In this document: positions 1 to 35,635 of the stretch, one piece after another
Numbering within the stretch: position 1 is the stretch's first letter
Layout of the letters: every line of letters begins with the position of its first letter
Program-made: the position numbers and the translations under genes
Notes under the pieces: generated by a model
What the model saw: the letters and a program-made list of their open reading frames with translations, nothing else
Told to the model about the DNA's origin: nothing
Database searches by the model: none
Source: a bacterium
GTDB lineage: Bacteria; Zhuqueibacterota; Zhuqueibacteria; Zhuqueibacterales; Geothermadaptataceae
NCBI GenBank assembly: GCA_024275575.1
Contig: JAJRYV010000067.1
Span: 1 to 35,635, forward strand
Direction of reading: 5' to 3'
DNA length: 35,635 nucleotides

Positions 1-79
1 AGCTTTTGTCACCTTTAATCGCAGCAAGGGCAACTTTAGCTTTGAAGGATGGAGAAAATTTTCGTCGTTTCATACTCAT
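1..79 (-). CDS. IS3-family transposase OrfA, N-terminal part only (cut by the window edge)
   Basis: Read on the minus strand from an ATG at 79-77, or from a second ATG at 73-71, this encodes MSMKRRKFSPSFKAKVALAA and six further residues before the window ends. This is the typical beginning of OrfA in IS3-group elements: a basic start, then a helix-turn-helix that contacts the terminal repeats. In that family OrfA and OrfB are joined by a programmed frameshift to make the DDE transposase. The gene starts about 60 bases inside the likely terminal repeat at 118-139, as expected for an IS3 left end. Only about 26 residues are visible, so whether the element is intact cannot be judged. Confidence 0.8.
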   Translation of the reverse strand, partial: MSMKRRKFSPSFKAKVALAAIKGDKS

Positions 80-139
80 AACTTAGTTTTTCTATGTGAA
101 TGATTCCACCTTAATCAACTGTCCAGAATATGGGGTCCA
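1..139 (-). mobile_element. Left end of an IS3-family insertion sequence (truncated by the window)
   Basis: The minus strand starting at 139 reads TGGACCCCATATTCTGGACA, which has the 5'-TG start and style of IS3-family terminal repeats. It is followed by a short leader and then the orfA start at 79. I therefore place the element boundary at 139, with the element running leftwards out of the window. The other inverted repeat and the target-site duplication are outside the window, so the exact end is inferred. Confidence 0.65.
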
Positions 140-532
140 ATATAACCTGAGCCAGCGGCCTGTGATCCGGCTCTTCGAGATTGACATTGGATTTTTGCGG
201 AAAGCAGGTTTTGGCCGGCGACGTTTTTCCTGACTGCCGGGGGCCAGTAATCGTGATTATCGGGTATTGCCGTGAAAAAAGCAATGCATGGTTTCTGAAG
301 TTCGCGTGTAACCATATTCTATGATAAAACCTGCTAATTCAAAGTCAAGGTTTCGAGTAGCCAAAAACCACCTGAATACAGAGCACGTAGATTCCGAATA
401 CAGCTCCAAAAAGGAATGTCTTGAAAGATCGAAAAAATCCGACAGAGACTACTTTTTTATTGCATATTTTTGTGTAAATTCAATTTTTATGGCAAAAGAT
501 TACTGATAATAAAATCATTGAAAGGAAAAAAT
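140..532. other. Gene-poor flank between the IS end and the first chromosomal gene
   Basis: No convincing gene was found here. Short open frames exist on both strands (about 60 residues each), but they have no good ribosome-binding site, no recognisable domain, and one overlaps the IS terminal repeat. The last 60 bases are AT-rich and carry the ribosome-binding site of the next gene. The stretch may hold remnants of a gene disrupted by the IS, but nothing identifiable remains. Confidence 0.4.
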
Positions 533-913
533 ATGCGCTTTTGTACTGTGATTAATTGTATGGATGGGCGAGTGCAACTACCGGTTATTCAGTTCCTGCA
601 AAAACGATTTCATGCTGAATATGTGGATTCGATCACCGAGGCCGGCCCTAATAAAATTCTCGCCGGGGGGAAAAACAGCGCGGCTGTCGAATCCATTCTC
701 TCTCGCTTGCAGATTTCCGTGGAGAAACATCACACCCTCGGTATTGCCGTTGTCGGCCATCACGATTGCGCCGGCAACCCCACACATAAGGAAGCGCAAA
801 TTGAACACATCGAAAAAGCTGTTCATTTTCTTAAAAATAAATTCAGCAGTCTGGAAATAATAGGTCTGTGGGTTGGTTCGGATTGGGCAGTTAAAGAATT
901 GTTATTGTTATAG
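533..913 (+). CDS. Small beta-carbonic-anhydrase-like zinc protein
   Basis: A 126-residue cytoplasmic protein. The ATG at 533 is preferred over an upstream in-frame start because GAAAGGAAAAA lies just before it and homology-like sequence begins at once. Zinc ligands of the beta-carbonic anhydrase type are visible: Cys9 within INCMDGR, with the Asp11-Arg13 dyad, and His76/Cys79 in GHHDCAG. Typical beta enzymes are about 190-230 residues, so this is a minimal form, resembling a group of short 'carbonic anhydrase-like' proteins whose activity is not always shown. CO2 hydration is likely chemistry but not certain. It is followed 34 bases later by a methyltransferase in the same direction. Confidence 0.7.
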   Translation: MRFCTVINCMDGRVQLPVIQFLQKRFHAEYVDSITEAGPNKILAGGKNSAAVESILSRLQISVEKHHTLGIAVVGHHDCAGNPTHKEAQIEHIEKAVHFLKNKFSSLEIIGLWVGSDWAVKELLLL

Positions 914-947
914 AATCAATAAGTTATCTGCAAAAAAGGATAGAAAA

Positions 948-1613
948 ATGATCGACAAAAAAACAGCGCGACAGCCGGCGCGTGTTGCCCAAGTGGATGC
1001 GGGCAAGGTCTACGATTCGCTCGCCTGGTTCTATGACATCTGGGGGTGGGCCACGGAACGCCGGGCACGAACACGGGTATTGGAACTTGCACAAATTCAA
1101 AACGGTGAGTCTGTTCTCGAAATTGCCGTGGGTACCGGCGTTGCTTTTGAAAAAATTGTGCAACAAAATTCAACCGGTCGGAATATCGGCATCGATATTT
1201 CCACCGGCATGCTGGAGCAGGCCAAAAAACGGATGGCAAATGAACAAAATGGAAACTATACTTTGCAAACCGCGAGTGCCCTCGATTTGCCTTTCGATGA
1301 TCATGCTTTCGATTTGGTGCTCAACAATTATATGTTTGATCTGCTCGCATTTGATGAAATGGATCAGGTTCTGGAAGAAATCAAGCGAGTGCTCAAACCT
1401 CGGGGCAGATTGGTTTTCGCCAGTATGACTTTTGGTGAGCGCTTTGGCAGCGGTATTTATGAGCGCATTTATCAGCTTTCGCCAAAGCTCATGGGCGGCT
1501 GCCGCGGTGTGCGGATGTCTGAAAAAGTGAAAAAACATGGTTTTGAAATCGTATCGCGGGAATATCATCAACAGGTATTTTTTCCATCCGAGGTCATTTT
1601 AGCACGCAAATAA
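948..1613 (+). CDS. Class I SAM-dependent methyltransferase (UbiE-like)
   Basis: A 221-residue cytoplasmic methyltransferase. The ATG at 948 follows AAAAAAGGATAG and is chosen over an upstream in-frame start that would overlap the previous gene. The SAM-binding motif I is VLEIAVGTG at about residues 56-64, the acidic motif II residue lies in GIDIS, and a motif-III-like ALDLPFDDHAFDLVL follows, then the beta-5 region LKPRGRLVFASM. This pattern matches the UbiE/Methyltransf_11 group. The usual DxGxG aspartate is replaced by Glu-Ile-Ala (LEIAVGTG), a common variant. The substrate cannot be told from sequence; quinone, lipid or small-molecule methylation are all possible. Confidence 0.85.
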   Translation: MIDKKTARQPARVAQVDAGKVYDSLAWFYDIWGWATERRARTRVLELAQIQNGESVLEIAVGTGVAFEKIVQQNSTGRNIGIDISTGMLEQAKKRMANEQNGNYTLQTASALDLPFDDHAFDLVLNNYMFDLLAFDEMDQVLEEIKRVLKPRGRLVFASMTFGERFGSGIYERIYQLSPKLMGGCRGVRMSEKVKKHGFEIVSREYHQQVFFPSEVILARK

Positions 1614-1788
1614 ACTCGGTTGTGCCGGCAATGGATTCACAATAAAAGCAGTTGAAATTGCCAATTATTGCCGTGAACAGGAGTGAAATTATTTCCGGAC
1701 GAATTTTTAACACGAATTTCTTGTTCTCAATGAAGAAATTAGCTAACTTCAGATTAATTTAAATTGAATAAGAAACAGGTGGACTGCA

Positions 1789-2427
1789 ATGCGTGCGAAA
1801 AATTTACGCTTTCTTTTTTACTGTGCCATGGTTTTTTCATTTATGTATACTACACCGGTACAAGCCCAGTTTTTCGACAGCATGGGTGATTCTCCACGTT
1901 TGATGCTGGGTGGCAATGTTGGTAATTTCCGAGTATCATATGAAGATTTTAAAAATATTTATGGTGATCGCTCCGGCGGTTCGAACGGCGGATTTGCCTC
2001 TTTTTTGATCACCGTGCCTTACAATGTGGTCGTCAAGTATCGGGAGTTTCAAAAAACCGGCACCTATTCGCGGCAAAATACGGATTTAGCTCTCGATTGG
2101 AATCAGCGCATTTTCAATATCGGCATCCGTTATTTCCGGCCGGGGAAAAAGGGGTTTTCAAATCATTTCGGCTTTGGTTTCACCATCATGAAAATTGAGG
2201 AAAAAGGCGATTACAGCTTATTCGGCAGTCAAAACCGGACGCCGAAAAAAAGCAATGCCGGTGGTTTTTTCCTCGATTTCGGCATCCATTACGGTTTCAA
2301 TCGCTACCTCGATATTTTTACCGAACTGGAAATCTCTTCGGCAGGCATCGAAGGCAAGAGCGGTTTTGAAGGCAACAGCGTCGGTGGTTACTATTTTTCC
2401 TTTGGCCTGGCGATACTGCCGTTTTAA
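1789..2427 (+). CDS. Small outer-membrane beta-barrel protein, function unknown
   Basis: A 212-residue secreted protein. It has an N-terminal signal peptide (basic MRAKNLR, hydrophobic core, cleavage likely after PVQA). The mature part alternates polar and hydrophobic residues in strands separated by glycine-rich turns, for example SNHFGFGFTIMKIEE and GGYYFSFGLAILPF. The final residue is Phe, the typical C-terminal signal for BamA-dependent insertion. A ribosome-binding-like CAGGTGG precedes the ATG. I do not recognise a specific family; it resembles the small OmpW/OMP_b-brl class in size only. Role in transport or adhesion is unknown. Confidence 0.6.
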   Translation: MRAKNLRFLFYCAMVFSFMYTTPVQAQFFDSMGDSPRLMLGGNVGNFRVSYEDFKNIYGDRSGGSNGGFASFLITVPYNVVVKYREFQKTGTYSRQNTDLALDWNQRIFNIGIRYFRPGKKGFSNHFGFGFTIMKIEEKGDYSLFGSQNRTPKKSNAGGFFLDFGIHYGFNRYLDIFTELEISSAGIEGKSGFEGNSVGGYYFSFGLAILPF

Positions 2428-2431
2428 TTTC

Positions 2432-2546
2432 ACGAAGGCTGAGCTTGCCTGAACCAAATATCAAGTAAAATGCCCGACACCACTTCGTAGGCTCAGTGAC
2501 CGTGCAATACAGGCTCATCCCAATGTTGGCTGAGCCTGCCGAAGCC
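2432..2546. repeat. Cluster of three degenerate 'GGCTGAGCCTGCCGAAGCC' motifs
   Basis: Three related copies lie between convergent genes: GGCTGAGCTTGCCTGAACC (about 2437-2455), the reverse orientation ACTTCGTAGGCTCAGTGACC (about 2482-2501), and GGCTGAGCCTGCCGAAGCC (2528-2546). A further relative, GCCTGTTCTGAGCGAAG, occurs near 23853. They look like members of a genome-wide short intergenic repeat family. Their position between two converging genes is typical of REP-like elements. Confidence 0.5.
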
Positions 2547-2572
2547 AAAACCATATCAGTATATTTTCCTGG

Positions 2573-4378
2573 CTATATCAGTAAATCTTTATCTCCCAAA
2601 ACCGTCAGTTTTTCCCCGCTGGTGATGCTCGTTGTAAGCGCACGGGTTTCCGGCAGTTGGTAAACAAAGAAATATTTCATCGTGTGGATTTTACTCTCAT
2701 AAAATATCAAATCATCCCCAGATTTTTCTCCAGCCTGCAAAACTGAACTTGCGACAATTCCCTGTTTCAGCCACTGCCAGGCGATGGCGATCAGGCTGAA
2801 CATTTGCTGATACGGTGTGGCATCGGCGAGGAAAAGCTCGATATCGCCTGTTGCGGCAATCTTGCCGAGATGTTTTGTCACCCCGACGAGATTTTCAACT
2901 TCGGATTTCAATTGTCCAGCATATTTTTGCAGCGCCGGAATTTCAGCCGCTGCCGCGATAGTTTGCTGTGTTTCCGCCAGGAAGAGTTTGAACGCCTTAC
3001 CCTGCTGCAATTGTACTTTTCGTCCTAGCAGATCGAGCGATTGAATGCCGGTTGTGCCTTCGTAAATGGACATGATGCGGATATCGCGGTAGTATTGTTC
3101 CAGGGGATAATCTTCACAGAAACCGGAACCACCGAGAACCTGCAACCCATTGGAAACCGCCTGCAGGCCGGCATCGGCAGGAAAGGTTTTCACCAGCGGT
3201 GTGAGCAATTCGAGCAGCAGGTCATATTTTTCTTTTTCTTCACCCTCGCTGACATGGTGCAAATCTTCATAGCGCGTGCATTGCAGAACCAGGCTGAGTC
3301 CGCCCTCGGCAACTGCTTTTTGCATGAACAGCATGCGGCGAATATCAGGATGGTTGATGATCTCCGTCTGCGGCAGAGTCAGGTCGCGTTCGTTCCAGCG
3401 GCGGCCTTGCACCCGCTCGCGCGCAAACTCCAGCGAAGCGTGATAGGCTGCTGAAGTGATCGCCGCAGCGTGTGTTCCGACACTGATACGGGAGGCGTTC
3501 ATCATTTGAAACATGTATGCCAGCCCGTGGTGTGGTTTGCCGACCAGCCAGCCGTGACAATTATCATCATCGCCCAGAGCGAGCTGAACGGTGACATAAC
3601 CGCGTTGACCGAGTTTGTGAAAAACACCGGCGGTCGCCACGCCGTTGGGTTCGAGTTTTCCCCCGGCAGCGGGGCGTTTTTGTGGAATGACGAATAGTGA
3701 GATGCCTTTGGCGCCGGTAGGGGCGCCTTCGATTTTTGCCAGCGTTAAATGAACGATATTTTCAATGCCCTCATAATCCCCTGCGGAAATGAATGTTTTC
3801 GTTCCTTTGATTTTATAGTGGCCATCCTCAGTCGGAATTGCCGTCGTCGTGATATCCGAAAGGCTGCTGCCGGCCTGCGGCTCTGTCAGCGCCATCGTGC
3901 CCTGCCATTTCCCAGTGAGCATTTTTTCGAGGTAAGTTTCCTTCAATGCGTCATTTGCAAAAGAAATAATCAGCCCTGCGGCACCCATGGTCAAACTGGG
4001 GTAACCGTTGAGATTGTTGTTGGCTGCCGCAAAAATAAATTCATTTAAGATGGCCACCATGTGGGGAAGCTGCATGCCGCCTGCCTCGACCGGATAAGGA
4101 GCGCCGATCCAGCCGTTTTCTCCCATCATTTTCATGACTTTGACCACCTGGGGATGCACCGTCACTTTACCGTTTTCGTACTTAACTCCGGTGCGATCGC
4201 ATTCCTCCAAATAAGGAAACAGGTAAGTATCGGCAAGCTCTTTCAGTGTTTCAACGATCATCGAAATGGAGTCATCATCATACTCGGAATATTCAGGATA
4301 GCGCGCCAGGTCGCCGACTTTGTGGACTTCATGCAGCAAAAATTTGATATTAGACATATCAACGTATTGCAAAGCCAT
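2573..4378 (-). CDS. Acyl-CoA dehydrogenase with C-terminal extension
   Basis: A 601-residue flavoprotein that oxidises acyl-CoA to trans-2-enoyl-CoA and passes electrons to electron-transfer flavoprotein. The order is: N-terminal helical domain, middle beta domain with MALTEPQAGSSLSD (FAD/substrate contact), C-terminal helical domain, and a further ~130-residue extension. The likely catalytic glutamate is in IYEGTTGIQSLDLLGR. Length near 600 with this extension matches the long AcdA/FadE5-like group used on medium- and long-chain substrates. AGAAAGGATG lies before the ATG. It is transcribed away from the ABC transporter genes and stands alone. FadH at 6979 is the other beta-oxidation gene in the window. 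Confidence 0.9.
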   Translation of the reverse strand: MALQYVDMSNIKFLLHEVHKVGDLARYPEYSEYDDDSISMIVETLKELADTYLFPYLEECDRTGVKYENGKVTVHPQVVKVMKMMGENGWIGAPYPVEAGGMQLPHMVAILNEFIFAAANNNLNGYPSLTMGAAGLIISFANDALKETYLEKMLTGKWQGTMALTEPQAGSSLSDITTTAIPTEDGHYKIKGTKTFISAGDYEGIENIVHLTLAKIEGAPTGAKGISLFVIPQKRPAAGGKLEPNGVATAGVFHKLGQRGYVTVQLALGDDDNCHGWLVGKPHHGLAYMFQMMNASRISVGTHAAAITSAAYHASLEFARERVQGRRWNERDLTLPQTEIINHPDIRRMLFMQKAVAEGGLSLVLQCTRYEDLHHVSEGEEKEKYDLLLELLTPLVKTFPADAGLQAVSNGLQVLGGSGFCEDYPLEQYYRDIRIMSIYEGTTGIQSLDLLGRKVQLQQGKAFKLFLAETQQTIAAAAEIPALQKYAGQLKSEVENLVGVTKHLGKIAATGDIELFLADATPYQQMFSLIAIAWQWLKQGIVASSVLQAGEKSGDDLIFYESKIHTMKYFFVYQLPETRALTTSITSGEKLTVLGDKDLLI

Positions 4379-4855
4379 ATTTCATCCTTTCTCGTTAGTT
4401 GATGTGAATTTTTGAATCTGCTTGAAGAAATTTCGCAGATGCCAACTTTTCAATTCATGAATTATCCGGCAGATCAGGTTATAAAGTTTTCAAGTCTCAA
4501 CATAAGAATTTCCACTGCTGTTTTCAAATAAATTATCACTAAAATGAAGCGCCTGTTCAGCCAATCATTAAACTGGCAGGCTAACGCAATTCAATTATAG
4601 ATAGGGCAGGCTGATATTTGAACCGTCTTCAGGCGGATTTTTAAAAAGTAGCCGCAGGCTTCAGCCTGTGGCTACCAGCCCAATAGTCGTCTTTGGGGTG
4701 TTGAAAATTTATTAATCGAGGATTGATCGTTGTGTTTTGTGAAAAATTGTTTGCAAATTCTGAAAACTTTTCTTAAACCTGAAGCTGCGTGCGCCGGCTT
4801 TGGGCTGAATTTGCACCGATCCATAATTCTCGCATCGAAAACGGAAAGGGAAACT
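4379..4855. other. Intergenic stretch between divergent acyl-CoA dehydrogenase and ABC permease genes
   Basis: Promoters for both divergent genes must lie here, but I see no confident sigma-70 pair. The stretch holds one strong palindrome (4648-4675) and AT-rich sequence. An open frame runs from 4730 into the permease, but its first 42 codons lack a ribosome-binding site and membrane character, so I treat them as untranslated leader. There is no trace of the ATPase gene that usually precedes such a permease. Confidence 0.4.
4648..4675. repeat. REP-like palindrome GTAGCC..GGCTAC
   Basis: The arms GTAGCCGCAGGCT (4648-4660) and AGCCTGTGGCTAC (4663-4675) are reverse complements at 12 of 13 positions, around a 2-base centre. 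There is no T-run, so it is not an ordinary terminator. Near-identical 'GTAGCC(A/G)CAGGCTTCAGCC' palindromes are common as dispersed repeats in environmental bacterial genomes (from memory, not searched). Confidence 0.7.
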
Positions 4856-5842
4856 GTGAACCCGGCTTCTTTGGTAAAATCGAGAATATTTGGTATTTTT
4901 CTCGCTTTTGTTCTTTTATGTCTGGCCATCGGCATAGTTGAATATGCAATAAAAGACTATCCTGTATTTTTCAGAACAGCGAATCTGCTGAATGTTTTGC
5001 TACAGGTTTCCATCAACGCGATCATGGCAGTGGGCATGACTTTCATCATTATTACGGCGGGCATCGATTTATCGGTGGGTTCCGTGCTTGCGCTGTGTAA
5101 TGTGGCCATCGGCCTGGTGATGCTGCAATTCTCGCCCGAAAACGCATTTTTTCAGCTTGTATTCGGCCTGATGGCAGCACTGGCGGCAGGCGGTGGAATT
5201 GGCTTCCTCAACGGCGCTGTGTCGGTCCGTTGGCAAATTCCGCCCTTCATTGTGACCCTGGGCACCCTCGGCGTCGCCCGTGGTCTGGGGCTCTGGCTCA
5301 TCGACAGCCGGACAGAAAATCTCATCGGCCGGGTGACGCCGGCATTTGCGTATATCGGCAACGGCAGCCTGTTCGGGGTCCCCTTTCCGGTCATCGTGGC
5401 GCTGGTGATTATTATTCTTGGGCATCTCGTCCTGACTTTGACTGTTTTCGGTCGCCATATTACTGCCATCGGCAGCAATGAAAACGCCGCTCGACTCTGC
5501 GGCATAAGGGTTGGATTTTACAAAATTTGGGTTTATGTTATCGGTGGGCTGCTCGTCTCCGTTGCAGCGCTTATCCAAACCAGTCGTCTCGGTTCAGCCA
5601 ACCCGACTATCGGTCAGGGTTTCGAGCTTTATGCCATCGCTGCGGTGATTATCGGCGGTACAAATTTGATGGGTGGTGAGGGCAGCATCATCGGAACACT
5701 GGTGGGGGCTTTGATTATCGGTGTTTTAAATAACGGACTCACCCTGATGAATATCCCAGATGAAATCAAGCAGATCATTATCGGCTGTGTTATCATTCTC
5801 GCCGTTTTGATCGATAGTATGCGCCAGAGGAAACGTGAATAA
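4856..5842 (+). CDS. Ribose-type ABC transporter permease (RbsC family)
   Basis: A 328-residue inner-membrane permease. The GTG at 4856 is chosen because GGAAAGGG lies just upstream and the product then starts with the usual short cytoplasmic tail before the first membrane helix. Family signatures are GMTFIIITAGIDLSVGS, the conserved cytoplasmic-loop region around AIGSNENAARLCGI (EAA-like contact for the ATPase), and the C-terminal GGTNLMGGEGSIIGTLVGA. About eight to ten hydrophobic helices are visible. It should carry a sugar or related polyol or nucleoside across the inner membrane. The next gene, 20 bases on, is its binding protein. The partner RbsA-type ATPase is not in the window. Confidence 0.9.
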   Translation: MNPASLVKSRIFGIFLAFVLLCLAIGIVEYAIKDYPVFFRTANLLNVLLQVSINAIMAVGMTFIIITAGIDLSVGSVLALCNVAIGLVMLQFSPENAFFQLVFGLMAALAAGGGIGFLNGAVSVRWQIPPFIVTLGTLGVARGLGLWLIDSRTENLIGRVTPAFAYIGNGSLFGVPFPVIVALVIIILGHLVLTLTVFGRHITAIGSNENAARLCGIRVGFYKIWVYVIGGLLVSVAALIQTSRLGSANPTIGQGFELYAIAAVIIGGTNLMGGEGSIIGTLVGALIIGVLNNGLTLMNIPDEIKQIIIGCVIILAVLIDSMRQRKRE

Positions 5843-5862
5843 TTGAATGGAGGAGAGTGATT

Positions 5863-6804
5863 ATGTCGAAAAAGTTTATTCGGGTTGTTTTATTGCTGAT
5901 ATTTATTTCCTTATCTGCCGGGTGCAGTAAACCGGATTCAGCCCATTACAGGTACAAAATGGCACTAGTGATGAAAGCAGCCAGCAATCCGTTTTTCGCC
6001 CGTATGGAAGAAGGCGCGAGACAGGCGGCAGATTCCTTCAAAGTCAATTTGCTCATCGCCGCCATTACACGCGAAACCGATATCAATCAGCAGGTTTCAC
6101 TCATCGAAAACATGATCGTTCAGGGTGTGCAGGCTATTTTGATCGCGCCGGCAGATTCCAAAGCGATCGTCAATGCGCTGAAAAAAGCACAGGATGCCGG
6201 CATTCGCCTGATTAATATCGATAACCGCATCGATGCGGCGACTGCTGCTGCAGTGGGCTTAAAAATCGATTGTTATGTCGGCGTCGATAATGAGGCGGGC
6301 GGTAAAATGGCCGGCGATTATCTCGTAAAACTCATGAGCAAAAAAGGCAAAGCTGCCATGCTTGAAGGCATTCGCGGCGTCGATAATGCGGAAGCGCGCA
6401 AAAGAGGGTTTCTCAAAGCGCTGGAAGGGACGCAAATCGAACTGGCGGCGTCGCAATCCGCCAACTGGGCGCAAGACCAGGGCCTCGATGTTTTTGCCAA
6501 TATATTGCAGGCCAACCCCGATATTTCCGGATTGTTTTGTGCCAACGACATGATGGCGCTGGGCGCGATTCAAGCCATTGATCAGGCAGGAAAAAGCGGA
6601 AAAATTTTTGTCACCTCGTATGATAACTTGCAAGCTGCGCGGCAAGCCATCGCTGCGAGACGGTTGCACGCGACCATCGAACAACACCCTGAACGCATGG
6701 GTTTTGGCGGTGTGGAAGTTGCTAAAAATCTCCTGGCTGGCCGGCAAATCGATCCCGAAATGATGATTGAACTGGAGTTGGTTACAGAAAAGAATATTCG
6801 GTAA
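5863..6804 (+). CDS. Sugar-type periplasmic binding lipoprotein (RbsB/Peripla_BP_4 family)
   Basis: A 313-residue lipoprotein. GGAGGAG (about 5849-5855) sits 8 bases before the ATG at 5863. The signal peptide ends in a lipobox, LSAGC, so Cys21 is lipidated and the protein is tethered to a membrane. The mature part shows RbsB-like features: the start YKMALVMKAASNPFFARMEEGARQ, the IAPADSKAIVNALKKAQDAGI strand-helix unit, DNEAGGKMAGDYL, and CANDMMALGAIQAI. Binding of a pentose/hexose-like ligand is expected for the family; the ligand itself is not readable. It is co-directional with the permease and presumably co-transcribed. Confidence 0.88.
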   Translation: MSKKFIRVVLLLIFISLSAGCSKPDSAHYRYKMALVMKAASNPFFARMEEGARQAADSFKVNLLIAAITRETDINQQVSLIENMIVQGVQAILIAPADSKAIVNALKKAQDAGIRLINIDNRIDAATAAAVGLKIDCYVGVDNEAGGKMAGDYLVKLMSKKGKAAMLEGIRGVDNAEARKRGFLKALEGTQIELAASQSANWAQDQGLDVFANILQANPDISGLFCANDMMALGAIQAIDQAGKSGKIFVTSYDNLQAARQAIAARRLHATIEQHPERMGFGGVEVAKNLLAGRQIDPEMMIELELVTEKNIR

Positions 6805-6826
6805 GCCGCCGTAAATGTTTTTGAAA

Positions 6827-6915
6827 TCTCAGCGCCGCTGCGACTCAGCGAGGAATCATTTGTTTTAAAATACTGAAATAGTTCGATCGGAAAAAATTTC
6901 TCGCCGAGACGCGGT
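6827..6915. repeat. Degenerate dyad 'CTCAGCGAGGAA ... TTCTCGCCGAGA'
   Basis: Between the binding protein and fadH, CTCAGCGAGGAA (about 6845-6856) is imperfectly complementary to TTCTCGCCGAGA further downstream. A related TCTCGCCGAGGA is seen near 23781. These look like fragments of a dispersed GC-rich repeat, 'CTC(A/G)GCGAGAA', rather than a terminator, because there is no T-run. Confidence 0.3.
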
Positions 6916-6978
6916 GGTGTTGAAAAAAACAATTCAATCATTGCATTACACCAGCACTATGATTAGAAGGAAACTTCG

Positions 6979-9006
6979 ATGCAACATTCAAAATATCCCC
7001 ATCTTTTTACTGAATTGGACCTCGGTTTTATAAAACTTAAAAACCGTGTGATCATGGGATCGATGCATCTCGGTCTCGAAGAAGCCCGCAATGGTTTCCC
7101 CAAAATGGCTGTTTTTTATCGCGAACGGGCACGGGCAGGAGTTGCGCTGATCGTCACCGGTGGCATCGCACCGAATTTTGCCGGCACCGGGGGGCCTCTC
7201 TTTGCAAAACTGACGAACCGGCGTGCTGCCAAAAAACACCGGATAATCACCGATGCCGTGCATGATGAAGGCGGCAAAATTGCCATGCAGATTTTACATA
7301 CCGGACGCTATGCTTACCATCCTTTTGCCGTTGCCCCCTCGGCCATCAAAGCCCCCATTTCCCCTTTTAAGCCACGGCAGTTGAGCCCGAAAAGAATACA
7401 AAAAACCATTCGTGATTTTGCCGAATGCAGCGCACTCGCTCGCGAGGCCGGTTATGACGGCGTCGAAATTATGGGGTCTGAGGGTTACCTGATCAATGAA
7501 TTCATCGCACCGAAAACCAACCGGCGCAGTGATGATTGGGGCGGCAGTTTTATCAACCGCATCCGTTTTCCCCTCGAACTGCTGCGTGCCGCCCGTGCTA
7601 AAACCGGCGATGATTTCATCATCATTTTCAGGCTATCGATGCTTGATCTGGTGCAAAAAGGCAGTACTTGGGAGGAAGTGGTGCAACTGGCCAAAGCCCT
7701 GGAAGAAGCCGGAGTGACGATTATCAACACCGGCATCGGCTGGCATGAAGCGCGCATTCCGACGATTGCCACTTCCGTTCCGCGGGCGGCGTTTACCTGG
7801 GTTACGGCAAAAATGTGCAGTGAAGTCGGCGTGCCGCTGGTGGCGACCAATCGCATCAATTCACCGGAAATCGCCGAAATGGTTCTCGCTGCAGGAGATG
7901 CAGACCTCGTTTCAATGGCGCGGCCTTTTCTCGCCGATCCGGAGCTGGTGAAAAAAGCTGAAGAAAACCGCAGCGACGAAATCAATACCTGTATCGCCTG
8001 CAACCAGGCCTGTCTCGATCATGTTTTTGAGCGCAAACCTGTGAGTTGTCTCGTCAATCCGCGCACCTGCCACGAAACAGAGTTGAGTTATTTCCTCGTT
8101 GAAAAAAAGAAAAAGCTTGCGGTCGTTGGCGCCGGCCCAGCAGGTTTGTCCTGTGCCTGCATTGCCGCCCGGCGCGGCCATGCAGTGACCCTTTTCGAGA
8201 GCAGCGACAAAATCGGCGGCCAATTGAATATCGCGGTGCAAGTGCCGGGAAAAGAAGAATTCAACGAAACCCTGCGCTATTTCCACCGGCAAATTGAGTT
8301 GCATGGTATTGAGTTGAAATTGAAAACCTGCGCTACCGAAGCGACCCTCGTAAGTGGTGGTTTTGAGGGAATCATCATCGCGACCGGCGTGCGGCCGCGG
8401 ATCCCGGAAATCGAGGGCATCGACCACCCGTTGGTCCTTTCCTATATCGATGTTTTGCGCGAAAATAAACCGGTCGGTGAACGCGTGGCCATAATCGGCG
8501 GCGGCGGTATCGGTTTCGATGTCGCAACCAGCCTGTCGTACGATGGCCCTTCCCTGAGCCTTGACCGGGATGCCTGGTGTGCACACTGGGGCGTGGATAA
8601 AAATTATGAAAACCGGGGCGGGTTAACCTCCCCTTTGCCGGGAAAAAGCGGACGCACGATCACCATGCTGCAGCGCAAAAAACAGAAAATGGGCGCCAAC
8701 CTCGGCAAAACGACCGGTTGGATTCACCGGTTCGAGCTTAAAAACCGCAAGGTGCAGATGATCACCGGTGTGCAGTACTTGCGTATCGACGACTCCGGGC
8801 TGCATTTTATCGCCAAGGGCAAAACACAAGTTCTCGCAGTCGATAACATCATCAACTGCAGCGGGCAGATTTCTGAAAACGCACTTTTTCAGTCACTGGA
8901 AAAGACCGGATTGTCTGTGTATAAAATCGGTGGCGCCGATATCGCTGCTGAATTGGATGCCAAACGCGCTATCGATCAGGGTGCACGACTTGCAGCCAAG
9001 ATTTAA
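6979..9006 (+). CDS. fadH: 2,4-dienoyl-CoA reductase, FadH type (NADPH, FMN/FAD/4Fe-4S)
   Basis: A 675-residue cytoplasmic enzyme, the same length as E. coli FadH. It reduces 2,4-dienoyl-CoA during breakdown of unsaturated fatty acids. The order is: an FMN-binding old-yellow-enzyme TIM barrel with ILHTGRYAYHP and DGVEIMGSEGYLINEF; the 4Fe-4S ligands Cys338, Cys341, Cys345 and Cys357; the FAD-binding motif VVGAGPAGLSC (from about residue 382); and the NADPH-binding motif IIGGGGIGFDVATSL. Several paralogues (TMADH, enoate reductases) share this layout, but GRYAYHP, the cysteine spacing and the tail are closest to FadH. AGAAGGAAA precedes the ATG. It probably works with the acyl-CoA dehydrogenase at 2573. 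Confidence 0.9.
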   Translation: MQHSKYPHLFTELDLGFIKLKNRVIMGSMHLGLEEARNGFPKMAVFYRERARAGVALIVTGGIAPNFAGTGGPLFAKLTNRRAAKKHRIITDAVHDEGGKIAMQILHTGRYAYHPFAVAPSAIKAPISPFKPRQLSPKRIQKTIRDFAECSALAREAGYDGVEIMGSEGYLINEFIAPKTNRRSDDWGGSFINRIRFPLELLRAARAKTGDDFIIIFRLSMLDLVQKGSTWEEVVQLAKALEEAGVTIINTGIGWHEARIPTIATSVPRAAFTWVTAKMCSEVGVPLVATNRINSPEIAEMVLAAGDADLVSMARPFLADPELVKKAEENRSDEINTCIACNQACLDHVFERKPVSCLVNPRTCHETELSYFLVEKKKKLAVVGAGPAGLSCACIAARRGHAVTLFESSDKIGGQLNIAVQVPGKEEFNETLRYFHRQIELHGIELKLKTCATEATLVSGGFEGIIIATGVRPRIPEIEGIDHPLVLSYIDVLRENKPVGERVAIIGGGGIGFDVATSLSYDGPSLSLDRDAWCAHWGVDKNYENRGGLTSPLPGKSGRTITMLQRKKQKMGANLGKTTGWIHRFELKNRKVQMITGVQYLRIDDSGLHFIAKGKTQVLAVDNIINCSGQISENALFQSLEKTGLSVYKIGGADIAAELDAKRAIDQGARLAAKI

Positions 9007-9611
9007 AATCGAGGGATTCAGGTACTTTAGCATCCGTCTAACTACCCCTGTTTCAGCTTGATTTTTCACGAGATTGTTGTCGATTTCCACCTGGCCGTTT
9101 CAATATTTGACCCTGGCGATAGAGCTGTTAATGTGTGACGCACTTGCCGCAACAGCGAACGGTGCATTTTATGAGCACATCGTTCCAACAAGTAAAGTGC
9201 GTCGCATCTTGAATCAATCTATGAGATTATATGGCCTGATTGGAAGCACTATCTTCCCGGCTGAATGAGAGCTCAAACTATTCAGGTTGTCATCATTATC
9301 TCATGGTTTTGTCATGAAAATGTAAAAAATACCTAGCATAATAAAACACGCCTTGCATTCATTCAACTACTTATTATATTTACTGAAGCGATTGCGCAAT
9401 CGTGTTTTTTGAAAACCTGGTCAGTAGAACTATCCTTCCATGGGAGGTGATTCAATTCCTGCAAAATCCCGGCGCCTGTCGACCTGTTCTCCTTAAAAAA
9501 CCGTTTTTCGATGCAGGATGCATTTTCCCACAAACCGGTATTTTTTTTCATTATATTTAATACAACAAAGGGGGAAATGCATGGACCTTCTTTTTAAAAA
9601 AGGATTGACAC
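9007..9611. other. 600-base intergenic stretch without a supported gene
   Basis: Short open frames occur on both strands, but none has a clear ribosome-binding site or domain. One at 9074-9268 begins with MLSISTWPFQYLTLAIELLM and includes CDALAATA, faintly like part of an IS66 transposase; this is too weak to call. The stretch includes a 14-base palindrome followed by T's (9389-9410), an AT-rich region near 9370, and the promoter area of the peptidase pseudogene, which has TATATTTAATA at 9553-9563. Confidence 0.4.
9389..9410 (+). terminator. Possible intrinsic terminator: CGATTGCGCAATCG followed by T's
   Basis: A perfect 14-base palindrome (9389-9402) is followed by TGTTTTTT. With a 4-base GCGC loop the stem is only 5 pairs, so it would be a weak terminator. 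It lies about 380 bases after fadH, which is far for its own terminator. Confidence 0.3.
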
Positions 9612-11289
9612 ATGCAAAAGAAAAAGATAGTTTCCAACGTTCCAACGTTCCAACGTTCTTTTCGTTCTTCTGGTGTTTCTGATGGCCGTCTCTTCTCTTT
9701 CAGCAGGTAATATCGCAGAAATCCTCAAAACAAGAACTACCCAGACGCAGAAATGGGCGGATATTCATTGGGGCGAAGGCCATTCGGTTGACGCCGGTCA
9801 GGTTTATTACGGCCTCGACGGCTACCCTGCCGCACTCGTTTATACCGTTTTTCGCCAACCTGGCCTGGCAAAAGATGGCGCTGCCATTCTTGCCCGTGTC
9901 GAGCAGATGCGAGCTTTGCGCGACGCTGCGGAACAACGCTATATTGACAGCGAAGAAAGCGCTAAACAAGCTGCTTTTGCCGAGATAGACGCCGCATTCG
10001 CTGCCATGCGCTATGATGATGATTACGGCACTATCGTCATGAACATCGATCCGAACGATCCGGTACCGATGAAATTTTACAACGGCCTGCCGCCGCATTA
10101 TGTGGCGCTGGAAGATATGAAAGATTTTGCCCGGGACTATCTCGGTGAAGGCAAAGTGAAAGTCAAGCGCCTGCTCTTTGTCAGCTTTCTCGATATGTAC
10201 GCTGAAGTGTCGATAAACGGCCAGACTCGTATCGAAAACCTTTTGCGACCGGGTGAGCACATGCAAGATGAATCCCTGCAAAACCGCTTTGCAGCAACCC
10301 GGAGCGAAGAAGCCATCGAAGCCTGGCTGGAGAAATTCGGCGATGCTGCTGAAGCCTTGCCTCCGGATGACGAATGGTACGAGCGCTATATCTCCAGCGT
10401 GCCGGATTATAACAGCGTCGAACAACCTAAGTATTCATCGCACAGAAATGGTTGCGGACCAGCAGCGGCTGGCAATGTGTTGGGATATTGGGATGACCAC
10501 GGTTACTCCAAGTTAGTTGATGGTGGAGGCAGTTCGTACAGAGGACAACGTGGAGTTGATGGTTATTTAAATCTCGTCTGGGATGAAATAGCTGATGCAA
10601 TGGGATATAATCCAAATTATGGTACCTATATTTCAATGCTTGACAACGGTATCCGGGATGTTGCGAATGACACAAGTTACCACAATAATTATAATTTCTA
10701 TGTCAGTAACGGAATCAGGTATTCGTCAGCAGGCAATGACCGTTCAACCTACCATGGCCAGGTAAATTCAGGCAAACCCTTGGTCTATACCAGCAGCCAT
10801 CCGGATTGGAACTATGGCTAGCACAGCATGACTGGAACTGGCTATAAGGAAAATATGTATTGGCATTATCGCATTGCCCATGACAACAACTACTATACCT
10901 CGAAAAAAGTCTATTTCAATGAGATCAATTTCTCCGGCAGCACACATATCGTTAAAATCAGTCCAGGTTATGCTAAACAACAATCATCTCAGACATCCAC
11001 AGCGTTGCCTGCACACTATGCGATGAGCGCTCATCCGAATCCTTTTAATCCGGCCACTACGATTATCTATTCCATTGGCAGTTATGAAAATGTAGCGCTG
11101 AAAATATTCAACACTGGAGGCGCTCTGGTTTTCAGTAAAGACATTGGTCGACGGGAAGCAGGGCAACGGCACAGCTTCACTTGGGACGCTATAGATAACC
11201 TTGGCACCAAAGTCAGTAGTGGTGTCTATATCGTGCAAATTCGCAGTGGCCTGAAAACGATGACGCAACGGGTGACTTTACTCAAATAA
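9612..11289 (+). pseudogene. Broken secreted C39-like cysteine peptidase with T9SS sorting domain
   Basis: Starting at the ATG at 9612 (AAAAAAGGA lies just upstream) the gene reads MQKKKIVSN, then meets three tandem copies of CCAACGTT (9634-9657) that throw it out of frame. With a single copy the product would be a textbook signal peptide, MQKKKIVSNVLFVLLVFLMA, continuing into SSLSAGN and the long reading frame. That frame carries a propeptide-like region, the catalytic-Cys motif HRNGCGPAAAGN (Cys codon at 10453), then TAG at 10819-10821 just before HSMTGTGY, which holds the catalytic His. The same frame continues to a Por/T9SS C-terminal domain (HPNPFNPATTIIY ... VSSGVYIVQI). Two independent lesions make this a pseudogene unless recoding or repeat slippage restores it. 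Confidence 0.8.
9634..9657 (+). repeat. Three tandem CCAACGTT octamers inside the signal-peptide coding region
   Basis: The sequence GTTT is followed by CCAACGTT three times and then CTTTTCG. The unit is 8 bases, so each gain or loss shifts the reading frame. One or four copies keep the ATG at 9612 in frame with the peptidase; two or three do not. This is the architecture of a slippage-prone contingency repeat, although only three copies are present. Confidence 0.8.
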
Positions 11290-11314
11290 ACTTTTCATCT
11301 CACAATGGTAAACC

Positions 11315-11338
11315 CCCTATGCAAAATTTATCATAGGG
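11315..11338 (+). terminator. Hairpin after the peptidase pseudogene
   Basis: CCCTATG (11315-11321) pairs with CATAGGG (11332-11338) around a 10-base AT-rich loop, about 25 bases after the stop codon. There is no T-run, so it may be a processing or partial termination hairpin. Confidence 0.35.
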
Positions 11339-11370
11339 TTAAGAACAGGATATCAATGCGATAATACGAT

Positions 11371-11403
11371 AAACCTTCCAGGTTTTGGAAACCTGGAAGG
11401 TTT
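11371..11403. repeat. Perfect 15-base inverted repeat AAACCTTCCAGGTTT (copy 1)
   Basis: AAACCTTCCAGGTTT (11371-11385) and its exact reverse complement (11389-11403) are separated by TGG. It ends 17 bases before the ATG of the YCF48-repeat protein and 7 bases before that gene's AGGAG, so in mRNA it would form a very stable hairpin just upstream of the ribosome-binding site. A related copy lies downstream of the same gene at 13663. Confidence 0.9.
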
Positions 11404-11420
11404 TCATAACAGGAGACCTC

Positions 11421-13586
11421 ATGCCTTATTTAAATATTCTCAGACTAATCCTTATCTTCCTGACCTTTTTTTTCACTATCAGTCCTGCTCATGCGCAGTG
11501 GAAACCACTAAAGAGGGCAAAGTGGTATTCCTCCATGCAACACATTGTTTTCTCAGATAAAAACAATGGGGTCATGACGAGTTATTTCGATGTGTACCAA
11601 ACATGGGATGGAGGCCAAAACTGGACACAGCCTTTCGTACAAGATACTCTTTGGCATTTTCTATCAGGATCTTTTAGAAATACACCTGTAATTATGGATG
11701 ATCAGATTTGGTTATTGGATGATGAAGGTGTTTTTGTTCAACTTTATCAAGATGGAACCTACAAATTTTTAAATTGCAAATTCCTTTTGACGGACGAATA
11801 TGATGGTCTCACTACTTTCGATTTCGTTGGGGACAGCCTTATCTGGGTTGGAGCGCGCTCTGGCAAACTTCATCTTAGCCGTAATCTTGGTAGTAATTGG
11901 GATGAAATATTCCAATTCGATAAACGCATCAACGACTTTACGTTTTTAAACGAAAACACGGGAATTGCATTGGTTGGCGGTGGTCGCAATGCAGGAAATG
12001 TACTTGTCCCAACAACTGTTTACTCTACGCATAATGGCGGGGATTCCTGGCAGGAAAGTACGAGCCTGAACCCTGCTGGTGTAAAAATAAAAATCGTTTC
12101 TTACGGCGAACAGCATGCCTGGGTGCTCGGCACCTGGTATACGCATGATGGCGGACGTACCTGGCACAAGGCTGCCGGCATACCTGATTCGGTAGCACAA
12201 TTATCCTTGTTTTTCCTTGATGAAAACAACGGCTGGTCTTGCGGGCGTGACGGCGCCGTCATGCGTTCCCGCGACGGCGGCGCAACCTGGCGGGAAGTCA
12301 CCCGGCCAACAGCAAATGATCTCAACGAAATTTATTTTATCGACGAAAACCACGGCTGGGTTGTGGGCAAATGGGGTTTTGTTGCGGAAACCAAAGACGG
12401 CGGCGACAGTTGGCAATGGCTCATGGAGATGCCGGGTAATACTCTCTCCCAAATCCATTTTACGGATGAAAATAATGGCTATGCTATCGGTACGGATATT
12501 TTTATTCAAACAAAGGACGGTGGTGAAAACTGGGAGTTCATCCCGGATATTTCCGGGTCTGATGTGGAATTTGCAGATAAAAACAATGGTTGGCTCATCA
12601 CTTACGATGAAATCTTGGGTACGCAGAATGCCGGGAATACCTGGCAAAAGCAGGCCGAATATAAAAGCAAAAACATTGTCGATCTCAAGGTTCTGGATAA
12701 AAATACCGCCTGGTTTATGGCGCATATAGCCGATTCCGCCACGGTTTTTCGTACGACCAACGCCGGCACGGACTGGGTTAAAATGGCAGACATCCCCTGG
12801 AATCTCAACGCTGTCGAGTTCGTTTCGCCAAACATCGGCTGGGGCGTCGGCGACAAGGGTATCATTCTCAAAACCGAAGACGGCGGCCAAAGCTGGAGCA
12901 AGCAATACCAGGGCCGGCAGGATATTTTCGGCGCTTTCAACAGCGTCGATTTTGTCGATGAATCTTACGGTTGGGCTGTAAACTGGAGCGCCGAAGTCTT
13001 CTTGACCACGAATGGTGGTGCTCAATGGCAGCAGATATTTCCTAACCACCGCTTTTACACCGAACTCATGAGCGTACAGTTTTTCAATCGTAAGGAAGGC
13101 TGGGCTGCCGGTACCTACGGCGTCATTCTGCACACTATCGATGGCGGCTTAACATGGGATGATTCCCACTCTCAGGAGCAGGGCAATTGGTGGGCAGACA
13201 TTTTCTTTCTCAATGAAAACCTCGGCTGGACCTGCGGTTTGTACGGCGCGATCGATAAATATGAAAGAACTCCTGACGGGGTTTTGATGGGAGCATCCAA
13301 CGAGTTCCTTCAGCCAAAGCTATTTCCAGCACAGCCCAATCCTGTTCGCAACCAAACGCGCATCGTTTATTCTCTGCCGGCGGAAATGACTGTAACGCTA
13401 AATATCGTTGATCTGCGCGGTAGGCGGATCAGGCAGCTTTTTCAGGGTCGCCAGTTTGCCGGTGAACACCAAATAAACTGGAATGGTTGCAATCAGCACG
13501 GTAAAAAAGTGAGCAGCGGTGTTTATCTGCTTCACCTGATGACGAAAAATAATGTATTGGTGCAGAAGATGACGGTGCTGCATTGA
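11421..13586 (+). CDS. Secreted YCF48/BNR-repeat beta-propeller protein with T9SS sorting domain
   Basis: A 721-residue exported protein. The ATG at 11421 follows AGGAGACC; the longer frame starting inside the hairpin is rejected. The signal peptide is MPYLNILRLILIFLTFFFTI, with cleavage likely after AHA. The bulk is a series of roughly 40-residue repeats, each with a motif such as DGGRTWHKA, DGGATWRE, DGGDSWQW or DGGQSWSK preceded by FxDxNxGW(A/V)xG; this is the YCF48/photosystem-stability-factor-like propeller. The C-terminus (PAQPNPVRNQTRIVYSLPAE to KKVSSGVYLLHLM) is a Por/T9SS type A sorting domain, so it is probably exported through the outer membrane. Ligand or enzymatic role is unknown. 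The sorting domain resembles that of the preceding broken peptidase. Confidence 0.88.
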   Translation: MPYLNILRLILIFLTFFFTISPAHAQWKPLKRAKWYSSMQHIVFSDKNNGVMTSYFDVYQTWDGGQNWTQPFVQDTLWHFLSGSFRNTPVIMDDQIWLLDDEGVFVQLYQDGTYKFLNCKFLLTDEYDGLTTFDFVGDSLIWVGARSGKLHLSRNLGSNWDEIFQFDKRINDFTFLNENTGIALVGGGRNAGNVLVPTTVYSTHNGGDSWQESTSLNPAGVKIKIVSYGEQHAWVLGTWYTHDGGRTWHKAAGIPDSVAQLSLFFLDENNGWSCGRDGAVMRSRDGGATWREVTRPTANDLNEIYFIDENHGWVVGKWGFVAETKDGGDSWQWLMEMPGNTLSQIHFTDENNGYAIGTDIFIQTKDGGENWEFIPDISGSDVEFADKNNGWLITYDEILGTQNAGNTWQKQAEYKSKNIVDLKVLDKNTAWFMAHIADSATVFRTTNAGTDWVKMADIPWNLNAVEFVSPNIGWGVGDKGIILKTEDGGQSWSKQYQGRQDIFGAFNSVDFVDESYGWAVNWSAEVFLTTNGGAQWQQIFPNHRFYTELMSVQFFNRKEGWAAGTYGVILHTIDGGLTWDDSHSQEQGNWWADIFFLNENLGWTCGLYGAIDKYERTPDGVLMGASNEFLQPKLFPAQPNPVRNQTRIVYSLPAEMTVTLNIVDLRGRRIRQLFQGRQFAGEHQINWNGCNQHGKKVSSGVYLLHLMTKNNVLVQKMTVLH

Positions 13587-13662
13587 AAACTGTAGCACCG
13601 CATTAAAAAATGGGGGCGCGTACCGATGGTAACAGAAACATTCTCTAAAAAGCGGTAAAGAA

Positions 13663-13699
13663 CCAAACCTTCCAGCCTTCCAAAACCTGGAAGGTTTGG
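13663..13699. repeat. Perfect 13-base inverted repeat CCAAACCTTCCAG (copy 2)
   Basis: CCAAACCTTCCAG (13663-13675) and CTGGAAGGTTTGG (13687-13699) are exact reverse complements around an 11-base loop containing CCTTCCAAAAC. It shares the AAACCTTCCAG core with the hairpin at 11371, so the two copies bracket the YCF48-repeat gene. It lies about 75 bases after that gene and lacks a T-run. Confidence 0.85.
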
Positions 13700-13830
13700 A
13701 TAAAACCCGCATCCAGCCTGTATTTGTCATTTATTGCCTGCCGGACATTCAATTCTTACACATTGTTAACCGATACTAATCAAAACTAAATGAATACGAC
13801 GACCGGGTTACATCGATCACGAGTCTGGGA

Positions 13831-16137
13831 ATGGAAAAACATCCGTTTTATCAATTTGAAAAATATTCTGACAAAGCCTGCCGGGCCATCATGGAAGCCC
13901 GCCGCTGGGCCGGCAAACAAAAGACAAATTTATTAAGCTCACATTATATTCTCGCCGGCCTGATGGAGGCCGAGCCGGAACTGCTGCAGAATTTTTTTAA
14001 AAGCACGCAGTTATCGCTCGATGAGGTCTTCGAGCACATTCAATTTCGCAAACACGAGCAGGAACCGCGCAGCAGCAACCTGGCAAACGTCAGCCATATT
14101 TCACTGAAAATTTTATCCCGCGCCGCTGCAGAGGCCACGTATGCACACGCCCCGTATATTGAGACCAGCCACATTTTGAACTCATTGATTAAAGAGCCCA
14201 AATCCATCGGCTCGGAAATTCTCGAAGTGGTAGCGCGGCGGGCGACGGCAAAGCAGGAAAAAATAAAAAAGTACAGCCCCCGGAAAATATATTCTTCCAA
14301 AACAAAACATGCAGCCTCGGCGAAAAAAAAGGAAAAGAACCTGTTTGCGCGCTTTTGTTTTGATCTTACACAGGCGGCGCGGGCCGGCAAATTGCCGCCG
14401 ATGATCGGGCGCGAGAAAGAATTACAGCAGCTCTTGCACACCCTCGGGCGAAAAAGTAAAAACAATCCTGTGCTCGTCGGTGAAGCCGGTGTCGGCAAAA
14501 CGGCGATTATCGAAGGGTTGGCGCAAAAAATCGCCGCGCAGGAGGTTCATTCGGCATTTGCCCACAAAACCATTCTGCGTCTCGATTTGACCAGCGTTAT
14601 CGCCGGAACAAAATATCGCGGAGAATTTGAGGAGCGTCTGCGTGATATCGTCGAAGCGGTGAAACTGCGCGACGATATCCTGCTGTTCATTGACGAGGTG
14701 CACAGCATCGTCGGCGTTGGCGCCTCCGAAGGGGCGCTGGATGCGGCCAATATCATGAAACCGGCATTGGCCCGCGGTGAATTACATTGCATCGGCGCAA
14801 CGACGCCGCAGGAATTTCAACGCCATTTCAAGCAGGATAAAGCCCTTGCACGACGGTTCCAGGCGATCACGGTTGATGAACCTTGCACGGCCGAGGTGCG
14901 CGATATTGCCTTCGGCATCCGCACGCATTACGAAGTTTTTCATCAGGTACATCTGCACGATCGTATCATCGACCAGGCTATTTATCTTGCCGAACATTTT
15001 CTTCCCGAACGAGCCATGCCGGATAAAGTCATCGATTTGCTCGATGAGGCATGCTCGCGCACAAAACTGGAAAATGGCCAAAAGACGGGCAAAATGCCGG
15101 CGGTGAAAAGCCGGACATTACAGAAAATCGTCAGCAACTGGGCGGGTGTGCCGGTGCAGGATATTAATTTTAACGAAAAACAGGCATTGCTGAATATCGA
15201 AAATCGTCTGCAACGGGAGATTTTTGGGCAGGATCATGCGATCGCCAAAATTGCCCGGGCAGTACGGCGTCGGCGTACGGGCATCCATTTGCCGCAAAAA
15301 CCGGTGGGTATTTTTCTCTTTACCGGTCCCACCGGCGTCGGCAAAACCGCCATGGCGCAGGCGCTGGCCCGCCATCTTATGGGATCGACTTCGGCACTAA
15401 TTCGCCTCGATATGAGCGAATTTAAAGAAGCGCACAGTATTTCAAAAATCATCGGCGCACCGCCCGGTTATGTGGGTTTTCAGCAGAGTTCATATCTCAC
15501 AGAAAGAATTCGCAAACATCCCTACTCGGTCGTGCTGTTCGATGAAATCGAAAAAGCACACAGCGACGTTTACAATTTATTGCTGCAAATCTTCGATGAG
15601 GGGCGGTTGCACGATGCAGCCGGTTGTGAAATCGATTTCCGGCACACGGTAATTATCATGACTTCCAACCTGAAAACAGAAAATGCAACCGATGGCGGCG
15701 ATTTCGGTTTTAGCCGCAAAACCGTAGCGCAGGCAGGCTCACAGCGTATTCCACGTCCGGTGAGACAATATTTTTCGCCGGAGTTCATCAATCGCCTCGA
15801 TGGCGTCATTCAGTTCCATCATCTCGATAAGAAAGTGCTCGGTAAAATCCTGCGCAAACTCATCCGCCAACTGAACAGGGAAATGCCGCAAAAAAATCTC
15901 TCCGTCGAACTGTCGCGGGGGGTGCAGAAAAAACTCATCGGCTATGCGTTGCAGGAAAAACAATACGGCGCCCGACCGCTCAAGCGGTTGCTCGCTGAAT
16001 ACATCGAAGATGAATTGTCATTACATTTGTTGTCAGATAATTTTACCGATGGAAAAGTGGTCCGCTTTTTTATTGGTCAGCATGGTGAGATTGCCAATAA
16101 AATTGGTGCTGCTGCTTCGGCCGGATGTTCGGGATAA
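13831..16137 (+). CDS. ClpA/ClpC-type AAA+ unfoldase
   Basis: A 768-residue two-ring ATPase that unfolds proteins, normally feeding them to ClpP. An N-terminal Clp-N repeat pair (residues about 1-150) is followed by a basic linker; AAA1 with Walker A GEAGVGKT (217-224) and Walker B LLFIDEVH (about 284-291); and AAA2 with Walker A GPTGVGKT (499-506). There is no long ClpB-type coiled-coil middle domain and no UvrB-like insertion, so the size and layout are closest to ClpA. In AAA2, DFGFSRKT (residues 624-631) sits where the ClpP-docking IG(F/L) loop occurs, so ClpP partnership is plausible. Neither clpP nor clpS is in the window. It is co-directional with the signalling block but 182 bases from the next gene. 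Confidence 0.88.
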   Translation: MEKHPFYQFEKYSDKACRAIMEARRWAGKQKTNLLSSHYILAGLMEAEPELLQNFFKSTQLSLDEVFEHIQFRKHEQEPRSSNLANVSHISLKILSRAAAEATYAHAPYIETSHILNSLIKEPKSIGSEILEVVARRATAKQEKIKKYSPRKIYSSKTKHAASAKKKEKNLFARFCFDLTQAARAGKLPPMIGREKELQQLLHTLGRKSKNNPVLVGEAGVGKTAIIEGLAQKIAAQEVHSAFAHKTILRLDLTSVIAGTKYRGEFEERLRDIVEAVKLRDDILLFIDEVHSIVGVGASEGALDAANIMKPALARGELHCIGATTPQEFQRHFKQDKALARRFQAITVDEPCTAEVRDIAFGIRTHYEVFHQVHLHDRIIDQAIYLAEHFLPERAMPDKVIDLLDEACSRTKLENGQKTGKMPAVKSRTLQKIVSNWAGVPVQDINFNEKQALLNIENRLQREIFGQDHAIAKIARAVRRRRTGIHLPQKPVGIFLFTGPTGVGKTAMAQALARHLMGSTSALIRLDMSEFKEAHSISKIIGAPPGYVGFQQSSYLTERIRKHPYSVVLFDEIEKAHSDVYNLLLQIFDEGRLHDAAGCEIDFRHTVIIMTSNLKTENATDGGDFGFSRKTVAQAGSQRIPRPVRQYFSPEFINRLDGVIQFHHLDKKVLGKILRKLIRQLNREMPQKNLSVELSRGVQKKLIGYALQEKQYGARPLKRLLAEYIEDELSLHLLSDNFTDGKVVRFFIGQHGEIANKIGAAASAGCSG

Positions 16138-16319
16138 TGATGAATAAAGATCGGTGATGCGGTGATATTAATCTATTTAAAAATCTTAAATTAATTTGAA
16201 AACTGAAGTCTTGATACCGATCGCTTTAGAGAATAGAAATATCCCGTTTGGTCTGCTGTAAAGGGATTTTGAGACAAAACAATCACTGCAATGTGTTTAA
16301 TTCATCAAGGAAATTGCCT

Positions 16320-17186
16320 ATGCTCAGCCAGAGTCTGCAAGAATTATTGAACGATGAAGTTGAACTGCCGACTTTGCCGGATGTCATCATTCGCCTGTTG
16401 AGTGCAGTGGATAACCCCGAAAGTACTGCCCCCGACGTTGCACGAATTATCAGCTCGGACCCGGCGTTGATGACCAAAGTGCTCAAGCTGGTCAATTCGC
16501 CGTTTTACGGTATGCCGCGACAGATCGCCACGCTGACGCAGGCAACCGTAGTCATGGGTTTCGCGGCGATTCGCAATGTCGCGCTAACCATCGCCGTATT
16601 CAATGAATTTGGCCGCAGCGACGGCAAACCCCTGCAGTTTGAATTTACCCGGGAAAAATTCTGGGAACATTCAATCGCCGTGGCGATGATGGCTGACACT
16701 GTTGCGGCAAAGGCAAAATATAGCAAAAATGAAGATGCGTTTATCGCCGGCTTGCTGCATGATATTGGAAAAATCGTCTTCGACCGCTACCTGCACGATG
16801 ATTTTATTGCGGTGTTAACCCTTGCAGATGCCAGTGGCATGAGCATTTTCGATGCGGAAAAAAATGTTCTGGGTGAAAGCCACGCTTATGTCGGTAGTTG
16901 GCTGGCAGACAGATGGCGCCTGCCGGCACATCTCGTCGATGCCATGCGCCACCACCATGCACCGCAGGACAGTGAGGTTGATTGGCCGCTGGTGGCGATC
17001 ATTCATATTGCCGACAAATTGGTGCGCCAGGAAGGTTACGGACATCCCGGTGATAACCTGACGCCTGAGATCGATCAGATGACAGGGAATAAACTGGGCC
17101 TTGAAGCGAAAGATTATTCCGAGATTACACAGCTCGTCAAGTTGAATTTCGATGCCGCCATGGCTTTCTTTCAGTCGGTTCTTTGA
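16320..17186 (+). CDS. HDOD-domain signalling protein (first copy)
   Basis: A 288-residue cytoplasmic protein. The ATG at 16320 follows CAAGGAAATT; a longer frame from 16248 is less likely. The HDOD domain covers most of the protein: LQELLNDEVELPTLPDVIIR, SSDPALMTKVLKLVNSPFYG, then LLHDIGKIVFDRYL, a region related to HD phosphodiesterases. Here the HD pair is kept (LLHDIGK), but HDOD proteins usually act as protein-interaction or signalling modules rather than proven enzymes. They often sit with chemotaxis, type IV pilus or c-di-GMP genes. It lies 39 bases before a PilB/GspE ATPase, which supports shared function. Confidence 0.88.
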   Translation: MLSQSLQELLNDEVELPTLPDVIIRLLSAVDNPESTAPDVARIISSDPALMTKVLKLVNSPFYGMPRQIATLTQATVVMGFAAIRNVALTIAVFNEFGRSDGKPLQFEFTREKFWEHSIAVAMMADTVAAKAKYSKNEDAFIAGLLHDIGKIVFDRYLHDDFIAVLTLADASGMSIFDAEKNVLGESHAYVGSWLADRWRLPAHLVDAMRHHHAPQDSEVDWPLVAIIHIADKLVRQEGYGHPGDNLTPEIDQMTGNKLGLEAKDYSEITQLVKLNFDAAMAFFQSVL

Positions 17187-17225
17187 ATATGATACGCTTA
17201 ATCTGGTGGGAGCTGCATTAGCGTC

Positions 17226-18911
17226 ATGACAAACCGTTATCGTAAATTAGGCGAAATTCTCAAGAATAATGGCTTGATAAGCGACCAGAACATCGATGCG
17301 GCACTTGATATTCAACGTCGAACCGGTGAGCAATTTGGCCGCATCATGATCAAACAGGGCTGGATTACAGAAACCGCATTACTGGAGGCGCTGAGTGAAA
17401 AATTCGACCTGCCTCTGGTAAAAATCGACGCTTACAGCATCGATCCGGCAGTCGTTAAAATTGTGCCGATGGAAATTGCACAGCGCTATAAAGTCATACC
17501 GCTTTTTCTCGTCGACGATCTTCTGACCCTGGCCATGTCTGATCCGCTCGATCTCAAAGCGCTGGACGCAGTGCGCTATCACACGAAATTGAACGTGCAG
17601 GAAGTCCTCGCCGCTGAATGCGATATCGAAACAGCCATCAAGAAATATTACAGCATGGTTGCTTTTCTCGATCGCATGGTAACCAGCTTTAAAGAGGATG
17701 CCCTGGTTGAGCTCAAGGATGAGGAAGAAGACAAAGAAACCAATCTCGATGCCACGGACGAGGCCTCGATTATCAACTTTGTTAACGTCGTCATTTCGCA
17801 GGCGATCCGCGAAAAGGCGAGTGATATTCATATGGAAATGGATGAGAAGGAATTTCGCATCCGCTATCGTGTGGATGGTGTGCTACACCTGTTTTCGACA
17901 CCGCCGAAAAAAATCGCCCCGATGGTGATTTCACGCATTAAAGTGCTGGCCGAGCTGGATGTCTCGGAAAAACGCGTACCCCAGGATGGTCGCTTCCGTG
18001 TAAAGATTTTGCAGGAGGAAATGGACCTCCGGGTATCGATTCTGCCGACTGTCCATGGCGAAAAAGCTGTTTTGCGAATTCTCGACCGCCGTAATGCCCG
18101 GCTTAAATTGGCAGACCTGGGATTTCAGCCACGCATGCTGCAACTATGGGATCAGGCAATTCGTAAACCCGAAGGCATTATTCTCATCACCGGACCGACC
18201 GGTAGCGGCAAAACGACAACCCTTTATTCGGTGCTTAATACCATCAATTCGATTCATAAAAATATTGTGACGATTGAAAATCCGGTAGAATATAAGTTTG
18301 AGTTGATCAATCAGGTGCAGGTCAATTTAAAGGCCGGATTAACTTTTGCCGGCGCACTGCGTTCGATTTTACGTCAGGACCCGGATATCATTATGATCGG
18401 TGAAATCCGCGATTCGGAGACGGCCGATATTGCCATCCGCAGCGCCATGACCGGCCATCTCGTGCTGTCAACTTTGCACACCAATGATGCCGTCGGCGGC
18501 ATCTTCCGGCTCATGGATATGAATGTCGAGCCGTTTTTGCTCACCTCATCGGTCATCGGCATTTTGGCGCAGCGGCTGGTGAGAAAAGTTTGCCCGCACT
18601 GCCAGCAGCACGACAAAGAAGGCTGGCGACACTTGCAGGAAAAAAATTATAAAATCAATAAGGATACGGTGAAATTATACCGCGGCAGCGGCTGTCGGGA
18701 ATGCAAAAAAACCGGTTATATTGGCCGAACAGGTATCCATGAGCTATTGCTTTTTGATGAAACAATCCGCCGCATGGTGCTGGATCGGGCGCAGGAAGAT
18801 GAGATTCGCAACTATGCCGTGCAAAAAGGCATGGCATTATTACGCCATGATGGTTTGAGAAAAGCCTTTAACGGTACGACAACAATAGAAGAGGTATTGC
18901 GGGTGACATGA
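17226..18911 (+). CDS. PilB/GspE-family secretion or pilus-assembly ATPase
   Basis: A 561-residue cytoplasmic hexameric ATPase that powers type IV pilus extension or type II secretion. The N-terminus carries an MshEN-like domain (YRKLGEILKNNGLISDQNID, LSEKFDLPLVKIDAYSID), which in relatives can bind c-di-GMP. The core has Walker A GPTGSGKT (323-330), the Asp box region RQDPDIIMIGEIRD, and TGHLVLSTLHTNDA. A zinc tetracysteine, CPHC (456, 459) and CREC (490, 493), sits near the end. No pilin, PilC/GspF or secretin gene is nearby, so pilus and secretion roles cannot be separated. The neighbouring HDOD, kinase and TackOD1 genes suggest regulated motor activity. Confidence 0.9.
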   Translation: MTNRYRKLGEILKNNGLISDQNIDAALDIQRRTGEQFGRIMIKQGWITETALLEALSEKFDLPLVKIDAYSIDPAVVKIVPMEIAQRYKVIPLFLVDDLLTLAMSDPLDLKALDAVRYHTKLNVQEVLAAECDIETAIKKYYSMVAFLDRMVTSFKEDALVELKDEEEDKETNLDATDEASIINFVNVVISQAIREKASDIHMEMDEKEFRIRYRVDGVLHLFSTPPKKIAPMVISRIKVLAELDVSEKRVPQDGRFRVKILQEEMDLRVSILPTVHGEKAVLRILDRRNARLKLADLGFQPRMLQLWDQAIRKPEGIILITGPTGSGKTTTLYSVLNTINSIHKNIVTIENPVEYKFELINQVQVNLKAGLTFAGALRSILRQDPDIIMIGEIRDSETADIAIRSAMTGHLVLSTLHTNDAVGGIFRLMDMNVEPFLLTSSVIGILAQRLVRKVCPHCQQHDKEGWRHLQEKNYKINKDTVKLYRGSGCRECKKTGYIGRTGIHELLLFDETIRRMVLDRAQEDEIRNYAVQKGMALLRHDGLRKAFNGTTTIEEVLRVT

Positions 18912-19043
18912 ATCTACGGTTTTGGCTGAGCCTGGTGAAACTGCTATTGTGTATAATTCCCGGGAAAGTTTAATGAAAAACTCCTGAGACGATGATTGTT
19001 TCATCTCTCTGGCAGGGCTTTTTCAGCAAGTAAAAGTGAGATT

Positions 19044-20153
19044 ATGAAAGAAAGTGAAAAGCAGGCAGAACTGCAAATAATGCTCAATGAGCTCAATCAG
19101 TTGCATGCGAAAAGCATCGAATTGCTGCAAAAGACAAATGAACCGGAGAAAATGCTGGATTCTCTTTTGGCAGAGTTCGAACGGCGTCTGACGGATTTAT
19201 CCGGAATCAATCTCAATTCCAAACCTGAAAGTATCAATGATACCCTGGCGCGGGAAAAATTAAAAGCACTGTTGATGTATTCACAGCTTGCCGAAATATT
19301 GCGCGGCAATGCTGAATTACAGGTGCAACTGAAATCGCACAACAAAGATCTCGATGAATTAAATCATAGAATGAGCGAAAACAACGATGAATTGCGCAGG
19401 CTTAATGAATACTATTTGAACATGCTCGGATTTGTCGCACACGAACTGCGTAGCCCGCTGGTTTCGATTCTCGGTTTTTCGGAATTGCTCGAAGAAGGTT
19501 ACCTCGGCAAGCTCAATGTGGAGCAACTCAACGGTGTGCAGGTCATCACCCGCGTATCGCGAAATCTCATCGATATGATAAAAAACTATCTCGATCTGTC
19601 GAAAATTGAAAATGGAGAACTGCTCATCCACTGGCAGGAGCTGGATATCGAAAAAGACTTGCTGCAGCCGGTTCTATCGGAACTCAGCGGTCAGCTCAGC
19701 CTGAAAGATATGAAAATAGTGCGGAAAGGGCCGGCGCTCAGCAAGAAAATATGCATTATCGGCGATCGCGATTTGCTGAAAATTGTGTTTAACAATGTTT
19801 TCAGCAATGCGGTTAAATACGGCAAACCACATTCGACTATTCACTATCAAACAGAAGAGACGGAGACCGGCTACTTCTTTTCGATCAAAAACGAGGGCCG
19901 CGGTATTGCCAAAGAACGCATCGAATCGATTTTTGATAAATTTTCTCAGGGTGTCAACAAAGACCCCAATTTGCCCCGGGGCACCGGGCTTGGACTGTTC
20001 AATACAAAATGTATAATCAAAGCACACGAGGGTGACATTTGGGCGCAATCGGAAGAAAAAAAATGGTTTAAAATAAATTTTCACCTGCCGCGAAAACCAC
20101 GCCAACCAAGGAATAAAGTCGATATGACGTCAACCGCAAGTGTTCTTTCATAG
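19044..20153 (+). CDS. Soluble sensor histidine kinase
   Basis: A 369-residue kinase. The ATG at 19044 gives a soluble start. The first ~130 residues are charged and helical (coiled-coil-like: LNELNQLHAKSIELLQKT), with no membrane helix and no PAS or GAF that I can recognise. The phosphoacceptor His133 is in FVAHELRSPLVSILGF; the ATP-binding N box is NNVFSNAVKYG; the G boxes are NEGRGI and GTGLGL. It presumably senses a cytoplasmic partner through its coiled coil. The next gene, 45 bases on, encodes a receiver that lacks the usual phosphoacceptor, so the true phosphotransfer target is uncertain. Confidence 0.9.
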   Translation: MKESEKQAELQIMLNELNQLHAKSIELLQKTNEPEKMLDSLLAEFERRLTDLSGINLNSKPESINDTLAREKLKALLMYSQLAEILRGNAELQVQLKSHNKDLDELNHRMSENNDELRRLNEYYLNMLGFVAHELRSPLVSILGFSELLEEGYLGKLNVEQLNGVQVITRVSRNLIDMIKNYLDLSKIENGELLIHWQELDIEKDLLQPVLSELSGQLSLKDMKIVRKGPALSKKICIIGDRDLLKIVFNNVFSNAVKYGKPHSTIHYQTEETETGYFFSIKNEGRGIAKERIESIFDKFSQGVNKDPNLPRGTGLGLFNTKCIIKAHEGDIWAQSEEKKWFKINFHLPRKPRQPRNKVDMTSTASVLS

Positions 20154-20198
20154 AGAGAATTTCATGACATTTGACCTCACTGGGAGAAATTTTTAATT

Positions 20199-21683
20199 AT
20201 GGCACAAAAAAACATCCTGCTCATCGATGATGATACGATGTTGCTCACACGTACGCAAAATTTGCTTGAAAAACGAGATTTTACCGTCGCTTTGGCCCGC
20301 AATACCCAAGAAGGCTTGATTGCGCTCGAACGCAGCATCCCTGATTTGATCATTCTCTCATCGCTATTGCCTGATGCCGATGCCTATACTTTTCTCGAAC
20401 AGGTGAAAGAAAACCCTGACTGGCGTTTTTTACCGGTCATCGTACTGACGGGGAAAAATGAACATGAAGATAATCGCCTGATGGGCTTGCGGCTCGGTGT
20501 GATGGATTATTTATCCAAACCGTTCGATGAAGACGAGCTGCTCAAACATGTGGAAAATATTCTGGCGTTTTATGAAGTGCGCGTACAGGCGAACCGTGAA
20601 ACCGAGGTTCCGAGTCAGGAACGTCTGCTCAATTTCATGAATGAGCGCGGCATCCGCACCCTGATTCCCGGCGTGCACCGCCTGGCAAAATTGGGTTATG
20701 AATATCCGGAGGCTGCTCAAATTCTACGGCCGGAAGAACTGGGCGGGGAAATCTATATTCTCGAAAGCATGGCCAAAACCGGCTTGCTCGAGCGCGTTTT
20801 CCACGACGCTATCCACATGTGCCCGGATTGCGGTCACCATGATTTAAACTTTCGCGAGGTCTGCCCGCAATGCAATGGCGCCGATATTGACGCGATGAAA
20901 ATGCTGACCTGCGATCGCTGTTCACACCGCAGCCTTGAATATAAATTCCGCACCGGGAAAGGGTTGCAGTGCCCGCAATGCTTGGAAATTTTGCAGTGGA
21001 AGAATCTCGATTATGATGAAAGCACCTCGGCCATGCGAGTGTGCAACCAGTGCAAAGGTCACTTTACCGAAGCCATCGTCAACTGCCGCTGCATGAATTG
21101 TAATAAATTGTTCGATCTGGCAACTGCCCGCGTACGAAAAATCTATTCCTATAAATTGATTCAGGATACATTTGAGAAAAATCCACTACCCGAGCCAAAG
21201 CTCAAAATGAAATTTGCACAGGATGATATCGAGGCGTTGATCAGATCACAAAAACTGAACGTCGCCGATAAAGAAAATTTCCACAAGGAAACAGAAAAAC
21301 ACATCGAAGACGCCGGTTATTGCAATGGCCATGTCACTATTCTCGCCCTGCATTTTAAAAAAAGCGATAACGACAACGATCTCGATTATGAGGCTTACAT
21401 GTCATTATTCGAAAAAATAATCGTTACGCTGCGGGAAATCCTGCGTCAGCGTGACCTTATCTGCATCGCTGCTGCCGATGAATTGCACATCGTTTTACCG
21501 GATACGCCCTATCGTATGGCGCGGGTCATCGCCAACCGTCTGCTAAGCTCGCTGACGCGGGTGGAATACGATCTCGATATTCACCTCAACATGGCCGGTT
21601 ACCCTGATGACGGCGTTACTGTCGTCGAACTGCTGGAAATTCTTCGCCTCGGCATCGTCAGCGCGCACCCGTTTTCAAGCTGA
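20199..21683 (+). CDS. Pseudo-receiver / TackOD1-like zinc domain / degenerate GGDEF protein
   Basis: A 494-residue cytoplasmic protein. The first ~125 residues are a CheY-like receiver with acidic Asp10-Asp12, Thr84 and Lys107, but the phosphoacceptor position holds Ser54 (DLIILSS, where active receivers have an Asp). A metal-binding stretch follows (Cys208 to Cys301) with three CxxC-type pairs and an LDYD plus C..C layout that resembles TackOD1. The C-terminus (about 370-494) resembles a diguanylate cyclase fold with AADEL (residues 425-429) in place of GGDEF and the final MAGYPDDGVTVVELLEIL. It lacks the motif for c-di-GMP synthesis. It is probably a signalling adaptor rather than a classical regulator. 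Confidence 0.75.
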   Translation: MAQKNILLIDDDTMLLTRTQNLLEKRDFTVALARNTQEGLIALERSIPDLIILSSLLPDADAYTFLEQVKENPDWRFLPVIVLTGKNEHEDNRLMGLRLGVMDYLSKPFDEDELLKHVENILAFYEVRVQANRETEVPSQERLLNFMNERGIRTLIPGVHRLAKLGYEYPEAAQILRPEELGGEIYILESMAKTGLLERVFHDAIHMCPDCGHHDLNFREVCPQCNGADIDAMKMLTCDRCSHRSLEYKFRTGKGLQCPQCLEILQWKNLDYDESTSAMRVCNQCKGHFTEAIVNCRCMNCNKLFDLATARVRKIYSYKLIQDTFEKNPLPEPKLKMKFAQDDIEALIRSQKLNVADKENFHKETEKHIEDAGYCNGHVTILALHFKKSDNDNDLDYEAYMSLFEKIIVTLREILRQRDLICIAAADELHIVLPDTPYRMARVIANRLLSSLTRVEYDLDIHLNMAGYPDDGVTVVELLEILRLGIVSAHPFSS

Positions 21684-21704
21684 TTCGGTCAGAAAAGCCA
21701 CGTT

Positions 21705-21839
21705 TTAACCGAGAGGAACCTCGGGGTAAAACGGCTCGAGCTTGTAAGTGACGAGTTGCGACTGCACCAGGGGGGCCTGCGCGATAAGTACCGCAGCCAT
21801 GACATGGTTTTCCGCAACCGGCAGCATCATACCGCTCAT
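21705..21839 (-). CDS. 44-residue ORF overlapping the end of the MarR pseudogene
   Basis: Its ATG (21839-21837) overlaps the TGA of the decayed MarR gene in ATGA, so translation could be coupled. The product starts MSGMMLPVAENHVMAAVLIA and ends FYPEVPLG. Third-position GC is fairly high, as in real genes here. I do not recognise it. It may be a genuine small peptide, but it looks more like the 3' remnant of a lost gene joined to the MarR remnant by deletion. Confidence 0.3.
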   Translation of the reverse strand: MSGMMLPVAENHVMAAVLIAQAPLVQSQLVTYKLEPFYPEVPLG

Positions 21840-22111
21840 CTTTCCCCATTTCCCGGCGTGGTGATTTGAATCAGATCAAGTTGTTTAAGCTTTTTTAGAA
21901 TTTTCGAAACATGCGCCTTGTTCAACAGCAGAGCACTGATAATTTCTTTTTGAAAAAGTGAATTGTGAACGGCGATTTTATTCAAAACGACAAATTGCTG
22001 CTGATTCAGGCCATATTTAGCAGCGATTCGAAAACCGGCCAACTGTAATTGTGTGCCGGTTTTCAGTAACCCGGCAATGATTTATTGTGCTTGTGCGCTG
22101 CGATGATTCAT
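21836..22111 (-). pseudogene. Decayed MarR-family transcriptional regulator
   Basis: From the ATG at 22111, with AGGAAAG upstream, the frame reads MNHRSAQAQ and hits TAA at 22084-22082. The same frame then continues through IIAGLLKTGTQLQLAGFRIA and a winged-helix core (YGLNQQQFVVLNKIA, KAHVSKILKKLKQLDLIQI) typical of MarR proteins, and stops after GNGER, well short of the usual ~140 residues; the wing and dimerisation helix are missing. A nonsense codon plus loss of the C-terminus indicate a pseudogene. Internal start codons (for example TTG at 22042) could only make a truncated protein. MarR members are usually autoregulated, matching the operator-like sites just upstream. Confidence 0.75.
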
Positions 22112-22202
22112 CTCTTTCCTCTATTTTTTACAGGTGCAATTACGGTATTCTTTCCACTTAAAAGGTGCGTTTCCGGATAGACACTACCTATGTTGTAGTA
22201 GT

Positions 22203-22222
22203 TTAGTTGCCTCGGAAACTAA
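22203..22222. promoter_or_regulatory. MarR-type operator, site 1
   Basis: TTAGTTGCC-TC-GGAAACTAA is a 20-base near-perfect palindrome (8 of 9 pairs). It resembles the TAGTTTCC/TAGTTGCC palindromes bound by MarR regulators. It abuts the TATAAT at 22223. Confidence 0.6.
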
Positions 22223-22228
22223 TATAAT
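22223..22228 (+). promoter_or_regulatory. Consensus -10 box TATAAT between two operator-like palindromes
   Basis: A perfect TATAAT lies between the palindromes at 22203-22222 and 22234-22251. No good TTGACA-like -35 is visible at the right spacing. It points toward the YkgJ-family gene at 22328. A MarR dimer on either site would block RNA polymerase. Confidence 0.45.
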
Positions 22229-22233
22229 GATTT

Positions 22234-22251
22234 TGGTTTCCAGGGTAACTA
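22234..22251. promoter_or_regulatory. MarR-type operator, site 2
   Basis: TGGTTTCC-AG-GGTAACTA is a palindrome at 6 of 8 pairs, related to site 1. The two site centres are 30 bases apart, about three helical turns, so dimers could sit on the same DNA face. Confidence 0.5.
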
Positions 22252-22327
22252 AAAAATCAATTATTTTTTTATTCCCCTTTTTTTCTTATCTTTTCCTTTT
22301 TTAATTTAGGAAAATAAAGATTCCAAT

Positions 22328-22792
22328 ATGTACGATAAAAATCGCCACGATGAACGTAAATTCTATGCTGATGGTTTAAATTTTTCCTGTCAGGCCGGAT
22401 GCGCGGCCTGCTGTAAAATTCCCGGCTGGGTAGGCATCACAGACGAAGATGCCAAAAAAATGGCCGTGATTCTTGGTATAAAACTCAGCCGCTTTCTGGC
22501 AAAATACACCCACCGGCAAGAAGACAAATTACGCTTGAATGAACGTCACGACCACGCTTGCGCCATGTTGAGCGCTGATAATAAACATTGCCTGGTACAC
22601 CAGGCGCGGCCGCAGCAGTGCCGCACATACCCGTTTTGGGATGAAATTCTGGTGAATGAATTTGTCTGGATTTTGGAACAGCGAACCTGTCCCGGCATTG
22701 GCCAGGGGCGGTTATACAGCGCAGAAGAAATTGGACATATCAACCAAGACGAAAAACAGGCAGCAGGATACGAAAACCCACAGGAAGACTGA
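22328..22792 (+). CDS. YkgJ-family cysteine-cluster protein
   Basis: A 154-residue protein of the YkgJ/CxxCxxCC zinc- or iron-binding family. The motif FSCQAGCAACC near the N-terminus is followed by CAMLSADNKHCLVHQARPQQC with RTYPFWDE, the usual signature, and a final CPGIG. The family is widespread but its biochemical function is not established; metal binding is inferred from the cysteines. It lies downstream of the operator-flanked promoter and 30 bases before a lipid-kinase gene, and these two genes probably form an operon. Confidence 0.8.
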   Translation: MYDKNRHDERKFYADGLNFSCQAGCAACCKIPGWVGITDEDAKKMAVILGIKLSRFLAKYTHRQEDKLRLNERHDHACAMLSADNKHCLVHQARPQQCRTYPFWDEILVNEFVWILEQRTCPGIGQGRLYSAEEIGHINQDEKQAAGYENPQED

Positions 22793-22822
22793 ATCTGAAT
22801 TGAAAACGGCGGAGACAAAGCT

Positions 22823-23770
22823 GTGAATCCTAAAATTGTCGGTATTATCAATCCCGTTGCCGGGCACCGCAAAACGCGGCAGGCCTGGCTGGAATTTACC
22901 CGTGCACTCAACAAAAAAGGGCTTTACTGTGCTGCCAAAGAAACTGATGCTCCGGGCGCTGCAATATCGTTAACCCGCGCTGTAATTAAAGAAGGCGCAG
23001 AAATCATCGTCGCTGTCGGTGGCGATGGCACCGTCAGTGAGGTAGTCAACGGTTTTTACGAAGAAGGCACATTGCTGAGCGAAAAGGTGAAGCTGGCGAT
23101 TTTGCCCAAAGGTACGGGAACCGATTTTTACCGCGGGCTGAAATGCTCGGCTAAACCCGCGGATGTCGCGGAATTTATCGCCGTGGGGCAGACGGTAAAA
23201 ATCGATGTTGGCCGGCTCGCTTATACGAGGCTTTCGGGTGAGAAAACAGAGCGTTATTTTTCCAATATTGCTGATTTGGGTTACGGCGGCTCGCTTATCG
23301 AAAGGATTAATGGTTTAACCAAACTGCTCGGCGGCTCGACGGCATACTTGCTCGGTTTGCTTTATAATCTGTTCAAATACAAAAATGTCAACTTGAGATT
23401 TCGCCTCGATGGCGGTGAAGTGCAGCAGGGAAAATATCTTGCAGTCATTGCAGCCAACGGGCGTTGTTTCGGCGGTGGCATGTGGGTCGCCCCGGATGCT
23501 GAACTCGTCGATGGCTTGCTGGACTGTATTTTTATCGGCAATTTGAGCAAACTGGAGGTGCTGGGTAATATTCACAGCCTTTATTCCGGCGCCATCAAGA
23601 ATCACCCAAAAGTTACCACGATGCAAGGGCGCAAGCTGGAGGTCTGGTCGGATGAATACGTTGCTCTCGAAGCAGACGGTGAATTCGCCGGGAAATTGGA
23701 TGTGACGTTTGAGATTTTACCGGGACAGGTCAATCTGGTAAATCCGCTGCAAGCTCACTGTTACACATAG
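22823..23770 (+). CDS. Diacylglycerol kinase family lipid kinase (DagK/YegS type)
   Basis: A 315-residue kinase. The GTG at 22823 follows GGAG, and the family's start, PKIVGIINPVAGHRKT, comes straight after. The nucleotide-binding signature is VAVGGDGTVSEVVNG, followed by LPKGTGTDFYRGL, and a beta-sandwich C-terminal domain with GGGMWVAPDAELVDGLLD. Members phosphorylate diacylglycerol, sphingoid bases or phosphatidylglycerol; the specific lipid cannot be read from the sequence. It sits at the cytoplasmic face of the membrane. Likely co-transcribed with the YkgJ-family gene. Confidence 0.9.
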   Translation: MNPKIVGIINPVAGHRKTRQAWLEFTRALNKKGLYCAAKETDAPGAAISLTRAVIKEGAEIIVAVGGDGTVSEVVNGFYEEGTLLSEKVKLAILPKGTGTDFYRGLKCSAKPADVAEFIAVGQTVKIDVGRLAYTRLSGEKTERYFSNIADLGYGGSLIERINGLTKLLGGSTAYLLGLLYNLFKYKNVNLRFRLDGGEVQQGKYLAVIAANGRCFGGGMWVAPDAELVDGLLDCIFIGNLSKLEVLGNIHSLYSGAIKNHPKVTTMQGRKLEVWSDEYVALEADGEFAGKLDVTFEILPGQVNLVNPLQAHCYT

Positions 23771-23847
23771 TCCGAAGGTATCTCGCCGAGGACAACGGAC
23801 ATAACGCTCAACGAGACGCTTTCACTGATATATTGTTAATTCCTCTG

Positions 23848-23875
23848 ATTAAGCCTGTTCTGAGCGAAGGGTTCA
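23848..23875. repeat. Copy of the 'CCTGTTCTGAGCGAAG' dispersed motif
   Basis: AAGCCTGTTCTGAGCGAAGG (about 23850-23869) is related to the GGCTGAGCCTGCCGAAGCC motifs near 2437-2546. It is a single intergenic copy between the lipid-kinase gene and the HD hydrolase gene. Confidence 0.4.
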
Positions 23876-23905
23876 ACTTGCTTAATTGAAAAGAAAGGAT
23901 GACAA

Positions 23906-24499
23906 ATGACCCGAGATGAAGCTTACAAAATCATGACTGAATGGACTAAATCTGAGAATTTGCGGCGACACATGCTGGCCGTGGAAGCTGCGATGGTGCA
24001 ATACGCTCGCAAATACGGCGAAGATGAGGAACTCTGGGCTGTTGTCGGGTTGCTGCATGATATGGATTATGAGAAGCATCCGACGGAAGAAGAACACCCG
24101 TATGTGGCAGTGAAATATTTGCAGGAAAGGGGAATTGCCGTGGATATAACTCACGCCATTCTCGTGCATGCTCCTTACACCGGTGAAAAACCGGTGAATC
24201 TCATGGAAAAGGTGCTGCTCGCAGTAGATGAGCTCTGCGGTTTTATCACTGCCTGTGTTTATGTGCGCCCATCGCGCAGCATTCACGATCTGAAACCGAA
24301 ATCGGTAAAAAAGAAGATGAAATCCATCGGTTTCTCGCGCGCGGTTAACCGCGAGGACATCACCAATGGGGCTGAACTGTTGGGGGTACCGCTGGATGAA
24401 CATATCCAGACGGTGATTGACGGCATGCGCCAGGCGGCAAAAGAAATTGGGCTGCAGGGGGAAAATTTTAGTTCACAGCTTGCATCTCCGGCAGATTAA
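23906..24499 (+). CDS. HD-domain hydrolase
   Basis: A 197-residue cytoplasmic protein with AAAGGA before its ATG. HD-fold metal ligands are visible: the first His in LRRHMLAVEAAM, the HD pair in VVGLLHDMDYEKHP, and a later His in ITHAILVHAPY. The family hydrolyses phosphate esters or nucleotides; small HDIG-type proteins like this are often annotated only as hydrolases. Its last 32 bases overlap the last 32 bases of the opposing polyferredoxin gene, so the two are convergent and could interfere by antisense transcription. Confidence 0.82.
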   Translation: MTRDEAYKIMTEWTKSENLRRHMLAVEAAMVQYARKYGEDEELWAVVGLLHDMDYEKHPTEEEHPYVAVKYLQERGIAVDITHAILVHAPYTGEKPVNLMEKVLLAVDELCGFITACVYVRPSRSIHDLKPKSVKKKMKSIGFSRAVNREDITNGAELLGVPLDEHIQTVIDGMRQAAKEIGLQGENFSSQLASPAD

Positions 24500-26036
24500 A
24501 ACGTTTTTCTGCCGGCCCGTTTTCCAGGCGCAGCACACCGCGGGGACAAACAGCGGCACAGACGCCGCAACCAACACAGGAGGCGCGAACGATATTTTCA
24601 CCGCGCTGCGCATAAGCCCGCACATCGATGCCCATCTCGCAATAAGTCGAACAATTGCCGCAGGAAATACACTGACCGCCGTTGGTGGTGATGCGAAAAC
24701 GCGATTTGATACGCTGTACGATGCCGAGAATTGCAGCGATGGGACAGCCAAAACGACACCACACGCGGTTGCCCATAAATGGATAAAAGCCCGTTCCCAC
24801 CACGCCGGCGAAAGCCGCGCCGATCAAAAAGGAATAGGCCTGATTGACACGCCAGGTGTAGTTGGCGAAAAGGGCGCCATCCGAACTGTAATTGGCGATT
24901 TGCATCACGGTCATCACAACGGCAAAAATCAGCACACTGTGAATCGAGAAACGTTCAACTTTCCAGGCGCGCAGGGATTTATTGGACAGTTGACGGAAAG
25001 GATCGCCCAGGGTTTCCGCCAGACCACCGCAACCACAAACCCATGAACAATACCAGCGTTTGCCGTAAAAATAGGTCAGCACAGGCACGACGATAAAACT
25101 CAGAACCATACCCCAGATAAAAATAAACTGCCCGAAGGTGCCGCCGCCCCACAGCGAATTGATGTGCCAGTCGGTGAAAAAATAATAATTGAGCGGCCAT
25201 GCATTTTTTAAATCCATGCTCGGCAAACTCAGGCGCTCTAAAAATGACGGTAAAAGAAAAGCGATGATGAGCTGAAAAAATATGATGGAAAAAGTACGGA
25301 TGATGTGATAACGTGAGTGGCGGTATTTTGCCAGCATGCGCAGCCCCATAACAATGATTGTCAGCGTGTAAAGAAAGCCGTAGAGAAACCACTGATCGGC
25401 CGGTAAATCGCGGATGAAATAGCTCACCGGATCGAAGAGCAGAACGAGATTGACGATGTACTGCGGAAACCAGTAGAGCAGCACATAAAAGCCAATAAAC
25501 AGCGTGCCGATGGTGATGCCGACTGCGCCGCGAGCCATCGCTGTGCTGAACCAGATATTGTTGTGTTTAATGCCCGGCAAACCCTCATAAAACTGCGGTA
25601 CGATATAAAGTAAACTACCGACTGCAGCAAGAATAACACTGAGTAGAAAATAGAAAAACGTATTTTCTTTTAAGAGCCCGGTTGTGGCATTTTTTAAAAT
25701 CCAGAATTTCGTCACACCGAGATTGTAGTCATCGATTTGTGGGTCAGCTGCACGGATGGCGCTGGAAATTTGTGCAAGTGCGTTATGCTTTGAAGAAAAA
25801 GTTGTGCCGATGAGTGGTTGCAATGCCTGTAGACGCTCGGCTGAAACTCTGTCTTCCGATGCCTGTAACGATTGCTGTGTGATCTGATAATCGCCGAGAA
25901 ACAGGCTGCTGATAAAAACCAGAATACCGACGAAAAAAACAGCCAGTCCAATGGTTTTAAAAAGACGGAAATGGTCTTCGTTATGAGTGGAATGTGTTGA
26001 ATGCATTATTTGAATTGGTGTCACGATAGACCTCAT
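24468..26036 (-). CDS. NosR/NapH-like membrane polyferredoxin
   Basis: A 522-residue inner-membrane protein. The ATG at 26036 is one base after the stop of the upstream FAD gene, so translation is probably coupled. An N-terminal helix (IGLAVFFVGILVFISSLFLG) is followed by a soluble stretch and several more membrane helices. Redox motifs come in order: RWYCSWVCGCGGLAETLG, VWCRFGCPIAAILG, then two 4Fe-4S motifs, CISCGNCSTYC and CVGCGVCAAVCPRG. The paired WCxxxC motifs plus C-terminal clusters match NosR/NapH/RdxA-type electron-transfer proteins. No nos, nap or cytochrome oxidase gene is beside it, so the electron acceptor is unknown. Confidence 0.85.
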   Translation of the reverse strand: MRSIVTPIQIMHSTHSTHNEDHFRLFKTIGLAVFFVGILVFISSLFLGDYQITQQSLQASEDRVSAERLQALQPLIGTTFSSKHNALAQISSAIRAADPQIDDYNLGVTKFWILKNATTGLLKENTFFYFLLSVILAAVGSLLYIVPQFYEGLPGIKHNNIWFSTAMARGAVGITIGTLFIGFYVLLYWFPQYIVNLVLLFDPVSYFIRDLPADQWFLYGFLYTLTIIVMGLRMLAKYRHSRYHIIRTFSIIFFQLIIAFLLPSFLERLSLPSMDLKNAWPLNYYFFTDWHINSLWGGGTFGQFIFIWGMVLSFIVVPVLTYFYGKRWYCSWVCGCGGLAETLGDPFRQLSNKSLRAWKVERFSIHSVLIFAVVMTVMQIANYSSDGALFANYTWRVNQAYSFLIGAAFAGVVGTGFYPFMGNRVWCRFGCPIAAILGIVQRIKSRFRITTNGGQCISCGNCSTYCEMGIDVRAYAQRGENIVRASCVGCGVCAAVCPRGVLRLENGPAEKRFNLPEMQAVN

Positions 26037-26037
26037 T

Positions 26038-27372
26038 TTATGCAAAAATATTGTTGAATAAACCCCGTCTACCTTGCAAATGCAGCTTTTGACCGGGGAA
26101 TTGGGTGTTGTAATGGGTGATAATTTCAGGTTCGAATTCGGTGAAAAATTCCGGGTCGAAGTTGGCCTGACGTAGATGCCGGATTACATAAGCCAGCGTG
26201 CGTTTTTCGCTAAGCCATTTTTCGAACAAGTTATGGCGCATGCGAATGCCGAAAACATTCACACCGACAAGCTGATGGTTTTCAGCGTTATAAACCATGT
26301 GCAGGCACATCCGGCCATCGGCGTGTTCCCAGTAGAACGACGATTCGCCCTCACGTGGCACGTTGCCGACGAAGCCATATGTTTGATATTCGATATCGAG
26401 AAATTTGGCGGAGTTAAACCAGATGCCGCGCACATGTTCCGTGCGCTCACCGCACAGGGTTTTAGCCAGCGCTTTGCCCTGCATGCGACCGGTGTACCAC
26501 AATTGCTCGATTTTATTGCGTTCGTCTTCCGGCGTAACGATCTCAGCGCAGTCACCGGCAGCATAAACACCGGGGATGTTGGTTTCGAGAAAATCATTCA
26601 CCAAAATACCGCGGCCGGTTTCGATCTTCGAATTTTTTACTACAGCGACATTTGGCGAGACGCCCGGCGTAAGGCCGACGATTTTGCAGGAAATCTCCTC
26701 ACCGGTATCAGTAATGACGGCACAGGTCCGGCCATCTGCTCCGGCGATAATTTCTTTCAGATTGGTTTCACAGCGCAGGTCGATACCATGCTCCAAAATA
26801 TGCCGCGTAATGAGCTGTGATTCGCGCTGCGGCAGAATATTATCCCAATAACTTTTTTCACGCACCAACATTGTGACAGGAATTATGCGGGCGAGGCACA
26901 TTTCGGCCATTTCGATACCGATGAGGCCGCCTCCGACGATCACGGCGCGCTGTGCATTTTTACTGCTTTGCTCCAGCAGTTGCAGGTCTTGCAGTGAATA
27001 AAGTCCTTGCACACCAGGCAAATCCTGTCCCGGCCAGCCAAATTTATTGGAGACTGAGCCGGTTGCAATAACCAGTTGGTCATATTGCATTTTTGCCCCG
27101 GCTTTCAAAATAAGTGTTTTGTTATCCGTATCAATTTCTGTGACAAAATCGTTGGCCAGTTCAATTCTGTTTTTTTCCCAGAACCAATCTTCGTAAGGTT
27201 TGGTATCTTTGTAGCGCATGTGCCCCATGAAAATATACATCAGTGCGGGGCGGGAAAAGAAATGCTCGCTTTCTGCTGAAATAATGGTAATTTTTTTATC
27301 GCTGCGTTTGCGAACATGCCGGGCAACTGTGACACCGGTAATGCCATTGCCGATAATGACGAGATGCTCCAT
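26038..27372 (-). CDS. FAD-dependent NAD(P)H oxidoreductase (NirB/rubredoxin-reductase-like)
   Basis: A 444-residue flavoprotein with GAAGGAG just upstream of its ATG. The FAD-binding start is LVIIGNGITGVTVARHV; the second dinucleotide fold is AVIVGGGLIGIEMAE; the FAD-contact ending is GVYAAGDCAEI. About 120 residues follow as an interface/C-terminal domain (GRMCLHMVYNAENHQLVGVN). There are no Fe-S or rubredoxin domains fused to it. It is coupled to the polyferredoxin gene that follows and may feed it electrons from NAD(P)H; this partnership is inferred from gene order only. Confidence 0.88.
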   Translation of the reverse strand: MEHLVIIGNGITGVTVARHVRKRSDKKITIISAESEHFFSRPALMYIFMGHMRYKDTKPYEDWFWEKNRIELANDFVTEIDTDNKTLILKAGAKMQYDQLVIATGSVSNKFGWPGQDLPGVQGLYSLQDLQLLEQSSKNAQRAVIVGGGLIGIEMAEMCLARIIPVTMLVREKSYWDNILPQRESQLITRHILEHGIDLRCETNLKEIIAGADGRTCAVITDTGEEISCKIVGLTPGVSPNVAVVKNSKIETGRGILVNDFLETNIPGVYAAGDCAEIVTPEDERNKIEQLWYTGRMQGKALAKTLCGERTEHVRGIWFNSAKFLDIEYQTYGFVGNVPREGESSFYWEHADGRMCLHMVYNAENHQLVGVNVFGIRMRHNLFEKWLSEKRTLAYVIRHLRQANFDPEFFTEFEPEIITHYNTQFPGQKLHLQGRRGLFNNIFA

Positions 27373-28174
27373 GGCTCCTTCTTTCAGTAATTAATTTGGG
27401 TAGGTGGATTTTCGAGTTTTGATATTTGCTCAACGCTGTTTTAACAATCTGCGATAACAGGCATTGATTTGCAATTATTTCCTGAAGCGGAAGATTTGTT
27501 GATGAAAACTCAAATGAATATAGTACAAATCCGGATTGCCGTTCATGTATGAGGTGAACGTTTCGTATCCTATTTCGCAGAGTATTTTTTGAGCTTGCTT
27601 AAAAAGCAGTGTTTGATCTGTGAATATCAGTGGCTGAATTTCTTTTCGACTTTTCCACGACGGGTCAAAAGGTCGAAATAAATAGTATCTGAACGAAAAC
27701 ATATTCCCGCATGCTGTTGCGGGAATCCACATCCGTTTGAGGTTGACCAACGATGGATTTTACTTCGTGGTCACTGAGAAGCGCAATTGCTTCGCCGAAC
27801 TTCGTATCGCTCTATATTATTGGAAAGAGGCTGAGAGATACATTTTTTCTGGAAGCTGAGTAACAAAACAGTGTTTTAGCGAAGTTCAAAACTTGAGTAA
27901 CTAAAAATTTGAAATTTGACTGGAAGAATTGTCCGGCCTGCGGGCTGCAGGTTGTCTGTTTACTGTCTGTTTACGGATTTAACAATAAGATCCGCAACAG
28001 TCGCAAGATAGGATTTAATTCTGATAAATTCAACTATTGATTGCAAGGAAAGGAAGGTCCGGCGGCAAGAAGGTTGGCTGTTGGAAATGTAGGACAACCA
28101 ACCAGTCTCGTCTGCTGAGGGCTGATCGATTACCAGCGATAATTGGAATTAGGTCATCAAATCAGCCGGGCAAA
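27373..28174. other. 800-base intergenic stretch with one marginal ORF and a hairpin
   Basis: A minus-strand frame at 27475-27750 could encode 91 residues, including ALL-type helix sequence (LLFKQAQKILCEIGYETFTS), but it has no clear ribosome-binding site, no known domain, and contains a 9-pair hairpin. I consider it a possible gene remnant only. The rest is AT-rich with scattered repeats; the promoter for the FAD-polyferredoxin operon should be at the left end. No tRNA was seen. Confidence 0.35.
27703..27726. repeat. Perfect 9-base hairpin ATTCCCGCA..TGCGGGAAT
   Basis: ATTCCCGCA (27703-27711) and TGCGGGAAT (27718-27726) are exact reverse complements around a 6-base loop. No T-run follows on either strand. 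'ATTCCCGC' hairpins are common dispersed elements in bacteria; a half-copy, ATTCCCGCATCG, occurs near 31308. Confidence 0.65.
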
Positions 28175-29158
28175 CTAACCGACCGGGATGCATTCAAACG
28201 GGCTGAGATTGTCGACTTCAGCGCGGATTTTTTCTTCTATCTCCGGTTCCGAACCGGCATGACCGGCGCAGACAATATGTAAAGTTGAGTTTGGCAAACG
28301 CTCATGCAACTGAAAAGCGTATTTGGGCGGGCAAATAAAATCATAACGCCCGTGAATGATCGAGACCGGCAAATGGGCGATTTTATCGGTGTTTTTGAGG
28401 ATAAAATCATCCGGTAGAAAGCAGTCATTTTGCATATAGTGGGCTTCGAGCGGGCTGAGGGATTTATAGGAATATTCCTGCAATAAATCTTCAATGGAAG
28501 CGCCGGTCAATTTTAATTTATAAATAGAGAATTCGTAAAAGGCCCATTCGTAGGCGAATTTTTCAGTGGCGGCCTCGTCTTCGGATTGCATCTGCTGCAG
28601 ATAGTAACCAACGATATCGTCACGCTTATCGACCGGCACATGGCTGATGAAACGTTGCCAGGCGTCGGGAAAATGATCGCGCACACCGCCGCCGACATAA
28701 TGCTGAATGCTTTGATGTGAACCGAGAAAAAGGCCGCGCAACAAGATGCCGGCAACCCGCTGGGGGTAGTGAATGGCATAGGCAAGTGCCAATGTCGCTC
28801 CCCACGAGCCGCCAAAAAGATAGCATGTGGAGATGTGCAGATGATCGAGGAGTTTATCCATATCATCGATAAGATGCCGGCTTGTATTATTTTCCAGACT
28901 GGCAAACGGTGTGCTGCGGCCGGCGCCGCGCTGATCGAAAAAGATGAGCCGGTGCAAATCGGCGTTAAAATAGCGGTTATCGTCTTTTAAAAATCCCGCG
29001 CCGGGGCCGCCATGAATGAATAAAATCGGCAATCCTTTTGGATTACCCCACTGTTCGTAATACATCCTGTGTTGATCTGAAACGGCGAGATAGCCGCAGT
29101 CGAATGCATACTCAATTTTGGCAGCATTGCATTTGCCATTTTTCACGATCACTCCCAT
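28175..29158 (-). CDS. pip: Prolyl iminopeptidase (alpha/beta hydrolase)
   Basis: A 327-residue cytoplasmic serine peptidase that removes N-terminal proline from peptides. The oxyanion motif HGGPGAGF, the FFDQRGAGRS segment and the nucleophile elbow GGSWGATLALAYA are the family signature; the acid and base should lie in HGRYDFICPP and CAGHAG. The start is uncertain: the ATG at 29158 has no good ribosome-binding site, while GTG at 29146 follows GGAGTG. It is the last of four co-directional minus-strand genes, 95 bases after the transferase gene. Confidence 0.88.
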   Translation of the reverse strand: MGVIVKNGKCNAAKIEYAFDCGYLAVSDQHRMYYEQWGNPKGLPILFIHGGPGAGFLKDDNRYFNADLHRLIFFDQRGAGRSTPFASLENNTSRHLIDDMDKLLDHLHISTCYLFGGSWGATLALAYAIHYPQRVAGILLRGLFLGSHQSIQHYVGGGVRDHFPDAWQRFISHVPVDKRDDIVGYYLQQMQSEDEAATEKFAYEWAFYEFSIYKLKLTGASIEDLLQEYSYKSLSPLEAHYMQNDCFLPDDFILKNTDKIAHLPVSIIHGRYDFICPPKYAFQLHERLPNSTLHIVCAGHAGSEPEIEEKIRAEVDNLSPFECIPVG

Positions 29159-29253
29159 TCATTGTTAAATATCCATTCGCCAATTGAAATGTAATTACTC
29201 TTCCTGAAATTACATTTCTTTTTTGTTCAGCCTGAAAAAAACGATGTTGCAGT

Positions 29254-30054
29254 TTACGCTTTCAGTGTAAAGGGGGACTTGAGCGCAAACTGAGACAGGT
29301 CATTGCCGTAGAATTTTTCACAAAATTCCGGCGTTTCCAGCAGATGTTTGTCCAGGCTGTGTTTATCCCGTTTAATTAAATACTTCAATTCTTTGATATT
29401 GTCCGACCAGCAGAAACCGTTGAAAAATTCACAGCCCTTAAACTGGGTTTTATATATGGCATTTCGTTTATAGCAGGTTCCGAGATAAATAAAATCAAAA
29501 TTTTGTTCGGCAAAATACTGAGTTGCTTTGGTCATCATGTACATGCCCAGATTACGCGCATAGTAATTTAAATTATAAAAAGCATAATAATAATAAACAA
29601 GTTTCCCCGATTCGATAAAAAGCGTTGCTGCGCCGACTTCTTCTTTTTGCGCAATATCGGTAAAAATGAGAAAATGAGTGATGATTTTCGAATTGAACAG
29701 GCTGTCAAGACGTTTATAGGTCATGACGTCTTTACCGAATTTTATATCCGCATATGTTTTGAAAGCCTTGCGCCGTTTGGCTGTGTACTCAAACTCCGCA
29801 CTCGGAACCAACACGGCCTCGATATCCTTGCCTTTTCGAAGAATACGCCTGTTCTCTGATGACGGCGAAAATTTGTCCAGCCGAACACGAATTTGCCGGC
29901 AGAGATAATAGCGATCCATTTCCCGTGAAGCCGGCAGAAAACCATGTGCAAATAAAGTTGAAGCAGATTCGCGTTTTTCAGGAAAAGCCCAAACCGCATA
30001 GGGGAAAATATAGTTTTGATAATCAGACTTGTATTCCGAAAAAACAATCTTCAT
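29254..30054 (-). CDS. ATE/Bpt-like aminoacyl-tRNA-protein transferase (GNAT fold)
   Basis: A 266-residue protein. The ATG at 30054 is chosen over an in-frame TTG at 30075 because AAGGAAT lies upstream. Two blocks match arginyl/leucyl-tRNA-protein transferases: FLPASREMDRYYLCRQIRVR with LDKFSPSSENRRILRKG, and FIYLGTCYKRNAIYKTQFKG, the 'YLGYxxxxxxxYKxxF' motif. The usual N-terminal CxxC is not evident. Such enzymes add an amino acid to protein N-termini to make N-degrons. The fit is by motif only; a diverged GNAT acetyltransferase remains possible. It overlaps neatly with the end of alr, so the two are co-translated. Confidence 0.6.
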   Translation of the reverse strand: MKIVFSEYKSDYQNYIFPYAVWAFPEKRESASTLFAHGFLPASREMDRYYLCRQIRVRLDKFSPSSENRRILRKGKDIEAVLVPSAEFEYTAKRRKAFKTYADIKFGKDVMTYKRLDSLFNSKIITHFLIFTDIAQKEEVGAATLFIESGKLVYYYYAFYNLNYYARNLGMYMMTKATQYFAEQNFDFIYLGTCYKRNAIYKTQFKGCEFFNGFCWSDNIKELKYLIKRDKHSLDKHLLETPEFCEKFYGNDLSQFALKSPFTLKA

Positions 30055-30068
30055 GGGGATTCTATTCC

Positions 30069-31190
30069 TTAGCAATAAATCCGCGGTAGGCGGGAACGCC
30101 AGCCGGTTAAAATGTCGTAGGAAACACTGCCTTTCAGCTCGGCAATTTCATGCACCGAGATTTCTTCATCACCCTGCCTGCCCATCACGACCACTTCGTC
30201 CCATTGCTTGCAAGCCGGAATATCCGTGATATCGATCATCGTTGCATCCATGGCGTTGCCGCCGATTATCGGCGCTCGTTTTCCGCGCACGAGCACCGTG
30301 CCGCGGTTGCGTACGCGGGGATAGCCGTCGCCGTAACCGATGGGCAAAACAGCGATTTGCCTCGGGGTTGCAGCCGTATAGCGCATACCGTAGCCGACTT
30401 TGTCGCCACTTTCAAGATCACGAATTGTTGCGATTTTTGTTTTTACCGACATGACGGGCTGCAACCCTGCCATGCGCCGGCAAACTTTTGAGGGATAGAC
30501 GCCGAGTGGTAAAATGCCGATGCGCACCATATCAAAATGAGCCATCGGTAGATCGAGGAAACCACCGCTATTGCAGGCATGGCGATACTTCACTTTGATA
30601 TTTCTTTTCTCTATTTCAAAGAGCAATTCATTAAATCGTTGTAATTGCAGCATGGCGTAGGTTTTGTCGCTTTCATCGGACATGGCAAAGTGGGTGAAAA
30701 TGCCCTCCAAATTGAATTGCGGCATGGCGGCAATTTCAGACACCAGCGGCAACGCCTTTTGCCAACGTTGCCCATAACGGTTCATGCCGGTATCTATTTC
30801 GAGATGAAAAGTGAATTTTTTATTCTTTTTTTCGGCAAGTTTGGCAGCCGCTAATGCGGTTTTCCGGTTGCTGATGTTACATGTCAAACCAAATTCGAGG
30901 CAACAGGCGAGTTCAGTCTCGGATCGCTCCCCGAACAGAAGAATTGGGGAATCGATTTTGCTTTCTCTCAGCTGGATTGCCTCATTGAGGGTGACGACGC
31001 CGAGATAGGAGGCGCCGGCGGCAAGGGCGGCCCGGGCGATTTCGCTTGCGCCGTGACCATAAGCATCATCTTTCACTATGGCGAGAAACTTCAACTCCGG
31101 TGGGCGATCATTATTTATAATGACAAAGTTTTCAGCAAGTTGTCCCAGATTGATTTCAACCCAGGCCGGACGCATTGGGGGCGACTGCAT
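30069..31190 (-). CDS. alr: Alanine racemase
   Basis: A 373-residue PLP enzyme that makes D-alanine for peptidoglycan. The PLP lysine is Lys40 in IVKDDAYGHG (most alr genes have KANAYGHG or KADAYGHG, so Asp41-Asp42 is a minor variant). HLEIDTGMNRYG and the catalytic-tyrosine region GDKVGYGMRYTA are intact, as is GYGDGYPR. A second in-frame ATG at 31175 is an alternative start. It lies in a four-gene minus-strand run with an ATP-grasp gene upstream and the ATE-like gene downstream; this context is unusual for alr. Confidence 0.92.
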   Translation of the reverse strand: MQSPPMRPAWVEINLGQLAENFVIINNDRPPELKFLAIVKDDAYGHGASEIARAALAAGASYLGVVTLNEAIQLRESKIDSPILLFGERSETELACCLEFGLTCNISNRKTALAAAKLAEKKNKKFTFHLEIDTGMNRYGQRWQKALPLVSEIAAMPQFNLEGIFTHFAMSDESDKTYAMLQLQRFNELLFEIEKRNIKVKYRHACNSGGFLDLPMAHFDMVRIGILPLGVYPSKVCRRMAGLQPVMSVKTKIATIRDLESGDKVGYGMRYTAATPRQIAVLPIGYGDGYPRVRNRGTVLVRGKRAPIIGGNAMDATMIDITDIPACKQWDEVVVMGRQGDEEISVHEIAELKGSVSYDILTGWRSRLPRIYC

Positions 31191-31330
31191 TTCGATAGCT
31201 GTGCTCTCTCTGTTTGCTCGGCTAAATTGTGATATTCGTTGTCATTCCAACGGCTGAATAGGTGACAGATTAATCTTGTTCATGCATCATTTGGTCACTT
31301 TTTATACTATTCCCGCATCGACACTTTGAC

Positions 31331-32611
31331 TCAGGGTGTTCCGGGCGGCCATTTGCTTTCGCCGATATCGGTACGAAAATAACTGCCGACACAGTGGATT
31401 TTGTCGATATTGGCATAGGCCCGGGCGATGGCATCATCGAGTTCATCGGCAAACGCAATAACCTCGGCAATACGGTGGCCGGTCATGTGGAGTTCACCAC
31501 CCGAACTGGTATCAACTTCATTCCACCACAAGTCACAATCTGCGGGGCGGCTAAGTGTCACCGGCAATTTCGGCCCCGTGACCTGGGTGTAGGGATAGCC
31601 GAATCCCGCCAATGTAAGAGAACAGGCAAAGCGCCGGTTTTCTTTAAATTTCAAATTCAGTTTATTGTTGTGCGTCACATCCCACAGGACTTGCAACGGG
31701 TTCTGCAGCAAACCGAGCAGCATAGGAGCGCAGGTTACGCCAAGCCGAACATTGTATTCCACAACCTGCCAGATGTCATTTTTCTTGCAAGCTGTCACCT
31801 GCACCGGCCCGTGATAATTGGTTTCGCGGAACCACGGCAGCAGCGGTAACAGCAGCTCGTGCGCCAAAGCGTATACATCATCGGTATCCAGCTGCACAAG
31901 CCCGCCCAGCGGCGCCCCGGCGATGATGCCCATGTCGCCGTTGAATGCGTGTTTGTATTCCTGGTTGGTGATCAGCGGGTAAATCTTGCCGCCACTGACA
32001 AATGCGATGTGCCCGGCCTCGCGCCTGCCGAGATATTCCTGCAAAAAGACGCCCTCTGCGTAATCGATACGCTCGAGCCAACTGCGGGTATCATCAACAG
32101 TTTCACAAACGATGGTATGAATCGGACTCGTCGGGCTGCAGAGTGGATTTTTAATGACATAGGCCATCGGGTGTTCGTGGAGAATTTTAATGGCCTGCAA
32201 TTTATTTTGCGCAATATGGCATTCAGGCCAGGAAACGCCATATTGCGCCCCCAACTCACGACCGAAATCCCGCTCCCTTTCGAGTCGCATGCCTTCACCG
32301 AAAGGAGAAAGAATTGGAATCTCCGATGCAATCAACTCCGCAGCCCACTCGGCGTCATGCCAGGCGATGGACATGGGCACGATAAAATCAATCTCCAGAT
32401 CACGCACCAGTTTGCACGGGTTGGGATGTATTTCAGCAAGATAGACCTGGCCTGCTGTTGAAGGTGGATAATGCGCATAATCACGGGTTAAATAGCAATG
32501 AACTTCTGCACCGTCTTCTTTGAGATAATTCAGTACAGACTGGGCAAAGGCACCAACACCAAGCACCAAAACACGCGGGGAGCGGTTCGAAGGAAAGGGA
32601 TCCTGTGTCAT
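31331..32611 (-). CDS. ATP-grasp ligase related to PurD
   Basis: A 426-residue cytoplasmic ligase. It opens with a Rossmann-like domain (SPRVLVLGVGAFAQSVLNYL) as in glycinamide ribonucleotide synthetase, then an ATP-grasp core: VIKNPLCSPT, FLQEYLGRREAGHIAFVSGG, and YHGPVQVTACKKNDIWQVVEYNVRLG (equivalent to the PurD metal-binding region). The end SYFRTDIGES matches PurD's final domain. PurD is about 430 residues, so length fits, but several PurD motifs are altered and there are no other pur genes here. A dedicated amino-acid or peptide ligase is possible given alr, the ATE-like gene and prolyl iminopeptidase downstream. Confidence 0.75.
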   Translation of the reverse strand: MTQDPFPSNRSPRVLVLGVGAFAQSVLNYLKEDGAEVHCYLTRDYAHYPPSTAGQVYLAEIHPNPCKLVRDLEIDFIVPMSIAWHDAEWAAELIASEIPILSPFGEGMRLERERDFGRELGAQYGVSWPECHIAQNKLQAIKILHEHPMAYVIKNPLCSPTSPIHTIVCETVDDTRSWLERIDYAEGVFLQEYLGRREAGHIAFVSGGKIYPLITNQEYKHAFNGDMGIIAGAPLGGLVQLDTDDVYALAHELLLPLLPWFRETNYHGPVQVTACKKNDIWQVVEYNVRLGVTCAPMLLGLLQNPLQVLWDVTHNNKLNLKFKENRRFACSLTLAGFGYPYTQVTGPKLPVTLSRPADCDLWWNEVDTSSGGELHMTGHRIAEVIAFADELDDAIARAYANIDKIHCVGSYFRTDIGESKWPPGTP

Positions 32612-32768
32612 GGAGTATTTTTTTCACTACCTTTTCAATTGTTTTACAGTTTATTTGCGAATAGAAAATACGGAAATTTTTACTCATTCGCATAGTAAAA
32701 TTCTCAAATTACACAAAATATGGCGAATTCAGGGAAGATGAAATTTGGAGAAATGGGACAAACCACAA

Positions 32769-33713
32769 ATGCCTATTGAGCCTGCGATCAAGTTTGACTT
32801 TTTAGATATCTTTCCTGGATTTTCTTTAAAAAGTTTTGCCGGTTCCGATGGCTTCTGTATGGAAAATCAAGCGATGCCGACCGTTATCGATTCACCCGGC
32901 ACACAGTTGCAAAAAATCATCAATCTGACGAAATCCTTGCCAGTGCCGCCGAAATTGCTCATCGAAGTCATCACCCTGACCGATGATGAATCAGCGCCGG
33001 TTATGGATCTGGTTGAGATTATCAAACTCGAGCCTGCCATCGCGGTAGAAGTTTTGCGCCTGGCCAACTCGGCACGCTATGGCCGCTCCCGCACGATTAA
33101 AAGCATCAAAGAAGCCGTCATCACCCTGGGATTCCATGAGATCAATCAGATGGCTTCGACCCTGGCGACCAGGGCATTATTTAAACAATCCAACATCCCG
33201 CTACAACACAGGAAAATACTCTGGCATCATTCGGTCGCGGTGGCAATCGTTGCCAATGCGCTGGCGAAAACCTATGCTTGCTGTGAACCTGATCTTGCCT
33301 ACATCACCGGATTGATGCACGATGTGGGTAAATTGCTCCTGTTTGAACATTTTACATCTGAATATCTTGGGATCATTGAAAATGAAAGCCTCGACCTGAA
33401 TTCGGCAGTGCAACAGGAAGAAATACACTTTGGCTTTGGCCACGCTTTGCTCGGGTCGGTATTGCTCGAAGAGTGGCAATTGCCGGAAGTCTGCTCAGTC
33501 GCCATCGCAGCGCATCACGATGATTATTCCACGGAATCCCTCTCCGGGCTCATAACCATCGCCAACGTGTTCGTCAGTTCGCTGGGTTATGATTTTCACC
33601 AACCGGCACCGGCGTTCATCAAACGTCTTGATAATTTACATTTCCACAAAGAGAGTGAAAACTATGAGGCGTTGCTCGAACTTTTACATAAACAACTCGA
33701 GCAATACCAGTAG
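32769..33713 (+). CDS. HDOD-domain signalling protein (second copy)
   Basis: The HDOD domain begins near LQKIINLTKSLPVPPKLLIE and contains LEPAIAVEVLRLANSARYG, LGFHEINQMASTLATRALF and ITGLMHDVGKLLLFEHF; the HD pair is retained. It is clearly related to the copy at 16320. The start is uncertain: TTG at 32745, ATG at 32769, ATG at 32859 and ATG at 32874 are all in frame before the domain; I use 32769, for which only weak purine-rich spacing is seen. About 314 residues. It is divergently transcribed from the ATP-grasp gene with about 130-160 bases between. Confidence 0.82.
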   Translation: MPIEPAIKFDFLDIFPGFSLKSFAGSDGFCMENQAMPTVIDSPGTQLQKIINLTKSLPVPPKLLIEVITLTDDESAPVMDLVEIIKLEPAIAVEVLRLANSARYGRSRTIKSIKEAVITLGFHEINQMASTLATRALFKQSNIPLQHRKILWHHSVAVAIVANALAKTYACCEPDLAYITGLMHDVGKLLLFEHFTSEYLGIIENESLDLNSAVQQEEIHFGFGHALLGSVLLEEWQLPEVCSVAIAAHHDDYSTESLSGLITIANVFVSSLGYDFHQPAPAFIKRLDNLHFHKESENYEALLELLHKQLEQYQ

Positions 33714-33867
33714 CTTGCCCGAAAACCACCGTAACAGTTTAACCTCACTCGCAATAATATAGAAATGACATAATTCCAAAAATAAGAATATTTGAAACTT
33801 ATTATCAATTCTACTGTCTTTTAATGCAAACCCTTTCATCCCCAAAAATCAACAGGGAGCAATAATA

Positions 33868-33993
33868 ATGATGACCGCTTTTTTTCTACTGGCATTGACT
33901 TGCTCGGTTTATTTCGTTGTAAAATCTGCAAAAGACGAGCAGCGCCGGCAAGCATGGCGGCAAATTTGTCGTGTCAAACATCATAAAGCCTGA
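33868..33993 (+). CDS. 41-residue single-pass membrane peptide
   Basis: GGGAG sits 8 bases before the ATG at 33868 (a second ATG follows directly). The peptide starts MMTAFFLLALTCSVYFVVKS, a single membrane helix, and ends in a basic tail (KDEQRRQAWRQICRVKHHKA). Its stop codon lies within the loop of a terminator hairpin, so the gene has its own transcription end. The combination of good ribosome-binding site, membrane helix, positive tail and terminator supports a real small gene. Its function is unknown; small membrane peptides often regulate a larger membrane complex or respond to stress. Confidence 0.65.
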   Translation: MMTAFFLLALTCSVYFVVKSAKDEQRRQAWRQICRVKHHKA

Positions 33994-34005
33994 GGGCTTT
34001 TTTTT
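33985..34005 (+). terminator. Intrinsic terminator overlapping the stop codon of the 41-residue gene
   Basis: AAAGCC (33985-33990) and GGCTTT (33995-34000) pair around TGAG, followed by a run of T's to 34005. The stop codon TGA forms the loop. Textbook rho-independent layout. Confidence 0.8.
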
Positions 34006-34177
34006 GCTCAAATACCGCGATGAACCCCATTTTTAGTCGGAGATTGCTAAAGCGGTGAGTTTTTTCTATTAGGATTATTTACCGCTGTTTTTTATCTTAA
34101 TCAAAAGGGGCCACGCCGATTATCTCTCTAAAAAAAACTCAATGTGAAATCGCATGCAAAACGGGGAGGTGTTTTTA

Positions 34178-35335
34178 ATGAAACGAACTTTTATTGGATA
34201 TGTTCTATTTTTCGCCGCAACAATTTCCGCACAAATTCCATCAAACGAATCAACTTTCCACTATCCGCGTGCTACGATCACCAAAATCGGTACCGTTTCA
34301 TGGGCTATGGGTGGCGCCGGCATTGCCAACCCGCTGGATGCGACGGCCGGCTTCAACAATCCGGCTTTGCAAAGCAGCTATCGAAACATATTCTATGCTG
34401 AATTCGGCAAACGGTTGGAGACAGAAAATGCATTTGAAGGTTGGGTGCAACTGGATAATCAACAATTTCTACCGGCATTTGCCGCGTTGAGCAATTCGAC
34501 CTGGGATACAAATTTTTCCATCGGCTACACGCGTTACAGTAGTTTCCGCGAAGAAATGGATGTCAGCATCTACACTTATGACAGACCTGCGGGATTAAGA
34601 TTGCATATGCAGCGAAAACTGGACGTGCATTATTTCTTTGTTGCTGGAAGATATGAACTCTCAGCCGCCCTGGCGCTGGGTTTAAATGTGGGTATTAATT
34701 ATGCAAAGTATTCAGAAACGATATCTCAAGTCGATCATAGAGCGGCGAAAGGACGAAATTACCAGTATACATTGGGAGCGATTTATTCGCCGGTTGAATC
34801 TCTAAATTTTGCCGCCACTTTCCGCCGCATCTCCGATGTTGAAATGAAGTACCCCGATATTATTTTCGATTTTAACCCGGGTGGTTTTTTGGGGATTTTG
34901 CCTGATAGTCTGGACTTTCAGTTCGAAATATTAAATGAGCGGGAAATCACCGTTTTCCCGGACGTCTTTTCATTAGCCGTCACCCATCAAATTTCTGACC
35001 ACTGGACCTGGGCTGCACAGGTGGATTTCGAGGACTGGTCCGGTTTCACGAGAAATTTTGAAGATGTCATACAATTTCATGCCGGGGCCGGTTATGCAAT
35101 CTCCCCCAAATTCATCGTCTTTGCCGGTTATTTTACCGAGACGGACCCGACAAAATATAGGGGTGATTACTACGACCAGCGTTTCTTTACCGGCGGCATT
35201 AATTGTAAGATAAACAAACGAAGCACGCTCAGTCTGTCCATCATGAACAGCCGTTTGTTCTCCAACAAACAGCCCGGCGAAGAAAAAGACTTGTTTCGCC
35301 AAACCTATTTTTCTGCAGGGATTTCTCTTTTTTAA
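34178..35335 (+). CDS. FadL/PorV-like outer-membrane beta-barrel protein
   Basis: A 385-residue outer-membrane protein. The ATG at 34178 follows GGGGAGGT; a longer frame from 34154 is rejected because that sequence carries the ribosome-binding site. The signal peptide MKRTFIGYVLFFAATISAQ is cleaved near the Gln. The mature start has the motif GGAGIANPLDATAGFNNPAL, shared by FadL-type hydrophobic-substrate transporters and PorV of the type IX secretion system. Alternating strands fill the rest and the last residue is Phe (SAGISLF). Because T9SS-tagged proteins occur in the window, a PorV-like role is possible; FadL-like fatty-acid uptake is the alternative, and the fatty-acid genes at 2573 and 6979 are compatible with it. 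Confidence 0.75.
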   Translation: MKRTFIGYVLFFAATISAQIPSNESTFHYPRATITKIGTVSWAMGGAGIANPLDATAGFNNPALQSSYRNIFYAEFGKRLETENAFEGWVQLDNQQFLPAFAALSNSTWDTNFSIGYTRYSSFREEMDVSIYTYDRPAGLRLHMQRKLDVHYFFVAGRYELSAALALGLNVGINYAKYSETISQVDHRAAKGRNYQYTLGAIYSPVESLNFAATFRRISDVEMKYPDIIFDFNPGGFLGILPDSLDFQFEILNEREITVFPDVFSLAVTHQISDHWTWAAQVDFEDWSGFTRNFEDVIQFHAGAGYAISPKFIVFAGYFTETDPTKYRGDYYDQRFFTGGINCKINKRSTLSLSIMNSRLFSNKQPGEEKDLFRQTYFSAGISLF

Positions 35336-35362
35336 CCTGCGCTATTCATAAATTTTATTGTT

Positions 35363-35428
35363 CGCCGTCGGAGTGCATTGCCTTTATGCAATGCGAGTTG
35401 CAGCCCATAAAGGGGCTGCACTCCGGCG
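35363..35428. repeat. REP-like element with three nested hairpins
   Basis: An outer stem, CGGAGTGCA (35369-35377) with TGCACTCCG (35417-35425), encloses two hairpins: TTGC/GCAA (35378-35391) and GCAGCCC/GGGCTGC (35400-35419, 7 perfect pairs). The second hairpin partly competes with the outer stem. The cloverleaf-like layout is typical of REP or BIME elements. There is no T-run. Confidence 0.7.
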
Positions 35429-35558
35429 TTAACAAATTGTTTATTAAATGAATGTGGATTTAAATATTATAAATACCTAACCTGGCAAAGCCAGAACCAA
35501 AAAGGTTTTATTAAGTTATCAATTTCATATAATCTTTCTCACAAAACCAGGAGAGAGA

Positions 35559-35635
35559 ATGTCTTTATTAACCGAGCGTTATTCCAAACAAATCGATGGT
35601 ACTTTATCATGCTTTGATCGTGTAGTCATTACAGG
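35559..35635 (+). CDS. Start of an unidentified gene (cut by the window edge)
   Basis: AGGAGAGAG precedes the ATG at 35559. The 25 visible residues begin MSLLTERYSKQIDGTLSCFD and continue RVVIT. This resembles the start of a multi-copy conserved protein ('RHADRIAGVLSCFDRVVITG') that I recall from environmental bacteria, but I cannot name its function. The rest lies outside the window. Confidence 0.55.
   Translation, partial: MSLLTERYSKQIDGTLSCFDRVVIT

Follow-up and report, generated by a model that had tools for sequence, protein, structure and literature searches.

A TackOD1 protein with an aspartate-less receiver and a degenerate GGDEF domain as a candidate c-di-GMP adaptor beside a type IV pilus ATPase gene

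What can a receiver domain do for an adjacent histidine kinase when its phosphoacceptor aspartate is missing, and what remains for a GGDEF domain in the same protein when its catalytic signature is missing too? The question is raised by a gene in a DNA stretch of 35,635 nucleotides from a Calditrichota bacterium (contig JAJRYV010000067.1, positions 1 to 35,635 of the forward strand; hereafter the window), whose product joins such a receiver, a TackOD1 zinc-ribbon domain and a degenerate GGDEF domain (Table 1). A preliminary description made from the letters alone had proposed this three-part layout, and the reading frame, the residue numbers and the layout all held up on re-examination. Structure prediction from an alignment of two sequences gave usable confidence in the first part of the receiver only, the AlphaFold models of the full-length protein and the C-terminal domain (mean pLDDT 40 and 37, respectively) being unusable. 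Both the phosphoacceptor and the GGDEF catalytic residues have, to judge from the sequence, almost certainly been lost.

Table 1. Coordinates of the regulator gene, its parts and the genes upstream of it (positions in the window)
Feature	Position	Strand	Basis
HDOD protein, first of conserved four-gene run	16248..17186	+	HDOD E 1.2e-62, synteny
PilB-type assembly ATPase with MshEN domain	17226..18911	+	T2SSE E 9.5e-140, MshEN E 3e-21
Soluble histidine kinase, partner gene	19044..20153	+	HisKA E 1.9e-12, HATPase_c E 4.5e-20
REC(pseudo)-TackOD1-degenerate GGDEF protein	20199..21683	+	ATG start, 494 aa
Aspartate-less receiver domain, residues 6-118	20214..20552	+	Pfam PF00072 (Response_reg) E 1.5e-20
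Ser54 codon TCA, phosphoacceptor position	20358..20360	+	numbering check, PleD alignment
TackOD1 zinc-ribbon domain, residues 137-320	20607..21158	+	Pfam PF18551 E 3.3e-37
Degenerate GGDEF domain, approx. residues 341-494	21219..21680	+	Pfam and family profile
Retained I-site RxxD, R416-Q-R-D419	21444..21455	+	equals PleD R359/D362, 5 residues before AADEL
AADEL replacing GGDEF, residues 425-429	21471..21485	+	
R447, counterpart of PleD Arg390 I-site residue	21537..21539	+	PleD alignment, family conservation

The receiver is recognized by its Pfam profile. Ser54 occupies the phosphoacceptor position where Asp is expected, and a numbering check upheld the earlier reading that D10-D12, T84 and K107 are kept around this serine; Y104 is likewise intact, and with T84 it preserves the pair of the known Y-T switch. 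A sequencing error as the source of Ser54 was rejected because the orthologue in a congeneric genome (G001, record QQUE01000012.1; 76% identical) also has Ser, specified by TCC rather than TCA, each codon being two base changes away from an Asp codon. With Ser in both genus members, the earlier claim that the protein is not phosphorylated at residue 54 is well supported. Between the congeners the receiver is 81% identical with a dN of 0.13, and the degenerate GGDEF domain 65% identical (identity and dN were used in place of dN/dS per domain, dS being saturated). This implies purifying selection after the loss of Asp, so the receiver retains a job despite the loss of phosphorylation. Across orthologues the acceptor residue is Asp, Glu or Ser; in a tree that left out most receiver columns Ser arises as one event inside a clade of Asp-bearing relatives, and Glu needs at least two changes. 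By the terminology of a review from 2025 the receiver is aspartate-less; that review counts 20 characterised bacterial examples, only two of them not orphans, and calls their activation a mystery (PMC12632262). The window protein thus offers an aspartate-less receiver with a gene partner, unlike nearly all characterised ones.

That partner is the soluble histidine kinase encoded directly upstream. Its listed open reading frame begins at a TTG at 18996, and the ATG at 19044 fits the alignment with the orthologue better. Of 17 REC-TackOD1 loci examined, 14 have a kinase of this kind directly ahead of the regulator, the exceptions being L072, L082 and L093. Regardless of whether the partner carries Asp, Glu or Ser, all 14 kinases retain the phosphoacceptor His together with the N and G2 boxes. 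The preliminary description had treated the protein as a single oddity; with an acceptor that varies across orthologues beside an intact kinase, it is not one. The kinase would probably still dock on the pseudo-receiver, with its phosphoryl target elsewhere. Separate small receiver-like genes, matched by the window receiver, occur nearby at L067, L083, L089, L091 and L092, and the window gene run has none. All 14 kinases have Asn at the G1-box Asp position of the ATP site, and their N-terminal region of roughly 120 residues is conserved in orthologues and gives no Pfam match above the cut-off.

The middle domain scores 128.3 bits against TackOD1 (curated cut-off 32) and contains CxxC motifs and 13 cysteines, all between residues 208 and 301, where possible metal ligands had been noted. 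These would form three sets of four (208/211/222/225, 238/241/258/261 and 282/285/298/301), with C296 as an extra. The published HxxC motif of TackOD1 is a CxxC at residues 238-241 (20910-20921) in both genus members, which brings the cysteines to 13. The authors who defined TackOD1 regarded its functions as still obscure, and a full-text search across 5.4 million papers found the name in their paper only.

The Pfam GGDEF match of the C-terminal domain (residues 359-456; E 0.01, 16 bits) falls under the cut-off of 23.8, and some relatives score better (L072, E 9e-12; the Plesiomonas protein, E 1.4e-10). A family C-terminal profile compared by hhalign with the canonical GGDEF domains of the window's own genome nevertheless gave a probability of 99 (E 1.7e-18), and the degenerate GGDEF domain of the preliminary description is therefore real. 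AADEL stands at residues 425-429, as had been read, and the equivalents of PleD D327, N335, D344 and R366 are not conserved, so that the hallmarks of a diguanylate cyclase are missing. In a conservation count by PleD numbering over 163 columns and 36 family members from several phyla, the residues at the metal, guanine and GGDEF positions are scattered. The earlier statement that the protein makes no c-di-GMP is accordingly well founded, the catalytic residues being lost here and essentially family-wide. The two most conserved of the 163 columns are those of the I-site RxxD (Asp in 34 of 36, Arg in 32), and the column of PleD Arg390 ranks 8th, with R in 28 and K in four members. The window domain combines RxxD, the five-residue spacing to AADEL and the second arginine, as in degenerate-GGDEF receptors of the PelD, PopA, CdgA and BcsE kind.

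RxxD is present in every one of the 35 catalytic GGDEF domains that were tested from the class. A gain of this motif in the family was rejected on that count, and the I-site is therefore ancestral and was retained while neighbouring positions decayed. The motif is lost in four of the 36 members, all of them receiver-bearing (L069, L071, L089 and L092), and in alphaproteobacterial relatives, and is retained in the gammaproteobacterial ones; thus the module can persist without an I-site. At those four loci the receiver acceptor is Glu, yet the gene pair with an intact kinase is kept. A dead GGDEF domain with an I-site is an accepted sign of a c-di-GMP receptor, as in CdgA (PMC3271064), PelD and PopA (PMC10333796) and BcsE (PMC7439463); CdgA, with GVNEF and RxxD, binds c-di-GMP with a Kd of about 2 uM (PMC3271064). 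We consider it probable that the window protein likewise binds c-di-GMP at its I-site, and the genome encodes seven full-length GGDEF domains to supply the ligand. The earlier suggestion that the protein senses or scaffolds was right in spirit and unspecific; the I-site turns it into a specific prediction of c-di-GMP sensing.

The preliminary description made no use of the gene neighbourhood, which suggests a target. Genes for the HDOD protein, PilB, the kinase and the regulator follow one another in the same orientation, separated by about 40 to 130 bases. As far as contig ends allow, this run is seen in five genomes of the window's family, its own and that of the congener included, with one more kinase and receiver separating HDOD from PilB at L067. 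The window PilB scores 60.2 bits against the NCBIfam c-di-GMP_motif model (cut-off 38), and MshEN is well established as a domain that acts as a c-di-GMP receptor (PMC5013675). In other families the kinase-regulator pair is accompanied by a secretin (L068), PilM/PilN and a secretin (L090), PilN/PilM-like genes (L089) or a weak PilN match (L092). Four of the seven Calditrichota families with REC-TackOD1 proteins (f1, f4, f15 and f16) thus show a conserved association with pilus genes, that of f4 resting on one of its three genomes; no pilus gene was recognised among the partly scanned neighbours at L069, L070, L071, L082 and L083. The main pilus genes of the window's genome are located elsewhere, with pilins, PilC, another PilB and a prepilin peptidase on C19 and with PilM, a secretin and a T2SSE ATPase interpreted as PilT on C105, so that the window PilB is a second, separately regulated PilB. 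Beside the other PilB, the main pilus operon also encodes a 517-aa protein (L126 5453-7003) with MshEN and no ATPase domain match. In the congener a 157-aa reading frame without a Pfam match lies between HDOD and PilB (L064 12461-12931) and is absent from the window, and in G046 a TGA stop separates the TackOD1 part of the regulator orthologue from its degenerate GGDEF part (L070 5938-7395), which may reflect a pseudogene, an assembly error or readthrough.

Based on these observations we propose that the protein is a non-enzymatic adaptor that would read c-di-GMP and adjust the assembly ATPase of the type IV pilus that is the product of the second gene upstream, a reading to which we give a probability of roughly 55%; that PilB itself is the target we put at about even odds. 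c-di-GMP would bind the I-site of the degenerate GGDEF domain, and the zinc module and pseudo-receiver could serve as docking surfaces for the MshEN-bearing PilB and the intact kinase. Ligand binding would then alter the PilB/kinase complex and with it pilus extension or a linked surface behaviour. The same arrangement might instead be a kinase-controlled scaffold that does without c-di-GMP, in which the receiver docks the kinase, the TackOD1 zinc ribbons do the work and RxxD is a structural remnant. The adjacency of kinase and regulator genes that outlives both receiver Glu and RxxD loss at the four loci named above is in keeping with this, as are the alphaproteobacterial and haloarchaeal TackOD1 proteins that manage without RxxD, the haloarchaeal ones having no degenerate GGDEF domain at all. 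We nonetheless regard it as unlikely, as a mere remnant pair would not be expected to top the conservation ranking of a domain whose other signature residues have decayed, nor would it explain why the Arg390 equivalent, distant in sequence and part of the same pocket, is kept together with it. An ordinary response regulator that takes phosphate on a different acidic residue, or a decaying protein, seems to us highly improbable: the intact D10-D12, T84, K107 and Y104 and the kinase's His, N box and G2 box would suit residual phosphorylation, but Ser in both genus members within an 81% conserved domain, and the replacement of Asp by Glu at least twice and separately, argue against it, as the low dN does against decay.

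The remaining alternative comes from the wider family, and holds that the protein regulates exopolysaccharide secretion by serving a glycosyltransferase system elsewhere in the genome, its linkage to PilB being incidental. A second TackOD1 clade, also present in the window's genome (C39, L073), heads operons with GT2, TolC-like and HlyD genes; it has no recognisable receiver, and its N-terminal domain matched the receiver with an hhalign probability of 31 or 3, depending on the row set. Outside Calditrichota most TackOD1 genes sit ahead of one for GT2, with HlyD and TolC-like genes frequently alongside, and examples of the pairing come from other phyla as well as from Proteobacteria (for instance Plesiomonas shigelloides, Phyllobacterium and Roseibium); the pilus link is therefore not universal. 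These facts, and the GT2-linked paralogue in the same genome, lend the idea some substance. Against it, a paralogue with its own GT2 operon would already cover that job, and the window gene stands in a PilB run conserved in its family, and its distant orthologues lie with PilM/PilN and secretin genes, so that we hold it to be rather improbable. The two contexts are linked, as L072, a REC-TackOD1-GGDEF protein in a GT2 operon, groups with the paralogous clade in the tree (100/99). Members of that clade also lie opposite a PilB-like ATPase in six of nine genomes fetched, with MshEN shown for L075.

TackOD1 genes with GT2 and TolC-like and/or HlyD genes were located at L073 8363-9784, L075 8459-9931, L096 7815-9167, L158 5755-7110, L166 4911-6164 and L167 3467-4861, and the TackOD1-GT2 operon is widespread in Calditrichota, other phyla and Proteobacteria. 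The operon has the look of an exopolysaccharide secretion system, and many examples include a predicted c-di-GMP subunit of their own. The TackOD1 relatives of Plesiomonas and Aeromonas are annotated as diguanylate cyclases although their catalytic GGDEF motif is lost.

Every element of the proposed adaptor has a precedent. FrzS is not known to have a GGDEF or zinc domain. It shares a receiver without Asp and acts in type IV pilus motility (PMC1974792). BcsE has a phosphorylation-incompetent receiver and a catalytically dead GGDEF domain with RxxD and serves a surface machine, but it has its own N-terminal domain and no TackOD1 in between, and its machine is cellulose synthase rather than a pilus ATPase (PMC7439463). 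PopA (REC-REC-dGGDEF) binds c-di-GMP through the RxxD of its dead GGDEF domain, and differs in having two receivers and no zinc domain and in acting in CtrA proteolysis; PelD, also a c-di-GMP receptor through a dead GGDEF domain with RxxD, is by contrast a membrane protein with a GAF domain that serves Pel polysaccharide (PMC10333796). Bdellovibrio CdgA shares a dead GGDEF domain with RxxD five residues upstream, binds c-di-GMP and belongs to a polar hub tied to pilus-dependent invasion (PMC3271064, PMC3983030); it has GVNEF where the window protein has AADEL, and no TackOD1 module is reported for it. The Thaumarchaeota TackOD1 proteins (arCOG06883) share the zinc domain, sometimes behind a receiver, and have been reported mostly from type IV pilus loci, whereas their published architectures (TackOD1, REC-TackOD1 and REC-wHTH-TackOD1) are without GGDEF (PMC4858521, PMC5847659). 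The literature searched contained no example of the full combination, an aspartate-less receiver joined to TackOD1 and an I-site GGDEF domain and paired by its genes with an MshEN PilB and an intact kinase.

As a tentative generalization, which we hold somewhat less firmly than the proposal for the window protein, TackOD1 may provide the zinc module for protein docking in a wide family of second-messenger adaptors, where the degenerate GGDEF domain would sense c-di-GMP and a working, phosphomimetic or dead receiver would add kinase input, the machines controlled being type IV pili and GT2-HlyD-TolC exopolysaccharide secretors. The window protein would be a form in which aspartyl phosphorylation plays no part in the action of an intact kinase on the product of its partner gene. 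For TackOD1, the I-site that has been kept, together with the two gene contexts, pilus and exopolysaccharide, yields a testable prediction with named residues and gives the domain a plausible job at cell-surface machines. An Rfam scan of the window returned no matches, hence no c-di-GMP riboswitch at the threshold used, and a promoter and terminator scan gave a signal near the shuffle background. Two proteins encoded elsewhere in the window, at 10828-13583, have FlgD-Ig / Por_Secre_tail C-terminal domains, which suggests type IX-like secretion signals.
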